Of a stretch of DNA of 64,000 bases, positions 1 through 64,000 are shown piece by piece. The notes under the pieces were generated by a model, which ran no database searches, had not been told where the DNA came from, and was given only the letters and a program-made list of their open reading frames with translations. The translations under genes were made by a program, and so were the position numbers. Position 1 is the stretch's first letter, and every line of letters starts with the position of its first letter. The stretch is from Natronosalvus halobius (lineage in GTDB: Archaea; Halobacteriota; Halobacteria; Halobacteriales; Natrialbaceae), in assembly GCF_024138145.1 (NCBI RefSeq), contig NZ_CP099997.1, forward strand, positions 806,001 through 870,000, in the 5' to 3' direction.

Positions 1-813
1 CTCGAGCGTCGACAGACCCAGGGTGTCGCCCGTCGAGGCCGTCACGAAGACGTCGATGGAGGAGTAGAAGGTGGGGACGTCCTCGCGCGGGAGGAAGTCC
101 CGCAGGGTGACGTTCTCGGGTGCCTGCGCCTCGAGCGGTTCGCGATACGGCCCCTCGCCGACGACGACGAACTCGTACTCGGGCAGTTTGGCGGCGACGC
201 GCAGGACCTCGTCGACGTTCTTCTCCATGCTCAACCGGCCGCTGTACCCGACGACCGTCTGGTCCGGATCGGGGTACCAGTCCTCGTCGGTCGGCTGGAA
301 GAACTCCATGTCGATGCCGACCGGGAGTTCGATGTACTCGACGGCACGGTTGATTCGACTCGTCGAGGCCGTGACCACGTCGAAACTCCCGAGCAAGGAG
401 TTCTCCCAGGGGACGTACAACTTGCTCAGGCCCCGAGCGACCGTTCTCGACTTCACGCTCTGGTGGAAGTACTCCTCGAGCGGCGTGTGGTGGGTGTAAA
501 TCGACGGCACGTCGTGCTTCCAGGCGTAGTATCGCCCGAGGATGCCCACCGGAGCGGGACCGTGGCAGTGGACGATGTCGAGATCCGGCAGTTTCGAGGT
601 TCGCTTGAACAGCGGAATCCGATACCCTCGGTAGAACGGATTCGGCAGGGAACGGACCGGAATCTCGTTCTCGTCCGGTTCGTAGTCGCCGTCCGGATAC
701 ACGACGTACACCTCGTGTCCCTTCGCCTCGAGTTCCGCCCGCCAGAGGTCGATCGTGTAGGTGACGCCGTCGATGCCGGGGAAGTAGCTGTCGGTGAAGA
801 AGCCGATCTTCAT
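1..813 (-). CDS. GT4-family glycosyltransferase (partial, C-terminus off window)
   Basis: The reading frame runs from an ATG at 813 off the left edge, so 271 N-terminal residues are visible. It begins MKIGFFTDSYFPGIDGV, the usual N-terminal Rossmann start of retaining GT4 enzymes, followed by HCHGPAPVGILGRYYA and YTHHTPLEEYFH in the acceptor domain. The donor domain opens with VGYSGRLSMEKN and continues with VVVGEGPYREPLE and VFVTASTGDTLGLSTLE, which approaches the E-x7-E nucleotide-sugar site before the cut. It should transfer a sugar from a nucleotide sugar to a lipid or glycan at the cytoplasmic membrane. The start codon directly follows the stop of the next gene, so the two are co-transcribed. 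Acceptor and sugar cannot be told from sequence. Confidence 0.9.
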   Translation of the reverse strand, partial: MKIGFFTDSYFPGIDGVTYTIDLWRAELEAKGHEVYVVYPDGDYEPDENEIPVRSLPNPFYRGYRIPLFKRTSKLPDLDIVHCHGPAPVGILGRYYAWKHDVPSIYTHHTPLEEYFHQSVKSRTVARGLSKLYVPWENSLLGSFDVVTASTSRINRAVEYIELPVGIDMEFFQPTDEDWYPDPDQTVVGYSGRLSMEKNVDEVLRVAAKLPEYEFVVVGEGPYREPLEAQAPENVTLRDFLPREDVPTFYSSIDVFVTASTGDTLGLSTLE

Positions 814-1797
814 TCAGGCCACCTCCGCGTACAGGGTCTCGTAGCGACCGGCGACCGCCGAGAGCGAGAACGCCTCGCTTCGGTTCGCGGCGTTTTCGCC
901 CAGCCGCTGACGGACGTCGGGATCGCGAAGCCGCTCGATCGCCGCCTCGAACCCCTCGGTGCCGTCCGCGTCGACTTTCAGGCAGTCCTCGCCGTCCTGG
1001 AGCCAGGAGAACGTCTCGATGTCGCGGACGACGACGGGTTTGCCGGCCGCCATCGCCTCAAGCAGGGCGATGCCCTCGTTCTCCTCGTGGGTCGGGAAGA
1101 AGAAGACGTCACCCGCCGCGAACGCGCCGCGGATGTCCTCGACGTAGCCGGTGAACGTGCAGTTCGACGGGGCGTCGTCGACGAGACGGAGCGTCTCCCG
1201 ACCCTTCAGTGAGCGATCCACGGGGCCGAACCAGACGAAGTCGACGTCCGGAAGCCGCCGCGCCGTCTCGACGAACGTCTCGAGTCCCTTGCGCTTGATG
1301 ACGTGGCCGACGAGGAAGACGACGGGGGACTCGAGGTCGTAGCGCTCCCGGTAGGTCTCTTCGAGCGACTCGAATCCCTCGAGTTTCTCGACGTCGACGC
1401 CGTTGGAGATGACGGTCGTCGGTACGTCGGCGTACGACTCGATCAGAGCCTGGTTGTACGCCGAGGGGCAGACGAGGGCGTCGGCCAGGCCGTAGGCCCG
1501 CTCGAGGTACGGCCGCAGTGGCTTCGCCAGCGCGTTGGTGAACCGGAAGCTGTCGCCGAAATCTTCGGCGGTGACGTGAGTGTTGGCGACGACCGGAACC
1601 CCCCTCGAGCGAGCGCGCCGGGCGTACCAGACCGACCGCGGCCCCATGAGGTTGCAGTGAAACACGTCGACGTCGAGTCGGGGCTCGGTCGTGTACGCGA
1701 CGTCGAGTCGATCCAGCATCTTGCGCTGGTGGGCGACCGACTCCCGGATGCCGCCCGTAACGTGCTCTTCGAACTCGAAGTAGTGGGAAACCTTCAC
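814..1797 (-). CDS. GT4-family glycosyltransferase
   Basis: A 327-residue GT-B fold protein. The N-terminal domain has VTGGIRESVAHQRKML and VVANTHVTAEDFG; the C-terminal domain has VVFLVGHVIKRKGLETF, a glucosyltransferase-type donor-binding start, and the acidic signature HEENEGIALLEAMAAGKPVV that binds the nucleotide-sugar diphosphate. Length is normal for a short GT4 enzyme. The stop codon abuts the start of the next glycosyltransferase, and an alkaline-phosphatase-fold gene lies upstream on the same strand, so this is a small glycan or glycolipid assembly operon. It may act on dolichol-linked glycans, exopolysaccharide or glycolipid. The specific product is not determinable here. Confidence 0.9.
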   Translation of the reverse strand: MKVSHYFEFEEHVTGGIRESVAHQRKMLDRLDVAYTTEPRLDVDVFHCNLMGPRSVWYARRARSRGVPVVANTHVTAEDFGDSFRFTNALAKPLRPYLERAYGLADALVCPSAYNQALIESYADVPTTVISNGVDVEKLEGFESLEETYRERYDLESPVVFLVGHVIKRKGLETFVETARRLPDVDFVWFGPVDRSLKGRETLRLVDDAPSNCTFTGYVEDIRGAFAAGDVFFFPTHEENEGIALLEAMAAGKPVVVRDIETFSWLQDGEDCLKVDADGTEGFEAAIERLRDPDVRQRLGENAANRSEAFSLSAVAGRYETLYAEVA

Positions 1798-1870
1798 GCG
1801 ACGTCACCTCTCGTTGCCAATCCGTTTGGTAGCAACTGATTCGTGCCCGCCGACGGACCGCCCCACCGAC

Positions 1871-2728
1871 TCACTCGAGGACGAGCCACGGTACCTCCAC
1901 GAGCGCCGGAATGTGCGTTTCGATGTGATGCTCCCAGACGCCCTCTTCACCGAACGCCTCGCCGTGATCGGCGGTGACGACGACTCGGCCCTCGAGTTCC
2001 GGGACGAGGGCCGCGACGGACTCGAGGGCGATACGCAGGTTCTCCTCGTAGAGGGCAATTGCGGCGTCACGGGTTCCGTTGCGGACGAGGTCCGTCGGAT
2101 CGAGTTCGAGCCAGAGGCCGGCTTTCTGGGCGAGTTCGCTCCCCTCGAGGGTCGACTCCACCTTCGGCCTGACCGTCTCGCCGAGGGAGTCGAGGACGCC
2201 CCCATCGTCCTCGTCTCCGTCGGCTTCGTCCTGGCGACGGATTCCCTTCTGGATCTGCTGGAGTTTCTGGCCAGTACCGCGGGACAGGTACGGCGCGTGG
2301 GGTTGCATGTAGTGGAGGACCGTCCGATCGGCCGTCTCGGCCAGGTCGCGGCGCTCGGCGAACGACTCCGCTACGCTGTCGGGCGGGACGGTCCCGAGGT
2401 CGTCGTCCCACCCGTGCTTCCAGACGTCGACGACGTCGCTGATGTGTTCGTTCGCCGTCCACTCGTAGTCGCAGCTAGCACCCCACCTGAGTTCGTTCAA
2501 CGGAATCCCGAGGTCGTTGATGAACGGGTTCCCCGAAAAGTACGCGATGTCGTGGTCGCCGGTGAACGTTCGATACGCCCACTCCGGCGTCGACGATCCC
2601 GTACTCCGGCGCTTCTCGAGCGTGCCTTCGAGGTACTCGTCGTACACCTCGCTAAACACGTCGTATCGACACGCGTCCAGGACGAGACAGTAGTCCCACG
2701 GTGAGTCGAGGAGACGCTGACTTTTCAT
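1871..2728 (-). CDS. Alkaline-phosphatase-superfamily (sulfatase-like) hydrolase
   Basis: A 285-residue protein of the alkaline phosphatase/sulfatase fold. Visible signatures are LVLDACRYDVF near residues 16-26, a metal-binding aspartate motif at the start of the fold, HYMQPHAPYL in the middle, and VVVTADHGEAFGEEG near the C-terminus with the metal-binding Asp-His pair. Related haloarchaeal proteins are often labelled sulfatase or phosphoglycerol-transferase-like. No signal peptide or membrane segment is seen, so it is probably cytoplasmic. It sits upstream of two glycosyltransferases on the same strand and may add or remove a charged group during glycan or glycolipid synthesis. Whether the substrate is a sulfate or phosphate ester is not resolved. 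Confidence 0.8.
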   Translation of the reverse strand: MKSQRLLDSPWDYCLVLDACRYDVFSEVYDEYLEGTLEKRRSTGSSTPEWAYRTFTGDHDIAYFSGNPFINDLGIPLNELRWGASCDYEWTANEHISDVVDVWKHGWDDDLGTVPPDSVAESFAERRDLAETADRTVLHYMQPHAPYLSRGTGQKLQQIQKGIRRQDEADGDEDDGGVLDSLGETVRPKVESTLEGSELAQKAGLWLELDPTDLVRNGTRDAAIALYEENLRIALESVAALVPELEGRVVVTADHGEAFGEEGVWEHHIETHIPALVEVPWLVLE

Positions 2729-2858
2729 CTGTTATGTCCCGTTTGCTATCCAATCGACGTATCTTTACTGGTTCGTCGGCTGGCAGCAAAAAACCGGTAC
2801 TTGCGCCGAGTTCGAGACGAATCAGGACGTTCAAGGGGATCGGACCGTACTCTCACGT

Positions 2859-3878
2859 ATGGCACCTGGGAGTCGGCGGGCCTTACTTCTCGGCGCGTTC
2901 GGCGCGCTCGCGGTGTTCGTCGTCCTGTTCGTCGTCGTCGGCGCCGAGTACGTCATCGACGCGCTGCTGGCAGCCGACCCGGCGTTCGTCGCGGCGACGA
3001 TCATCCTCGGCCTCGCTTGGCTCGCGTCCTGGAGCCTCATGCTCCGAAGCGTGCTCGAGACCCTCGGCGTCGGCGTCACCGTCGGGAAGGCCTTCCTGGT
3101 CTACGCGGGGGCTGTCTTCGCGAACAACGTGACGCCGTTCGGACAGGCCGGCGGGGAACCCTTCTCCGCGCTGCTCATCTCCAGGAGCACGGGTGCGAAG
3201 TACGAGACCGGCCTCGCCGGTATCGCCACCGTCGACGTCTCCAACGTCGCTCCGTCCGTCCTCCTGGCACTCGTGGGCGTCGGTTACTACGCGACGACCG
3301 CCACCGTCGGTGAACGCCTCGAAAACGCACTGACGGGTGCGCTCGTGCTCGTAACCGTTCTCGGACTGGTACTCGCGCTCGGGTGGGCCGTTCGAGACCG
3401 TATCGAGGCCTATGTTCCAGCGACCATCGCGAAGGTAGCCGGTCGATTCGGCGGTGGTCGACTCAATCCAGTCGCGCTCGAGCGCGAAATCGCGGGACGG
3501 GTGGCGCACTTCTTCGCAGACCTCCGTCGAGTCGGAACGAGTCGCCGACAGCTCGCGTTCATCGTCGGTCTCTCGCTTCTCGGCTGGCTCTTCCAGGCGG
3601 CGGCCCTCCTCGCGGCGTTCGCTGCCGTCGGGCACAGCGTGCACGTCTCCGTCGTTCTCTTCGCGATTCCGCTGGCCAATCTGGCCGGCGCCGCGCCGCT
3701 TCCGGGTGGGCTCGGGGGCATCGAAGCGGCGTTCGTCCTCCTGCTCGTCCCGACGACCGCCGTTCCGGTTCCCGAGATCACCGCCGCCGTCCTCATCTTT
3801 CGTGGAGCCGTCTACTGGCTCCCGATGCTCATTGGCGGGAGTTCGACGGCCGCGATGGGAATCTGGACGGTCGCCTGA
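2859..3878 (+). CDS. Flippase-like (UPF0104/LPG synthase TM domain) membrane protein
   Basis: A 339-residue polytopic membrane protein with about eight hydrophobic segments. The conserved features of the lysylphosphatidylglycerol synthase transmembrane family are visible: FANNVTPFGQAGGEPFSALL near residues 88-107, and LANLAGAAPLPGGLGGIEAAF around residue 275. In haloarchaea this domain occurs alone or fused to glycosyltransferases such as AglD, and is thought to help move lipid-linked sugars across the membrane (family knowledge). It is divergent from the glycosyltransferase genes to its left and shares an intergenic region of about 130 bp with them, so a role in the same envelope pathway is likely but inferred. 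Confidence 0.85.
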   Translation: MAPGSRRALLLGAFGALAVFVVLFVVVGAEYVIDALLAADPAFVAATIILGLAWLASWSLMLRSVLETLGVGVTVGKAFLVYAGAVFANNVTPFGQAGGEPFSALLISRSTGAKYETGLAGIATVDVSNVAPSVLLALVGVGYYATTATVGERLENALTGALVLVTVLGLVLALGWAVRDRIEAYVPATIAKVAGRFGGGRLNPVALEREIAGRVAHFFADLRRVGTSRRQLAFIVGLSLLGWLFQAAALLAAFAAVGHSVHVSVVLFAIPLANLAGAAPLPGGLGGIEAAFVLLLVPTTAVPVPEITAAVLIFRGAVYWLPMLIGGSSTAAMGIWTVA

Positions 3879-3963
3879 TCCGCTCGTCGTCAGGTCGGGA
3901 TTCCCCGTCGACCATCACCATCGATCACGGGCGAACGACCACCGATACGAGCCGCCGATCGTC

Positions 3964-4824
3964 TCAGTCGCCAATCTCGGAGGCGACGCTCTCCTCACCG
4001 TCCTCGAGCGGCGACGGCGCGTCCGCTTCGCCCTCGAACGTCTCGACGATGCGCGTCGCCACGACGACGCTCCAGGTGCCGAGGACGAGGCCGGCAACGA
4101 CGTCCGTGAGCCAGTGGATGCCGAGTACCATGGTCGACAGAACGACCGCCGCGGCCGTAATCGAGGACACGTAAGACCACAGCGGGTACGTCTTCCGGGT
4201 CTGCCAGGCGAACAGCGCGACGACGACCGCGAGGGAGGTGTGCAACGACGGAAAGACGTCCGTGTTGGAGGACACGGCGGCCGTCAGCGTCTGCGTCTCC
4301 GGGTAGATCTCGTACATCAACCCATCGACGTGCTGTGGCACTCGATTTCGGGGGCCATAGGCGATGAAGAGCGTGTACAGGATCGCCCCAACGGTGTAGT
4401 TGAGAACGTAGGCGGTGAGGATTCCCTTGAGGTGCCTGCTCGAGGCGTGTACGAAGTACAGTACGAGCGGGACGACGAGCAGGTACGGGAATCCGAACAT
4501 GTACATCGCCGAAAAGAAGGCGATCGAGGCGTCGGGAACCGTGGCCTGCAGGTCGGCAACGAACAGTCCCTCGAGTTCATACAGCGAGTCGGTGATGTCC
4601 CAGCCGAGCGCGCGGGAGATGCGGAGACTGAGACCGTTCGTTGCCTGTTTCGCCAGGAAAAAGACCCCCGCAACGCCGAGGTACGGCGCTATTTCGACGA
4701 GTCGTCGGTCGACATCGGTGATGGCGTGACGGAACTGCTCGTGGGTCGTACAGAACGCACAGGTCGTGACGAGACCGGTTGCGACGATCAATCCAGTAAC
4801 GAAGACGACAGTGAGGAGGGCCAT
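3964..4824 (-). CDS. PAP2-superfamily membrane phosphatase
   Basis: A 286-residue protein with about six hydrophobic segments. The PAP2 catalytic motifs are visible: [15 protein letters not shown] (active-site histidine) and GIHWLTDVVAGLVLG (the H-x3-D motif that completes the active site). The N-terminus is a membrane anchor with a CAFC pair. The C-terminal tail is acidic and cytoplasmic-looking. Such proteins dephosphorylate lipid phosphates, for example polyprenyl diphosphate or phosphatidic acid, or act as inositol-phosphoceramide-type transferases; the Aur1/Ipt1 subgroup is the closest impression. Proximity to glycosyltransferases and a flippase-like gene suggests recycling of a polyprenyl carrier, which is an inference. 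Confidence 0.85.
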   Translation of the reverse strand: MALLTVVFVTGLIVATGLVTTCAFCTTHEQFRHAITDVDRRLVEIAPYLGVAGVFFLAKQATNGLSLRISRALGWDITDSLYELEGLFVADLQATVPDASIAFFSAMYMFGFPYLLVVPLVLYFVHASSRHLKGILTAYVLNYTVGAILYTLFIAYGPRNRVPQHVDGLMYEIYPETQTLTAAVSSNTDVFPSLHTSLAVVVALFAWQTRKTYPLWSYVSSITAAAVVLSTMVLGIHWLTDVVAGLVLGTWSVVVATRIVETFEGEADAPSPLEDGEESVASEIGD

Positions 4825-4970
4825 TGCGTGTGGTTAGTGGAGGTATCTCGAAATGGGCAAACTGTCAACGGAGGGCATTAGAACACTCTTGAGGAGAGAT
4901 GTGCCGGGTGTGGTGACAAAGGTGGCAGTGCATCGTCATGTATTCAGATCCGACGGGAACGTATATGGAA

Positions 4971-4996
4971 GTATCGATAATCGGCTCCATCGATAC
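4971..4996. promoter_or_regulatory. 8-bp inverted repeat, possible operator
   Basis: GTATCGAT at 4971-4978 and its exact inverse ATCGATAC at 4989-4996 are separated by 10 bp. The dyad lies about 30 bp upstream of the TATA-like box of the methyltransferase gene, in the divergent region shared with the PAP2 gene. The position fits an operator or activator site. No regulator can be named. Confidence 0.35.
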
Positions 4997-5023
4997 GTCG
5001 TTCGGGCGCCTACCTCACCCTAC

Positions 5024-5031
5024 CTTTTATT
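5024..5031 (+). promoter_or_regulatory. TATA-like box for the O-methyltransferase gene
   Basis: The sequence CTTTTATT lies 24-31 bp before the ATG at 5055, the spacing expected for a leaderless haloarchaeal transcript. It supports 5055 rather than the in-frame upstream start at 4938. Confidence 0.55.
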
Positions 5032-5054
5032 CGCGCCGTGGCGTATCACCGTCC

Positions 5055-5723
5055 ATGGTCGACGTTCTTGCAGACGAAGTCGTCCGGTTCGTCCAGGCGA
5101 CTAGTCCGGAACCGGACGAGACGCTCGCCGAGATGGACGAGTACGCGGCCGCCGAGGGCTTCCCCCACGTCGGTCCCGAAGTCGGCGGCTTCCTCCGCCT
5201 GATCGCTCGACTCGCCGACGCCGAGCGCATCTTCGAGTTCGGCTCCGGCTACGGCTACTCCGCGTACTGGCTCGCCGAGGCACTCCCCGACGACGGCGAA
5301 ATCGTCCTCACCGAAGTCGACGCGGACGAACTCGAGTTGGCGAAGTCCTACCTGGAGCGCGGCGGCTACGACGCCCTCGCCAGCTACGAACTCGGGGACG
5401 CACTCGAGACGGTCGAGGACTACGAGGGGCCGTTCGACGTGGTGCTAATCGACCACCAGAAACACCGCTACGCCGAGGCGTTCGCAGCCACCAAGCCGAA
5501 ACTCTCCGTTGGCGGGGTGATCGTCGCGGACAACGCGATGCGAGCGGGGATCATTCAGTTCGAGAAACTCCTCGAGATCGTCGAGGGTGGCGATCCGGAC
5601 GACGTCAACGAGCACACGCGGGGTATTGCAACGTACCTCGAGACCGTTCGTGCCGATCCGGACTTCGAAACGGTGGTGCTCCCACTGGGGGAAGGGATCG
5701 CGGTGAGCTATCGGGTTCGGTAG
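5055..5723 (+). CDS. SAM-dependent O-methyltransferase (COG4122-type)
   Basis: A 222-residue class I methyltransferase. The SAM-binding motif is FEFGSGYGYSAYWLAEALP, followed by VLTEVDADELELAKSYLE (ribose-binding acid), and FDVVLIDHQKHRYAEAF and GGVIVADNAMRAG, the post-I motifs of caffeoyl-CoA/catechol-type O-methyltransferases that bind a divalent metal. An in-frame start exists at 4938, but the extra 39 residues (YSDPTGTYMEVSIIG...) contain the likely promoter, so 5055 is preferred. It stands alone between the divergent PAP2 gene and an AT-rich gap. The substrate is unknown; family members methylate catechol-like or small phenolic compounds. Confidence 0.88.
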   Translation: MVDVLADEVVRFVQATSPEPDETLAEMDEYAAAEGFPHVGPEVGGFLRLIARLADAERIFEFGSGYGYSAYWLAEALPDDGEIVLTEVDADELELAKSYLERGGYDALASYELGDALETVEDYEGPFDVVLIDHQKHRYAEAFAATKPKLSVGGVIVADNAMRAGIIQFEKLLEIVEGGDPDDVNEHTRGIATYLETVRADPDFETVVLPLGEGIAVSYRVR

Positions 5724-5818
5724 CCAGGACAGGAGGCGTCGACGGTGCCTCGCTTTCCAACCCTCCGATAGGAGCCTGTCACCAGTTTACAGGAAGACGC
5801 CGCCAGCCACTCACGGAC

Positions 5819-5863
5819 AAAGTTATATTTTTCACACCAATCTACTATATTTACTGTAGTTAG
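5819..5863. other. AT-rich, promoter-like tract without an obvious gene
   Basis: This stretch contains TTATATTTTT and CTATATTTACTGTAG, far richer in A and T than the flanks. It lies between the stops of two convergent genes (O-methyltransferase and a membrane protein). No credible coding frame follows it on either strand. It may be a terminator region, a small RNA promoter or simply a relaxed spacer. Confidence 0.3.
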
Positions 5864-5963
5864 GAGAAGGCACCTCATCATGCCGGCGGGTCAGAGAAGG
5901 GGCAGTGCGGAGCACCTCCAAGCCGTCGCTCGAGGTTCCCGAGTCGAGTATGCAAAAAGTGAG

Positions 5964-6446
5964 CTAGTACTCGTAGTCCTGCTCGACGACGGACTCCTCG
6001 GCCGGAATCGCGTCGGTTCCGGCGTTGTACTCCTGGAAGGCGAGGAACGTCGTCGTCGAGGCGGCGCCGACGAGCGTCGCCCAGGTCAGTGCGGTGAACC
6101 CGGCGACGACACCGCCGGTGGGAGCCGGAAGGGCCGCACCGGTCGCCTCGAGACCCGGTAGGTGGAGGCCGGCGACGGCGATGAACGCGAGCCAGAGGCC
6201 GATCGAGCGGCGCGCCAGCGTCGGTCTGGAAACGCGTCGTGCGTAGCACGCGACGCCGTAGACGCCCACGACGGCGAGGGCAGCGCCCAGCGTCGTCTCG
6301 AGCGTCGTTGGTTCCAGAGAAGCGGTTCCTGCGGTTACCAGTCCCGAGACGCCGAAGGCGCCGAGAGACAGGGCGAGTACGGGTCGAACCGAGTGTGTAC
6401 GGAGATCGCTCACGTCGTGCACCGGTCGTTGGTGGGTGCAGAACAC
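5964..6446 (-). CDS. Hypothetical four-helix membrane protein
   Basis: A reading frame of up to 160 residues with four hydrophobic segments: VRPVLALSLGAFGVSGLVTAG, LGAALAVVGVYGVACYA, SIGLWLAFIAVAGLHLPG and GVVAGFTALTWATLVGAAS. The C-terminus is acidic (ESVVEQDYEY), so it probably faces the cytoplasm. The start is uncertain: the frame opens with GTG at 6446, and a second GTG at 6413 (encoding SDLRTHS after the initiator) gives a more typical N-terminus. No family is recognised. It lies just before the pyrimidine reductase gene on the same strand but with only a short gap, so the two may be co-transcribed. Confidence 0.6.
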   Translation of the reverse strand: MFCTHQRPVHDVSDLRTHSVRPVLALSLGAFGVSGLVTAGTASLEPTTLETTLGAALAVVGVYGVACYARRVSRPTLARRSIGLWLAFIAVAGLHLPGLEATGAALPAPTGGVVAGFTALTWATLVGAASTTTFLAFQEYNAGTDAIPAEESVVEQDYEY

Positions 6447-6491
6447 GGTGGGGTATATACCTGTTGGCTGTCCCAGTGACGCGGGAACGAA

Positions 6492-7166
6492 TCACACAGC
6501 CGCGTCCGAGTCGAGTCGCCAGGACAGGACGACGCCACCGTCGAGTCGCTTGACGTCTTCGAGCGCGAGTTCCGGAAAGTCCCCGACGAACCCCTCCCCG
6601 TCGGCCAGCGTCGGGGCGTCTCGACCGCCGATGATCCGCGGACCGACGAACACCCGCAACTCGTCGACCAGATCGGTCTCGACCAGCGAGAAGATGAGTT
6701 CGCCGCCACCCTCGACCATGATCGACTCGAGCCCGGCCGACTCGAGGGCGGCGAACGCCTCGGGGAGGTCGACGCTACCCGTTCCCGCGGGTACGACCGT
6801 CGCGTGCTCAGCGAGGCCATCGACGTTCTCGGTGGGCGCATCCTGGGTCACGCAGACGTAGGTTTCGGCGGCATCGTCGATCACGGCCGCCTCAGGCGGT
6901 ATTCGTCCACGCGAGTCTACGACCACGCGGGCGGGCGACGGTGATTTGCCAGCCTCGAGCCGTCGCTGTCGCCGTTTGTCGTCCTTGACGGTCAGGTGCG
7001 GGTCGTCGGCCAGCACCGTCCCGACGCCGACGACGACGGCGTCGCTCGCCGCCCGGAGCGCATCCATCCGGTCGAAGTCCGCCTCGCCGCTGATGCGGAT
7101 CTGCTCTCGGTACCTCGAGGAGAGTTTTCCGTCGGCGCTCATCGCGGCGTTTACGACGACGTGCAT
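6492..7166 (-). CDS. arfC: 2,5-diamino-6-(ribosylamino)-4(3H)-pyrimidinone 5'-phosphate reductase
   Basis: A 224-residue RibD C-terminal-domain (dihydrofolate-reductase-like) protein. Recognisable motifs are VVVNAAMSADGKLSS at the N-terminus, SDAVVVGVGTVLADDPHLTV, PARVVVDSRGRIPPEA, and IMVEGGGELIFSLVE, with FVGPRIIGGRDAPTL near the C-terminus. There is no deaminase domain, as expected for the archaeal route. It reduces the ribose of the GTP-derived pyrimidine to the ribityl form, using NAD(P)H, for riboflavin and for the deazaflavin of F420. The start at 7166 is chosen over longer in-frame options because the extension is basic and unlike the protein. A T-rich TATA-like stretch lies about 25 bp upstream on this strand. 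CofD, which acts later in F420 synthesis, is 5 kb away. Confidence 0.9.
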   Translation of the reverse strand: MHVVVNAAMSADGKLSSRYREQIRISGEADFDRMDALRAASDAVVVGVGTVLADDPHLTVKDDKRRQRRLEAGKSPSPARVVVDSRGRIPPEAAVIDDAAETYVCVTQDAPTENVDGLAEHATVVPAGTGSVDLPEAFAALESAGLESIMVEGGGELIFSLVETDLVDELRVFVGPRIIGGRDAPTLADGEGFVGDFPELALEDVKRLDGGVVLSWRLDSDAAV

Positions 7167-7320
7167 ACCGCTTCTCTGGCGCCGTCGGTAAAGAAAGCAC
7201 CGCGAACGCCACGGAGGAGCGATGGGCGGAACTGGAAGAACGAGCGATGAGCGATGAACTGGAAACACAAATTTCGCGTCCACACGGGCGCGTTTTACTT
7301 TCACTCCGTTCCGGGAACGC

Positions 7321-7327
7321 TTTTTAC
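7321..7327 (+). promoter_or_regulatory. TATA-like box for the RPA operon
   Basis: TTTTTAC lies 23-29 bp before the ATG at 7350, giving a leaderless transcript. This supports 7350 over the in-frame start at 7254. Confidence 0.5.
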
Positions 7328-7349
7328 CTCGCCGTTCGAAGTGAACCCG

Positions 7350-8645
7350 ATGGATATCGATACCCATGCCGAGGATCTCGCCTCCGATCTCGGTGTTGAC
7401 AAAGAGGAGGTCAAAGCAGACCTGCAGAATTTACTCGAGTACAGCGTTCCACTCGACGAGGCCACACAGAGCCTCCGTCGAAAGTACGGCGACGGCTCGA
7501 GCGGCGGCTCGAGCGGTGCGCCCTCGGCCAGAGACGTCGGGGAGATCACGCCCGACGACGGCTCCGTGACGGTCACCGGGGTCGTCCTGAGTGCCGGGGA
7601 GCGGTCGATCCGCTACCAGGGCTCGGACCACGTCATCGTCGAGGGCGAACTCGCCGACGAGACCGGCGTGATCGACTTCACCGCCTGGGAGGACTTCGGC
7701 CTCTCGCCGGGCGACACGATCACCGCGGGCAACGCCGGCGTCCGCGAGTGGGACGGCGAACCCGAACTCAACCTCGGGGAGAGTACGTCGCTGTCGTTCC
7801 TCGAGGAGTCCCTCGAGATCCCCTACGAGGTCGGCGGCGACGCCGACCTCGCCGACCTCAGGACGGGCGACCGCGCGAAGACGATCGAGGTCGCCGTCCT
7901 GGAGTGCGAGGAACGGACGATCAACGGCCGGGACGGCGAGACCGAGATCCTCAGCGGGGTCTTCGGCGACGAGAGCGGTCGACTGCCGTTCACGAACTGG
8001 GATCCGGTCCCAGAGATCGAGGAGGGCGCCTCCGTTCACATCGAGAACGCCTACGTCCGTGAGTTTCGCGGCGTGCCCGAAGTGAACGTCTCCGAATTCT
8101 CGACGGTGACAGCCCTCGAGACGGACGTCGACGTCGGCTCAGACGCGCCCAGACTCCCCATCGGAGAGGCCGTCGCGACCGGCGGCGTCTACGACGTGGA
8201 ACTCGTCGGGAACCTGCTGGCCGTCCGCGACGGCTCCGGGCTGATCCAGCGCTGTCCCGAGTGCAATCGCGTGATCCAGAAGGGGCAGTGTCGCACCCAC
8301 GGCGACGTCGACGGCGTCGACGACCTCCGGGTGAAGGCGATCCTGGACGACGGCACCGGCGCCGTGACGGTAATCCTGGACGACGAACTCACCGAGGACG
8401 TCTACGGCGGTGACCTGGAGGATGCGAAGGACGAGGCCCGCGAGGCGATGGACCAGGAGGCCGTCGCGGACACCATCCGGGAGAACGTCGTCGGCACGGA
8501 GTACCGCGTTCGCGGCCACCTCTCGGTCGACGAGTACGGCGCGAACCTGGACGCCAGCACGTTCGCCGAAAGCGACGACGATCCCGTCGAACGCGCTCGA
8601 GCGTTGCTGGATGGCCGTAACCGCGGGACGGAGGTGGACGCATGA
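7350..8645 (+). CDS. rpa1: Replication protein A (ssDNA-binding, RPA1-type)
   Basis: A 431-residue single-stranded-DNA-binding protein. It has a short helical N-terminus (residues 1-50), a Ser/Gly linker, three OB-fold regions at about 65-150, 170-260 and 275-400, and a zinc motif with C302, C305, C314 and H317 inside the third. This layout matches haloarchaeal RPA1 rather than the smaller RPA3, which has one OB fold. It protects ssDNA in replication and repair. Its gene overlaps the following rpap gene by 4 bp, and a phosphoesterase gene follows, the same three-gene order described for the Haloferax volcanii rpa1 operon. An upstream in-frame start exists at 7254 but would include the probable promoter. 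Confidence 0.93.
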   Translation: MDIDTHAEDLASDLGVDKEEVKADLQNLLEYSVPLDEATQSLRRKYGDGSSGGSSGAPSARDVGEITPDDGSVTVTGVVLSAGERSIRYQGSDHVIVEGELADETGVIDFTAWEDFGLSPGDTITAGNAGVREWDGEPELNLGESTSLSFLEESLEIPYEVGGDADLADLRTGDRAKTIEVAVLECEERTINGRDGETEILSGVFGDESGRLPFTNWDPVPEIEEGASVHIENAYVREFRGVPEVNVSEFSTVTALETDVDVGSDAPRLPIGEAVATGGVYDVELVGNLLAVRDGSGLIQRCPECNRVIQKGQCRTHGDVDGVDDLRVKAILDDGTGAVTVILDDELTEDVYGGDLEDAKDEAREAMDQEAVADTIRENVVGTEYRVRGHLSVDEYGANLDASTFAESDDDPVERARALLDGRNRGTEVDA

Positions 8646-10318
8646 GTTCGAATTCCGAGGAGGAGGTGCCGGGGCGCGAGGTCGCCTATCGGGTGTTCGC
8701 AGGGGAGTTCGACGACGCCGATTACTCCCACGCCGAGAGCGACGAGGAGCGAGCGCCGAATTACGTCATCACCCCGACTGGAGCACGACTCAACCGGGTG
8801 TTCGTCGTCGGGGCGCTCACGGAGGTCACGGCAGTCAACGACGAGATGCTCCGCGCACGCGTCGTCGATCCGACCGGCGCGTTCGTCGTCTACGCCGGCC
8901 AGTACCAGCCCGACGAACTCGCCTTCCTCGAACGGATCGACCCGCCGGCGTTCGTGGCCGTCACGGGCAAGGCGCGCACGTTCCAGCCCGACGATTCAGA
9001 CGTCGTCTACACGTCGATCCGCCCCGAGAGCATCGCGACGGTCGACCCCGAGACGCGGGAGCGCTGGGTGGTTTCGGCGGCCGAACAGACCCTCGAGCGT
9101 GTCGGCACCTACGCGGCAGCGGCCGACCTCGAGGCCTCGGGTGCCGCGCTCGAGACGGCCCTGCACGAGGCGGGCGTCGAACGCGGCCTCGCCGCCGGAA
9201 TCCCGCTCGCCCAGGACCACTACGGGACCACGCCTGCCTACCTCGAGAGTGTTCGCGACCTCGCGCTCGACGCGGCCGCGGTCGTGGCCGGCGACAGAGA
9301 CGAGGTGCGCGGGCTGGACCGACGGCCGAGCGATTCGCAACCGGATGCGTCGAGTTTCACCGCGCTGGCGAGCGCCGAGTCCGTCGACCTGGACCTGAAC
9401 ATAGACCTGGACCTGGATGTGGACGGCGACGGCGACGGCGACCTCCAGGACGCCCCAGTCCAGGAGGGGAGCGAATCCGAGGCGCCGGCGACGGCTGAAT
9501 CCGGGGCAGAATCCGCCGATCTCGAGGTTGACGATACCAGTGGAGACGACGACGCGAGCGGAGATGATCAACTGGGCGACTTCGACGCCGGAGAATCGGA
9601 TTCGACGGCGGACGAACTCGGCGATTTCGATGCCGATGCCGATGCCGAGGACGAGGACGAGGAAGCCACCGCCGAGGAGTCGGGTTCGATGGTCGACGAG
9701 GAATCCGTCGGTGAGGAACCCCTCGATGAGGAATCCGTCGACGTCGGCCAGAACGGCGACATCGAGGAGGACGAACTCGAGGATGCCTCCGGCATGTACG
9801 AGATGGACGACGAGGAACGCGAGCAAATCGAGGCCGAGTTCGGGACCGAGTTCTCGACGGGAGCGGACGTCGACGAGCCGGGTGAGGCGGACATCGACGT
9901 GCCAGCGGGCGACGAGTCGGTCGGGGGCGCCGAAGACGACGATGTGGAACCCAAAGCCGACGAAGACGAGAGTGTTGAGGAGGCCGGGGAAGCCGACGAA
10001 GACGAAGGAGTCGACGAGGGCGACGAAAAAGAGAGTGCCGGGGAAACCGAAGATGACGAGCAAGCCGACGCAGACCAGGCAGACGAGGGAGACGACGGCG
10101 AAGAGGAGACCGACATCGAGAACGTCGACCTCCAGGACCTCGTCGTCGAGACGATGACCGAACTCGACGACGGCGACGGCGCGGATCGATCAGCCGTGAT
10201 CGACACCGTCACCGACGAGACCGGGGCCGACGAGGACGACGTCGAAGAGGCCATCGACGACGCCCTGATGGGCGGGCAGTGTTACGAGCCCGGGGACGGC
10301 AAACTGAAGGCCATCTGA
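8642..10318 (+). CDS. rpap1: RPA-associated protein
   Basis: A 558-residue protein. The N-terminal 200 residues form the OB-fold-containing RPAP domain (REVAYRVFAGEFDDADYSH, NYVITPTGARLNRVFVVGAL). Residues of about 240-490 are an extremely acidic, low-complexity linker of Asp/Glu/Ser/Gly. The last 65 residues look like a winged-helix domain (DLQDLVVETMTELDDGDG ... DDVEEAIDDALMGG). In H. volcanii such proteins bind their cognate RPA. The start overlaps the rpa1 stop (ATGA), with a GGAGGTG ribosome-binding site at 8630-8636, so translation is coupled. The linker is unusually long, which may reflect salt adaptation or an extended tether. Confidence 0.9.
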   Translation: MSSNSEEEVPGREVAYRVFAGEFDDADYSHAESDEERAPNYVITPTGARLNRVFVVGALTEVTAVNDEMLRARVVDPTGAFVVYAGQYQPDELAFLERIDPPAFVAVTGKARTFQPDDSDVVYTSIRPESIATVDPETRERWVVSAAEQTLERVGTYAAAADLEASGAALETALHEAGVERGLAAGIPLAQDHYGTTPAYLESVRDLALDAAAVVAGDRDEVRGLDRRPSDSQPDASSFTALASAESVDLDLNIDLDLDVDGDGDGDLQDAPVQEGSESEAPATAESGAESADLEVDDTSGDDDASGDDQLGDFDAGESDSTADELGDFDADADAEDEDEEATAEESGSMVDEESVGEEPLDEESVDVGQNGDIEEDELEDASGMYEMDDEEREQIEAEFGTEFSTGADVDEPGEADIDVPAGDESVGGAEDDDVEPKADEDESVEEAGEADEDEGVDEGDEKESAGETEDDEQADADQADEGDDGEEETDIENVDLQDLVVETMTELDDGDGADRSAVIDTVTDETGADEDDVEEAIDDALMGGQCYEPGDGKLKAI

Positions 10319-10322
10319 GCCG

Positions 10323-11174
10323 ATGGCCCGCCTCGAGCCCGTGCCCGACGAACCGGTGGCGGTCGCGGAACTGGACGACGAACGCGCGCTCGTGATCGCG
10401 GACTACCACGCCGGCTACGAGGTGGGGTTGCGCTACGAGCGCGGCGTCGACGTCCCCAGTCGAGCAGACGAGCGTCGAACCCGGTTGTGCTCGCTGCTCG
10501 AACGAACCGCCGCGAGTCGGCTGATCGTCCTCGGCGACCTGATGCACGCCATCGGCGATCCAGGCGGCGCGGAGCGAGGCGAACTCGAGGTGCTGTTCGA
10601 GTCGCTTCCCGACGGTGTCTCGGTGACGCTGGTCCGGGGCAATCACGACGGAGCCATCGAGGGATGGCTGGGGACGGGGTACGAGGGGTTCGACGGTTCT
10701 GGGAACCAAGACGGCGGCGGCACCGTCGAGGGTGAACTGGGCGGTACGCAGCTTCGGATCACGGACGGCAGCGGCGTCCGACTCGATGGTCTCGGCTGTT
10801 GTCACGGTCACACCTGGCCCGACCGGTCGGTACTCGAGGCCGGCATCGTCTGTCTCGGCCACGAACACCCCACCGTTCGACTCGAGGACGACGTCGGCGG
10901 CGCCCGGGTCGAGCGCGTCTGGCTTCGCGGACGACTCGACCCTGATCCGTTTCGCGAGCGTGACGACGAGGACTACGACGGACTACCGTGGCTCGAGGGC
11001 GACGCGGACCCGCCCGAGGTCGTGGTCGTGCCGGCGTTCAACGACCTGGCAGGCGGGACGTGGACCAACCGCGAGAACCAGTCGTTTTTGGCGCCGTTTT
11101 TGCCGGCAGGGCTCGACTCGACGGAGTCGTACCTGCTCGACGGGACTCGACTCGGGCCCTATCAGCGCGTGTGA
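10323..11174 (+). CDS. rpe: RPA-operon calcineurin-like phosphoesterase
   Basis: A 283-residue metallophosphoesterase. The metal-binding motifs are all present: VIADYHAGYEVG near residue 24, IVLGDLMHAIG, LVRGNHDGAIE, CCHGHTWPD and LGHEHPT. These coordinate two metal ions in the calcineurin-like fold. It starts 4 bp after the rpap1 stop and so is the third gene of the RPA operon, matching rpe of H. volcanii. A role in processing DNA ends or nucleotides at ssDNA is plausible, but the substrate is not known from sequence. The end is 3 bp from the convergent Dus-like gene. Confidence 0.9.
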   Translation: MARLEPVPDEPVAVAELDDERALVIADYHAGYEVGLRYERGVDVPSRADERRTRLCSLLERTAASRLIVLGDLMHAIGDPGGAERGELEVLFESLPDGVSVTLVRGNHDGAIEGWLGTGYEGFDGSGNQDGGGTVEGELGGTQLRITDGSGVRLDGLGCCHGHTWPDRSVLEAGIVCLGHEHPTVRLEDDVGGARVERVWLRGRLDPDPFRERDDEDYDGLPWLEGDADPPEVVVVPAFNDLAGGTWTNRENQSFLAPFLPAGLDSTESYLLDGTRLGPYQRV

Positions 11175-11177
11175 GCG

Positions 11178-11951
11178 TTATCGATCAGTTGCCGGCGTCT
11201 CGTTTTCCAGTGCCCGCCGTACCCGCTCCAGGACGACCGGGTTGTCGCTGGGTCGGCCGACGCTGACCGCGTCGGCGCCGTAGGCGAGGTACTCACGAAC
11301 CGTCGACTCGTCGCGGACGCCGTTGTTGGCGATCACGTACAGGTCGCAGGCGTCGGTGACGTCGGCGATGACTGATTCGGAGTCCATCGCGTCGACGTGG
11401 ACGAACGACGCGCCGGCGGCCTCGAGCGAGCGACACAGCGCCGGCAAGTCGACGCCGGGGACCTCAGCGCGGATCTTGACGCCGACGGTCGCGCCGCAGT
11501 CCACGGCGGTGGCGACGTACTCGCCGAGTCGGTCCGTGTCTCGCAGGAGCGTTTCGCCACAGCCGACCGCACAGAGTTCGGGCTGGCGGCAGTGGGCGTT
11601 GATCTCGAGCAACGCATCTCGCTTCCGGCAGACGCGAGCGACGGCCGGGATGGCGTCGGCGCTCGCGCTCCTGACGTTGATACCCGCTTGCAGGGGCTCG
11701 TCCTGGAGCGCGGCGAGTTGATCGTCGACGAACGCGACCGGGTCGTCGGGCAGGAATTCGGTCCGGTCGCGGGCGACGAGTTCGCGGGCGGCCTCGCGGG
11801 ACGGGGCGTCGAGGGCGATACCACCGAGGAACGCACAGCCGGCCCACTCGGCGGCCGCGAGGGCCCACTCGGCGTCCGATTGTCCCGAGAGGCTGGCCAG
11901 TACGAGTGGCGGGGAGGGCGAGAGTGGTGCGGAGGGTGAGAGCGGTGACAT
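11178..11951 (-). CDS. tRNA-dihydrouridine-synthase-like TIM-barrel protein
   Basis: A 257-residue FMN-type TIM barrel. LLEINAHCRQPELCAVGCGETLL resembles the active-site region of dihydrouridine synthases with its catalytic cysteine, GVKIRAEVPGVDL and FVHVDAMDSESV are barrel strands, and VIANNGVRDESTVREYLAYGADAVSVGRPS is the phosphate-binding end. It is shorter than classical Dus enzymes and lacks an evident C-terminal RNA-binding domain, so archaeal annotators often leave it as Dus-like. It begins 3 bp after the cofD stop, so the two genes form an operon. A role linked to flavin or F420 metabolism is possible. Function is not certain. Confidence 0.7.
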   Translation of the reverse strand: MSPLSPSAPLSPSPPLVLASLSGQSDAEWALAAAEWAGCAFLGGIALDAPSREAARELVARDRTEFLPDDPVAFVDDQLAALQDEPLQAGINVRSASADAIPAVARVCRKRDALLEINAHCRQPELCAVGCGETLLRDTDRLGEYVATAVDCGATVGVKIRAEVPGVDLPALCRSLEAAGASFVHVDAMDSESVIADVTDACDLYVIANNGVRDESTVREYLAYGADAVSVGRPSDNPVVLERVRRALENETPATDR

Positions 11952-11954
11952 CGG

Positions 11955-12947
11955 TCAGGCGACTATTGAGAGCGCCTCGTCGATGGCCTGGATCACGCGA
12001 CCGGCGTCCTCCGGCGAGTCGATCCGGATGTCGGTCTGGATCGTCGGCCGGTCGAACTCGGTCGGGTCGTCGCTGTCGATGACGAACGCGTCGGCGAAGG
12101 GGTACGCCGTCGCCAGGCCGGCCGTGTTCGGCGTCGCGCCGACGGCCTCCATCAGGTCGCTGGCCGGGCCGGAAAAGGGCTCGTTGCCCAGGAACGGCGA
12201 GACGGCGACGACGGGGGTCTCCATCAGCGCCCTCGCGACGCCGGGCAGCGCGAGCATCGGCCCGATGCTCGTTACCGGGTTCGAGGGACCGATCACGACG
12301 GCGTCGGAGAGCGCCTCGAGCACTCCCGGGGCCGGTTCGGCGGTCGACGAGCCCCGGAACTCGACGTTCGTGATCGTCGGTTCCCCTCGGTGGGCGACCC
12401 AGTACTCCTGGAAGTGCATCAGGCCGTCCTCGGTATGGATCAGGCTCGCGACGGCGTCGTCGCTCATCGGTAGGACGTCGATCGTCAGCCCGAATCCGTC
12501 GGCGAGGACGTCGGTGGCCTCCGAAAGCGTGTGTCCCTGGTCGAGGAGACTGGTCCGCGTGAGGTGAACTGCTCGGTCGCGATCGCCGATCGTCATGAAC
12601 TCCGCGATGCCCGAGAATCGACGCCACCGGGCGATGTCGCGACCCTCTGTCTGTCTCGAGGCCTCGAGATACTGCGGGCCGTCGGCGAGGTTGGCCGCCG
12701 CGGCGATGTCCGAGAGCGCCGAGTGCGTGCGGTGGGTGTCACCCCTGATTCCCCACCACCGTTCGCGGTCGAGGACGCCGCCGCCCTGAAAGAGAAGTGT
12801 GTCGACGTCGGGAGAGACGAAGAGACCGCCGAGTTCGATGTCGTCGCCGGTGTTGGCGATGACGGTAATCTCGTCCGGCGAGAACGCCGCTCCGGCCCCG
12901 TCTAACAGCTTCGGCGTACCGGTACCCCCGGAGAGGAACGTAACCAT
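11955..12947 (-). CDS. cofD: 2-phospho-L-lactate transferase (F420 biosynthesis)
   Basis: A 330-residue CofD protein. The N-terminus [16 protein letters not shown] is the nucleotide-binding start of this family, with [21 protein letters not shown] and [16 protein letters not shown] following, and [18 protein letters not shown] and [16 protein letters not shown] near the C-terminal half. It transfers the phospholactate (or a related enolpyruvyl) group to the deazaflavin Fo to make F420-0. The gene precedes a Dus-like barrel by 3 bp. A palindromic GCTTAAGC box 23-30 bp upstream of the start fits a leaderless promoter. Confidence 0.95.
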
Positions 12948-12969
12948 ACGCGTCCGTTTCCGCTGGGGG

Positions 12970-12977
12970 GCTTAAGC
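12970..12977 (-). promoter_or_regulatory. TATA-like box for cofD
   Basis: The palindrome GCTTAAGC sits 23-30 bp upstream of the cofD ATG (12947), a typical haloarchaeal core promoter distance for a leaderless mRNA. Confidence 0.5.
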
Positions 12978-13052
12978 AGTTGCGGCCAGATCCTGGGGGC
13001 TGATAGTGACGGGTCGTTTTCCGCTTCCCGAATCCGGACGCGGGTCAGTGAG

Positions 13053-14630
13053 TTACGTCCAGTCCGCGAAACTCCCCTCGAACAGCGTCTCGGCTTGCTG
13101 ATCGACGTACCGACGTTGCATCACCTCGATGGCGCCCGCGAGCGATTCCCCCGAGGCGACCTCGTCGGCCACCAGTTCGTGTTTCCAGCGGGCTGGGGTC
13201 AGTCCCTGGCGGACGCGGCGACGAAGCGGATGGAGGTAGGCCGCGACCTCCTCGTCGGTCAGACCGCGACTCGAGAGGCCGTCTTCGGCGTGGGCGAAGA
13301 GATCCTCGTAGACGGATTCCGTGTCGCTCGTCGATTGCCCGTCGTTCGTGATCCACTCGATGTCGGCTGCCAGCCCGTCGCGCATCGCGGCGTAAAAGTT
13401 CTCGCGAGCGATCTCCCAGTCGAGTTCGCGAACGGGGTGTTCGAGGTGGGTGAGGCTCTCCAGGAGACCCGCGTACGCCGCGAGGAACGCGACGGAGTCC
13501 CGGACGGTCGGCTGGGCCGGAATCGGGCGAAATTCGATGCGGGCGTTCGCCGCCGATCGACTCGAGCCGTCGAAGACCGGGCGGACCCACCGCCAGTAGG
13601 TGCCGTGTTTGCGCCGGAAGTGGGCGAACTGGTCGTCGAATCTGTCGCCGTCGCCGACCGGCATCGGGACGAGGGTGTCGTCGGTGGCGATTCGCTCGGC
13701 GGCCTCCTCGACGCTCTCGAGGTCGCGTGGGAACCGAACTTTGCCGGCCCCGGCCGAGGGATCGTTCAGGACGGTCTCGAAGATGCTGATCCGGTGTTCC
13801 ATCCAGGCGTCTCGGAGGACGTCCTCGGCGGACGCGCCCTCGTCGTAGAGATCCGCGGGGAGGAACGGTGAGTTGACCCCCAGTGCGAGCAGCGGGCCGG
13901 CGATCCTGACGGCGTAGTCGAAGTACACCGGGAGGTCGGGGGCGTGGGGGACCTGGTAGTGGGGCTGTATCGAGGTGATGAGGCTCTCCGGCATCGCGGT
14001 TTCGGCGGCGAGCGAGACGTTCGGACAGTCGAGGACCATCCCGGCGGCCTCGGCACGGTCGGTGTTGGCCATCGCGTGGTAACGGGCGGCGTCGCTCATG
14101 TTCGTCGCGAGCGTGACGGTGCGCGAGTCGTTGCCCGCTCCCTCGCTGTCGCCGTCCGGAGAATCATCGACTTCGAGCGTCCGTTCGATCGTGTCCGTCA
14201 GATACTCGTGAGCCGATTCGCCCGCGGGCGGGAGGGTCCAGAGGCCATCGCTGACCAGGCACATTCCCTCCGCGTTCGCGACGTTCTCGGCCGCGCGAAG
14301 GCGGGCGAGAATCTCCGATTCCTGGGCGCGAAGCCCGTCGGCGTTGAGTGGTTGCGGACTCGTCGTCATCTCCGCGTTGTGGAGGCCGAGTTCTTTCTCG
14401 AAGCCCATCAACTCGAGGAGGCGCCGAGGAACGCGCTTGAGCGCGGCGGTTTCGGCGTCGACGGCGTAGAATTCGTACTCGAAGCCGACGATCGCCTGCG
14501 GGTTGTCGAACGCGCCCGACTCGATTCCCTCGACGATGACGTCGGCTTCCTCGATCGCACGGTCGCGAAACGACTCGGTATCGACGGCGAGTACCTCCTC
14601 GAGACGCGACGCGAGTTCCTCGGCTCCCAT
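13053..14630 (-). CDS. GCS2-like carboxylate-amine ligase family protein
   Basis: A 525-residue protein resembling the glutamate-cysteine ligase 2 superfamily. Suggestive motifs are VGFEYEFYAVDAET around residue 44, GLHNAEMTTSPQPLN around residue 80, LVSDGLWTLPPAG, GVNSPFLPADLYDEG and ARIEFRPIPAQPTVRD, where the conserved Glu/Arg residues of the ATP-grasp-like fold would lie. It is longer than the other GCS2 protein in the window (gshA at 31332) and clearly a different branch. No substrate can be assigned. The start at 14630 (GAEELASRLEEV after the initiator) is chosen over an upstream in-frame option because the extension is Ser/Arg-rich and unlike the acidic body. It appears monocistronic. 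Confidence 0.65.
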   Translation of the reverse strand: MGAEELASRLEEVLAVDTESFRDRAIEEADVIVEGIESGAFDNPQAIVGFEYEFYAVDAETAALKRVPRRLLELMGFEKELGLHNAEMTTSPQPLNADGLRAQESEILARLRAAENVANAEGMCLVSDGLWTLPPAGESAHEYLTDTIERTLEVDDSPDGDSEGAGNDSRTVTLATNMSDAARYHAMANTDRAEAAGMVLDCPNVSLAAETAMPESLITSIQPHYQVPHAPDLPVYFDYAVRIAGPLLALGVNSPFLPADLYDEGASAEDVLRDAWMEHRISIFETVLNDPSAGAGKVRFPRDLESVEEAAERIATDDTLVPMPVGDGDRFDDQFAHFRRKHGTYWRWVRPVFDGSSRSAANARIEFRPIPAQPTVRDSVAFLAAYAGLLESLTHLEHPVRELDWEIARENFYAAMRDGLAADIEWITNDGQSTSDTESVYEDLFAHAEDGLSSRGLTDEEVAAYLHPLRRRVRQGLTPARWKHELVADEVASGESLAGAIEVMQRRYVDQQAETLFEGSFADWT

Positions 14631-15128
14631 ACCACCGAGTCTGCTTTCCAGCGGGTTAAATGCAGTTATCCCCCGAGCGGATACTGTACTCGAGTTTTCG
14701 GCCCGGTCCGGGGACTGGCGGCCTGCATTCCCGGATGACCGGCTGGTAGGGAGCGATTGGACCGCGAAACGGTACCGTGTCGCAGGTCGTAAGTCGAAGA
14801 TCGTGGTTGCGGGTCGCGGTGAGCTCGAGGGCAAACGCCTCGAGAGCGCGCATCCACTCGCTGATCGCGACCAGATGGCCCGTCCAGGACAAGCCACCGA
14901 AAACACTCTTCAGAACCGGACCATCACCGAATGTGAGAGGTGGTCGAATTTCGTTGCCTTCCTGCCGGATGAGTGGATTCCCCATCGAGCGGACTACGAG
15001 TCGTTTGAGCCAGAAACTCGCTCATCGAGGAAGACGCACACCGGCAGCCAGCAGTAGTGATGAAAATGTAACACCTAAACCGTCCTAAACGTTAATAGGC
15101 CAGATTTTGTATCTTTACCGGCTTACAG
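14631..15128. other. Intergenic region between the GCS2-like gene and the stressosome operon
   Basis: About 500 bp separating two divergent transcription units. Frames within it are short and not protein-like. The right end contains the promoter for rsbR. Nothing else could be supported. Confidence 0.5.
15092..15097 (+). promoter_or_regulatory. Putative TATA box of the stressosome operon
   Basis: TTAATA lies 32-37 bp before the rsbR ATG in a locally AT-rich tract (15061-15128). A second T-rich run, ATCTTTACC, is too close to the start to serve a leaderless transcript. Confidence 0.4.
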
Positions 15129-15938
15129 ATGCCATCCAGTGATCCCCCCTACGAGAAATTGATCGAAAATGCTCCTATCGGCATCTTCCGGGTTCCGGTC
15201 GACGATATGGATCTCGAAGCTTCCGAGGTCGACCTAGAGAATCAGTACGCCAATCGGCGGCTCGCCAGAATGCTTTCTTTCGATTCGGTCGAACAGCTTC
15301 GCTCGGAAATTTCGTCCATCGAATACGCGGATCCACAGGACGCCGAGCGATTCGAAGAACAGCTCAAACGAACGGGTCGCGTGGACGCGTTCGAAACGCA
15401 ACTTCTCGGGAACGACGGCGAGACGATAGACGTACTCGTCTCTGGAACCGTCGACGATGGGGAGTTCATCGCCTACGTCACCGACATTTCCGAGCGGAAA
15501 CGACTCGAGCGGAAGACGGCCGAACAGGCCGAAGCGATTCTCGAACAGTCGACGCCGATCGTCGAAATCTGGGATTGCATCACGCTCGCAACTGTGGTCG
15601 GAACGCTGGATACGGCTCGCGCACAGCGGCTCACCGAGGAGTTGCTCACCGAACTCACGGAGAACGGGGCGGAGATTGCGCTGATCGACATCACCGGCGT
15701 TCCGAACGTGGACACGGCGACGGCACAGCACCTCACCGATACGGTAAACGCCGTATCGCTGCTGGGCAGCGAAGTCATCATCACCGGGATCAATCCCGAC
15801 ATCGCCCAGACGCTGGTCCAGCTCGGGATCACGATGGACGACATCCGAACCAGATCCACGTTGAGCGAGGGGCTGGAACTCGGACTGCACCTCACCCAGA
15901 ACATCGACATCGTGACGAATGCGTCTCAATCTACCTAA
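15129..15938 (+). CDS. rsbR: RsbR-like stressosome sensor/scaffold (PAS-STAS)
   Basis: A 269-residue protein. Residues of about 5-125 form a PAS-like sensory domain (YEKLIENAPIGIFRVP ... IAYVTDISERKRLERK), followed by a short helical linker and a C-terminal STAS domain that opens with STPIVEIWDCITLATVVGTLD, the hallmark of RsbR proteins. Two threonines, T196 in VPNVDTATAQHL and T228 in NPDIAQTLVQL, fall where the RsbT kinase phosphorylates Bacillus RsbRA (T171 and T205; alignment from memory). In bacteria RsbR forms the stressosome with RsbS. Bacillus RsbR has a globin-like N-terminus; here it is PAS, so the signal differs. First gene of a five-gene overlapping operon; rsbS starts 1 bp after its stop. 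Confidence 0.85.
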   Translation: MPSSDPPYEKLIENAPIGIFRVPVDDMDLEASEVDLENQYANRRLARMLSFDSVEQLRSEISSIEYADPQDAERFEEQLKRTGRVDAFETQLLGNDGETIDVLVSGTVDDGEFIAYVTDISERKRLERKTAEQAEAILEQSTPIVEIWDCITLATVVGTLDTARAQRLTEELLTELTENGAEIALIDITGVPNVDTATAQHLTDTVNAVSLLGSEVIITGINPDIAQTLVQLGITMDDIRTRSTLSEGLELGLHLTQNIDIVTNASQST

Positions 15939-15939
15939 C

Positions 15940-16314
15940 ATGACCCACACAGATCGCGTCACCGTTATCCAGGTGCGAGGAACGTTGATCGCGACCCTCC
16001 CCCCACACCCGTCGGACAGTACGATCGACGACCTCCAGGAACGCATTCTCGAGCGTATCAACCAGACGAACCTCGAACGTATCGAGGGAGTCGTGCTCGA
16101 TGTCTCCGACGTGCAAACGGTCGACTCGTTCTTCGCCCGGGTGATCGTCGAGACGGCGAAGATGGTCGAATTGATGGGCGTTCGACCGATTCTCGTCGGC
16201 ATCGGCCCCGCCATCGCCATCACGGTGACCGAACTCGGGTTCGACCTGGGTGGTGTGCAGACCGCCAGGAGTATCGATGCGGCGCTAGACGCCCTCGAGA
16301 TAGATTCGGGGTGA
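15940..16314 (+). CDS. rsbS: RsbS-like single-domain STAS stressosome protein
   Basis: A 124-residue STAS protein. The segment GVVLDVSDVQTVDSFFARVIV aligns with Bacillus RsbS around Ser59, so Ser63 here is the expected RsbT phosphorylation site; ILVGIGPAIAITVTELGFDL matches the second half of the RsbS fold. In bacteria unphosphorylated RsbS holds RsbT in the stressosome and releases it after phosphorylation. The ATG at 15940 lies 1 bp after the rsbR stop; an in-frame ATG at 15919 would overlap rsbR and add seven residues, which is less likely. The small size and lack of a sensor domain separate it from RsbR. Confidence 0.85.
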   Translation: MTHTDRVTVIQVRGTLIATLPPHPSDSTIDDLQERILERINQTNLERIEGVVLDVSDVQTVDSFFARVIVETAKMVELMGVRPILVGIGPAIAITVTELGFDLGGVQTARSIDAALDALEIDSG

Positions 16315-16745
16315 GTCACATGGTGAGCGAAGAAGGGGTCCTCGAGATCGCCTCTGAATCGGACATCGTCACCGCCAGGACCACGATTCGAAACGTCGCT
16401 TCGACCGCCGGCTTCGGGCTGACGGACACCACCCGGATCGTGACCGCTGTCTCCGAACTCGCCCGTAACATCTATCTCTATGCCGAAGTCGGGACGATGC
16501 GCTGGCGAGTCCGTTCGAAGGGGAGCCAGCGAGTCGTCGAGATCGTCTTCGACGACGATGGTCCAGGAATTTCGGACATCGATCGCGCCCTCGAAGAGGG
16601 GTACTCGACGTCGAGCGGAATGGGCCACGGCCTCTCCGGCGCCCAGAAGATGATGGACGAGTTCGAGATCGACACGAGTGCCGAAACGGGGACGACCGTC
16701 ACCATCCGCAAGTACGTGCCACGAGTGGTCGCCAATGACGGGTGA
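16311..16745 (+). CDS. rsbT: RsbT-like serine/threonine kinase (HATPase_c)
   Basis: Up to 144 residues, GHKL-fold ATPase of the anti-sigma/switch-kinase family. The N box is VSELARNIYLYAE, nearly identical to Bacillus RsbT; the G1 box is FDDDGPGISDID; and GYSTSSGMGHGLSGAQKMMDEF is the G2/lid region. In bacteria RsbT phosphorylates RsbS and RsbR, then is freed to bind its target phosphatase. The frame opens with GTG at 16311, overlapping the rsbS stop by 4 bp; an ATG at 16320 is the alternative. The C-terminus overlaps the next gene by 11 bp, so translation is coupled. ATP binding looks intact. Confidence 0.88.
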   Translation: MSHMVSEEGVLEIASESDIVTARTTIRNVASTAGFGLTDTTRIVTAVSELARNIYLYAEVGTMRWRVRSKGSQRVVEIVFDDDGPGISDIDRALEEGYSTSSGMGHGLSGAQKMMDEFEIDTSAETGTTVTIRKYVPRVVANDG

Positions 16746-17754
16746 CGACGAGGCGTCGATCCCGATTTCCAAACAGGCCGACGTCATCCTCGCCGGCCGC
16801 CGGGCGAAGCCGATCCTGGCAGCGTTCGAGCTGGACGAGTCGACCGTCGAAGAGGTCGTCCTCGTGATCCACGAACTGGCTTCGAACATCGTCAAACACG
16901 CCGGCGAAGGGACGATCACGCTCGTGCCCAAGTCGTCGGACGACTATCGCGGTATCGAGATTCACGCCGAGGACTCGGGGCCGGGAATCGGCGACGTCGA
17001 TCGAGCGATCGTCGACGGCTATTCGACGGTAGGAAGCCTGGGGTCCGGGCTCGGGGCAGTCGATCGGCTCATGGACGAATTCGAAGTCGTTCCTCGCCCC
17101 GACTCACACGCCGGCACGCACATCGTGGCCAAGCGCGATTTCCAGCCTCGAGCACGTTCCCAGAAACCGTTTCCGCTCACGTTCGGAGCGGCAACGCGTC
17201 CCCGGTCACGCGGCGATCCGAACGGCGACGCGTTCGTCATCAAACGGTGGGGAGACAATGCCCTCGTCGGCGTCATCGACGGATTGGGGCACGGACAGGA
17301 TGCCCACACCGCCGCGGCAGCGGCGAAACGGTACGTCACGGGCCACTTCGACCAGTCGCTCACCGCGATCTTTCGGGGCGTCGAACGGGTGTGTTCCAGG
17401 ACGCGCGGTGTCGTCATGGCGCTCGCTCGCTTCGACTGGACCAAAGAGACGATTTCCTACGCCAGCGTCGGCAACATCTCCCACAAGGTCGAGGCCCCGG
17501 TGCCGCTCCAGTTCGTGACGCGACGGGGAGTGCTCGGGAACGACGCACCGGAACCGCTGATCAGGGAAAACGAGTGGGATCCTGAGTACGCCCTGGCGCT
17601 GTATTCGGACGGTGTACGGTCGCTCTGGAAGTGGGACGAGTTCGTCCACCTCGTCGACGAGCCGAGTTCGACGCTCGCACACCGACTCCTGGCGGAGTTG
17701 GCGGACGAGAACGACGACGCAACCGTGCTGGTGGTTACGAGGGGATCACGATGA
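16735..17754 (+). CDS. RsbT-like kinase fused to RsbX-like PP2C phosphatase
   Basis: A 339-residue fusion. Residues 1-135 are a second GHKL ATPase with N box IHELASNIVKHA (about 45-56) and G1 box AEDSGPGIGDVD (about 79-90). Residues of about 145-336 are a SpoIIE/RsbX-type PP2C phosphatase with metal-binding VIDGLGHGQDAH (D182), YSDGVRSLW (D292) and ENDDATVLVV (D327/D328). Similar fusions occur beside rsbRST in bacterial modules, where the phosphatase part resets RsbR/RsbS phosphorylation. Combining both activities in one protein suggests both forward and reverse steps are controlled here. It overlaps rsbT by 11 bp upstream and the regulator gene by 4 bp downstream. Confidence 0.85.
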   Translation: MTGDDEASIPISKQADVILAGRRAKPILAAFELDESTVEEVVLVIHELASNIVKHAGEGTITLVPKSSDDYRGIEIHAEDSGPGIGDVDRAIVDGYSTVGSLGSGLGAVDRLMDEFEVVPRPDSHAGTHIVAKRDFQPRARSQKPFPLTFGAATRPRSRGDPNGDAFVIKRWGDNALVGVIDGLGHGQDAHTAAAAAKRYVTGHFDQSLTAIFRGVERVCSRTRGVVMALARFDWTKETISYASVGNISHKVEAPVPLQFVTRRGVLGNDAPEPLIRENEWDPEYALALYSDGVRSLWKWDEFVHLVDEPSSTLAHRLLAELADENDDATVLVVTRGSR

Positions 17755-20108
17755 GTGGCCAGGACGGTGACGAACAGCCCTCGGGCGCAGACCGGGACAT
17801 GATTCAGGCGCTGCAAGCGGAACTCAGGGAGACGAACGAGGGGCTCCTCGCGCTCACCCTCGAACGCGAGGAACACGAACGGACGCTGACGGCGCTCCAC
17901 GAGTCGAGCCGGGAACTGCTTCACGCCGAGACCGCCGAGGACGTGAGCGACCTGATCCTCGAGACGACGAACGAGGTCCTCGGTATTCCTGGCGTTGGGG
18001 TGTACTTCGCCAGCGAGGACGGAACCAGGCTCTCGCCGGCCGCGACGACCGAGTACGTCGAGAACAGGTTCGGATCCCTGTCACCCGTTATTCCCGACGA
18101 CGATTCGGTTGCGTGGCGATCGTTCGTCGAGCAAGAGACCATCGTGATGGACGACGGCATGACCGGTCGCGACGAGGGTCTCGAGGCAGCGTTTCCCAGC
18201 GGCATCTGGCTCCCGCTTGGCACCCACGGCGTCATGGTCGCCGTCTCCGACGGGATCAGGGTGTTCGACGCGGACAAACGCCAGCTCGCCGGGCTGCTCG
18301 CGGCCACCGCCGAAGCAGCCCTCGATCGGGTCGAACAGGAGAAACGGCGACGCCGGCGCGAAGCGCAACTCGAGGGGCTCGTCGAGGCGACGGGGGAGTT
18401 GCTCGGGGCTGAGACGGTACGAGAGGTCTGTGATACCGTGGTCGAGACCGCCGAAACGGCGCTCGGCCTCCCGATTACGATGATCGCGGTCTACGATAGC
18501 GAGACGGGAACGCTCAGACCACGCGCACAGACGGCGATGGCCGGAGCGGTCGTCGACGTGGAGCAGATGTTCGACCCGCAGGCCGAACTGGCGTGGCAAT
18601 CGTTCGCCGAGAAACGAGTGACGGTTCACGACGAGATGGCGGTCGTCCCCGATGCCGATGGAATCGACGCCGACACGTACGGCGTCGCGATTCTCCCGCT
18701 CGGGCGACACGGCGTGCTCGTCATCGGCTCGAGAACGACCGACGACGTTTACGACGAGCGACTATCACTCGCCCGGATACTGGCCGCGAGTACGGAACCG
18801 TCGCTGGCTCGTCTCCTGGCGACGAACGCCGAGTCCTCGCTCGATCGAGCCGAACGTGAACGACAACTCATCGAACGCGACGAACGCCTGCACGAACAGA
18901 ACGAACGGCTCACGCGTCTGAACCAGATCAACGACGTCATCCGTGACATCGATCAGGCGCTGGTGGCGGCGGATTCGCGAACGGCGATCGAACAGGCCGT
19001 CTGCACCCAGTTGACGACCGCGGGACCGTACACCTTCGCCTGGATCGGCGAGTACGACGCGGTGCACGACGCGGTGGCACCACAGGAGTGGGGAGGCGTC
19101 AACGATGGGTACCTCGATGCGATCGATCAACGGGGGGAAGCTGACTCGAGCGAACGGGGACCGACGGAACGGGCGAACGAGACACAGGAACCACAGGTGG
19201 TCGAGGACCTGCTCGGCGAGCCGCCACTCCCCCAGTGGCGCCGGGAGGCGCTCAAGCGCGGGTATCGCGCCTGTATCGCGATCCCGCTCGTGTATCGCGA
19301 GATGCGCTACGGCGTATTGACGGTGTATTCAGATCGACTCGAGACGTTCGGGGACCTGGAGCGAACCGTCCTGGTCGAACTCGGCGAGACCATCGCCTAC
19401 GCGATCAACGCCGTCGAGAGCAAGAAAGCGCTCGTGAGCGACGAGTTCGTCGAGCTCGAGTTCGAGATTCGGGACGACGCGATTCCGTTCCTCTCGGTGA
19501 CAGCCGACGTCGGTTGCGTCGTCGAACTCGAGAGCGTGGTCGCCCGATCCGATGGCGGCTACCGGGTCTTCTTCACCACCCACGGGACGCCGTCGGAGCC
19601 CGTCCTCGAGCACATGGAGCGAGCGTTCGCGGTGGACGGCACGCGGTTCATCTCGGAGACCGACGAGGAGTGTCTCTTCGAGTGTACGGTCGACGAGTCG
19701 AGTTTCTTCGGAACGCTCCTCGGTCACGGCGCCGTCCCCCAGCGATTCAGGGCGGAAGGCGGTGACGGAACCATCGTCGTTGCCCTCCCGGAGAGCGCGG
19801 ACGTTCGACTATTCATCGACACGATCCAGGCGACGTACGACCACTCGGAGTTGCTGGCGCGACGCGAACAGCCCCGAGACCGGGATCGACAGACGAAGAG
19901 CGGATTCGCGGCGGACATGGACGAGATACTGACCGACCGGCAGCGAGAGGTACTCCGGACCGCCTACGAGAGCGGATTCTTCGAGTCGCCACGCGAACGC
20001 ACCGGCAGCGAGATTAGCGACACACTCGGCGTCTCACAGCCGACGTTCAACAATCACCTCCGCGCCGCACAGCGAAAATTCTTCGAACTCGTCTTCGAAT
20101 CAGACTGA
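17751..20108 (+). CDS. Triple-GAF, Bat-type HTH-10 regulator (candidate stressosome output)
   Basis: A 785-residue protein. A coiled coil (about 15-55) precedes GAF domains at about 45-195, 215-385 and 425-565, each ending near a helical linker (for example LDRVEQEKRRRRREAQLE). Residues of about 575-705 match the N-terminal domain of bacterio-opsin-activator proteins, and the C-terminal 60 residues are an HTH-10 motif: LTDRQREVLRTAYESGFFE ... GVSQPTFNNHLRAAQRKFF. It should bind DNA and respond to ligands or partner proteins. The start overlaps the phosphatase stop (ATGA). Being the last gene of an rsbRST operon in an organism without sigma factors makes it the natural candidate target of the switch, which is inference. 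Confidence 0.88.
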   Translation: MSGQDGDEQPSGADRDMIQALQAELRETNEGLLALTLEREEHERTLTALHESSRELLHAETAEDVSDLILETTNEVLGIPGVGVYFASEDGTRLSPAATTEYVENRFGSLSPVIPDDDSVAWRSFVEQETIVMDDGMTGRDEGLEAAFPSGIWLPLGTHGVMVAVSDGIRVFDADKRQLAGLLAATAEAALDRVEQEKRRRRREAQLEGLVEATGELLGAETVREVCDTVVETAETALGLPITMIAVYDSETGTLRPRAQTAMAGAVVDVEQMFDPQAELAWQSFAEKRVTVHDEMAVVPDADGIDADTYGVAILPLGRHGVLVIGSRTTDDVYDERLSLARILAASTEPSLARLLATNAESSLDRAERERQLIERDERLHEQNERLTRLNQINDVIRDIDQALVAADSRTAIEQAVCTQLTTAGPYTFAWIGEYDAVHDAVAPQEWGGVNDGYLDAIDQRGEADSSERGPTERANETQEPQVVEDLLGEPPLPQWRREALKRGYRACIAIPLVYREMRYGVLTVYSDRLETFGDLERTVLVELGETIAYAINAVESKKALVSDEFVELEFEIRDDAIPFLSVTADVGCVVELESVVARSDGGYRVFFTTHGTPSEPVLEHMERAFAVDGTRFISETDEECLFECTVDESSFFGTLLGHGAVPQRFRAEGGDGTIVVALPESADVRLFIDTIQATYDHSELLARREQPRDRDRQTKSGFAADMDEILTDRQREVLRTAYESGFFESPRERTGSEISDTLGVSQPTFNNHLRAAQRKFFELVFESD

Positions 20109-20132
20109 CGTACGAATACCGGTTTTGCTATT

Positions 20133-20170
20133 CTAGCCACTGACAAGGATTCGCATGGCTTCGTGGCTAG
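20133..20170. promoter_or_regulatory. Inverted repeat between the regulator and the beta-helix gene
   Basis: CTAGCCAC at 20133-20140 is exactly inverted as GTGGCTAG at 20163-20170, with a 22 bp spacer. It sits 25-83 bp after the regulator stop and before the next ATG, so it could be a transcription terminator-like hairpin or an operator for the downstream gene. Confidence 0.35.
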
Positions 20171-20215
20171 CTACGCCCTCTTTTCCAGTAGAACTAGTAC
20201 GTATAATTGAATATC

Positions 20216-21853
20216 ATGACTGGAATAGCAAACGAACGCGACGCAGACGACGGGCGATCTACCGACTTCGAGCAGCTACCTGGCACCGAAACCGAAACCA
20301 AAACCGACACCCGCCGACCAGCAAGGCGGACGTTCGTGAAGGGTGCGGCCATTGCGGGTGTCTCTGCGATCGGTCTCTCTTCGAACGCTGCGGCATCGGG
20401 TTCGTACACCCAGTACGACGGCGAGTACCGACACGTCGTCAACGTCGTCGAGGCCGGCGCCGACAACACCGGGAACCGATCGATCACTCCCGTGCTCAAT
20501 CGCCTTCGGAACGATAACACGCTGTTTTACTTCCCACCTGGGCGCTACGCGATGGACAGCCAGTTCCGGTTCACGAAGTTCGACAACGTCGCCTTCGTCG
20601 GCAACGATGCGACGCTCGTCCCGGCGAACTACTACAACTTCGACGGCCCTCAGTACCGCCTCTTCCGCCTGGGAACGCTCTCCCGCCCCGGCAAGAAGCT
20701 TCGGTTCGAGGGATTCACGGTCGACCAGACCGCCAAGGATACTGGGATTCGGACGATCGACACGGTAGTCACCGACCGTCTCGACGTCGAGGACGTTCGC
20801 GTCAAGGGCGAACACGACAGCGGAACCATGGGCCCCGCGCGGTTCGATGTGATCGGGTCGAACGGGACCGGACGTGTCGTCGGTTTCAAGGCACCAGACG
20901 GCGGCAAGAATGCTGATGACACACCCCACGCGGGGAAGACGAGCTCGCGCGGCCCGATCGGCATCCTCGCGAACGGGACAGCGGGCGAACTGATGTTCAG
21001 GCGGTGTCACGTCGGCGGCTTCCCCGGGAGCGGCCTCTACGCGTGTAACGGCCCCGGAAAGATCATCGTCCACGGCGGCGTCTACCGGAACAGCACCTCC
21101 GCGAGCATCCGGATCGGCGGCGCGGACAGTGTCGTCAGGTGGCCCACCGTCGAAATCGACGACGTCGACGAGAAGTACCCCAGCCATCGTGGCATCCGCG
21201 TCGAGCGGGGCGACGTCACGATCAAGGGCGCCGCGATCCGCGTCAGCGACCCGAGTCCGAGCAATCACGCGATCTCCGTACTGAGCAACTGTGAGAGCGC
21301 CTGGATCGAGAACACGACGATCGAGATGAGCGGCAACGACGTCAACCACGGCATCGTCGTCTCTCCCGGCGCCGGCGAGACGACCATCGCCCGCACGAAC
21401 ATCACCCACAATGCCGCGGGGGGCTACCCGCTCTGGCTGCGCAGCTCCAACAACACGGACCGCGTCCACTGTGAGTACCTCTCCATCGACGGCGAAGCCG
21501 GCGACGCGAGCGGCCTCCGCGACGGAATTCGCTGTGAACGGCCTAACGTCCGGTTTGCCGCATGCGAGGTCGACCAGCGCGGTCGAGACGGCGTCAAACG
21601 CAACGCCATCGTCAGTACGAGCGAGGACCTCTCAGTGTGGAACATGACGCTCCGTGCCAGCCACTTCCCCATCGTCGAACTCGGATCCAATTCGAGCTAC
21701 CTCGAAGTCGACGCCGAGTCGTATAGCGGCCGTGAGGCGGCCTGTCTGTACGACCAGAGTCACAAGATCTCCATCCGTAACAGTCGACTGGTCAACGGCG
21801 TGCGCGACCTCGGCTCCTGGAGCCTCGAGCTGTCGAGCAACACCACCAGCTGA
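20216..21853 (+). CDS. Tat-exported right-handed beta-helix protein
   Basis: A 545-residue protein. A polar N-terminus precedes a twin-arginine signal: RRTFVKGAAIAGVSAIGLSS, cleaved near NAAASG. The mature part starts with VVNVVEAGADNTGNRSITP, characteristic of pectate-lyase-superfamily beta-helices, and continues with short repeating strands such as TIEMSGNDVNHGIVVSPGA. No catalytic residues of a known lyase are evident, so the substrate is not assigned. It is probably secreted or surface-associated and polysaccharide-binding or degrading. The ATG at 20216 is preferred to a TTG three codons earlier. It lies 107 bp downstream of the stressosome operon on the same strand and is a possible target. 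Confidence 0.75.
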   Translation: MTGIANERDADDGRSTDFEQLPGTETETKTDTRRPARRTFVKGAAIAGVSAIGLSSNAAASGSYTQYDGEYRHVVNVVEAGADNTGNRSITPVLNRLRNDNTLFYFPPGRYAMDSQFRFTKFDNVAFVGNDATLVPANYYNFDGPQYRLFRLGTLSRPGKKLRFEGFTVDQTAKDTGIRTIDTVVTDRLDVEDVRVKGEHDSGTMGPARFDVIGSNGTGRVVGFKAPDGGKNADDTPHAGKTSSRGPIGILANGTAGELMFRRCHVGGFPGSGLYACNGPGKIIVHGGVYRNSTSASIRIGGADSVVRWPTVEIDDVDEKYPSHRGIRVERGDVTIKGAAIRVSDPSPSNHAISVLSNCESAWIENTTIEMSGNDVNHGIVVSPGAGETTIARTNITHNAAGGYPLWLRSSNNTDRVHCEYLSIDGEAGDASGLRDGIRCERPNVRFAACEVDQRGRDGVKRNAIVSTSEDLSVWNMTLRASHFPIVELGSNSSYLEVDAESYSGREAACLYDQSHKISIRNSRLVNGVRDLGSWSLELSSNTTS

Positions 21854-22129
21854 TCGCGCCGGCGAAAATCATGTGGTGACGTGAGCCATGGTCGAGGCGG
21901 TTTCCCTCTTTCACTCTCCCTCCACGTTCCCGCATTTCCCTCCCTGCTCCCCTCTCATCCCTTCCTCATCCGCACCGCCTCACCTCCTCTTCTGCGTTTC
22001 CCTCCTCTCACCTCACCCCACGTCGATCCGCTCGAACGAACCCTCGAGGTGCGGGCACCCTTGCGGCTTCGAACGTGCCTCGAGGACCACCGGGGAAACA
22101 CTTTACCTCTGTTCTTTCCCACGTAGCCC

Positions 22130-22357
22130 ATGGAGCAGTTCGAGAAGTACGTCTCCTCGGCGACGCTTCGCGAGGAAAACGAGTCGATCAAGCAGTACCA
22201 GAACACGGTCGGCCTGGCGTGTCCGGCCTGCGACCAGCCGTTCGACGACATGGTCGTTTGCAAGGACGAGCACACGAGCCTGAACCAGACCATCCCGCTC
22301 GACATCTGTACGGGCGTCGAGGACGGGAAGCCGGTGCTGTTCACCCACAAGCCCTAG
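22130..22357 (+). CDS. Small haloarchaeal protein with a CPAC motif
   Basis: A 75-residue acidic protein. It contains one zinc-knuckle-like half, LACPACDQPFDDMVVC, and ends CTGVEDGKPVLFTHKP. The pattern resembles short haloarchaeal proteins sometimes labelled flagella cluster protein (DUF7385-like), but this recollection is weak. A third cysteine in VVCKDEH and a fourth in LDICTG may complete a metal site. It is encoded alone, with an upstream T-rich stretch (ACTTTACC) as a possible promoter. Function unknown. Confidence 0.65.
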   Translation: MEQFEKYVSSATLREENESIKQYQNTVGLACPACDQPFDDMVVCKDEHTSLNQTIPLDICTGVEDGKPVLFTHKP

Positions 22358-22420
22358 TACCAGTCGACGCCTGGAAGGGGACTGGTCGATCACACCGTCG
22401 GCCGATGCCATCTCGAACCC

Positions 22421-22427
22421 CTTAAGC
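22421..22427 (+). promoter_or_regulatory. TATA-like box for the DNA ligase gene
   Basis: CTTAAGC lies 26-32 bp upstream of the ATG at 22453, consistent with a leaderless transcript. Confidence 0.5.
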
Positions 22428-22452
22428 GACCGCCGTCGCCTACACCCACGAC

Positions 22453-24243
22453 ATGGACTTCGTCACGTTCGCCGACCACGCCGCCACCATCGAGGCCGAA
22501 CCCGCGGATCTCGAGACCGTCGCCCACGTTCAGTCGCTTCTCGAGGCGGCCGGCCCGGACCTCCAGATCGTGGCCCGCTTCGTCCAGGGGCGGGTTTTCC
22601 CCGCCTGGGACGCCCGAAAGCTCGACATCGGTCCGCGGACGTGCTACGAGGCGATTGCTCGCGCGGCTGGGACGAACGTCGGCCCGGACAACGTAGAGGA
22701 CGCCGTCGCCGAGGTCGGCGAGATCGGTGCCGTCGCCGCGAGTTACGAGTTCGGCGGCCAGCGGGGGCTAGGAGCGTTCGGCGGCGGTGGCGGTGACGGT
22801 GACGGCGGTGGCAGCCAGGACGGACTCACCGTCGCGACGGTGTCCGACACGCTCACGGAACTGGCCGAAACTGACGGGTCGGGCAGCCACGACGCGAAAG
22901 TGGACCTCCTGTTCTCGCTGTTCAACCGGTGTGAGGCCGACGAGGCCCGCTACCTCGCTCGCCTCGTCCTCTCGGAGATGCGTATCGGCGTCGGCGAGGG
23001 GACCGTCCGCGACGCTATCGCCGAGGCGTTCGACGTCTCCGCCGACCGCGTCGAACGTGCGTTGCAGGTCTCGAACGACTACGGCCGCGTCGCCGTCGTC
23101 GCTCGAGACGAAGGGGTGGAGGGACTGGACGCGCTCACCCTCGAGGTCGGCCGTCCGGTGCAGGTGATGCTCGCCCAGGCGGGGAGCGTGACCGACGCGC
23201 TCGAGGCCTGGGACGAGACGGCCGTCGAGTGGAAGTACGACGGGGCGCGCGTCCAGTTGCACTACGCGCCTGATGGCGTCGGGACGACGGGTGCGTCCGA
23301 CGGGAACTCGGGGGACGAACACCCGACGTCCCGCGTCTTCTCGAGGAACATGGAGGACGTGACTGACGCGCTCCCGGAAGTCGTCGAGTTCGCCGAGGCG
23401 ACCCTCGAGGTGCCGACGATCCTGGACGGCGAAGTGGTCGCCGTCGACGACGACGGAGAACCGCTCCCGTTCCAGGAGGTGCTCCGGCGATTCCGTCGAA
23501 AACACGACGTGGCGAAAGCGCGCGAGGATGTGGCCGTTCGGCCGGTCTTCTTCGACTGTCTCCACGTCGACGGCGAGGACTTGCTCGACGTTCCGCTCTC
23601 GGAGCGCCACGGGCGACTCGAGGCGGTGCTCTCGCCCGAGAACGCCGCCGAAACGGGGGCGTCCGAAGCGTCCAGGGACGAAACGCCCGAGGGCCTTTCC
23701 CTTCTCTGGCTCACCGACGACCCCGACGAGATCGAATCGATCGACGCCGACGCGCTCGAGGCCGGGCACGAGGGGATCATGCTCAAGGACCCCGATTCGA
23801 CGTACTCGCCAGGTCGTCGCGGCAAGCACTGGCTGAAGCGGAAACCCGACATCGAGACGCTCGACTGCGTCGTCACGGGCGCGGAGTGGGGCGAGGGTCG
23901 GCGGGGAACCTTCCTCGGCACATTCTTGCTGTCCGTTCGGGCGACGGATACCTCCGGAGATGGCGCGTTCGAGACCATCGGCAAGGTCGCCACGGGGATC
24001 ACCGACGAGACCCTCGCAGACCTGACCGAGCGCCTCGAGCCGTACATTCGGGCCGAGGACGGCAAGGACGTGGACCTCGAGCCCGCAGTCGTGTTCGAGG
24101 TGGGTTACGAGGAGATCCAGACCTCGCCGACGTACAGTTCGGGGTACGCACTCCGGTTCCCCCGGTTTCTCGGGATCAGGGAGGACAAGACGCCGTCCGA
24201 GGCAGATTCACTCGAGCGCGTCGAACGGCTCCAGTCGTCGTAG
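22453..24243 (+). CDS. lig: ATP-dependent DNA ligase
   Basis: A 596-residue archaeal-type ATP-dependent DNA ligase. The catalytic lysine K261 is in WKYDGARVQLH; LDGEVVAVD, GIMLKDPDSTYSPGRRGKHWLKRKPD and CVVTGAEWGEG are the remaining nucleotidyl-transferase and OB-fold motifs. The N-terminal DNA-binding domain covers about residues 1-230. It seals nicks in replication and repair. A Gly/Asp-rich insertion at residues 104-122 (GGGGDGDGGGS) interrupts the N-terminal domain and is probably a flexible loop. The gene is preceded by a TATA-like box at leaderless distance and has no operon partner. Confidence 0.95.
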   Translation: MDFVTFADHAATIEAEPADLETVAHVQSLLEAAGPDLQIVARFVQGRVFPAWDARKLDIGPRTCYEAIARAAGTNVGPDNVEDAVAEVGEIGAVAASYEFGGQRGLGAFGGGGGDGDGGGSQDGLTVATVSDTLTELAETDGSGSHDAKVDLLFSLFNRCEADEARYLARLVLSEMRIGVGEGTVRDAIAEAFDVSADRVERALQVSNDYGRVAVVARDEGVEGLDALTLEVGRPVQVMLAQAGSVTDALEAWDETAVEWKYDGARVQLHYAPDGVGTTGASDGNSGDEHPTSRVFSRNMEDVTDALPEVVEFAEATLEVPTILDGEVVAVDDDGEPLPFQEVLRRFRRKHDVAKAREDVAVRPVFFDCLHVDGEDLLDVPLSERHGRLEAVLSPENAAETGASEASRDETPEGLSLLWLTDDPDEIESIDADALEAGHEGIMLKDPDSTYSPGRRGKHWLKRKPDIETLDCVVTGAEWGEGRRGTFLGTFLLSVRATDTSGDGAFETIGKVATGITDETLADLTERLEPYIRAEDGKDVDLEPAVVFEVGYEEIQTSPTYSSGYALRFPRFLGIREDKTPSEADSLERVERLQSS

Positions 24244-24305
24244 CCCAGGAGCGGGAGGCCGAGGGGACGGACCAGCGGAGAGTCGGGGGAATCGCGGTAC
24301 GACGA

Positions 24306-24878
24306 CTAACTCGACGAAATCGTAGTTCGAACCCGTGATACAGCCTTTTCGGCCGTTCCCATCGACTCACCGTCGATCGATACGGCGACGACGTCCGGTT
24401 CGTCACCCTCCTCGTCGGTGATTCGGATCGCGATCGAGTGGACTGCGGCGTCGTCGACCGTCGGATCGTCCGATTCAGTGACGATAGAGACGTGAATACC
24501 GGCTTCGGTTCGTTCGATTTCCCGGACCTCGAGCCAGTGCTGGCTCGACCAGGATCGTGCCACGACGACCACGAGGTACGATCGGTCGAAATCGGTCTCC
24601 GCGACGAATTCCATGGTCTCGTTCTCGTCCTCGTTTTCGTCTCGGTTTCCGTCTCGCATCCGCTCTTGAGCCGCCGACCGGTCAGTGAGGATCGTCTGAT
24701 ACGAGTGTGGTCGCTCCCCGGACGGCTCGAGACCGTCGTCAATCAGGTGACTGCCGACGCGGTGGTGCGTCTCGACCGTCATCCCGTCAGGGAGATCGAG
24801 GCTCTCTCCCGCTCCCAGACACCCTGCGACGCTGACCGACCCCATCGCGACCCCGGTGAGGAATCGGCGGCGGTCCAT
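24306..24878 (-). CDS. Tat-type lipoprotein of unknown function
   Basis: A 190-residue secreted lipoprotein. The N-terminus MDRRRFLTGVAMGSVSVAGC combines a twin-arginine motif with a lipobox ending at cysteine 20, so the mature protein is expected to be lipid-anchored outside the cell. The body has an acidic Asn/Asp/Glu-rich loop (RDGNRDENEDENETMEF) and a C-terminal EPDVVAVSIDG region. The start at 24878 is chosen because it gives the signal directly; a longer frame to 24932 would put extra residues before it. No family is recognised. It is divergent from the inositol-phosphatase gene. Confidence 0.8.
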   Translation of the reverse strand: MDRRRFLTGVAMGSVSVAGCLGAGESLDLPDGMTVETHHRVGSHLIDDGLEPSGERPHSYQTILTDRSAAQERMRDGNRDENEDENETMEFVAETDFDRSYLVVVVARSWSSQHWLEVREIERTEAGIHVSIVTESDDPTVDDAAVHSIAIRITDEEGDEPDVVAVSIDGESMGTAEKAVSRVRTTISSS

Positions 24879-25101
24879 ATCTTCCACTCGCGTCGGCCAC
24901 ACATATGTCTTCTTGTTGACGTCTACTCCCACAGGTGAACGGTAGGTCGAATTGGGTTCGTTTCGACAGTGTGGTCAACATACGTGTACCCACTTTCCGC
25001 GTTTCCGCGATCTGGCGTCTCGAGCGACTCCGAATCGACATCCGTTCTCGAATGACCCCGAACCGGCATCCATTTGACCGTTCGTCTACCGAAGACGAAG
25101 T

Positions 25102-25929
25102 ATGAACGAACGAGAGGAGAGCCTCGACGTGGGATCGGCAGCGGATCGGGCCACAGTCGCCGCTCGAGCGGCCGAGGCCGGATCCGAGGTCGCCCACGAG
25201 TCGTTTCGACGGGACATCCCGGTCGAGTTGAAGGGCGGGAAGACGGACGTCGTCACGCAGGCGGATCGAGACGCCCAGCGGACGGTCATCGAGGTGATCC
25301 AGGAGACCTACCCTGACGATCCAATCGTCGGCGAGGAGGACGACGAGCGAAAGACGGTCCCAGCGGAGGGACCGGCCTGGATCATCGACCCCATCGACGG
25401 CACGAACAACTACGTCCGCGGGGTTCGGATCTTCGCGACGGCCGTCGCCGCCGTCGTCGATGGCGAGCCGGTCGGTTCGGCGGTCGTCATGCCTGCGCTG
25501 GGCGATACGTACCGGGCGGGACCAGACGGCGTCGCCCGCAACGGCGAGCCCATCTCGGTCAGCGACCGCGACGACCCCGAGACCTGCGCGGTCTGTCCGA
25601 CTATCTGGTGGGACTTCGACGAGCGCGACCAGTACGCCGCCGCAACCAGGGAGATCGTCCAGCGATTCGGCGACATGCGCCGGTACGGCTGCGCACAGGC
25701 GGCCCTCTCGATGGTTGCCTCGGGCGCACTCGACGGCGTCATCACGAACCGCAGGGCGAACCCCTGGGATTCCGTCGCCGGGGTCCACCTGATTAGAACG
25801 GCCGGCGGAACGGTCACTGACATCGACGGCGAGCCCTGGCGCTACGACTCTCGAGGGTTGGTTGCCTCCAACGGAGAAGACGAGGTCCAGGACGAGGTAC
25901 TTGCGGCGACGCGAGCCATCGAGGTGTAG
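25102..25929 (+). CDS. Inositol monophosphatase/FBPase-family phosphatase
   Basis: A 275-residue member of the Mg-dependent, lithium-sensitive phosphatase superfamily. The metal-binding motifs are IVGEEDDE, WIIDPIDGTNNYVRG and WDSVAGVHLIRTAGG. In archaea this family includes dual inositol-1-phosphatase/fructose-1,6-bisphosphatase enzymes. It would act in gluconeogenesis or in inositol lipid and compatible solute synthesis; sequence does not separate these. The gene is divergent from the lipoprotein and followed by a 23-bp tandem repeat. Confidence 0.87.
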   Translation: MNEREESLDVGSAADRATVAARAAEAGSEVAHESFRRDIPVELKGGKTDVVTQADRDAQRTVIEVIQETYPDDPIVGEEDDERKTVPAEGPAWIIDPIDGTNNYVRGVRIFATAVAAVVDGEPVGSAVVMPALGDTYRAGPDGVARNGEPISVSDRDDPETCAVCPTIWWDFDERDQYAAATREIVQRFGDMRRYGCAQAALSMVASGALDGVITNRRANPWDSVAGVHLIRTAGGTVTDIDGEPWRYDSRGLVASNGEDEVQDEVLAATRAIEV

Positions 25930-25957
25930 CGAATTTCGATCGGCTTCGAGGGGCCGA

Positions 25958-26045
25958 TACGCTACCGTTTGAGAGGTCGGTACGCTATCGTTTGAGAGGT
26001 CGATACGCTATCGTTTGAGAGGTCGATACGCTACCGTTTGAGAGA
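25958..26045. repeat. Four 23-bp tandem repeats
   Basis: The unit TACGCTAYCGTTTGAGAGGTC begins at 25958, 25981, 26004 and 26027, with only single-base differences. It lies between convergent genes, 30-110 bp after the phosphatase stop. It may act as a terminator region or simply be a minisatellite. Confidence 0.85.
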
Positions 26046-26075
26046 CAGATGCGTTCCCTAATAGGGGCACACTCG

Positions 26076-26759
26076 CTACCGTTCGACCGCCACGTCCACA
26101 GACGAAGGGAGTGAGACGGCGAGCGCATTGCTGGTCAGGTTACCGGTCGCGCGACGCAACCGTTCGGAAACGGCGTTCGTCGAGATGCCGAGCGCCTCCG
26201 ACAGGTCCTCGATCTGCGCCTCGCGAGGAACCTCGAAGTATCCCATCCGAAGCGCGGTCACGAGCGCCTCCCGCTGTTCGGGCGTCAGGTCGTACTCGCG
26301 CTCTTTTGGTGCGGAGCCAGGGTACATCCGCTGGAGTTCGAACGCGTAGCCCTGCTCGTGGAAGAACGTCTGGAACTCCTCGAGTGCCTCTCGGTCGACG
26401 AACTGGAGTTTGAGGTACCAGGTGCCGTCTGCGGCTTCCGCCTCCTGCATAACGCCGTGGCGGTCGACGATCTGGTCCACCAGTTCCTGGACGGGTTCGG
26501 CCCAGTCGACGTTGAAGTAGTGGACGTTCGAGTCCGAGTCGAGGAGGGTGAGGTCGTCGACGGAAGGATCGTTTCGAAGCGTCGTCTCCAGGGTCTCCAG
26601 GCCGTCCTCGTCCGAGGCCACCCACAGAAACGGCATCACCCACTCTCTGCTGTGGGTCGCGAGGCGTTCGACCTCCACGGTCGCGTCCGTGAGGGTTTCG
26701 AGCGTGTGCTCGAGCGCGAACGCGCCCGCAGGAACCGTAAATTCGGTGATAACGCTCAT
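26076..26759 (-). CDS. HTH-10 (Bat-type) transcription regulator
   Basis: A 227-residue regulator. Residues 1-150 form the bacterio-opsin-activator N-terminal sensory domain (VITEFTVPAGAFALEHTL ...), and the C-terminal 60 residues are the HTH-10 motif LTPEQREALVTALRMGYFEVP ... GISTNAVSERLRRA. Such proteins regulate haloarchaeal genes with the general factors TBP and TFB. The C-terminal half is similar in layout to the output domain of the stressosome regulator at 17751. It is divergent from an Lrp-family gene, so the two may share a control region. Targets unknown. Confidence 0.88.
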   Translation of the reverse strand: MSVITEFTVPAGAFALEHTLETLTDATVEVERLATHSREWVMPFLWVASDEDGLETLETTLRNDPSVDDLTLLDSDSNVHYFNVDWAEPVQELVDQIVDRHGVMQEAEAADGTWYLKLQFVDREALEEFQTFFHEQGYAFELQRMYPGSAPKEREYDLTPEQREALVTALRMGYFEVPREAQIEDLSEALGISTNAVSERLRRATGNLTSNALAVSLPSSVDVAVER

Positions 26760-26858
26760 ACGACAAGTCTCGGGTGGACAACCATAAACAGGCCGACATT
26801 GGTCGGACCGGGACGCAGATGTACAAAGAATTTTGACGACCTGACGTGCATCGATAGT

Positions 26859-27323
26859 ATGAACCTCGACGACACTGATCGGGCGATCCTCCGGATTCTA
26901 CAGGAAAACGCCCGAACGCCGTTCAGCGAAATCGCCCGCCAGATCGACATGTCGAGCGCGACCGTTCACGACCGGGTCAATCGGCTCGAGGAGGCGGGCG
27001 TCATCGAGGGCTACCACGCGAAGGTCGAGCCGAAGGCGATCGGTCTCGGCATCTCAGCGCTCGTCGGTCTGCGGGTCGAACAGGGGCGCGAACAGGATAC
27101 CCTCGAACGACTAACCGACATCGAAGGGGTCCAGGAGGTCCACCTCACGACCGGCGAGTGGGACGTCATGATGCGCGTCTACGCCGCCGACGCGGACGCC
27201 CTGCGCGAGTTGATGTTCAACCAGATCGCGCAGATGGACGGCTTTTCGCGTTCGCAGACCATGGTCATTCTCGGGACGACGTACGACAGCCAGGAGCTGC
27301 CAATTTCGCCGGAGCAGAACTGA
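26859..27323 (+). CDS. Lrp/AsnC-family transcription regulator
   Basis: A 154-residue regulator. The N-terminal HTH reads [18 protein letters not shown] and [18 protein letters not shown], and the C-terminal ligand-binding domain has [20 protein letters not shown]. Such proteins respond to amino acids or related metabolites and act as dimers or octamers. The ATG at 26859 gives the standard N-terminus; the longer frame from 26358 on this strand includes antisense sequence of the neighbouring gene. It is divergent from the HTH-10 regulator, so coordinated or mutual control is possible. Confidence 0.93.
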
Positions 27324-27397
27324 CGCCGTCCAGATCGTCCCTCGCTCGCGCAACAAAAACCGGAAACGGTAAGCGACGACCACACCGGTGTGGTGGT

Positions 27398-28513
27398 ATG
27401 GAAGCGTACGTCGACCGCTACGGCGCAGGACGAATCTGGCTAGCGGTCGTGGGATCGCTCGTCGCGTTGATCACGCTAGCGGCAGTGGTGTTCCCGCACC
27501 GAGTCGCCGCCGAAATCCTCTGGCACTACTACTGGGGTCCAGTCGCCGCCGACGCCCAGAACTACGGCTGCATCGCCTGGAACGGCGGTTCGCCGACCGA
27601 GTGCGGGCCGAACACGACCGGACCGGAGGCCAGCCCCGGCTATACCTGGCAGTCATACGCGGGGTACATTCCGACGCTCGTGCTCATGCTCGTCGGGATC
27701 ATCCTCCTGATCAAGCGCCTCGAGATCGATCGCTACCGCGCGGGCTTCTACGGCCTGTTTCCGTTCATGCTGTTCGGCGGGGCGCTGCGCGTCGTCGAGG
27801 ACGCCAACGTTCGAGCGCTCGTCGAGACCGGCGAGATGCCCATCGGGCTCCCCTGGGTGGCCGCCCTCATCAGTCCGTTCATCTACGGAACCGTCTTCCT
27901 GGTCGCGTTGTTTGCCGTCGTCGTCTCGGTCTGGCTCGATCGAAGCGGATACGTCTCGGGCTACGAGTACCCGCTCGCTGGGATCGGGACGGCTGCACTG
28001 ACGGTGACGGTGGCCTACCTCGGCTACTTCGCGGCGACCCACGAACTGGCGAGTTTTTACCCACTCATCCCGCTCATAACGCTCGTCGGGGCGACCGTCG
28101 TCACCGCCATCACCTACGGGGCGATCACGCGATTCGCGCCCGACCTCAACCGGGGAACCGGGTTCATGGGGGCGGTCGTCATCTGGGCGCACAGCGTCGA
28201 CGGCATCGCTAACGTCATCGGCCTCGACTGGGCCAGCGCGTTCGGCCTCGGGTACAGTCCGAAACACCCGGTCAACGAGTGGATCGTCACCACGACCGAA
28301 GCGGTATTCCCGGCGTCCGTCGTCGACGTGATCGGCGCAGCGTGGCCGTTCCTCATCGTCAAAGTCGTCGCCGCCGTCTTCATCATCTGGGTGTTCGACG
28401 AGTCGATCTTCGAGGAGAGTCCCCGGTACGCCATCTTGCTGTTGATAACGGTGGTTGCCGTCGGTCTCGGGCCGGGAACGCGGGACATGCTGCGAGCGAC
28501 GTTCGGGATCTAA
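27398..28513 (+). CDS. DUF63-family polytopic membrane protein
   Basis: A 371-residue protein with about eight hydrophobic segments, including [19 protein letters not shown] near the N-terminus and [17 protein letters not shown] at the C-terminus. The motifs [17 protein letters not shown] and [29 protein letters not shown] are typical of the archaeal DUF63 family. Function is not established. Start at the ATG of [11 protein letters not shown]. It is flanked by an Lrp gene and a convergent TrmB gene, with no operon partner. Confidence 0.8.
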
Positions 28514-28547
28514 TCCCTGCGGGTAGTTCGTTTGACGTGTGATCGGG

Positions 28548-29333
28548 TCAGTATCCTGGTCCCGTCCGCCGCCAGCGCTCGTCGAAATTCGAGGCGAGGT
28601 CGGTGGCAATTCCATCGTCCCGGAAGTTGACGACGGCGAGGAGGTCGTCGGCGTGAACCGGATCGAGGACCTCGACGCAGACCTCCCGCTCGTCGATGAC
28701 GATGAACCGCTGGTGCGGGACGGTCTCCGTTCGACGAATACGCAACCCGGAATCGAGCAACCGCGCGAGCGGCGGTGAGCACGGATCGAACTCGGTCGCG
28801 AGTAGTCGAACGTCGATTCCGTCGTCGAGACAGGCCTCGAGCCGTGTGACGAACGCATCACGGATCTCCGACCGGAACGCGACCGTGTCGACGTAGATAC
28901 GGATCTCGATGGCCGCCGATCCGAAGCGCTCGACCAGGAGGTCGCGGGCGGCGACGTCGTGGAACGCGCTGGTCGCGAACTGCTCGGTCTGTACCTCCTC
29001 GGCGAGCGCCGTCAGGCTCCGGCGGGCGCTCGAGGCCGTCCGTTCGTACTCGCCGCGTTTCGTCTCGAGTTCGTTTCGACGGCGCCCGAGGACGCGATCG
29101 ATCGCCATCGACGGTTCGACGTGGGCGTACGTTCGGGGGCGGCCGTCGTCCGCTCTGACGAGCGATCGGTCCGCGAGGGAGTTGAGCACGTCGTAGATCC
29201 GCCCGATCGGAACGTCTGCCTCGGTCGCCACGTCGTCGGCCGTCATCACGCCGTTCTCTACGAGGGCAACGTACACTCGAGCCTCGTAACTCGAGAGCCC
29301 CAGCGTCGTCAACTCGTCGACGTACTCGTCCAT
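28548..29333 (-). CDS. TrmB-family transcription regulator
   Basis: A 261-residue regulator. The N-terminal winged helix reads LTTLGLSSYEARVYVALVENG and PIGRIYDVLNSLADRSLV, followed by a coiled helix (VLGRRRNELETKRGEYERT) and a C-terminal effector domain (FGSAAIEIRIYVDTVAFRSE). TrmB proteins control sugar transport and metabolism genes in archaea. A TATA-like CCTAAG lies about 36-41 bp upstream of the ATG at 29333, which is why I prefer it to an in-frame ATG at 29354. It is divergent from nop5. Confidence 0.85.
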   Translation of the reverse strand: MDEYVDELTTLGLSSYEARVYVALVENGVMTADDVATEADVPIGRIYDVLNSLADRSLVRADDGRPRTYAHVEPSMAIDRVLGRRRNELETKRGEYERTASSARRSLTALAEEVQTEQFATSAFHDVAARDLLVERFGSAAIEIRIYVDTVAFRSEIRDAFVTRLEACLDDGIDVRLLATEFDPCSPPLARLLDSGLRIRRTETVPHQRFIVIDEREVCVEVLDPVHADDLLAVVNFRDDGIATDLASNFDERWRRTGPGY

Positions 29334-29573
29334 GTGAACATTCGTGACGTTCATCCTCGGATGACTTAGGGGTTGCGTTCGCCAGAATCTCAACGAAAAA
29401 TGCGTTCAACACGGTTTAGGTCGGTTAGGAGGAGACCCGGGTCTTTCGCCCAACGCCAGGCGACGGGTGCGAACGGTTCACTCGGCACAGTGACCATACA
29501 CGAACCGCTCGACGGACGTCGACCGCGCCGACGAGTTGAAAGAGTTAATCGGAACCGCCCGAAAGAGGAACGC

Positions 29574-30422
29574 ATGAGTGGCGACGGGTGGTTCGTCGAC
29601 GGCGATTTCGAGGCGTCTCGAGCGCGGATTCGGACCGGAACGGCCGCCGAACCGGCGGACTGGCCGACCGAGGCGGTGGAAGCGGGGTTCGCCGCCGACC
29701 GGTCGGCGTACTACGACGCGCTCCAGGAGGCGACCGTCGAGGCGACGACGGCGGCCGTCAGGGAACGCGAACGAGCCGACGACCAGCAGCTGGTCCACGC
29801 GATCAGGGCGCTCGACGACTGTCGGCGAACGGCGAACGAACTCGCCGAACGGCTCGCCGAGTGGGCGGGGACGGTCGACCCCGATGCCGGGTCGGGAATC
29901 GAGTACGCGCGGTCGCTGACCGGGAACGAGACGGCCAGGGAAGACGTGGGGGCACCAATCCAGTCGCTGGCCGCCCGCGTCACCGACCTGGCGGACGAGG
30001 CCGATTCCCTCGAGGCGTACGTCGAGCGTCGGGCACCGACCGTCGCCCCCAACCTCTCGGCGCTCGCCGGACCGTTGCTCGCCGCCAGGTTGCTCTCGCT
30101 GGCTGGCAGTCTCGAGACGCTAGCGAAGAAACCCTCCGGGACCGTTCAGGTGCTCGGCGCCGAGGAGGCCCTGTTCGCCCACCTTCGCGGCCACGCCTCC
30201 TCGCCCAAACACGGAATCATCTTCACTCACGAGGCCGTCCGCGGGACCCGCCTCCAGGACCGCGGCTCGGCCGCCCGCGCCCTCGCCGGGAAGCTCACTA
30301 TCGCAGCCCGGATCGACCACTACTCCGGGGACTATCGCCCGGAACTCGAGGCCGAACTCGCCGAGCGGATCGAGACGATTCGGGCTCGAGCCGAGAACGA
30401 CGGAGGTGACGACGATGAGTGA
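29574..30422 (+). CDS. nop5: Nop5/Nop56-family C/D box sRNP core protein
   Basis: A 282-residue protein. The C-terminal Nop domain is clear: APTVAPNLSALAGPLLAARLL, VQVLGAEEALFAHLRGHA and PKHGIIFTHEAVRG. The N-terminus is a small acidic domain and a coiled coil. In archaea Nop5 bridges L7Ae-bound C/D guide RNA and fibrillarin to direct 2'-O-methylation of rRNA and tRNA. It is short for the family and lacks a basic C-terminal tail. The stop overlaps the start of the fibrillarin gene by 8 bp, so the two are co-translated. Confidence 0.92.
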   Translation: MSGDGWFVDGDFEASRARIRTGTAAEPADWPTEAVEAGFAADRSAYYDALQEATVEATTAAVRERERADDQQLVHAIRALDDCRRTANELAERLAEWAGTVDPDAGSGIEYARSLTGNETAREDVGAPIQSLAARVTDLADEADSLEAYVERRAPTVAPNLSALAGPLLAARLLSLAGSLETLAKKPSGTVQVLGAEEALFAHLRGHASSPKHGIIFTHEAVRGTRLQDRGSAARALAGKLTIAARIDHYSGDYRPELEAELAERIETIRARAENDGGDDDE

Positions 30423-31068
30423 GGGATCGTCGCCATCGCTTCCCGAGGGCGTGGAACGCCGCGAAATCAGCGGCCGAGAACGACTCGCAACGCGCGGCGA
30501 ACCCGTCTACGGCGAGCCGACTGACGGCCCATGGCGGGCGTGGGATCCGTCCAGGTCGAAACTCGGCGCGATGCTCGAGTTGGGCATGGATACGGGCCTC
30601 GAAGGTGGTGAGACCGTCCTCTACCTGGGGGCGGCCAGCGGCACCACGGTGAGCCACGTCGCCGATTTCTCCGGCCCGACCTACGCCGTCGAGTTCGCGC
30701 CCCGCCCGACGCGGGATTTGCTCGAGGCTGCCGCATCCCGTCCGCGGCTCTTTCCGCTGTTGAAGGACGCTCGCAAACCCGAGACCTACGCCCACGTCGT
30801 CGAATCGAACGTCGACGTCGTCGTCCAGGACGTCGCTACCCGCGGGCAGGCCGACGTCGCCGTGCGAAATCGCCAATTTTTGGACGAGGACGGGCGGCTC
30901 CTCCTCGCGGTGAAAGCCCGGAGCGAGGACGTGACCGCGGATCCCGACGCGGTGTTCGAACGGGTTCGCGAGGAACTCGAGGAGTCCTACGAGGTGCTCG
31001 ATGTGCGACGCCTGGACGCGTTTCACGTCGATCACCTGGGAGTCGTTGCACGGCCGCGGTTGGAGTGA
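30415..31068 (+). CDS. flpA: Fibrillarin-like rRNA/tRNA 2'-O-methyltransferase
   Basis: A 217-residue fibrillarin. The SAM-binding motif is [17 protein letters not shown], with [17 protein letters not shown] and [15 protein letters not shown] following, and [20 protein letters not shown] as the catalytic region. It methylates the ribose 2'-OH under guidance by C/D box RNAs and Nop5. A ribosome-binding site GGAGGTGA at 30402-30409 sits 6 bp before the ATG at 30415, which decides this start over one at 30406. The gene overlaps nop5. A tandem repeat begins 2 bp past its stop. Confidence 0.94.
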
Positions 31069-31070
31069 CT

Positions 31071-31236
31071 GAAGTGGCTGGTCTGGCCGAAGTGACCGAA
31101 GTGGCTGGTCTGGCCGAAGTGACCGAAGTGGCCGGTGTGAGCGGAGTGGCTAGTGTAGCCAAAGTGGCCGGTATGGCCGAAGTGGCCGGAGTGGCCGAGG
31201 TAACCAAAGCGATCAGATGTAACCGAAGCGACCGAA
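31071..31236. repeat. 27-bp minisatellite with degenerate continuation
   Basis: Two perfect copies of a 27-bp unit (GAAGTGGCTGGTCTGGCCGA...) lie at 31071-31097 and 31098-31124, followed by degenerate GAAGTGGCC-type 9-bp units to about 31236. It starts just past the flpA stop and ends before the gshA promoter. It is not part of a gene; frames through it give artificial VAGLAEVTE-type peptides. Confidence 0.8.
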
Positions 31237-31300
31237 CGACTTCCAGCACCTCCCGACGGATTCGGACGCGAAGCCCCCCTGGCGTGCCGACTCCAAACGG

Positions 31301-31307
31301 TATTTAC
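31301..31307 (+). promoter_or_regulatory. TATA-like box for gshA
   Basis: TATTTAC lies 25-31 bp before the ATG at 31332, which supports that start over one at 31314. Confidence 0.5.
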
Positions 31308-31331
31308 TACCGGATGGAGAACAGTCGGGCA

Positions 31332-32417
31332 ATGGAACGCGGGTCGCCGGAATCGTTCACGCGAATGGGGACGCTGGGGATCGAAGAGGAGTACTTCGTC
31401 GTCGACGACCGCGGGCGCCCGACGAGTGGCAGCGACGAACTGGTGTACGAACACGAGCCTCCAGACGTACTCGAGGACCGCCTCGACCACGAACTCTTCA
31501 AGTTCGTCATCGAGACACAGACACCGCTAATCGAGCACCCGTCACAGGCCGAAGACGCCTTGCTCGAGGTGCGTCGAGCGCTTCTCGAGCACGCCCACGA
31601 CCACGGCTTTCAGATTGCCGCCGCCGGCCTCCACCCGCTCGCGCGCTGGCGCGAACTCGAGCACGCAGAGAAGCCTCGCTATCGATCGCAACTGGATCGC
31701 ATCCAGTACACACAACACCGGAATACGACCGCCGGCGTCCACGTCCACGTCGGCGTCGACGACGCGGACAAGGCGGTGTGGATCGCCAACGAACTGCGCT
31801 GGTACGTCCCGATCATGCTCGCGCTGTCGGCGAACTCGCCGTTCTGGGACGGGTTCGACACCGGTTTACACTCCGCTCGAGCCAAGATCTTCGAGGGACT
31901 GCCGAACACTGGTATGCCGACGTACTTCGAGGACTTCGCGGCCTTCGACGCCTACGAACGGCGGATGCTGGAGACCGACTCGATCGAGGACCGCGGCGAA
32001 CTCTGGTTCGATGTGCGCCCTCACACGGGCCACGGCACGGTCGAAATTCGTACGCCGGACGGCCAGGCCGACCCCGACGTGGTGATGGCGTTTGTCGAGT
32101 ACACCCACGCGCTCGTGAAAAGTCTCGCCGAGGCCTACGAGGACGGCGACCCTGGCACTGCACGACGTCACCGGCGCGAACTGCTCGACGAGAACAAGTG
32201 GCGGGCGATCCGCCACGGCCACGACGCCGCGTTCATCGACCGCAACCTGGAGGGAACAGTCTCGCTCGGCGAACTGGTCGACCAGGAGAGTGAGCGACTC
32301 GGCATCGACGGCATCCAACGGGTGTACGACCGCGAAAGTGGCGCCGAGCGACAGCGACGAATTCGCGAGGAGGAGGGCGTGGACGCCCTCTGTGAGTCGT
32401 TGCTGGTCGAAGCCTGA
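31332..32417 (+). CDS. gshA: Glutamate-cysteine ligase (gamma-glutamylcysteine synthesis)
   Basis: A 361-residue GCS2-family ligase. [56 protein letters not shown], and [15 protein letters not shown] carry the conserved residues of the glutamate/ATP site. It joins glutamate and cysteine; haloarchaea accumulate gamma-glutamylcysteine as their main thiol in place of glutathione, which is known from Haloferax and Halobacterium. Starts at 31332 by promoter spacing; a second in-frame ATG at 31364 is possible. The neighbours are flpA upstream and a divergent-strand methyltransferase downstream. Confidence 0.9.
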
Positions 32418-32566
32418 CCGGACTCGAGTGCTGAACCCAAAGTGAGAACGAACCGGCGTCGGTCGATTCTGGAGGGCCCTCATACCGCGCTCGCTTCGAT
32501 CGAGACGCCGTACAGCTACCCTCGACCCAGACACGGGAACGATTCGAGACTAGTGGTTCTGGGTGA

Positions 32567-33370
32567 TTACGCCACCGTCGCCTTCGTGAGCAGATACTCC
32601 ATCGGGACGCAGTTGCGGTGGTCGTCGAAGTACCGCCCGATCGTCTCGACCGTCTCGTCACGGAGCGCAGGACGGTCTGCCTGGTCGATGGGCTCGAGGG
32701 CGACGATGAACAGTCCGGACTCGGTCGTCGCGCTCTCCCAGTAGTGCTCTGGTGAAAGAGCGGGAATCAGCACCGAGGCAGTTTCGAACGTAATCTCGTC
32801 GACCCCACTGCCAATCCGGTCGCGTACGACGGCGGAATCGCCCCACAGTGACGGTGGGTCCGGGGCGTTCGGATTCGGAGGAAGATACTCGCGAACCACG
32901 GCACCCATCGCGGGGACGACACTCGAGGGTGTCCAGGAGGTGAACCCGACGGTCCCGCTCGAACGCGTGACGCGAAGCAGTTCGCGTGCGGCGTCGTCGG
33001 GCGGCTCTGCAAACATGTGGCCGACACAGGAGAGCGTCACGTCGAACGTATCGTCGTCGAACGGTAGGTCTGTCGCGGTCCCTTCGTGCCACTCGACGTC
33101 GACGTCGGCGATCGTCGCGTTCTCTCGAGCCACCTCGAGCATCGTCGGAACGAGGTCGAGACCGGTCACGGTCGCCCCGCGTCTGGCGGCGGTGAGGGCG
33201 ACGTTTCCCGTTCCACACGCAACGTCGAGGACGGTTTCGCCCTCGGTGACGGCAGTGGATTCGACGAGGTGAGCCGCCATCGATAGGAAGTGTGGCGCGA
33301 TGTCTGGATAGGAGCCCAACGACCACACGCGCATCGCTCGTTCCTCCGGGGGTGGCGGTTCCGTAGTCAT
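32567..33370 (-). CDS. SAM-dependent class I methyltransferase
   Basis: A 267-residue methyltransferase. The SAM motif is VLDVACGTGNVALTAARRGA, with VTGLDLVPTMLEVARENA and FDVTLSCVGHMFAEPPDD as motifs II and IV. The layout resembles UbiE/menaquinone-type and related small-molecule methyltransferases (Methyltransf_11). No substrate can be assigned. The N-terminus TTEPPPPEERAMRVW is proline-rich. It is divergent from the winged-helix gene. Confidence 0.85.
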   Translation of the reverse strand: MTTEPPPPEERAMRVWSLGSYPDIAPHFLSMAAHLVESTAVTEGETVLDVACGTGNVALTAARRGATVTGLDLVPTMLEVARENATIADVDVEWHEGTATDLPFDDDTFDVTLSCVGHMFAEPPDDAARELLRVTRSSGTVGFTSWTPSSVVPAMGAVVREYLPPNPNAPDPPSLWGDSAVVRDRIGSGVDEITFETASVLIPALSPEHYWESATTESGLFIVALEPIDQADRPALRDETVETIGRYFDDHRNCVPMEYLLTKATVA

Positions 33371-33450
33371 ACCCGATATATGTTCCTTGGTAGCATAGAT
33401 CTATGCCTCGAGTAGACGGAGTCTCGAGCCGGTGCCAATACCCCACAAAC

Positions 33451-33457
33451 GTTTAAC
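33451..33457 (+). promoter_or_regulatory. TATA-like box for the winged-helix gene
   Basis: GTTTAAC lies 35-41 bp before the ATG at 33492, giving a short leader of about ten bases. Confidence 0.4.
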
Positions 33458-33491
33458 ACCGCCGTCATCGTTGTCCTAGCCGAGAGGACAC

Positions 33492-34145
33492 ATGACTTCT
33501 GACAATACCGATGAGCGTCGGGTACCCGACGAATCCGACGCCCATCCCGAGGCGGGCGAGGGCGAGGCGACCGACGCGTCGCCACGGGGCTCGTCGGCGT
33601 CACCTGGCGATACAGCCCGGACCGAAGCGGGCACCCCGGATCGGACGAAGACCGCCGACGAGGTCGACCAGCGAATCGTCGACCTCCTCTCCTGGATTCT
33701 CGACACCGAGACCCGGGCGAAGATTTACATCCACCTGCTGGCCAATCCAGGGAGCACGTCGGAGGAAGTGTCTCGAGGGACGGGGCTGTACCCGAGTACG
33801 GTTCGCGAGGCACTGGCGGAACTGCACGGCGAAGACCGCGTTAGCCGACAGAAACGGGCGAGTGGTGGCGCCGGCAACAATCCCTACGAGTACACGGCGA
33901 TCCAGCCGAGCGAACTCGTAGGCGGCGTCCTCGATCAGGTCCAGCGCGAACTCAACACGATATTCACCCTCGATCGACTCCTCGACCGCGAGAAGATGAA
34001 CGACGAAACGGTGTCTAAGCCCGTAACAATTGTCGTCGACGACTCGAATGACTTCCACGATTCGAGCGGGTCAAGCGCCTCCAACGACTCCAACGATCTG
34101 ACCGACTCAAACGAGTTCACAGACAAAACGGAACGCGAGAAATAG
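33492..34145 (+). CDS. Winged-helix DNA-binding protein with disordered tails
   Basis: A 217-residue protein. A polar, disordered N-terminus (1-50) precedes a winged helix at about 65-135: VDLLSWILDTETRAKIYIHLL, TSEEVSRGTGLYPSTVREAL and NPYEYTAIQPSELV. A helix follows (VLDQVQRELNTIFTLDRLL), then a Ser/Asn/Asp-rich tail. The HTH most resembles TrmB/ArsR-like archaeal regulators. After the TAG stop the same frame stays open for 38 acidic, coding-like codons to 34262, so the gene may once have been longer. Targets unknown. Confidence 0.78.
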   Translation: MTSDNTDERRVPDESDAHPEAGEGEATDASPRGSSASPGDTARTEAGTPDRTKTADEVDQRIVDLLSWILDTETRAKIYIHLLANPGSTSEEVSRGTGLYPSTVREALAELHGEDRVSRQKRASGGAGNNPYEYTAIQPSELVGGVLDQVQRELNTIFTLDRLLDREKMNDETVSKPVTIVVDDSNDFHDSSGSSASNDSNDLTDSNEFTDKTEREK

Positions 34146-34582
34146 GGCTCGAGTTCTGACGACGAACGCAACCAGGACGGCGACGAACTCGAGGAGCTCG
34201 ACGGCAATTCGAGCGGTGCGGATCCGAGGAACGATCGAGGGCGAGTCGGCGAGCGGGAGTGACGGGGCGCGATACCGTTTCTTCCGCGGCTTACCGTTCA
34301 CTTCGCTCATCGTTCACTTCGCTCATCGTTCACTTCGCTCATCGTTCACTTCGCTCATCGTTCACTTCGCTCATCGTTCACTTCGCTCATCGTTCACTTC
34401 GCTCATCGTTCACTTCGCTCATCGTTCACTTCGCTCATCGTTCACTTCGCTCATCGTTCACTTCGCTCATCGTTCACCTCTCTCGTCGTGCGCCCGAATT
34501 TCGTGGACTCGAGTTCCGGCTCTCGAGTTCCTGAATTCCCGTCTCACAATCTATTTCAGTCTGATCCCGGTACAATCCCGTG
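34146..34582. other. Intergenic region with a 16-bp tandem array before the phosphate permease
   Basis: The first part (34146-34262) is an open acidic frame that continues the winged-helix gene past its stop. The middle holds the 16-bp array. The end (34489-34582) contains the promoter region of the permease gene, with TATTTCAG near 34553. Confidence 0.5.
34297..34488. repeat. 16-bp tandem repeat array, 11 perfect copies
   Basis: The unit TTCACTTCGCTCATCG is repeated without any change eleven times (34297-34472), followed by one degenerate copy to 34488. There are no spacers, so it is not CRISPR. It ends about 95 bp before the phosphate permease. Perfect identity suggests recent slippage or recombination; a regulatory role is possible. 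Confidence 0.95.
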
Positions 34583-35749
34583 ATGCTCTCTGCCGTGTTA
34601 GTCGTCGGCGTCGTCGCTTCGTTGTTCGTCGGGTTCAACATCGGCGGATCGTCGACGGGGATCGCCTGGGGGCCCGCCGTCGGTGCTGGACTGCTCAAGA
34701 AAACGACCGCCGCAGCGCTGATGACGTTCTTCGTCTTCCTGGGCGGGTGGACGGTCGGCCGAAACGTGATGGACACGCTCAGCGAAGGAATCATCACGAC
34801 CGAAATCAGCCTCACGGCCGGCGTCGCCGTGCTCTTCTTCATCGGCTTCGGGATCCTCGTAGCGAACGTCTTCGGGGTCCCCGTCCCCACCTCGATGACC
34901 ACTGTCGGAGCCATCGCCGGCCTCGGGCTGGCGACGGACACGCTCAATTTCGCGACGATCGGCGAAATCGTGACCTGGTGGATCGTCACCCCGGTCGTCG
35001 GCCTCTGGGTCGGGGCAGTGCTCGGCCGCTACGTCTACCCGGAACTCAATCAGCGGTACGCGATCCGGAATACGCCGGGTCCGTTGCTCGCCCTCGACCG
35101 GAGCGGCAATTTCCCGAAACCCGCCCTCGGGCCGAACACAACCCGGCAGGAACTGGCCGGAACGGTTGTCGTCTTCGTCGTCGGCTGTTACATGGCGTTC
35201 AGCGCCGGCGCCAGCAACGTTCCGAACGCCGTCGCCCCGCTCGTCAGCAGTAACGCTATTCCGGACAACACCGCGATCATCATCGCCACGGTCGCGATTG
35301 GAATCGGTGGCTTTACCATCGCGAGACGGACGATGGAGTCAGTGGGGAGCGAACTCAGTGACATACCGCTGCTGGCGGCCCTGATCGTGATGCTTACGGC
35401 CTCGACGATCACGACGACGCTCTCGTACATGGGCATCCCGATCAGCCTCGTCATGGGATCGGTGATGACCATCGTCGGCCTCGGCTGGGGGCGAGCAACG
35501 CGTCCGATCGCCGCCCGAGACGTTATTCGCGGAGACACCGACGTCGAAATCGAGATGGGCGCGTTGACCGCAGAACCGCAGGCGCCGGTGACGAAAATCG
35601 GCGAACGTGAGCCCCCTGAGGTGTTGAACGCGAGCGATCTGTTCAATCCGCGAGCGATCATGAAGTACGTCTCGATGTGGATCATCGGGCCGTCGCTCGC
35701 GACGATTCTCTCCTATCTGTTCTTCGTCCTGGTTCCGATTAGTACCTAA
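34583..35749 (+). CDS. PiT-family inorganic phosphate permease
   Basis: A 388-residue membrane protein with about nine hydrophobic segments. The two PiT half-signatures are visible: FVGFNIGGSSTGIAWGPAVGAG near the N-terminus and MAFSAGASNVPNAVAPLVSS near residue 215. The cytoplasmic loop around residues 320-350 is polar. Such proteins import phosphate with sodium or protons. The frame opens with GTG at 34580 next to ATG at 34583; the ATG is preferred. UspA, 128 bp downstream on the same strand but with its own promoter, is a common neighbour in haloarchaea. Confidence 0.92.
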   Translation: MLSAVLVVGVVASLFVGFNIGGSSTGIAWGPAVGAGLLKKTTAAALMTFFVFLGGWTVGRNVMDTLSEGIITTEISLTAGVAVLFFIGFGILVANVFGVPVPTSMTTVGAIAGLGLATDTLNFATIGEIVTWWIVTPVVGLWVGAVLGRYVYPELNQRYAIRNTPGPLLALDRSGNFPKPALGPNTTRQELAGTVVVFVVGCYMAFSAGASNVPNAVAPLVSSNAIPDNTAIIIATVAIGIGGFTIARRTMESVGSELSDIPLLAALIVMLTASTITTTLSYMGIPISLVMGSVMTIVGLGWGRATRPIAARDVIRGDTDVEIEMGALTAEPQAPVTKIGEREPPEVLNASDLFNPRAIMKYVSMWIIGPSLATILSYLFFVLVPIST

Positions 35750-35844
35750 TCACCTCCGTCCCGCGATTAGCACCTGATGGCGTTCGGCTCCCCAACTATC
35801 GGCCAGTACCGACCCAACGTCGTCGCTCACTCGAACGCAGGCGC

Positions 35845-35851
35845 CTTTTAT
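35845..35851 (+). promoter_or_regulatory. TATA-like box for the UspA gene
   Basis: CTTTTAT lies 26-32 bp before the ATG at 35877, matching a leaderless transcript. Confidence 0.5.
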
Positions 35852-35876
35852 CCGGGTTCTCACCGTAGACACCAGC

Positions 35877-36296
35877 ATGATCTCACGCGTTCTCGTCCCG
35901 ATCGACGATTCCGAGATGGCCGAACACGCCCTCGAGCACGCCCTCGAGGTGTACCCCGACGCAGACATCACCGTGATGCACATCGTCGGCGAACCGTCGC
36001 CGATGTGGGGGGAAGCGGCCGGACTCGCGCTGTCCGACGACCTCGAGGCGTCCGCCGAAGCGAGTGCCGAACCGGTACTCGAGAAAGCGGCGGCCGTCGC
36101 GGCAGACCACGGTCGAGAGATTACGACGACGGTGCAACTCGGCCATCCCGCGCGGGCGATCGTGAACCAGGCCGAAGACTACGACGTCGTCGTGCTCGGG
36201 AGCCACGGCGGTTCGCTCCTGGATCGGGTCATCGTCGGGAACGTTGCCGAGACGGTTTTCCGGCGGTCGCCGGTTCCCGTGACGGTCGTGCGATGA
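35877..36296 (+). CDS. Universal stress protein (UspA family)
   Basis: A 139-residue protein. The N-terminal ISRVLVPIDDSEMAEHALEHAL and C-terminal VVVLGSHGGSLLDRVIVGNVAETVFRRSPVPVTVV are diagnostic, and the G-x2-G-x9-G(S/T)-like loop suggests nucleotide binding. UspA proteins support survival under stress. It follows the phosphate permease; the TATA-like box suggests independent transcription as well. Single-domain length is normal. Confidence 0.93.
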   Translation: MISRVLVPIDDSEMAEHALEHALEVYPDADITVMHIVGEPSPMWGEAAGLALSDDLEASAEASAEPVLEKAAAVAADHGREITTTVQLGHPARAIVNQAEDYDVVVLGSHGGSLLDRVIVGNVAETVFRRSPVPVTVVR

Positions 36297-36401
36297 CTCT
36301 AGTGAGTTCGGGCTCGAGAGACAGCTCTGTTGAAACAGCACTCATCAGAATAGCTGATACAGGTGAATGTGGACTGGTCGGTTTTATCGCTAACGGAGTG
36401 G

Positions 36402-36409
36402 TTTTATTA
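36402..36409 (+). promoter_or_regulatory. TATA-like box for the small membrane protein gene
   Basis: TTTTATTA lies 23-30 bp before the ATG at 36432 and decides that start over an in-frame ATG at 36363, which lies upstream of it. Confidence 0.5.
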
Positions 36410-36431
36410 CTATCACGTGATATTCTGGAGT

Positions 36432-36602
36432 ATGAGTACACTCACTGATCGGCGGTTCCTCGCCTTCTGTTTCATTTCCGCCCTTATCGGCGTTCCAACA
36501 GCCGTTTTCACGTTTCCTAACAACGGAATTATGATTCTCGCCGTTCCTATTGTGGTTCTAACGATACTGATGTTTGCCGATGGGCTTGTGACTTCTACGT
36601 GA
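36432..36602 (+). CDS. Small hypothetical membrane protein
   Basis: A 56-residue protein with two hydrophobic helices, FLAFCFISALIGVPTAVFTF and IMILAVPIVVLTILMFADG, joined by a short PNNG turn. The codon use is more AT-rich than neighbours. It has its own promoter at leaderless distance. No family is recognised. Confidence 0.55.
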   Translation: MSTLTDRRFLAFCFISALIGVPTAVFTFPNNGIMILAVPIVVLTILMFADGLVTST

Positions 36603-36654
36603 GTTCTGTCCTAAACGGTCTCTCCTCGAGTGGCCCCAACAGGCCTCGAGGCGC

Positions 36655-37200
36655 TTACGCGTCCTCGTCGTTCGCCCGTTCGTCGTTCGTCTTATCGACC
36701 GACTCCTCGATCAACTCCTCGACCTGATCCTCGCGCGGTCGCCGGTCGACGCGCTCTTCCACCGACTCGACCTGGGCCTGCACCTCGCTCACCTGCTTGC
36801 CGACGGATTCCTCGACGGCCGCTCCCACGCTCTCTTCGACCTGCTGGCCGACCTGTGCCTGGACCGTCTCCTCGACAGTTCGTTCGACCTGCGGGGTGAC
36901 CGTTTTCTCGACGGTCTGCTCGAGCGACTCTTCGACCTGTTCGCCGACTTGCTGGCCGACCGTCTCCTGGACGGTCTCGCCCACGGTCTGTTCGACCGTT
37001 TCCTCGAGGACCTGGGTCATCCACTCGGGGTCGAACCGGGCCATCTTCCAGACGACGTGGATGACGTAGGCCACGAAGACCCCGATCCCGAACGCGATCC
37101 CGATTCGCGAGTTCTCGAGCGTCGCGATGAGGGCGATCGCCAGGAAGATCAACACGCCATAGGCGATGTCCACCGCGGCGTCGATTTGCGCCGGTCGCAT
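36655..37200 (-). CDS. Membrane protein with a strict four-residue repeat
   Basis: A 181-residue protein. Residues 12-52 contain two hydrophobic helices (YGVLIFLAIALIATL and IGIAFGIGVFVAYVIHVV). From residue 65 to 137 a Val or Leu occurs exactly every fourth position (19 in a row), in units such as EETV, GQQV and EESV. After residue 140 the repeat loosens into an ordinary charged coil. A strict period of four is not the heptad of normal coiled coils; it would place hydrophobic residues on a slowly rotating stripe, as in apolipoprotein-like amphipathic helices. A GTG at 37206 could add two residues. Function unknown. Confidence 0.75.
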   Translation of the reverse strand: MRPAQIDAAVDIAYGVLIFLAIALIATLENSRIGIAFGIGVFVAYVIHVVWKMARFDPEWMTQVLEETVEQTVGETVQETVGQQVGEQVEESLEQTVEKTVTPQVERTVEETVQAQVGQQVEESVGAAVEESVGKQVSEVQAQVESVEERVDRRPREDQVEELIEESVDKTNDERANDEDA

Positions 37201-37550
37201 CGTCACCGACCTCCCTCGACTCGAGCGTCGGCCATCGGTGCGACGGGAGTGATCGAACGCGAGGCGACTCGGCCGGCGGGTCCGCGCTGAGTAGCGCGGC
37301 GACGAACACGGCGATTCATGTGGTCGAGACGAACGTCACGAACGGAGGAAACGTTTTGGGTATCCGCCGGGAGCGAATCGCTGGAGCGGTCGGCATCGGC
37401 CGAAAGCGGGAGGCGAGGTACTAGTATCGAAGCCTCGATATAGATTTTATAGTATCGGGGAGATTCGAATCATTCTCGTCTGTCGCTCACCGTCTCCGTA
37501 GCGACGGCCGAGCGGACGATTTTTGCCCCCTGCCCGTCCACATCGAGTGA
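37201..37550. other. Divergent promoter region with a 6-bp dyad
   Basis: This 350 bp region separates the repeat protein and the Bax1-type gene. TATCGA at 37425-37430 and TCGATA at 37435-37440 form a 16 bp dyad, followed by an AT-rich tract (TATAGATTTTATAG) to about 37455. GATTTTT at 37519-37525 is the likely TATA box of the nuclease gene. No coding frame is convincing. Confidence 0.5.
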
Positions 37551-39059
37551 ATGCTGCGCAAGGAACTGCTCCGCGTCTCCCGGGCCGGCGGCGGCTACCA
37601 CCTCCAGTTCGCCGACCGCGAGCACCGGCCACTTGCTGCCCGCGTCATCGGGACGTTCCAGGGCCACGTCGGGGAGCAGTGGGGAACGCTCGAGGACGCG
37701 CTGGCCGGTCTCGAGGCCGACGCGCCCGACTTCAAACTCGCTCGGGGATTCGCCGCCCTGTGCGAGCGCGAGGCCACCTTCGAGACGGACGCTCCCTTCG
37801 ATCCCGAACGGATTCGCCCGGCGGTGTTCGAGGCGGCCGAAGCCGTCGGCGTCGTCGCCGAGGAAGAGCGGGCGATGGCGCTCGTGGGCGCCGCGGAAAG
37901 CCGCGACGTGTCGGCGGACGCCCTCGAGGCGGGCCTGTTCGCCGACCTCGAGGAGCGCCAGGTGCTCGCCGAATTGGACGTCCCGTGGGATCCGAACGGC
38001 CTCGTCGCCCAGTACAACCTCTCGCTGGCCCAGACGGCGCTGTTCGACGCGACCGAGGTCCGCGTTCGGTCGTCCGATCCGAAGGCGTTGATTTCGGCGG
38101 TCAAACGGCTCCGGCTGATGTACGAAATCGAAGTTCCAGAGGAGGGAGACCGAATCGTCGTCGTCACCGGCCCCACCGCACTCTTTCGAGCCACCAGACG
38201 GTACGGAACCCGGTTCGCACGCCTCCTGCGCACCGTCGCGAAGGCCGAGGAGTGGTCGCTCGAAGCGACGATCGACGACCGGGGAACCGAGCGGACGCTC
38301 ACGCTATCGGACGCCGATCCCGTGCGGGTGCCCGACACCGACCCGGTCACCGAAGTGTCCTTCGACAGCGGCGTCGAGATCGATTTCGCCGCCCGATTCT
38401 CGAACCTGGACCTCGAGTGGGATCTCGTTCGCGAACCCGAACCCCTATCGACGGGGACGCGGGCGATGATCCCCGACTTCGCGTTCGACTACCGTCACGA
38501 CGACTTCCGGGTCTACTTCGAGATCATGGGCTTCTGGACGCCCGAGTACGTCGAGAAGAAACTCGGCCAGCTCGAGGGCCTCGAGGACGTGGACATGATC
38601 GTGGCCGTCGACGAGTCCCTCGGGGCCGGCGAGGCCATCGAGGCAAGAGACCACCGGGCGATCCCGTTCCGCGGAACGGTTCGATTGAAGGACGTCGCCG
38701 ACGTGCTCCGCGAGTACGAGACGGATCTGGTCGCGGCGAGTGCCGAACGCCTCCCGGACGAACTGGTCCTGGACGAGGACGTGATCGCGCTGGCCGACCT
38801 CGCCGCCCGCCACGGCGTCGGAGAGGACGCCCTCGAGGCGGTGGCGTTTCCCGACCACGAACGTGTCGGACGATCGCTCGTTCGCCCCGGCGTGCTCGCG
38901 GCGCTGCGAGAGGACCTCGAAGCCGGGCTTTCGCTGGCCGAGGTTGAGACGGTCCTCGAGGAGGTCGGACTCGCGGAGACGAGTGCCACCCTCTCGCGAC
39001 TGGGGTATCGCGTCGAGTGGGAGGGGTTGGGCGGTGGCGTGTTACGCCGAAGTGAGTGA
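37551..39059 (+). CDS. DUF790 family protein, Bax1-type nuclease
   Basis: A 502-residue protein of the archaeal DUF790/Bax1 family. The nuclease core lies near residues 305-360: MIPDFAFDYRHDDFRVYFEIMGFWTPEYVEKKL, with the acidic and Lys residues of a PD-(D/E)XK-like site, and MIVAVDESLGAGEAIEARD next to it. Bax1 binds the XPB helicase in Sulfolobus and Archaeoglobus and cuts DNA near its junction, so a role in nucleotide excision repair is likely by family. In many archaea the XPB gene is adjacent; here no helicase gene is beside it. The C-terminal half is acidic and leucine-rich. Confidence 0.85.
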   Translation: MLRKELLRVSRAGGGYHLQFADREHRPLAARVIGTFQGHVGEQWGTLEDALAGLEADAPDFKLARGFAALCEREATFETDAPFDPERIRPAVFEAAEAVGVVAEEERAMALVGAAESRDVSADALEAGLFADLEERQVLAELDVPWDPNGLVAQYNLSLAQTALFDATEVRVRSSDPKALISAVKRLRLMYEIEVPEEGDRIVVVTGPTALFRATRRYGTRFARLLRTVAKAEEWSLEATIDDRGTERTLTLSDADPVRVPDTDPVTEVSFDSGVEIDFAARFSNLDLEWDLVREPEPLSTGTRAMIPDFAFDYRHDDFRVYFEIMGFWTPEYVEKKLGQLEGLEDVDMIVAVDESLGAGEAIEARDHRAIPFRGTVRLKDVADVLREYETDLVAASAERLPDELVLDEDVIALADLAARHGVGEDALEAVAFPDHERVGRSLVRPGVLAALREDLEAGLSLAEVETVLEEVGLAETSATLSRLGYRVEWEGLGGGVLRRSE

Positions 39060-39126
39060 CGCGAGTCACACTGGCAGGTGAGTGACGCAAGTCACGCGAA
39101 GAACGCGAATCACGATGGCGGGCCGA

Positions 39127-39528
39127 TCAGTCGCCGTCGCCGGTCAACTCCTCGAGTGCGTCGAGGTATCGCTCGCGAGGCACCTGGTACAGCTCGCGGA
39201 AATCGATCTCGCCCGCGGCGAATCGCTCGGCCAGGTCGAGCGTGCAGTCGACGGCCTCCTCCCTGGTCGGAAATCGGTTGGTCTCCTGGAGGTGGACTTC
39301 CGGTTCGAGGTAGAGGGTGACGTGCCAGTCGTGCTCGGCGGACCGGTTGCCCGGGTTGACGCCTGGACGGCGTGACCGTTTGCCGTGAGTGAGATACAGC
39401 GTCGGGAGACACGCGGCCGGATACTCGTCAGCGTCGAACACGTCTGGACGGTAGGCGAGGACGACTCGACCGTCGTCCTGGTCACTCCAGACGGTCCAGT
39501 CCTCGGGGAGGTCGGCGAAGTCGCTCAT
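39127..39528 (-). CDS. DUF5820 family haloarchaeal protein
   Basis: A 133-residue acidic protein. It starts MSDFADLPEDWTVWSDQDDG and contains VVLAYRPDVFDADEYPAACL and EHDWHVTLYLEPEVHL. It resembles a widely conserved haloarchaeal family (DUF5820) of unknown function. The ATG at 39528 gives the typical start; a frame to 39552 adds eight residues. It is convergent with the Bax1-type gene. No operon partner. Confidence 0.7.
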   Translation of the reverse strand: MSDFADLPEDWTVWSDQDDGRVVLAYRPDVFDADEYPAACLPTLYLTHGKRSRRPGVNPGNRSAEHDWHVTLYLEPEVHLQETNRFPTREEAVDCTLDLAERFAAGEIDFRELYQVPRERYLDALEELTGDGD

Positions 39529-40060
39529 TGGTAGTACCCGGTATACGCACACGAGCCCTAAAGCGGTACTGACACCGGCTGGTGCTCTGACACGGGTTCG
39601 AGAGTGTGATATCGGAACGTGCGCGCGAGCAAAATCGGCTCACAGCCGCCCTCGACTTATATACGCCGCGGCACTATTCGACCATGTTCTGTGTCAACAT
39701 ACAAACGTTCTTGAACGGAATTGCCGGAAAAAGGTCCTGGTAAATATCTTTTGGGGCTATGCTTAAGTGTCTCGAATACACACTCATTAAACACTATCGA
39801 TATCCGATCGGCGGATCGATCCACTTCACACGGTGCACTGTCGACACAGGCGATGAACGAGTCGCCGCGTCGACGGAGTGGTGAAGGTTCACACATGACA
39901 ATCCCTGCGAATGCCGCCCGAGCGACTTCGCCTATCCGACCGGTACCGAGAGTGGCGAGTCTCGACGGATCGAGACGCCATCGTCGCCCAGTCGGATTGA
40001 CCGAAGTGAACCGAATCGGTACGGACGGCCCCGGCTGTGGTTCCCAGCCCAACACAATCC
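39529..40060. other. Long leader region upstream of the PrkA operon
   Basis: About 530 bp, AT-rich between 39650 and 39800, with candidate TATA boxes CTTATATAC near 39656, TAAATATC near 39742 and CTTAAGT near 39771. If the last is used, the prkA mRNA would have a leader of about 260 bases. No frame here looks like a gene. Long leaders are unusual in haloarchaea and may carry regulation. Confidence 0.4.
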
Positions 40061-42133
40061 ATGACTAGTGACATCGAAACCCTCGAGACGCTGAGCAGCG
40101 ATTACAAAGCATCCGTCCCCGAGGACCTTCGGGAGACGCAATCCTTCGACTGGTACCTCGAGGCGTGCTACGAAGATCCGAAGATCACGCGAAACGCCCA
40201 CCAGCGCGTCGCGGACATGTTCGACTTCTACGGCACGTCCTACGACGAGACCGAAGGCGTCGTCGAGTACCGACTCGCGAGCGAGGATCCGCTGGGTGAC
40301 GGCGAGAACACGTTCTACGGGACCGTCATCCACCAGTCGATCCACGAATTCGTCAACAAGGTCAAATCCGGCGCCCGGCGTCTGGGTCCGGAACGACGGA
40401 TCAAACTCCTGCTCGGCCCGGTCGGCTCCGGGAAATCGCACTTCGACAAGCAGGTGCGCAAGTACTTCGAGGACTACACGCTCCGCGAGGAGGGTCGCAT
40501 GTACACCTTTCGCTGGACCAACCTCGGTGACGTGATCCGCGACCAGGACCCGACCGACGACACGGTCCGCTCGCCGATGAACCAGGACCCCCTCGTTCTC
40601 CTGCCGCTCGAGCAGCGCCAGACGGTGATCGACGCCCTGAACGAGCGACTCGACGCACCGTACACGATCCGCAACGAGCAGAGTCTCGATCCCGAGAGCG
40701 AGTTCTACATGGACAAACTGCTCGCTCACTACGACGACGACCTCCAGCAGGTGCTGGCGAATCACGTCGACATCGTCCGCCTCGTTGCCGACGAAAACAA
40801 GCGCCAGTGTCTCGAGACGTTCGAACCTAAGGACAAGAAGAACCAGGACGAGACCGAGTTGACCGGCGACGTCAACTACTCCAAGATCGCCATCTACGGC
40901 GAGTCCGATCCGCGCGCGTTCGACTACTCGGGGGCGTTTTGTAACGCCAACCGCGGCATCTTCTCCGGCGAAGAACTTCTGAAGCTCCAGCGGGAGTTCC
41001 TCTACGACTTTCTGCACGCCACCCAGGAGATGACGATCAAGCCGAAGAACAACCCCCGGATCGACATCGATCAGGTGATCGTCGGCCGGACGAACATGCC
41101 CGAGTACAAGGACAAGAAGGGCGACGAGAAGATGGAGGCGTTCAACGACCGGACCAAGCGCATCGACTTCCCGTACGTCCTCTCCTACGAACAGGAGTCA
41201 CAGATCTACGACAAGATGCTCGCCAACGCCGACGTCCCCGACATCAACGTCGAGCCCCACACCCTCGAGATGGCGGGCCTGTTCGGCGTTCTCACCCGGA
41301 TCGAAGAGCCCGACACCGAGACGGTCGATCTGCTCTCGAAGGCGAAGGCCTACAACGGCGAGATCGACGAGGGCGACGACCTGGACGTCAAAAAGCTCCG
41401 TGAGGAAGCCGCCCGCAAGGCCGTGATCGGCGAAGGGATGGTCGGCGTCTCCCCACGGTTCATCGGTGACGAGATTGCCGAGGCGATCATGGACTCGAAG
41501 CACCGTTCGCGTGGGTTCCTCTCACCGCTAACGGTGTTCAACTTCTTCGAGGAGAACCTCGAGCACCACGGATCGATCCCCGAAGAAAATTTCGAGCGCT
41601 ACTACCGCTACCTCGAGATGGTTCGCGAGGAGTACCGCGAGCGCGCCATCGAGGACGTCCGCCACGCGCTGGCCTACGACGTCGACGAGATCCAGCGCCA
41701 GGGCGAGAAGTACATGGACCACGTCATGGCCTACATCGACGACGACACCATCGAGGACTCCCTGACGGGTCGCGAGCAGGAACCCGACGAGACGTTCCTG
41801 CGCTCGGTCGAGGAGAAACTCAACGTGCCCGAGGACCGCAAGAACGACTTCCGCCAGGAGGTGTCCAACTGGGTCTCCCGCCGCGCCCGCGAGGGCGACA
41901 CGTTCAACCCGCAGGACAACGAACGTCTGCGCCGCGCCCTCGAGCGAAAGCTCTGGGAGGACAAGAAGCACAACATCAACTTCTCCGCGCTGGTGAGCGC
42001 CAACGAGTTCGACGACGACGAGCGCAGCGCCTGGATCGACGCCCTGATGGAACAGGGCTACTCCGAAGCCGGCGCGAAGGAGGTGCTCGAGTTCGCTGGC
42101 GCGGAGGTCGCCAAAGCCGAAATCGAGGACTAA
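40061..42133 (+). CDS. prkA: PrkA-family serine protein kinase
   Basis: A 690-residue PrkA. The AAA-like ATP-binding part has Walker A GPVGSGKS at residues 119-126, with RMYTFRWTNLGDVIRD and IIVGRTNMPEYKDKK following, and a C-terminal PrkA kinase-like domain from about residue 420 (FIGDEIAEAIMDSKHRSRGFLSP). In bacteria PrkA is a stress and sporulation-linked kinase; its archaeal substrates are unknown. It is the first of four adjacent genes (PrkA, PrkA-like, DUF444, SpoVR), a cluster conserved across bacteria and haloarchaea, which suggests they act together. The next gene starts 1 bp after its stop. Confidence 0.92.
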   Translation: MTSDIETLETLSSDYKASVPEDLRETQSFDWYLEACYEDPKITRNAHQRVADMFDFYGTSYDETEGVVEYRLASEDPLGDGENTFYGTVIHQSIHEFVNKVKSGARRLGPERRIKLLLGPVGSGKSHFDKQVRKYFEDYTLREEGRMYTFRWTNLGDVIRDQDPTDDTVRSPMNQDPLVLLPLEQRQTVIDALNERLDAPYTIRNEQSLDPESEFYMDKLLAHYDDDLQQVLANHVDIVRLVADENKRQCLETFEPKDKKNQDETELTGDVNYSKIAIYGESDPRAFDYSGAFCNANRGIFSGEELLKLQREFLYDFLHATQEMTIKPKNNPRIDIDQVIVGRTNMPEYKDKKGDEKMEAFNDRTKRIDFPYVLSYEQESQIYDKMLANADVPDINVEPHTLEMAGLFGVLTRIEEPDTETVDLLSKAKAYNGEIDEGDDLDVKKLREEAARKAVIGEGMVGVSPRFIGDEIAEAIMDSKHRSRGFLSPLTVFNFFEENLEHHGSIPEENFERYYRYLEMVREEYRERAIEDVRHALAYDVDEIQRQGEKYMDHVMAYIDDDTIEDSLTGREQEPDETFLRSVEEKLNVPEDRKNDFRQEVSNWVSRRAREGDTFNPQDNERLRRALERKLWEDKKHNINFSALVSANEFDDDERSAWIDALMEQGYSEAGAKEVLEFAGAEVAKAEIED

Positions 42134-42134
42134 C

Positions 42135-44420
42135 ATGCGCGGCACCGACTACGTCGACGCGGCCGACCGCACGCTCGAGGAGACCTACGAGGAGCCGATG
42201 AGCCTCGCGGCGTACGTCGACCGGATCTTCGAGACCCCGTCGACGGCCTCCCACGCCTCGAAGTACCTGCTCGAGGCCATCGAGGCCGCCGGAACGCGAA
42301 CGGTCGTCGAGGAGGGAGAAGAGAAGCGGCGCTACCGCTTTTTCGACGACCCCGGAAACGACGGCGAGCACGCGATTCTGGGCAACACCGAGGTACTCAA
42401 CGAGTTCGTCGACGACCTGCAGTCCATCGCCGCGGGCCGGGCGAAAGACGAGAAGATCATCTGGTTCGAGGGGCCGACGGCGACCGGCAAGTCCGAACTC
42501 AAGCGGTGCCTGGTCAACGGGCTTCGCGAGTACTCGAAGACGCCTGCGGGTCGCCGCTACACCCTCGAGTGGAACGTCGACGCGACCGACCCGGACGAGC
42601 GGGGACTGAGCTACGGCGGCAATCCCGCGCCGTCCGACGACGACCACTGGTACGAGAGTCCGGTTCAGGTCCACCCGCTGGCCGTCTTTCCCGAGCAGGT
42701 CCGAGAAGAGTTGCTCGCGACACTGAACGACCGACTCGACGAGCACGTCCCGATTTCGGTCGACACCCGACTCGATCCGTTCTCCAGGGAAGCCTACGAC
42801 TACCTCGAGGAACAGTACCGCCGCCACGGTACCGAGGGACTCTTCTCGGCGATCACCGACGAGAGTCACCTCCGGGTGAAGAACTACGTCGTCGACGTCG
42901 GCTCGGGAATAGGCGTCCTCCACGCGGAGGACGACGGTCGACCGAAGGAACGGCTGGTCGGCTCGTGGATGCACGGGATGCTCCAGGAACTCGACTCCCG
43001 CGGCCGGAAGAACCCGCAGGCGTTCAGCTACGACGGCGTCCTCTCGCAGGGCAACGGCGTCCTGACGGTGGTCGAGGACGCCGCCCAGCACGCCGACTTG
43101 CTCCAGAAGCTGCTCAACGTACCCGACGAGCGATCCGTAAAACTCGACAAGGGAATCGCGATGGACGTCGACACCCAGCTGCTCATCATCTCGAACCCCG
43201 ACCTGGAGGCCCAGCTCAACCAGCACGCCGACCGAAACGGGATGGACCCGCTGAAGGCGCTCAAGCGCCGCCTCGACAAACACGAGTTCGGCTACCTGAC
43301 GAACCTGAGCCTCGAGACCGAGTTGATCCGCCGGGAACTCACCGGTGAAACGACCATCTGGGAGGCCGAGGACTACGACGACGTGGCCGCGAAGATCAGG
43401 GAACCGATCACCATCACGGTCAAAGAGAGCGACGGAACGCTTCGCGAACGCGAGTTCGCCCCGCACGCGCTCGAGGCGGCAGCCCTCTACGCAGTCCTCA
43501 CGCGCCTCGACGAGGACGGAACGCCCCCTGGGCTCGACCTGATCGACAAGGCGCTGCTCTACGACCGGGGGTACCTCCAGGAGGGCGACACCCGCCGGGA
43601 CAAAGACGAGTTCGAGTTCGACGAGCACAGCCACGACGGTGAGCACGGCATTCCGGTGACGTACACCCGTGATACGTTGGCCGAACTCCTCCAGCACGAG
43701 GCAGACCGCCACCACCCCGACCTCCCGGTCGCCGACGTGGTCATGCCGCGAGACGTGTTGAACGCGTTAGCCGAGGGACTGGCCGACGCCCCGGTGTTCT
43801 CCACGGGCGAGCGCTCGGAGTTCGAGAACCGGGTCGTTCCCGTGAAGAACTACGTCTACGATCAGCAGGAGTCCGACGTCATCGAGGCCATCATGCACGA
43901 GCAACGCGTCGACGAGGCGACCGTCGCCGAGTACGTCGAGCACGTCTACGCCTGGGAGACGGACGAGGCGCTCTACAACGACCGTGGCGAAGAGATCGAC
44001 CCCGACCCGCTGAAGATGAAGCTCTTCGAGGTCGAACACCTCGGCCGGTTCTCCGAAGAGGCCTACGAGTCGAACCTGCCACGGGAGGTCGTCAGGGAGT
44101 TCCGCCGCGAAAAGGTCATCACGGCGCTCAACCGCCATGCCTGGGAGCACCGTGACGAGGACTTCTCCGTGTCGGACGTCGACCTCGCGTCGATCCCCGT
44201 CATCAGGTCTGTCCTGGAGAGCCACGACTGGGACGACGTCAGGCGGACCTTCGAGGACCTCGACCCCCATCAGTGGGACGACCCGCCGAGCGGCACCGAG
44301 ACCGAGGCCGTCAAGGAGGCGACCCTCGAGCGCCTGGTCGCGGACTTCGATTACTCCCCGGCGTCGGCCGAGTTGACCAGCAGACACGTCATGAGTCAGG
44401 TGAGTTACCGATGGGACTGA
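42135..44420 (+). CDS. Second PrkA-like ATPase/kinase
   Basis: A 761-residue paralogue of PrkA. Walker A GPTATGKS occurs at residues 113-120, with [20 protein letters not shown] and [20 protein letters not shown] in the second half. It is more divergent than the first PrkA and its kinase half is less well matched, so it may be a partner rather than a second kinase. It begins 1 bp after prkA and its stop overlaps the DUF444 start by 10 bp, showing coupled translation. Confidence 0.87.
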
Positions 44421-45739
44421 GAGACGACCTCGACCGATTCCGCGAAGTGGGCGAAGAGCGCCGCGAGGACCTTTCGGAGTTTATCCAGTACGGCGACCTG
44501 AGCGGTGGCAATCGAAACGACATACAGATCCCGATCAAGATCGTCTCCCTGCCAGGATTCGAGTACGATCAGCGCGACCAGGGCGGCGTCGGCCAGGGGG
44601 ACGGCGACACCCCGGACGTCGGTCAGCCGGTCGGCCAGCCACAGCCCCAGCCTGGCGACGGAGACGACGACGAGGAGGGCGAACCCGGCGAGGAAGGGGG
44701 TGAACACGAGTACTACGAGATGGACCCCGAGGAGTTCGCCCAGGAACTCGACGAGGAACTCGGCCTGGACCTAGAGCCGAAGGGTAAACGCGTTATCGAG
44801 GAGAAGGAGGGCCCGTACACGGACCTCACCCGATCCGGCCCGGACAGCACGCTCGACTTCGAGCGCATGTTCAAGGAGGGACTCAAGCGCAAGCTGACGA
44901 TGGACTTCGACGAGGAGTTCGTCCGCGAGGTCTGCAAGGTCGAGGGGATTACCCCGCGGGAGGTCTTCGAGTGGGCCCGCGGAGAGAACCTCCCGGTGTC
45001 GATGGCCTGGATCGAGGATGCCCACGCCGAGGCGGCCGACGACCGCGGAACGTGGACGTCGATCGAGGACGTCGAGGAAAACGTCGAGCGTGAGACGATT
45101 CACGAGCAGATTCGACGCGACGGCATCAAGCACGTTCCGTTCCGGCGTGAGGACGAGCGCTACCGCTACCCCGAGATCATCGAGGAGAAAGAGAAGAACG
45201 TCGTCGTCGTCAACATTCGGGACGTCTCGGGATCGATGCGCGAGAAGAAGCGGGAACTCGTCGAACGCACCTTTACGCCGCTCGACTGGTACCTCACCGG
45301 GAAGTACGACAACGCCGAGTTCGTCTACATCGCCCACGATGCCGACGCCTGGAAGGTCGAGCGCGAGGAGTTCTTCGGGATCCGCTCCGGTGGCGGGACC
45401 CGCATCTCGAGTGCGTACGAACTCGCCCGGGAACTCCTCGAGGAGTACCCCTGGAGCGACTGGAACCGCTACGTCTTCGCCGCCGGCGACTCCGAGAACT
45501 CGAGCAACGACACCGAGGAGGGTGTCATCCCGCTAATGGAGTCGATTCCAGCGAACCTCCACGCCTACGTTGAGACCCAGCCGAGCGGCAACGCCATCAA
45601 CGCGACCCACGCCGAGGAACTCGAGCGCCACTTCGGCGACGGCGACGACGTCGCGGTGGCGTACGTCAACAGCGAGGAGGACGTGACCGACGCGATTTAC
45701 CGCATCCTCAGCACCGAAGCGGGTGATTCAGATGAGTAA
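44411..45739 (+). CDS. DUF444 (YeaH-like) von Willebrand A-type protein
   Basis: A 442-residue protein. A disordered Gly/Glu/Gln-rich region occupies about residues 55-110. A vWA-like domain follows, with the metal-ion motif DVSGSM in [21 protein letters not shown] near residue 270 and [17 protein letters not shown] further on. DUF444 proteins are always near PrkA and SpoVR genes and are thought to assist the kinase. The ATG at 44411 overlaps the preceding gene; a longer frame from 44273 is antisense-like. The stop overlaps a 20-codon mini-frame that leads into the SpoVR gene. Confidence 0.9.
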
Positions 45740-45794
45740 CGAAACACACGGGCTGCGTTTCGAACGCACGAAATCCACGAGGTGGATTTCATGA
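45732..45794 (+). CDS. 20-codon mini-ORF bridging DUF444 and SpoVR
   Basis: An ATG at 45732 overlaps the DUF444 stop and opens a frame of 20 codons ending at TGA 45792-45794, which overlaps the SpoVR ATG at 45791. It begins MSNETHG, and the SpoVR protein begins MSNSD, so the two starts share the same first three codons, as though duplicated. It may serve translational coupling; whether the peptide matters is unknown. Confidence 0.35.
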
Positions 45795-47803
45795 GTAACT
45801 CGGATCGATTCCACAAACAGGCGATCGCCACCGACCTCGAGGAACCCGTTCGCGAGGCGCGCAACCTCGCCCAGAAACTCGGCCTCGAGCCCTACCCGGT
45901 GAAGTACTGGATCGTCGACTACGACGAGATGAACGAACTCATCGCCTACGGGGGCTTCCAATCGCGCTATCCCCACTGGCGCTGGGGGATGCAGTACGAC
46001 CGCCAGCAAAAGCAGGGCCAGTACGGCGGCGGCAAGGCCTTCGAAATCGTCAACAACGACAACCCGGCCCACGCCTTCCTCCAGGAGTCGAACACGACGG
46101 CCGACCAGAAGGCCGTCATCACCCACGTCGAGGCCCACTCGGATTTCTTCGCGAAAAACGAGTGGTTCGGCCTCTTCACGGGGGAGGCGGGCGACGGTGA
46201 CGTCAACGCCGCCGCCACGCTCGAACGTCACGCCCGGGCCATCGCCGATTACATGGCCGACCCCGAGATCGACCGCGCCGAGGTCGAGAAGTGGATCGAC
46301 AACGCGCTCGTCCTGGAGGACACGATCGACCAGCACGCCGTCTTCGAGCGTCGCCTCGAGATGGACGGCCCCGAGGAGAGCCTCGACGACGACCTCGCCG
46401 AAAAGCTCGACCAGTTGGGGCTCTCCGAGGAGGTGAGAGGCGAGGTCTTCGACGACGAGTGGCTGGCGGGACTCGAAGATTCGGATGCGGGCGCCGAGTT
46501 CCCGAGCGAACCGCAGTCCGACGTGCTCGCGTTCGTCCGAGAGTACGGCAAGCAGTACGATGCGGAGTCGGGGAAAGCCCGCGAGATGGAGCCCTGGCAG
46601 CGCGACGTCCTCGACATGATGCGCACCGAGGCGTACTACTTCGCCGCCCAGAAGATGACGAAGATCATGAACGAGGGCTGGGCAGCCTACTGGGAGTCGA
46701 CGATGATGACCGACGAGGGCTTCGCCGGCGACGACGAGTTCCTCAACTACGCCGACCACATGGCGAAGGTACTCGCCTCGCCGGGTCTCAACCCCTACAG
46801 CCTGGGCATGGCTCTGTGGGAGTACGTCGAGAACACGACGAATCGACGGGAGGTGCTCGAACGCCTGCTCCGCGTGGAGGGCATCTCCTGGCGCAACCTC
46901 AGCGACGTCGTCGACTTCGAGGACGTGCTCGAGGCGCTCGAACCGCCGTCCGCCATCGCCTCGATAACGGGCGACTCACTCGACGCCCTCCAGGACGTTC
47001 CGGAGTCCTGGGTCGACCAGGAGGCCCTCGAGGCCGCCCGCGACGGCGATATCGACGTCGATCGCTACCCGTGGAAGGTACTGACCCACGAGGGGCTCGC
47101 TCGGCGCCACTACTCGCTCGTGAAACCCCAGAATCGCGGGTTCCTGGCTCGTGTCAGCCAGAACGACCTCGAGTCGATCGGGCGCTACCTGTTCGACGAC
47201 GCCCGTTACGGGTCGATCGAGGAGGCGCTCGCGGACGTCGACTGCAGCGTCGGCTGGGATCGAATGCTGGACGTCCGAGAGAGCCACAACGACGTCACCT
47301 TCCTCGACGCCTTCCTGACCCAGGAGTTCATCACCGCGAACGACTACTTCACCTACGAACACTCCCGGGCGACCGGCCAGTTCCACGTCTCGAGCGTCGA
47401 CGCCGAGGACGTCAAGAAGAAACTCCTGTTGCAGTTCACCAACTTCGGCAAACCCAGTATCGCCGTCTACGACGGCAACTACGACAACGCGAACGAACTC
47501 CTGCTGGGCCACCGGTACAACGGTGTGATGCTCGACGTCCCGCAGGCGAAGGCGACGCTCGAGCGCGTGTTCGAGCTGTGGGGTCGGCCTGTGAACCTGC
47601 TGACCATCGTCAAGGAAGTGGACGACCACGACGTGGAGGTAGCCAGGCGGCGCAACCGGGAGCCAGAGGCCAAAGAGGTGGGCAAGCGCATTCGGTACGA
47701 CGGCGAGGAGGTGACAGTGAATGACGTGTCCTGGGACGCCGTCGAGCACCTCACCGCCGACGACGTCGATTACGACACGAAGCCCGAGGAGTGGCTGGCC
47801 TGA
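45791..47803 (+). CDS. SpoVR-family protein (YcgB-like)
   Basis: A 670-residue SpoVR protein. Recognisable segments are LGLEPYPVKYWIVDYDEMNELIAYGGF and YPHWRWGMQYDRQ near the N-terminus, VEAHSDFFAKNEWF, and EAYYFAAQKMTKIMNEGWAAYWES in the middle. Bacillus SpoVR affects spore cortex formation; in non-sporulating organisms it accompanies PrkA and DUF444 in stress responses. The ATG at 45791 gives the family N-terminus. Last gene of the four-gene cluster. Function in archaea is not defined. Confidence 0.92.
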   Translation: MSNSDRFHKQAIATDLEEPVREARNLAQKLGLEPYPVKYWIVDYDEMNELIAYGGFQSRYPHWRWGMQYDRQQKQGQYGGGKAFEIVNNDNPAHAFLQESNTTADQKAVITHVEAHSDFFAKNEWFGLFTGEAGDGDVNAAATLERHARAIADYMADPEIDRAEVEKWIDNALVLEDTIDQHAVFERRLEMDGPEESLDDDLAEKLDQLGLSEEVRGEVFDDEWLAGLEDSDAGAEFPSEPQSDVLAFVREYGKQYDAESGKAREMEPWQRDVLDMMRTEAYYFAAQKMTKIMNEGWAAYWESTMMTDEGFAGDDEFLNYADHMAKVLASPGLNPYSLGMALWEYVENTTNRREVLERLLRVEGISWRNLSDVVDFEDVLEALEPPSAIASITGDSLDALQDVPESWVDQEALEAARDGDIDVDRYPWKVLTHEGLARRHYSLVKPQNRGFLARVSQNDLESIGRYLFDDARYGSIEEALADVDCSVGWDRMLDVRESHNDVTFLDAFLTQEFITANDYFTYEHSRATGQFHVSSVDAEDVKKKLLLQFTNFGKPSIAVYDGNYDNANELLLGHRYNGVMLDVPQAKATLERVFELWGRPVNLLTIVKEVDDHDVEVARRRNREPEAKEVGKRIRYDGEEVTVNDVSWDAVEHLTADDVDYDTKPEEWLA

Positions 47804-48012
47804 ACGCCGTTCGAACTTCGCTCGGACCGCGCTCGTGATCCATCAGGAACGACGAGGTCGCGGCCCTCTCGGTCGAGGGGGTCGTGACGGAGAACTCGGC
47901 TACGAATTGGGTGGACGAAGAGGCGCTCGAATCCCAATCACCCAGGTACAGTCCGTGAGTGGTCGAGACCGCTCGTTAATGCGAAAGAATCCGGTACTGC
48001 CACAGTAGGAAG

Positions 48013-48022
48013 GTTTTTAATA
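48013..48022 (+). promoter_or_regulatory. TATA-like box upstream of the KH-beta-CASP nuclease
   Basis: GTTTTTAATA in an otherwise GC-rich stretch is one of the best core-promoter matches in the window. Its distance to the ATG at 48210 implies a long leader. Confidence 0.45.
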
Positions 48023-48146
48023 CTCGTTGCGAAGTCAATAGTAGCAGTTCATCGCGTCTCTCGACAGCGTTGACCGGGCGCTCGGTACTCGATTGACCGG
48101 TTCTTCCTGGCGATCTCGGCCAGTTGGTCCGGCGATACCGAGTACG

Positions 48147-48171
48147 CCACTGTCGTAGACTACAACAGTGG
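48147..48171. promoter_or_regulatory. Dyad in the leader of the KH-beta-CASP gene
   Basis: CCACTGT (48147-48153) and ACAGTGG (48165-48171) are exact inverses, with GTAG and CTAC inside, so 11 of 12 positions per arm pair. It ends 38 bp before the ATG. It may be an operator or an mRNA hairpin. Confidence 0.5.
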
Positions 48172-48209
48172 ATCCCGGTCAAATTGCATCGAGACAGCGA
48201 CCTCCCCCT

Positions 48210-50120
48210 ATGAGCGACGATACGACCCACTCAGATCTACACGAACGCATTGTAACGCAGGTACCCTCGCATCTGGACGTCACCGAGGTCCAGTACGAGG
48301 GCCCAGACCTCGTCATCTACACCGAGACCCCTCGAAAGTTCGCTGAAAACAGCAATCTCATCGGGGACCTCGCACGGACACTTCGAAAACGGGTGACGAT
48401 ACGTCCAGCGCCGGGGGCACAGTCGAGCCCGTCGGACGCGGAAGCGAAGATCCGAGAAATTGCTCCTGACGAGGCTCAAATCCAGGATCTCGAGTTCTAC
48501 CCGTCGATCGGAGAAGTGATCGTCGAAGCCGAGAAGCCAGGGCTCGTTATCGGCCAGCGAGGAAGTACGCTCCGTGAGATCACCCGAGAAATCGGATGGA
48601 ACCTGGAAGTGGTTCGAACACCGCCGATGGAGTCTTCGACCGTCGACAACGTCAGGAACTTCCTGACCCAGGAGCGTGGCGAACGGCGCGAGTTCCTCGC
48701 GAAGGTCGGCGAGAAAATACACGGAGAACCCGAAAAGGACATCGAGTGGGTTCGCATCACGACGCTGGGTTGTTGCCGCGAAGTTGGTCGCGCGAGTTTC
48801 GTACTCCACACCCCAAACACGAGGATACTCATCGATTGCGGTGACAAACCCGGGGCCGAGGGAGAAGTGCCCTACCTTCACGCGCCCGAGGCGATGCCGC
48901 TAACGGGTATCGACGCCGTCGTGCTGACCCACGCTCACCTCGACCACAGCGCATTGCTTCCGCTCTTGTTCAAGTACGGGTACGATGGCCCGATTTACAC
49001 GACGGAACCGACGCGGGACCTGATGGGGCTGTTACAACTCGACTACCTGACCGTGGCCTCGAAGGAAGGCCGAACGCCGCCGTACTCGAGCGAGCAGGTC
49101 CGACAGGCGATCAAGCACACGATTCCGGTCGAGTACGGCGACGTCACCGACATCGCGCCGGACGTCAAACTGACGATGCACAATGCGGGGCACATTCTGG
49201 GTAGCGCGTCCGCTCACTTTCACATCGGAAGCGGGTTCTACAACATCCTCTTTTCGGGTGACATTCACTACGAGCCGACGCGGCTGTTCAACGGTGCCGT
49301 GAACGATTTCCCGCGCGCGGAGGCGATGGTCATGGAGTCGACGTACGGTCGTCGTGGCGACTATCAGACGGAGACCGAGGACAGCGAAGCGAAGGTCCAC
49401 GAGATCATCAGGGAGACGTACGAAAAGGACGGGATCGTCGTCATCCCCGCGTTCGCAGTCGGTCGATCCCAGGAACTAATGTTGGTCCTGGAGGAGGCGA
49501 TGCGGGAGGGGGCCATCCCGACGATGCCGGTCTATCTCGACGGCATGATTCGAGAGGCGACGGCAATTCACACGGCCTACCCCGAATATCTCAGAGATGG
49601 GCTACAACAGCGTATTTTACACGAAGACGAGAACCCGTTCGTCGCGGACCAGTTCCGGCAAGTTGACGGCGGACAGGAGATGCGTGAAGAGATAGCGAGC
49701 GGTGAGCCCTGCGTAATCCTCTCGACGTCGGGAATGGTGACCGGCGGACCGATCATGTCCTGGCTCGAACTGCTTGGGCCGGACCCAGCGAACACCCTCA
49801 TGTTCGTCGGGTATCAGGCCGAGGGGACGCTCGGGCGCAGAATTCAGGGCGGGAACGTGGAAATTACCCTTCCTGGACGGGCCGATCGCGCGAATCGCCT
49901 GACGCTCGAACTCAGGATCGAATCGGTGAGCGGCTTCTCCGGTCACGCCGACCGAGCCGGACTCGAGCAGTACGTCGGCGAAATGAATCCCCGACCGGAG
50001 ACGATTCTGTGCGTCCACGGCGACGAACAGGCGACGGATCAACTCTCCTCTGCACTGTACCAGAACTACAACGTCAGGACCTATCAGCCGAAGAATCTGG
50101 AGACGTTCCGGTTCCCCTGA
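48210..50120 (+). CDS. KH-domain beta-CASP ribonuclease (aCPSF1/FttA family)
   Basis: A 636-residue protein. Residues 1-145 contain KH domains with the GxxG loop in LVIGQRGSTLREITREIG. The metallo-beta-lactamase core has LTHAHLDHSALLPLLF, HNAGHILGSASAHFHIG and LFSGDIHYEP, and the beta-CASP part ends GFSGHADRAGLEQ and CVHGDEQATDQL. aCPSF1 (FttA) cleaves nascent RNA and terminates transcription in archaea. The ATG at 48210 is chosen because the preceding 14 residues are not conserved in type. Codon use is more relaxed than in neighbours and the flanks are accessory, so this may be an extra copy rather than the core gene. Confidence 0.9.
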   Translation: MSDDTTHSDLHERIVTQVPSHLDVTEVQYEGPDLVIYTETPRKFAENSNLIGDLARTLRKRVTIRPAPGAQSSPSDAEAKIREIAPDEAQIQDLEFYPSIGEVIVEAEKPGLVIGQRGSTLREITREIGWNLEVVRTPPMESSTVDNVRNFLTQERGERREFLAKVGEKIHGEPEKDIEWVRITTLGCCREVGRASFVLHTPNTRILIDCGDKPGAEGEVPYLHAPEAMPLTGIDAVVLTHAHLDHSALLPLLFKYGYDGPIYTTEPTRDLMGLLQLDYLTVASKEGRTPPYSSEQVRQAIKHTIPVEYGDVTDIAPDVKLTMHNAGHILGSASAHFHIGSGFYNILFSGDIHYEPTRLFNGAVNDFPRAEAMVMESTYGRRGDYQTETEDSEAKVHEIIRETYEKDGIVVIPAFAVGRSQELMLVLEEAMREGAIPTMPVYLDGMIREATAIHTAYPEYLRDGLQQRILHEDENPFVADQFRQVDGGQEMREEIASGEPCVILSTSGMVTGGPIMSWLELLGPDPANTLMFVGYQAEGTLGRRIQGGNVEITLPGRADRANRLTLELRIESVSGFSGHADRAGLEQYVGEMNPRPETILCVHGDEQATDQLSSALYQNYNVRTYQPKNLETFRFP

Positions 50121-50237
50121 TACCTGTCCTCGAGTGAGGAAAGTCGCTAGGGGATCTCTGACAATAGAGCGCGACAGGGGGAGTCGTTCGTCATCATGCG
50201 AACGCTTACTCGTGGCAATTGACCGAGGATGACGACG

Positions 50238-50483
50238 TTACTCGGTCCACCGAATCTCGTGCTCGAGTTCGTATCGTTGCTCTACAGTTTCAAAATCGGT
50301 GAGTCGCTCGAGTTCAACCTCGAACCTCGGCCTGTCGGGAATCGTCACACGCTCTTTCTCCGTGGCACTCTCCAGGTGGACGGAGCCAGTCTCGAACTGT
50401 TCGGCGGCTACAGTGAGGGCATCAGTCAATACCACTTCGACCAGCGCGAAATAGCCCCTACCCGTTTCCCACCCGTTTCCCAC
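50238..50483 (-). CDS. Amphi-Trp-domain-like small protein, possibly N-terminally shortened
   Basis: A frame of up to 81 residues. The C-terminal part, GSVHLESATEKERVTIP, RPRFEVELERLTDFETVE and LEHEIRW, matches the amphi-Trp domain found in haloarchaeal small proteins, which end in a conserved tryptophan after an acidic strand. The usual N-terminal stretch is short or missing; the GTG start at 50483 lies within an 11-bp tandem repeat, and a GTG at 50435 would leave 65 residues. It may be a shortened or decaying gene. Function unknown. Confidence 0.5.
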   Translation of the reverse strand: MGNGWETGRGYFALVEVVLTDALTVAAEQFETGSVHLESATEKERVTIPDRPRFEVELERLTDFETVEQRYELEHEIRWTE

Positions 50484-50492
50484 CCGTTTCCC
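50460..50492. repeat. Three 11-bp tandem repeats
   Basis: ACCCGTTTCCC occurs three times in a row at 50460, 50471 and 50482. The array covers the apparent start of the amphi-Trp frame. Confidence 0.85.
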
Positions 50493-50570
50493 ACACGCTG
50501 ACTACGGCGCGTACACGCGGGCCGCTATCTCGTAGTGATAGATCCCGCTCCCCCGAGACAATCGAAATGG

Positions 50571-50577
50571 CTTTACT
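50571..50577 (+). promoter_or_regulatory. TATA-like box for the MFS transporter
   Basis: CTTTACT lies 22-28 bp before the GTG start at 50599. Confidence 0.4.
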
Positions 50578-50598
50578 CAGATCGTCAAAAATCAGGGT

Positions 50599-51954
50599 GT
50601 GGACGACAAACGAGTCCAATTTTGGGTACTCTATCTCACACGTTTCGCAGAAGGGTTCGGCTTCATCACGCTGATCACGCTGCTACCGTACTACATCAAT
50701 TCGCTCGATCCGTCGAGCACGACCGTCCTCGGGATAACAATTAGCGCCGGCCTCATCATCGGGCTGTATACGACCGGGTTCACCCTCGCACAGACTGTCG
50801 CCGTCGTCCCGCTTGCCTGGGCGGGTGATCGCTTCGATAAACGGCTCGTCCTGCTCATCGTACTCGGTGTCGGCATTGGCGTCTACGCACTGTTTCCAAT
50901 CGTCGATTCGAGCGCTTCCTTCATCGCTATCCGCGCGCTCCAGGGTATCGCCGTCACCGGCACTGGCCTGATGACCCTGTCGCTCGTTGGCCAGATAGCC
51001 GACGTGGGGACGCGAGCGAACTACATCGGGAAAGCAAACGCGGCGAGCTTTGGGGCGTCGATACTTGGCAGCATCAGCGCAGGGACGCTCTACGACGCGT
51101 TCGGGTTCGGTCCGATTTTTCTCGTCATCGTCTGCATCATGGTCGTTGCCTGGGTCGGAACCTTCTGGTACCTGAACCCAGACGAGACGCGCATCGAAGG
51201 GTTTCCGTTTTCGGGGTTGGCACTCAATCGCCGCATCTTGACGCTCTCGACGTTCCGCTTCCAGTACGCGTTCTCTGTAACCCTCGTTCGAACCTGGGTG
51301 CCGATTTTCGCCGGCGTTTCCGCTTCTCAAGGCGGTCTTGCATACGGCGGCTTCGCCGTCGCACTGACGGTCGTCGCTGAAAAGTTCACCAATATGTGCT
51401 GTCAACCGTTTACCGGACGGCTCTCGGACGGATACGGACGGGCACTGTTCGTCTTTGCAGGTGGAGCGGCCTACGGCCTCATCGCGTTGGTCGTCCCGCT
51501 CTCACCGTGGCTGGGTACAGGGCTCGGGTTTCCCGCTGAACTCGTCGTGTCCATTCCCACAGTACTCGCCGGGAGCACGCTCCCTGCCTGGCTGCCGTAC
51601 GACTCGATCGGGGATCAGCTCGTCCTCATTGGCGAGGTGTCGCCAGCGTTTTTCCCGCTCGTCTTCCTGTCTGGGCTCCTCGGCATCGCCGATAGTTTCC
51701 GCGAACCAGCGAGCATGGCGTTGTTCGCCGACGAAGGCACCGAGGAGGGCGGCGTTGCCTCGAGTTTCGGCATTCGCGAACTCGTCTGGCGTCCAGGAAG
51801 CGTGATCGCCCCCTTACTCGGTGGCTGGCTGATGGTCGAATTGAGTATGGCGTCGGTCTTCTACGTCGGCGGTGCGTTTGCGCTAACAGGCGTGACGACG
51901 TTTCTCGTTATTCTCGTGCATTTCCATGGGCGAGGGGCGCTCTTGGAGTGGTGA
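50599..51954 (+). CDS. MFS transporter
   Basis: A 451-residue transporter with about twelve hydrophobic helices. The first half has GFGFITLITLLPYYINSL, the loop WAGDRFDKRLVLLI (the MFS G-x3-D-R-x-G-like loop) and IRALQGIAVTGTGLMTLSLVG; the second half contains FTGRLSDGYGRALFVFAGG, the repeated loop motif. The start is GTG at 50599, followed by DDKRVQFWVLYLTRF. The substrate is unknown. It has no operon partner. More AT-rich codons than the core genes nearby. Confidence 0.9.
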   Translation: MDDKRVQFWVLYLTRFAEGFGFITLITLLPYYINSLDPSSTTVLGITISAGLIIGLYTTGFTLAQTVAVVPLAWAGDRFDKRLVLLIVLGVGIGVYALFPIVDSSASFIAIRALQGIAVTGTGLMTLSLVGQIADVGTRANYIGKANAASFGASILGSISAGTLYDAFGFGPIFLVIVCIMVVAWVGTFWYLNPDETRIEGFPFSGLALNRRILTLSTFRFQYAFSVTLVRTWVPIFAGVSASQGGLAYGGFAVALTVVAEKFTNMCCQPFTGRLSDGYGRALFVFAGGAAYGLIALVVPLSPWLGTGLGFPAELVVSIPTVLAGSTLPAWLPYDSIGDQLVLIGEVSPAFFPLVFLSGLLGIADSFREPASMALFADEGTEEGGVASSFGIRELVWRPGSVIAPLLGGWLMVELSMASVFYVGGAFALTGVTTFLVILVHFHGRGALLEW

Positions 51955-52056
51955 GGAAAATCGATTCGAACCGTCGTTGTCTCCAGTAGAAGTTTTGCAG
52001 GAGTGTCGTGAGGATCTCTTGTAGTTGACTGTATAGACAGCCTGGAGAAAGCGCGA

Positions 52057-52617
52057 TTAGACGCCACTGAGTTGTTCGTGTACTCGCCGGTACTCCGCCG
52101 AAATTGAGCCGTCTGTTCGTTCTTCGATCCAGACGATTCCATCGACGATCTCTCTCAATGCAGAGAGCGTGGCCTCGTCGTGTTTGGTGTACTCGAGACC
52201 GAGGACGACGAGCCCCGAGTCAGTCCGACCCTCGATAAGGTGTTCGAGGACGCTGATGGTGCGTTCCAGACCCTCGTCTGCGAGTAGCGGCGTGAGTGAT
52301 CGAATACCAAAATGGGTCTTGTGGCTGTCACTCGCCATCGAGGCCTCTAGCTCCCAGAGTGCGAGTACGAGCCGAGTCAATTCGACCGAGTGCGGTAAGG
52401 AGACGACTGGATACTTCTGAAACGGGGAGGAAGGGTGATTTTGCGGAGTCGCATCGACGACCCCGAATCGACCAGCGTCTGGTGACGTGAGAGCTGTTTG
52501 CTGTTGGATCGTTCGCTCAGCAGAAACAGCGGTCGTGACGATAATTCGGCGCTCTCCAGGAGACGTTCACCCCGGCAGGCTGAACGGGGAAGGCTACGGT
52601 TCGAAGTCATCGTTCAC
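52057..52617 (-). pseudogene. Decayed DUF7504-like (RecA/KaiC-like) protein gene
   Basis: On this strand a frame reads, from 52617 down, VNDDFEP, TAG, PSPFSLPG, TGA, TSPGERRIIVTTAVSAERTI, then RFGVVDAT, ELTRLVLALWELEAS, and FGIRSLTPLLADEGLE. The in-frame stops are at 52594-52596 (TAG) and 52567-52569 (TGA). The parts after them read like haloarchaeal DUF7504 proteins, which are related to KaiC-like ATPases (family recollection). The region after the second stop is open to 52057 but has no ATG in its first half, so the gene appears inactivated. A C-terminal piece from the TTG at 52380 or an ATG at 52338 could still be translated. Confidence 0.6.
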
Positions 52618-52856
52618 AGGATACGTCTGGTATACCGCTCAGGCGAGGTCTCACGGAACGGTCTCGAGCAAACGTGCGGCCCAATCGATCAGATCCGATA
52701 TGGGGTAGCTACGGACGGTGAAGATAGCCTGGCCGCACTGATGCTGAATTCTAGTTTTCTAGTGATGCGTAAGTATTTGCGTCCATTTTTGACGTCCCTT
52801 CATAGCGGTACAGTTGAACCGCTGGAACTATACCCCTGGGCTCTCGCCTTGTTACT

Positions 52857-53051
52857 ATGGGTTTTGGAAGCTACGACGAATCCGAGCAACAGCATCAAAA
52901 CGCGGATACAGAAGATGATGAAGATGCTGCTGTGAGTGTCCACGAACACGAACACAAGGGAACGGTTACTGTCGAAAACGGTAGCTCGACCGACGATCTA
53001 CTCGGCCAACTTAAAGACATCAAGGAAAAGAAAGCCCAGGACGACGAGTAA
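52857..53051 (+). CDS. DUF5786 family small acidic protein
   Basis: A 64-residue, highly acidic protein. It starts MGFGSYDESEQQHQN, has a histidine-rich strand VSVHEHEHKGTVTVENG, and ends DDLLGQLKDIKEKKAQDDE. The pattern MGFGSYDESEQ at the start and a C-terminal helix is typical of the haloarchaeal DUF5786 family. Function is unknown. It stands alone, next to RNase J on the other strand. Confidence 0.85.
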   Translation: MGFGSYDESEQQHQNADTEDDEDAAVSVHEHEHKGTVTVENGSSTDDLLGQLKDIKEKKAQDDE

Positions 53052-53169
53052 GGTCGCTGTTAAATCGTCCCTTCGTCTAGTGAATCTATACTTATAATTC
53101 GCACAGCAACAAACATTGGCCACAGATATTTTAGGAGGGATCTACTCTTCCGGGTGGTCCCGCTTTAAT

Positions 53170-54516
53170 TCAAACTATCTGAATAATATCTCCGTTCGAT
53201 GAAGCGTGTATATCTCGCCCGAGTGCATATCCCTGGTTCGAGGCGAGGTCGATGTACCCGGAGAAGCCTTTGAGGTCCTGGTGAGCGGGGATGATGTGCT
53301 GGGGCTGGAGCGCGTCGAGCATCGTGTAGTGACCTTCCTGGCAGAGGTGACCCGACACGTGAATATCGGAATACACACGGGCGCCCTGCATGCCGAGCAG
53401 TTTCTCGGCCTGGTAGCGCTGGCCCTCGTTGGTCGGTTCGGGGATGACGCGTGCGGAGAAGACGACCTTGTCGCCGTCGTCCAGTTCGTAGGAGGTCTCG
53501 CCGCGGGCCATCCGGGTGAGCATCGCACGGGGTTCGCCCTGGTGGCCGGTGACGACGGGCAAGAAATCCTCCTTGCCATCGTTCATGATCCGTTCGAACG
53601 ACTGATCGATCGATCTTCGATAGCCAAACATGCCCAGGTTGTCCGGGAAGTCGATGAAGTCGAGTCGCTCGGCGGTGCCGGAGTACTTCTCCATCGAGCG
53701 TCCGAGCAGGACGGGCTGGCGGCCGATGTCGTTGGCGAACTCGACGAGACTCTTCACGCGAGCGATGTGTGAAGAGAAGGTGGTGGCGACGATGCCGCCG
53801 TCGTAGTCTTCCATGCTGTAGAGGACGTCGCGCAGGTGCTCGCGGGCGACGTTCTCGGAGGGCGTTCGGCCCTTCTTGTTGGCGTTGGTGCAGTCCTCGA
53901 TGTAACAGAGCACGCCCTCGCCCTCCCGCCCAATCTCGCGAAAGCGCTTCATGTCGATGGGGTCGCCGATGACCGGCGTGTGGTCCATGCGCTTGTCCAG
54001 GCCGTAGACGATGGCGCCCTCGGGCGTGTGGAGCACGGGGTTGATCGCGTCGATGATCGAGTGGGTGACGTTGACGAACTCGAGTTCACACCCGTGGTCG
54101 CCGATGGTCATCGACTCGCCCGGGTCCATCTCGATGAGGTCGCTGTCCGGGGCGAATTTGTCTTCGTCTTCGAGTTGCTGTTCGACCAGTGCGAGCGTAA
54201 ACGGCGTCGCGACGACGGGGGCGTCGTATCGGTGCGCAAGTTTGGAAATGGCACCGATGTGATCGAGGTGGCCGTGGGTCGGAACGATCGCCTGGACGTC
54301 GCCGTCGAGGTCGCTCATGACTCGATCGTCCGGGATGGCGCCCATGTCGATCAGATCGAGGCTGTGCATGCTCTCGGTCTGAATGTTGTCGTGAATAAGG
54401 ACCTTCGAGAGGTTCAGACCCATGTCGAAGATGACGATGTCGTTTCCTGCGCGAACGGCAGTCATCTGCCGTCCAACTTCTTCGTAGCCGCCGATGGTTG
54501 CAATTTCGATTTCCAT
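53170..54516 (-). CDS. rnj: RNase J-type beta-CASP exoribonuclease
   Basis: A 448-residue archaeal RNase J. The metal-binding motif is [17 protein letters not shown], followed by [30 protein letters not shown]. The beta-CASP part has [34 protein letters not shown] and the C-terminal [33 protein letters not shown] motifs. It degrades RNA 5' to 3'. The ATG at 54516 is preferred to 54531 since [15 protein letters not shown] is the family start. In many haloarchaea a homologue is part of the isoprenoid gene cluster; here it stands alone, so it may be a second copy. Confidence 0.93.
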
Positions 54517-55003
54517 AGATTCGCCGATCATAGCGGTCCAGCCACAGGGAATGGGAATAGAGCGAGTCAGGCGTCAGTGAGGTGCGTCGATCGCCGTAAC
54601 ACGTGTGTTTGTCGCCTGGGCGTTCACTCGCATCCGTGTGAGGGACTGCGCGTCTTTCGGTTAGATGGATAGTGACTCTTCGAACCTATATACTTCAGGG
54701 TTCGTGCTCGAGAAGCACACCCACGTGGTCCACTAGCGCCTAGTCGAAGTAGTTTCAACGGACAACGAATGGTTCTAAAGAGTCCGACGGCGTCTGGTTA
54801 ATCTCATAACGTGAGAACGTGAATTGGGGCAGATTTGAACCTCGCCGAGACGTGCTCGCTTCGCTGTGCGTGCCTCGTCTGGTTCAAATCTCCCCGTAAC
54901 ACCTTTTCAGCGACGAGCGACTCGCTACGCTCACGACTTCATCGTTCGCATTTCCGTGGCGCGTAGCGCCACGCTACGCTCGTCGAGTTGTATCGCTGAA
55001 AAG
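54517..55003. other. Intergenic region with tRNA-derived and inverted repeats
   Basis: The left half has no gene. From about 54824 it holds a copy of the tRNA-Val 3' end (TTGGGGCAGATTTGAAC at 54824-54840), its near-inverse GGTTCAAATCTCCCC at 54881-54895, and a perfect 11-bp inverted repeat (CTTTTCAGCGA 54903-54913; TCGCTGAAAAG 54993-55003). This looks like the scar of an element that used the tRNA as its attachment site. Confidence 0.55.
54824..54840. repeat. 17-bp direct repeat of the tRNA-Val 3' end (candidate attachment site)
   Basis: TTGGGGCAGATTTGAAC is identical to 55008-55024, which is the T-arm and acceptor strand of the tRNA. The distance between copies is 184 bp. A truncated copy beyond a tRNA's 3' end is the usual trace of tRNA-directed integration. 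Confidence 0.6.
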
Positions 55004-55078
55004 TGGGTTGGGGCAGATTTGAACTGCCGGCCTCCTCCATGTCAAGGAGGTGTCATAACCAGACTAGACCACCAACCC
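55004..55078 (-). tRNA. tRNA-Val(GAC)
   Basis: On the minus strand the sequence starts GGGTTGG and ends CCAACCCA (acceptor stem of 7 bp plus discriminator A; CCA not encoded). The anticodon arm is CCTCC-TTGACAT-GGAGG, with anticodon GAC at forward positions 55041-55043, reading valine GUC/GUU codons. The T arm is GGCAG-TTCAAAT-CTGCC. Length is 75 bases. No intron is seen. Its 3' end is partly copied at 54824-54840. Confidence 0.92.
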
Positions 55079-55187
55079 GTCCGGTTTGCGTCTTCGTACT
55101 GCAGTCAATCGTTGCCCGCCACCCTAATTGAAGGTTTCGAATCGGTGGCCGTGCGCGAGACCTCACCACGGACGAGGCTCCGACACG

Positions 55188-55194
55188 CTTAAGT
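55188..55194 (+). promoter_or_regulatory. TATA-like box for the trpDFEG operon
   Basis: CTTAAGT lies 52-58 bp before the trpD ATG, which implies a leader of about 25 bases. No hairpin attenuator or leader peptide is evident. Confidence 0.45.
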
Positions 55195-55245
55195 CTATGT
55201 ACTTGTTTGGACATTACAAGACAGACTCGTACATTGGTGTCTCCC

Positions 55246-56256
55246 ATGAAACCATACGTCGAACACGTAACTGACGGTCGCGACCTGACGCAAGCCGACG
55301 CTCGAGCCGCCTCCAACGCGGTCTTCGAGGGTGCCACGGACGCCCAAATCGGCGCGCTGCTAACGGCTCTGCGAACGAAAGGCGAAACGGAAGCCGAAAT
55401 CGCGGGCTTTGCGGAAGGAATGCGCAACGCCGCCCGAACGATCGACCCCGATCGCGAACCACTCGTCGATACCTGTGGTACCGGTGGCGACGACTACGAC
55501 ACGATCAACGTCTCGACGACGAGCGCCATCGTCGCCGCGGGCGCGGGCGTGGCAGTCGCCAAACACGGCAACTACTCGGTGTCCTCCTCGTCCGGCAGCG
55601 CCGACGTGCTCCAGGAGGTCGGCGTTACCATCGACGCCGAACCACCGGCCGTCGAACGGACCATCGAGGAAGACGGCATCGGGTTCATGCTCGCGCCGGT
55701 CTTCCATCCCGCGATGAAGGCCGTGATCGGCCCGCGCCAGGAACTCGGCATTCGGACGATCTTCAACGTCCTCGGCCCGCTCACGAACCCCGCTGGGGCG
55801 GACGCCCAGGTCGTCGGCGTGTACGACCCCGATCTGGTTCCGATCCTCGCCCGGGCACTCGCGCGAATGGACGTCGACCGCGCGCTCGTCGTCCACGGCG
55901 ACGGCACCGACGAGATCGCTATCCACGGCGAGACGCGAGTCGCCGAAGTCGACGGCGAAACGGTCGAGGAGTACACCCTCGAGCCGGCCGACCTCGGCCT
56001 CGAGCGCCACGCCATCGACGACATCTCGGGGGGAACGCCCGCGGCAAACGCCGCCGACCTGCGAGGAATCGTCGGCGGAGACGTCAACGGGGCCAAACGC
56101 GACGTCATCCTGGCGAACGCCGGGGCTGCCATCTACGTCGCCGGCGAAGCGCCCACCCTCGAGGTCGGTGCGGACCGCGCGCTCGAGGCGATCCGGAGCG
56201 GAGACGCGAGCGCGACGCTCGAGCGACTGTGCAGGGTCGCCCCGGAGGTCCGGTGA
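55246..56256 (+). CDS. trpD: Anthranilate phosphoribosyltransferase
   Basis: A 336-residue enzyme of tryptophan synthesis. The PRPP-binding motifs are VDTCGTGGDDYDTINVST, VAKHGNYSVSSSSGSADVLQ and FMLAPVFHPAMKAVIGPRQELGIRTIFNVLGPL. It attaches phosphoribose to anthranilate. The ATG at 55246 gives the normal start; a longer frame from 55207 adds residues after the promoter. First gene of trpDFEG; trpF follows within a few bases. Confidence 0.97.
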   Translation: MKPYVEHVTDGRDLTQADARAASNAVFEGATDAQIGALLTALRTKGETEAEIAGFAEGMRNAARTIDPDREPLVDTCGTGGDDYDTINVSTTSAIVAAGAGVAVAKHGNYSVSSSSGSADVLQEVGVTIDAEPPAVERTIEEDGIGFMLAPVFHPAMKAVIGPRQELGIRTIFNVLGPLTNPAGADAQVVGVYDPDLVPILARALARMDVDRALVVHGDGTDEIAIHGETRVAEVDGETVEEYTLEPADLGLERHAIDDISGGTPAANAADLRGIVGGDVNGAKRDVILANAGAAIYVAGEAPTLEVGADRALEAIRSGDASATLERLCRVAPEVR

Positions 56257-56257
56257 C

Positions 56258-56926
56258 GTGACGCGTGTCAAGATCTGCGGCCTCACTCGAGAAACAGACC
56301 TCGAGGCGGCCGTCGACGCCGGTGCGGACGCCATCGGAATCGTCTCTGACGTCCCGATCGATACGCCGCGCGAAGTCGCTCCCGAACGGGCGGCCGACCT
56401 CGTCGCTGCCGCGCCGCCGTTCGTGACGACCGTCCTGGTGACCATGCCAACTGGGCCCAAGCGAGCGATCGAACTCGTCGAGCGGATCGACCCGGACGCG
56501 ATCCAGATCCACGGCGGGATGCGCCCCGGCGACCTCGCGTACCTCCGTGCCAAGGTCGACGCACAGGTGTTCCTCGCGGTCGACGCCGAACGGGTGACAG
56601 CCGCCTCGCGGTACGACGACCTCGCGGACGCGCTGGTCGTGGACTCGGCGGACGAGCAGGGTGCAGGCGGGACCGGCGAGACCCACGACTGGGAACGGAC
56701 CCGAGCGGCGACCGCGGACCTCGAGTCGCCCGTGATTCTCGCCGGTGGGTTGACGCCCGACAACGTCGAGGATGCCATTCGGACCGTCTCGCCGTACGCC
56801 GTCGACGTCTCGAGCGGTATCGAAGCGCGCCTCGGCGTCAAAGACTTAGACGCCGTCCGGTCGTTCGTCGAGCGAGGCCGACGAACGACGACGAGCGACT
56901 CTCGTCCGCGAGTGGTTGAGCCGTGA
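56258..56926 (+). CDS. trpF: Phosphoribosylanthranilate isomerase
   Basis: A 222-residue TIM-barrel enzyme. VKICGLTRETDLEAAVDAGAD is the family N-terminus with the catalytic cysteine, AIQIHGGMRPGDL and VILAGGLTPDNVEDAI carry other active-site strands, and VDVSSGIEARLGVKD is the phosphate-binding end. It isomerises phosphoribosylanthranilate. The start is GTG at 56258, 1 bp after the trpD stop. The C-terminus (RRTTTSDSRPRVVEP) is a disordered extension that overlaps possible trpE starts. Confidence 0.95.
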   Translation: MTRVKICGLTRETDLEAAVDAGADAIGIVSDVPIDTPREVAPERAADLVAAAPPFVTTVLVTMPTGPKRAIELVERIDPDAIQIHGGMRPGDLAYLRAKVDAQVFLAVDAERVTAASRYDDLADALVVDSADEQGAGGTGETHDWERTRAATADLESPVILAGGLTPDNVEDAIRTVSPYAVDVSSGIEARLGVKDLDAVRSFVERGRRTTTSDSRPRVVEP

Positions 56927-56954
56927 GAAACCCTTTGCAAGTTACGAGGGAGCG

Positions 56955-58808
56955 ATGACGGACTCCAGATCGACGACCATGACGCAATCTGCCAACACGG
57001 CAACGCTCGAGATCGACCGCGAGACCTTTCGCAATTACGCGAACGCCACCGACCGATCCGACCGACCGGCTATCGTGCGCGTCCAGGCGACGCTCGGGGT
57101 CGAGACGACGCCGCTCGCCGCCTACGCTGCACTCACTGGGAGAACGACGACGGACCGCACCGAAGCCGGCGAGGGCGACGACGAGCGAACGCCCTACGCG
57201 TTCCTGCTCGAGAGCGCCGAGAAGACGCCCTCGAGCGACCCGGACGGAGCCTTCCGGCCGAACGCGAGCACGGCGGAGCGACACGCTCGTTTCTCGTACG
57301 TGGGCTACGATCCCGACGCCGTCGTGACCGTCGGGCCCGAAGGAGTTGAGGTCGAGGCGCTCACGGCTGAGGCGCCGCTCGAGACGATCGGAATCGATAG
57401 AAACGGGGCCGGATCCGGGGCCAGGACCGAGACCGAGGACACCCTCGACGCGCTCCGGGACGCACTCCCCGACGTCCGTCTCGAGAACGTGCCAGACCGG
57501 GACCGCCAGCACTTCGACGGCGGACTCGTCGGCTTTCTCGCCTACGACGCCGTCTACGACCTCTGGCTCGAGGAGGTCGGACTCGAGCGACCCGAGTCGC
57601 GATTTCCGGACGCCCAGTTCGTCCTGACGACGAAGACGCTGGCCTTCGACGAGCGGGACGGGTCCGTTTCGCTCGTGTTCACGCCGGTCCTGGAGGCCGA
57701 CGACGACCCGGACGCGGTGCACGACGAGCTTCAGGCCGAAGCGACGCGCGTCCAGGAGACGCTGGAGTCGGCGACGGCACTCGAGACCGGGGGGTTCCGT
57801 CGCCGGGGTGAGACCGCCGGCTCGCGGGAGGACTACGAGGACCACGTCAGGCGCGCCAAAGAGCACGTCCTCGACGGGGACATCTACCAGGGCGTGATCT
57901 CCCGTCGGCGGGAACTCCGCGGCGACGTCGATCCGCTGGGATTTTACGAGTCGATGCGGGCCGTGAACCCCTCGCCGTATATGTATTTGCTCGAGCACGA
58001 CGACCTCACCGTCGTCGGCGCGAGTCCGGAAACGCTCATCTCCGTTCGCGGGCGTGAGATCATGTCGAACCCCATCGCGGGCACCTGCGACCGAGGCTCG
58101 AGCCCCGTCGAGGATCGTCGACTGGCCGGCGAGATGCTCGCCGACGGGAAGGAGCGAGCCGAGCACACGATGCTGGTCGACCTGGCGCGAAACGACGTTC
58201 GACGGGTCGCCGAGGCGGGATCGGTCCGCGTCGACGAGTTCATGAACGTCCTCAAGTACAGCCACGTCCAGCACATCGAGTCGACGGTCACCGGCACGCT
58301 CCAGGAGGACCTGGACGCGTTCGACGCGACCCGCGCGGCGTTCCCCGCCGGGACGCTCTCGGGTGCGCCTAAGGTTCGGGCCATGGAGATCATCGACCAC
58401 CTCGAGGACGAACCGCGCGGGCTCTACGGCGGCGGCGTCGGCTACTTCTCCTGGACGGGCGACGCTGACGTCGCGATCGTCATCCGGACGGCGACGGTCG
58501 AGGAACGGAACGACGACCAGCTACTCACGGTTCGGGCGGGTGCGGGACTCGTCGCCGATAGCGATCCGGCCGCCGAGTACGACGAGACCGAGAAGAAGAT
58601 GAGCGGAGTGGTGAGCGCCCTCGAGCGGATCGATGTGGACTCGAGCGCGAGAAATGGTTCGGAGAGTGGCGGCGAAGGCGACGACCGGGGTCGTCGTGAG
58701 CGGGACGAGTACGACGAAGAGGACGAGCACGACGAAGAGGACGAGCACGACGTGCAAGGCGAATACAACGAGAAAAGCGAAAACGCCGTCGCGGAGGTTC
58801 GCCGATGA
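56955..58808 (+). CDS. trpE: Anthranilate synthase component I
   Basis: A 617-residue chorismate-using enzyme. The catalytic half has GDIYQGVISRRRELRG, SPETLISVRGREIMSNPIAG, ERAEHTMLVDLARNDVRR and FPAGTLSGAPKVRAMEI. It makes anthranilate from chorismate with ammonia from TrpG. The C-terminal 45 residues are an acidic low-complexity tail (EEDEHDEEDEHDVQGEY) not needed for catalysis in the family. The ATG at 56955 is favoured; a GTG at 56916 overlapping trpF and an ATG at 56979 are alternatives. The stop overlaps the trpG ATG by 4 bp. Confidence 0.96.
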   Translation: MTDSRSTTMTQSANTATLEIDRETFRNYANATDRSDRPAIVRVQATLGVETTPLAAYAALTGRTTTDRTEAGEGDDERTPYAFLLESAEKTPSSDPDGAFRPNASTAERHARFSYVGYDPDAVVTVGPEGVEVEALTAEAPLETIGIDRNGAGSGARTETEDTLDALRDALPDVRLENVPDRDRQHFDGGLVGFLAYDAVYDLWLEEVGLERPESRFPDAQFVLTTKTLAFDERDGSVSLVFTPVLEADDDPDAVHDELQAEATRVQETLESATALETGGFRRRGETAGSREDYEDHVRRAKEHVLDGDIYQGVISRRRELRGDVDPLGFYESMRAVNPSPYMYLLEHDDLTVVGASPETLISVRGREIMSNPIAGTCDRGSSPVEDRRLAGEMLADGKERAEHTMLVDLARNDVRRVAEAGSVRVDEFMNVLKYSHVQHIESTVTGTLQEDLDAFDATRAAFPAGTLSGAPKVRAMEIIDHLEDEPRGLYGGGVGYFSWTGDADVAIVIRTATVEERNDDQLLTVRAGAGLVADSDPAAEYDETEKKMSGVVSALERIDVDSSARNGSESGGEGDDRGRRERDEYDEEDEHDEEDEHDVQGEYNEKSENAVAEVRR

Positions 58809-59479
58809 GTTCCCTGCGCGAAGACCGCGTCGCCGGCGCACCCGCCGAGACCGAAACCGAACCGCCCCGTCCGCACGTCCTCGTCGTCGACAATTTCGAT
58901 TCGTTCACGTACAACCTGGTCGAGTACGTCAGCGAACACGCCGAGACGACGGTCGTGAAGAACACCGCTTCGCTCGAGGACGTCCGTGCGGTCGACGCCG
59001 ATGCAATCATCATTAGTCCTGGTCCAGGCCACCCGGAGAACGACCGGGACGTAGGCGTCTCGATGGACGTCATCCAGGAACTGTGTTCGACGGTTCCAAT
59101 CCTCGGCGTCTGCCTCGGTCTCGAGGCCGGCGTCTACGCCTTCGGCGGGAGGGTCGAGCGCGCTCCCGAACCGATCCACGGGAAGGCCTCACCCGTTTCC
59201 CACGACGGGCAGGGCGTCTTCTCGGGGCTCGAACAGGGGTTTCAGGCCGGCCGGTACCACTCGCTCGTGGCGGTGGACGTGCCCGACTGTCTCGAGGTGA
59301 CGGCGACGACGGACCACGTCGGCGAGTCGCTCGTGATGGGGGTTCGCCACGTCGACCCGGACGTCGCGCTCGAGTGCGTGCAGTTTCATCCAGAAAGCGT
59401 TCTCACTGCTGTCGGACACGACGTTATCGAGAACTTTCTCGATGGGGTCCGTTCTCAGAACGGAAGGACGCCGAGATAG
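58805..59479 (+). CDS. trpG: Anthranilate synthase component II (glutamine amidotransferase)
   Basis: A 224-residue class I glutamine amidotransferase. VLVVDNFDSFTYNLVEYV is the N-terminal signature, GVCLGLEAGVYAFGG holds the catalytic Cys, and CVQFHPESVLT holds the His/Glu of the triad. It supplies ammonia to TrpE. The usual GHQ after the nucleophile is LEA here, a difference I believe other haloarchaeal TrpG proteins share. The start overlaps trpE by 4 bp, so the subunits are co-translated. The 3' end overlaps a small gene on the other strand by 25 bp. Confidence 0.95.
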   Translation: MSSLREDRVAGAPAETETEPPRPHVLVVDNFDSFTYNLVEYVSEHAETTVVKNTASLEDVRAVDADAIIISPGPGHPENDRDVGVSMDVIQELCSTVPILGVCLGLEAGVYAFGGRVERAPEPIHGKASPVSHDGQGVFSGLEQGFQAGRYHSLVAVDVPDCLEVTATTDHVGESLVMGVRHVDPDVALECVQFHPESVLTAVGHDVIENFLDGVRSQNGRTPR

Positions 59480-59634
59480 CCGACGGTGTAGAGTCCAGCG
59501 AGGACGACAGCGGCGACCAGACCGATTCGGATCGCCATCTTGATTGCGAACCTGACCGCGGCGACGACGACGAAGAGGACGACGAGTGCCGCGAGTACCA
59601 TGAGCACCGGTGAACCTGTAATCGGATCGAGCAT
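59455..59634 (-). CDS. Small two-helix membrane protein overlapping trpG
   Basis: A 59-residue frame from an ATG at 59634. It reads MLDPITGSPVLMVLAALVV, a hydrophobic helix, then a short basic stretch (RFAIKMAIRIG) and a second helix (LVAAVVLAGLYTVGYLG). The end lies inside the trpG 3' end on the opposite strand. Two clear hydrophobic helices and a positive inner loop suggest a real small membrane protein. No family is recognised. Confidence 0.55.
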   Translation of the reverse strand: MLDPITGSPVLMVLAALVVLFVVVAAVRFAIKMAIRIGLVAAVVLAGLYTVGYLGVLPF

Positions 59635-60147
59635 AACTACCTACGCGCGCTAGAGATACCTAATACTTCCGACCATCTTGACAGTAATTTGCAGGTGAAC
59701 GTTCCGTCGGCGACAGCCAGTCGAGCCGACCGAGCCGATCGGGTTGGTCAAGCCGCGAGTCGACGTGGCCCGCCGAAACTGCGAACCGGCCAGGCACCCC
59801 ACCGTGTCGTGTGTTCACGATGCCGCCGTACGAACCAGCCGAAAAACTAAAAACCGCCGTACGTGGCCTCTCCGAACAGGAATGCGATCACTTTCGGTCC
59901 CCTCTGGAAATCATTAAGACCGTTGGGTTCCTAGTGCCTCATAGACGCCACGGCGGCAGTCTCAGTCGCCGGTTTCATTTGCGAGCACCGACTGGTATAA
60001 GCACAACTGAAATTGCGTTCTTACAACTCAGGTAGATTTATAGGGTTGGGAGAACACCAAACCGTCGTCACTACTCATGGAACGGAACACTCAATTTTCG
60101 GGGAAACTCGCGTCAGGAGACTCCTGCGTGCTCGAGGTGGCGCGCGC
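59635..60147. other. Intergenic/leader region before the ribonucleotide reductase
   Basis: About 510 bp. A 74-codon frame at 59811-60035 lacks haloarchaeal composition and is judged spurious. The right end holds the nrdJ promoter (ATTTATA at 60036-60042), giving a leader of about 80 bases. I looked for a cobalamin riboswitch-type conserved box and did not find one. Confidence 0.45.
60036..60042 (+). promoter_or_regulatory. TATA-like box for nrdJ
   Basis: ATTTATA is the best core-promoter match upstream of the reductase. The predicted start of transcription near 60065 leaves a leader of about 80 bases before the ATG at 60148. Confidence 0.5.
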
Positions 60148-63100
60148 ATGAGCGGGTCCGAACTCACCGCGGACGACCTCACGCTCCCGATCAAGCGCAC
60201 CGAGGGAGAGACCCTCGAGGATCGGATGACGGCAAACGCCTACCAGAACATCCTTCCCGCCCGCTACCTCCGGAAGGACGCCGACGGCGAACTCGCTGAG
60301 ACCCAGGAGGAACTGTTCGAACGCGTCGGGAAGAACATCGCGCTGGCCGAAGCGGTGTACGAGGCGAACAACCAGGGTCTCGAGATCACGGTTACGCCCG
60401 ATCAGCTCAAGCCGGGTCATCCGCGCCGGGACGAACTCGCGGCGGAGGTCTTCGGGGAGGGGACCACCGTGGACGACGACAGCGAGACGACGCTGACCGA
60501 ACGGAACGTCAACAAGTTCGCTTACGACACGGTCGTTCCGGAACTGCCGGAACCCGTACGCGAGCACGTCGAAGACGTCGCCGAGACGTTTATCGAGGGG
60601 ATGGAAAGCCTCTCGTTCATGCCGAACTCGCCGACACTGATGAACGCCGGCGACGAACTCCAGCAGCTCTCGGCGTGTTTCGTCATGAGCCCCGACGACG
60701 ACCTCGCGGACATCCACGAGACGGCCAAGAAGGCCGCCGAGGTCTTCCAGTCCGGCGGCGGCGTCGGCTATGGCTTCTGGAAGTTGCGACCGTTCGGAGA
60801 CAGCGTCGGCTCCACGGGCGGCATCGCCTCCGGGCCGATCACCTTCATGCGAACGTACGACCAGCTCTGTGAAACAATCGCACAGGGCGGGACGCGGCGA
60901 GGCGCCCAGATGGGGATCATGCGCGTCTCGCACCCCGACGTCATCGAGTTCATCCACGCGAAGAACAAAGACGTCTCGCTGGCACACACGCTGCGACTCA
61001 ACGACCCCGACGACTATACGTACACGACGTTCGCCGAGGCGCTCGAGGAGGCTCGCGAACTGATCGACGACGACGGAAAGGTACCGAAACACCTGCGCAA
61101 CGCCGTCGAGGGCCACCTCTCGAACTTCAACATCTCCGTGGGGGTCACGGACGCGTTCATGGAGGCGGTCCAGGACGGCGAGGAGTACACGTTCACCAAC
61201 CCGCGAACCGAAGAGCCACACATCGCTACCGCCGAGACCAAAGAGATGTACGGCCGCTACGACCTCGGCGAATACGTCGAGGTCGGGGAACCGCTCTCGG
61301 TACCCGCCGAACTCGTCTGGGAGCGTATCGTCGAGGGTGCCCACGAGAACGGCGAACCGGGTGTCATCTACCTCGAGCGAGTCAACAAGGAACACTCCTT
61401 CGACGTGGAGGAGCATCCGGACCACCGGATTCTGGCGACGAATCCCTGCGGTGAACAGCCGCTCGAGGAGTTCGAGGCCTGCAATCTTGGTCACATCAAC
61501 CTCTCGACGCTGGCGGACTTCGACGCCCCCGACTGGCGCGTCTGGTCGGCCGAACACGCCGACGAGTACGACTCCCACGAAGACGCTGTCGCCGCGTTCC
61601 TCGAGGATGCCATCGACTGGGAGGCGTTCGACGAACGCATCGGGTACGGGACTCGTTTCCTCGAAAACGTCGTCACCATGTCGGACTTCCCGGTCGAGGA
61701 GATCGAGGAGACCGTCCGGAACATGCGCAAGATCGGGCTGGGCATCATGGGCCTCGCCCAACTGTACATCCAGCTCGGCATCAAGTACGGCAGCGACGAG
61801 GGTAACGAGGTCGCCCGCCAGCTGATGACTCACATCAACCACGGCGCGAAGGCGACCAGTCACGAACTCGCGACCGAACGCGGTTCTTTCAACGACTGGG
61901 ACGACTCGAAGTACGCGAACCCCACCGAATACCGCGAGTGGTTCGAGGGCCAGACCGGCGAGTCCGCCGACGACTGGGCCGACGGGTACCCCATCCGGAA
62001 CCACAACGTGACGACCATCGCGCCAACCGGAACGACCTCGATGGTCGGCAACACGACCGGCGGCTGTGAACCCATCTACAACGTCGCCTACTACAAGAAC
62101 GTCACCGACGACGTTCAGGGCGACGAGATGCTCGTCGAGTTCGACGACTACTTCCTGCGGACGCTCGAGGCCAACGACATCGACGTTGCGGCTGTGAAAC
62201 GCGAGGCCCAGGAGCAGATGGCCACGAATCAGTTCGACGGCGTCGAGGGACTCGAGACGGTCCCGGACGCCATCGGCGAACTGTTCGTCATCACCGCCGA
62301 TCTCTCAGCCAAAGACCACGCCGCGGTCCAGTGTGCCTGCCAGGAAGGCGTCGACTCCGCGATTTCGAAGACGGTCAACGCGCCCAACGACTCCACGCTC
62401 GAGGACGCCAAGGACGTCTTCGAGTGGGTCTACGAGAACGGTGGCAAGGGCGTCACCTACTACCGCGACGGCACCCGGACGAAGCAGGTATTGACGACGC
62501 GAGCTGACAACACGGAGTTCGCCGACGAGCAGGAAGCGGCCGAAGCGTTGCTCGAACAGATCGACGACATCTTCGGCAGCCTCGAGCAGTTCCTGGAGCA
62601 CGAGGACGTCCGGGAGGTACTCGAGGCCGACGGCGCGACCATCGGGAACCAGGACGAACCCGTCACGGTCGACTTCGCCGAGAAGCGCGAACGCCCCGAT
62701 TCTCTCCAGGGCGTGAGTCAGCGGATCGACACCGGCTATGGCAAGGTGTACGTGACGATCAACGAGGACCCCGAGACCGGCCAGCCGTTCGAACTCTTCG
62801 CGAACATCGGCCACTCCGGCGGTTTCACGAACTCCTTCACTGAGGCGCTTGCGAAGGTCATCTCCACCTCACTGCGCTCGGGCGTCGATCCCGAGGAGGT
62901 CATCGACGAACTCTGTGGGACCCGGAGTCCGAAAGTCGCCTGGGACAAGGGCGAACAGATTCAGTCGATCCCGGACGCCATCGGCACCGCGATGCGCCGG
63001 TATCTCGACGACGAAATCGACAAGCCGTACCCCAAACAGCAGACGCTCGAGGAGTCAGCGGACGCCGAGATTGACACTGACGCAGACGCCGGCCTCGAGA

Positions 63101-63291
63101 CCGACGTTGAGGTCGTCGACGCGGACGACCACGAGACCGACGGTGGGGCGGCGACTGCGGACGAACGGGACGCCACGCAGGACCTCATCGACGCCGGCGA
63201 GTCGCCCGAGTGTCCCTCCTGTGGATCGCTCTCGCTGTACTTCTCGGAGGGCTGTAAAACCTGCGAGTCCTGCGGCTGGAGCGAGTGCTGA
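60148..63291 (+). CDS. nrdJ: Adenosylcobalamin-dependent (class II) ribonucleotide reductase
   Basis: A 1047-residue class II reductase. Motifs in order are SLSFMPNSPTLMNAG, LSACFVMSPDDD with one redox Cys, GGGVGYGFWKLRPFG, ATNPCGEQPLEEFEACNLG with the catalytic Cys and Glu, and APTGTTSMVGNTTGG. The C-terminus has an acidic linker then a zinc-ribbon-like CPSCGS and CKTCESCGW, which recharges the active site. It makes deoxyribonucleotides from ribonucleotides with B12 and needs no oxygen. An upstream in-frame extension to 60013 lies across the promoter, so 60148 is chosen. No intein is visible. Confidence 0.96.
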   Translation: MSGSELTADDLTLPIKRTEGETLEDRMTANAYQNILPARYLRKDADGELAETQEELFERVGKNIALAEAVYEANNQGLEITVTPDQLKPGHPRRDELAAEVFGEGTTVDDDSETTLTERNVNKFAYDTVVPELPEPVREHVEDVAETFIEGMESLSFMPNSPTLMNAGDELQQLSACFVMSPDDDLADIHETAKKAAEVFQSGGGVGYGFWKLRPFGDSVGSTGGIASGPITFMRTYDQLCETIAQGGTRRGAQMGIMRVSHPDVIEFIHAKNKDVSLAHTLRLNDPDDYTYTTFAEALEEARELIDDDGKVPKHLRNAVEGHLSNFNISVGVTDAFMEAVQDGEEYTFTNPRTEEPHIATAETKEMYGRYDLGEYVEVGEPLSVPAELVWERIVEGAHENGEPGVIYLERVNKEHSFDVEEHPDHRILATNPCGEQPLEEFEACNLGHINLSTLADFDAPDWRVWSAEHADEYDSHEDAVAAFLEDAIDWEAFDERIGYGTRFLENVVTMSDFPVEEIEETVRNMRKIGLGIMGLAQLYIQLGIKYGSDEGNEVARQLMTHINHGAKATSHELATERGSFNDWDDSKYANPTEYREWFEGQTGESADDWADGYPIRNHNVTTIAPTGTTSMVGNTTGGCEPIYNVAYYKNVTDDVQGDEMLVEFDDYFLRTLEANDIDVAAVKREAQEQMATNQFDGVEGLETVPDAIGELFVITADLSAKDHAAVQCACQEGVDSAISKTVNAPNDSTLEDAKDVFEWVYENGGKGVTYYRDGTRTKQVLTTRADNTEFADEQEAAEALLEQIDDIFGSLEQFLEHEDVREVLEADGATIGNQDEPVTVDFAEKRERPDSLQGVSQRIDTGYGKVYVTINEDPETGQPFELFANIGHSGGFTNSFTEALAKVISTSLRSGVDPEEVIDELCGTRSPKVAWDKGEQIQSIPDAIGTAMRRYLDDEIDKPYPKQQTLEESADAEIDTDADAGLETDVEVVDADDHETDGGAATADERDATQDLIDAGESPECPSCGSLSLYFSEGCKTCESCGWSEC

Positions 63292-63557
63292 TCGAGTAGC
63301 GTCGACACCGATTCGGATTTTAGCTTTCCAGAGTTTCAACGGAGGGTTCGACTTCACTGGAGGAGTAGCTCTCGAGCCAGCGGCCACACCGAAATCGAAT
63401 CGTTTCTGACTCCTACCGCGCCCGTCGAGAGGTTCTCGAGATGAGCGGCGAACGTCCGAATCAGGCCTGAACCCGACGACGTGACCACCCTGCGGGGATC
63501 TGTTGAAATGCTAGTAAATGATATTCGCGACCTTGTGCGGTCAGTACAGTGGATACA

Positions 63558-63878
63558 CTACTCGGGTGGGTCAGTGGAGTCACCGAATCCGCTTCCATAC
63601 GTTTCGATGACTTCCGTGATGGTGACTTCGTACGCGTCGTACCACTCGCTCCACCGCTGTTTCGCTCGTTTGTGGTCTGCATCCGCGCCAAACGCCTCGA
63701 GCGCGTCGAGTGACTCCCAGTAGTAGACGACGAGCACCTCGCCACTTGCTGGGTCGTTCCACGTTCGTTTACCGCGATAACCGTCCGTCTCTTCGGCAAC
63801 GGCCTGGATCGAGTCGTTCAACTCGTGGAACTCCGCATCGTACTCCCCCGGATCCAGGCGAAACGTAACCAGGTACAT
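63558..63878 (-). CDS. Antibiotic biosynthesis monooxygenase-like (ABM) domain protein
   Basis: A 106-residue protein. It starts YLVTFRLDPGEYDAEFHEL after the initiator and has GYRGKRTWNDPASGEVLVVYYWESLDALEAF, the dimeric alpha/beta ABM pattern where a small substrate is oxidised without a cofactor. Related proteins are common in haloarchaea as single-domain enzymes of unknown substrate. The ATG at 63878 fits; a longer frame from 63995 adds residues unlike the family. It is convergent with nrdJ. Confidence 0.75.
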   Translation of the reverse strand: MYLVTFRLDPGEYDAEFHELNDSIQAVAEETDGYRGKRTWNDPASGEVLVVYYWESLDALEAFGADADHKRAKQRWSEWYDAYEVTITEVIETYGSGFGDSTDPPE

Positions 63879-64000
63879 CGATACCTGTGCCCATGTGTTC
63901 GTAGTCAAAAAGATTCGCTTTCGCGAACACGAGATGCGCCGGAGAGGCACCCGTGACACGTATGCGCCGTCCATGCAGCAAGGGACGAGAAACACCTTCA

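Follow-up and report, generated by a model that had tools for sequence, protein, structure and literature searches.

The locus analysed here raises the question of how a stressosome could control transcription in an archaeon, where the switch would have to act without a sigma factor. The window, a stretch of 64,000 nucleotides from the haloarchaeon Natronosalvus halobius, was originally predicted to carry five closely spaced genes that make up a complete stressosome module, phosphatase included, with a Bat-type DNA-binding protein as the last product. Open reading frames, Pfam searches and sequence relatives in the PDB placed this operon on the + strand, with the predicted spacing, at 15129-20108, and all of its domains were supported by Pfam (Table 1). 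This locus allowed us to ask which parts of the module are likely to be active, how widely the arrangement is distributed, and where in the regulator a signal might enter.

Composition of the operon

The rsbR and rsbS genes are separated by 1 bp, and rsbS and rsbT by 5 bp if rsbT begins at the ATG at 16320 (an alternative GTG start at 16311 overlaps RsbS); the rsbT and fusion genes overlap by 11 bp, and the fusion and regulator genes by a 4-bp ATGA. The RsbR and RsbS chains of solved stressosomes were found as PDB sequence relatives of the first two products (E 1e-28 and E 6e-18, respectively), and the relatives of the phosphatase part of the fusion were of the RsbX/SpoIIE type. The fusion comprises a second RsbT-like HATPase domain at approximately residues 16-130 followed by the RsbX-like phosphatase at approximately residues 148-336. 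The assignment of RsbR as a YtvA-type LOV-STAS photoreceptor was rejected, as its full-length family score was 85 bits against a cut-off of 250 and the flavin Cys motif of LOV domains, NCRFLQ, is absent from the translation. Behind the operon, at 20207-21853, lies a gene whose translation suggests a right-handed beta-helix protein that is secreted by means of a signal of the twin-arginine type, and which could be a target.

Table 1 Features of the stressosome operon in the window, with Pfam E-values.
Feature	Coordinates	Strand	Predicted product or role	Domain evidence
rsbR	15129..15938	+	RsbR-like sensor/scaffold	N-terminal PAS-like (PAS_9 7e-6, slightly below the PAS_9 cut-off) and C-terminal STAS (1.8e-13)
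rsbS	15940..16314	+	RsbS-like single-STAS protein	STAS 9.8e-13
rsbT	16320..16745	+	RsbT-like switch kinase	HATPase_c_2 1.2e-10
kinase-phosphatase fusion	16735..17754	+	RsbT-like HATPase and RsbX-like SpoIIE/PP2C phosphatase	HATPase_c_2 3.7e-11; SpoIIE 3.9e-7
regulator	17751..20108	+	GAF-GAF-GAF-BAT-HTH_10 (Bat-type) DNA-binding protein, proposed output	GAF_2 in three stretches 6e-33; BAT 8e-44; HTH_10 4e-20
stressosome-output element	17796..17900	+	Proposed docking/receiver helix, regulator residues 16-50, DMIQALQAELRETNEGLLALTLEREEHERTLTALH	

When the proteins were aligned with relatives from archaea and bacteria, RsbS kept the conserved serine S63 (VDSF) and RsbR kept both acceptor threonines, T189 in VDT and T228 in QT. 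Alignments likewise showed the N-box (SELARN) and the GPGI and GMGHGL boxes of RsbT to be intact, the N-box and G boxes of the fused HATPase to be kept, and the SpoIIE domain to retain the Asp motifs of its metal site (GD165, D182GLGHG, SD292G and D327D328). The roles of these acceptor and catalytic residues are established in the bacterial families, and because they are conserved here all parts of the module look active at the level of sequence.

The whole genome contains two STAS domains, both within the operon, and one SpoIIE domain, that of the fusion; no STAS_2 protein and no separate RsbV-like STAS protein were found in it, and RsbU_N (PF08673) was not found by a search that detected it in B. 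subtilis, although at a genome completeness of 95% these absences are not absolute. With two STAS domains, no STAS_2, a single SpoIIE domain and no RsbU_N, this genome offers no Bacillus-like RsbU-RsbV-RsbW relay, and RsbR and RsbS are the only STAS substrates visible for the fusion phosphatase. Since neither RsbU_N nor an RsbV-like protein was found, direct control of the regulator by RsbT or by the fused kinase would be the simplest model.

Distribution of the module and exchange of its output

RsbT relatives with E up to 1e-10 were present in 10 of the 392 genomes searched in the order and in 3 of the 125 in the family, every one of the latter in Natronosalvus, a genus sampled here by 8 genomes. 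All five genes recur in two other Natronosalvus species, where the proteins are 90-99% identical and the flanks unchanged, which excludes a chance arrangement; the gene order is thus found in 3 of the 8 genus genomes and is not peculiar to the strain in which it was predicted. A single-protein RsbS query against genome contigs returned no match, and an RsbT alignment query then gave matches. RsbS relatives were found in 29 of the 393 phylum genomes, an upper limit for the number with similar modules. In nearly all loci compared the genes for R, S, T and the phosphatase are consecutive, an order that recurs in other archaea and in bacteria; some loci had no visible SpoIIE gene (e.g., L082 and L089). 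One archaeal family has a split version of the fusion, such that RsbT, a separate second HATPase and a stand-alone SpoIIE protein are encoded consecutively (L092, L093, L096, L104 and L105), and Halobaculum halophilum carries a copy of the module on a plasmid (L107). Stressosome genes in archaea have already been reported (PMC9237108, PMC8942246), and the module, which also recurs across the phylum, is thus of a known kind; an archaeal stressosome is not new in itself, although its output here is unusual.

This HTH_10 output occurred only in the three Natronosalvus species; the corresponding gene of other haloarchaea encodes a histidine kinase or a long PAS protein. The closest relatives of the operon, in genome G022 (L024) and in Halobaculum (L107), encode RsbT proteins about 72-75% identical to that of the window, and have a PAS histidine kinase together with a response regulator where the window has the HTH_10 protein. 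DNA similarity to these two loci stops inside the phosphatase gene, at 17482 and 17078, respectively, upstream of the output gene. In the RsbT tree the window and two further loci with HTH_10 outputs (L022 and L023) form one clade with the two histidine-kinase loci (SH-aLRT 98), within which the output differs and the N-terminal element described below is retained. Because most outputs are kinases, the simplest view is that the HTH_10 output represents the derived state. The best explanation of the operon is that the output of a haloarchaeal R-S-T-phosphatase stressosome was exchanged for a Bat-type DNA-binding regulator.

A shared element in stressosome outputs

The regulator carries, at residues 16-50, a coiled-coil-like element (EL..TN.G..AL..E) that also occurs in the outputs of numerous stressosome operons from bacteria and archaea, where it is N-terminal or lies in a linker. 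The window regulator has LQAELRETNEGLLALTLE and the kinase of genome G075 has LQTELEETNEGMVALTLE; the corresponding sequence in other archaea of the phylum is LSIELEKTNEGLIALYTE, in Deinococcus LNQELQDTNRGVVALYAE and in Anammoxibacter LEKELQETNEGLVALTLE. Eight residues (E, L, T, N, G, A, L and E) are invariant in an alignment of 14 rows, and by our own reading of the sequence leucines 21, 25, 32 and 35, with T28 between them, would be compatible with the heptad pattern of a coiled coil in which one core position is polar. Of 124 RsbT loci from several phyla, 28 have the element in the next gene, at its head or as a linker, and in the 27 loci that have both element and fusion it lies in the ORF directly after the fusion, on the same strand. 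The attached effectors are histidine kinases, GGDEF/EAL proteins, one SpoIIE phosphatase and small proteins of approximately 145-167 residues, and attachment to HTH_10 was found only in the genus of the window. Because the element stays while the effector is swapped, it is probably the site at which the switch acts.

To judge whether the element is more than an ordinary coiled coil, the full element model was searched over 392 haloarchaeal genomes, and six strong matches, in six genomes, were obtained (E 4e-17 to 2e-13, the next best being E 0.008), each in a gene directly behind rsbRST. As these six are training rows of the model or their close kin, the informative part of this result is that strong matches were found nowhere else in the 392 genomes; in the window's own genome the model matched the regulator only. 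An HMM built from five bacterial rows was also searched against 2617 archaeal ORFs (the window and 35 loci, which were chosen around rsbRST and each contain many other ORFs), and it matched only ORFs adjoining rsbRST, with the window regulator scoring only E 0.005. A text search of the accessible literature with the element sequence strings found no paper, which is weak evidence of novelty. The link that had been proposed between the module and the GAF-HTH regulator thus gains comparative evidence in the form of a shared N-terminal element, and we lean towards the view that the signal enters the regulator through this element.

Not every output behind such a module carries the element. Two haloarchaea (G168 and G367; loci L030 and L031) have rsbRST and the fusion followed by a PAS/GAF histidine kinase gene without it, three further loci (L109, L111 and L229) have RsbT and the fusion followed by a gene without it, and in Vibrio sp. 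THAF64 (L227), where the phosphatase is unfused, the output at L227:6846-10019 also lacks it. The N-terminus of that Vibrio output contains a stretch resembling a degenerate HATPase domain. Some bacterial outputs have two or three tandem copies of the element (L146, residues 21-130; L147 and L160, residues 17-77; L195). The small element proteins of approximately 145-167 residues were seen behind the fusion in members of the phylum outside the haloarchaea (L083:6896-7345, L086:6731-7234, L087:6638-7072 and L091:6654-7097). TLRG in the B. subtilis RsbU linker resembles the TNxG of the element; its G varies among other bacilli, however, and we therefore do not claim homology.

The element was present in 27 of 33 loci with the HATPase-SpoIIE fusion and in 1 of 91 without it, and among held-out loci in 8 of 10 with the fusion and 1 of 70 without. 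This raw correlation was set aside as proof because it is confounded by ancestry; a phylogeny-controlled test was not significant, there being approximately six label changes and too few independent pairs. Resting on approximately six changes, the association does not tell which HATPase docks. Several bacteria, including Deinococcus and Sphingomonas, and one archaeon have a further, third RsbT-like HATPase domain with the element attached behind it in cis (L108, L110, L115 and L100), which suggests that an RsbT-like fold touches the element and would apply equally to either of the window's two. A mechanistic analogue is known from B. subtilis, in which the target of RsbT is the RsbU linker, a coiled coil (PMC12143880). 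Our confidence in the identity of the docking kinase is lower than in the element as the entry point.

Proposed signal path and comparison with known systems

From the genes, domains, residues and conserved element observed here, we infer complex formation, phosphorylation, binding of the element and an effect on transcription as follows. RsbR and RsbS would form a STAS scaffold that holds RsbT, and possibly also the RsbT-like domain of the fusion. Once the PAS-like domain of RsbR senses a signal, RsbT would phosphorylate S63 of RsbS and T189 and T228 of RsbR and be released; the freed RsbT, or the HATPase domain of the fusion, would then bind the N-terminal element of the regulator and order or re-register its helix. 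This change would travel by way of the three GAF domains into the BAT-HTH_10 part and alter DNA binding, and the SpoIIE domain of the fusion would strip the phosphates and reset the scaffold. We give this model as a whole, from stressosome release and docking on the element to changed DNA binding and SpoIIE reset, a probability of roughly 0.6; the direction of signal flow, the DNA targets and any contact with TBP/TFB are presumptive. A point against the model is that the regulator, with its three GAF domains, may respond mainly to its own ligands.

An alternative scenario is that the regulator is controlled by Ser/Thr phosphorylation with no stable docking, in which case the element would be a transient recognition site or a dimerisation helix. 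RsbT-type proteins are, after all, protein kinases. Transient phosphorylation of a downstream protein has moreover been proposed in Vibrio vulnificus, in which RsbT-D1 binding was not seen (PMC9237108). We nevertheless regard this scenario as unlikely, given that polar residues of the element which are invariant across many unrelated effectors suggest a contact surface, and that no other region common to the histidine kinase, GGDEF/EAL and HTH_10 outputs was found that could serve as substrate. Less probable still is that the regulator is merely co-transcribed and set by GAF ligands, the stressosome signalling elsewhere or controlling only the amount of regulator. Both the abundance of GAF-containing HTH_10 proteins in Natronosalvus (11 to 16 matches to the regulator per near-complete genome) and the restriction of the HTH_10 output to one genus would fit such a reading; however, the sole element match of the genome is this very regulator, strong matches otherwise lie behind rsbRST, and the operon order is retained in three species. 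It is highly improbable that the fused HATPase is an RsbW/SpoIIAB-type inhibitor sequestering a sigma-region-4-like HTH_10 that is freed by an unphosphorylated STAS protein, for despite the weak similarity of HTH_10 to sigma70 region 4 (E 5e-4) and the best scores of the kinases being against SpoIIAB/RsbW models, though far below cut-offs, that fusion also stands ahead of outputs that lack HTH_10, namely histidine kinases and GGDEF/EAL proteins, and the N-terminal element is the common part.

We therefore favour docking on the element, and what is new here is an element common to stressosome outputs that suggests how the switch could reach archaeal transcription. More tentatively, and at slightly less than even odds, the element may be an undescribed portable receiver helix for bacterial and archaeal stressosome kinases, grafted here on an archaeal regulator such that the switch acts directly on TBP/TFB transcription with no sigma factor. 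RsbU_N was not found in most stressosome downstream proteins studied (PMC9237108). For the way in which such RsbU-less stressosomes signal, the shared element offers a testable answer across phyla; a true portable receiver helix would be the missing link for outputs without RsbU_N.

Short coiled-coil-like segments that occur in many types of signalling protein are known in the S-helix (PMC1592074), but that helix has a central ERT signature and relays signals between domains, whereas the element has TNxG, frequently stands at the N-terminus and, among haloarchaea, is restricted to genes next to stressosomes. The C-terminal GAF-BAT-HTH_10 part of the regulator is shared with haloarchaeal Bat/HTH_10 regulators (PMC5847659), whose N-terminal REC/PAS is replaced here by the element and extra GAF domains. 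With the RsbRST-RsbU-RsbVW-SigB system of B. subtilis the operon has in common the RST core and a coiled-coil output segment as the likely target of the switch kinase, yet it differs in that neither RsbU_N nor an RsbV-like protein was found in its genome and in ending in a single DNA-binding output rather than a sigma-factor cascade. The haloarchaeal histidine-kinase operons (L107; L024 of G022; G075; G354) share an RsbT 50-75% identical to that of the window, the fusion and an N-terminal ETNEG element, although their output is a PAS histidine kinase, accompanied in L107 and L024 by a response regulator, and not a GAF-BAT-HTH_10 protein. Similarly, the minimal rsbRSTX modules of Vibrio vulnificus and others (PMC9237108) have the same R-S-T-phosphatase gene set and order, conserved Ser/Thr acceptors and an output gene directly behind; in the window, however, the phosphatase is fused to a second HATPase, as also in Deinococcus, Sphingomonas, Streptomyces and others, and a DNA-binding protein of the archaeal HTH_10 type takes the place of a kinase, cyclase or phosphatase as output. 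With a single DNA-binding regulator as its archaeal output, the window offers a path from sensor to promoter that is testable with five genes.
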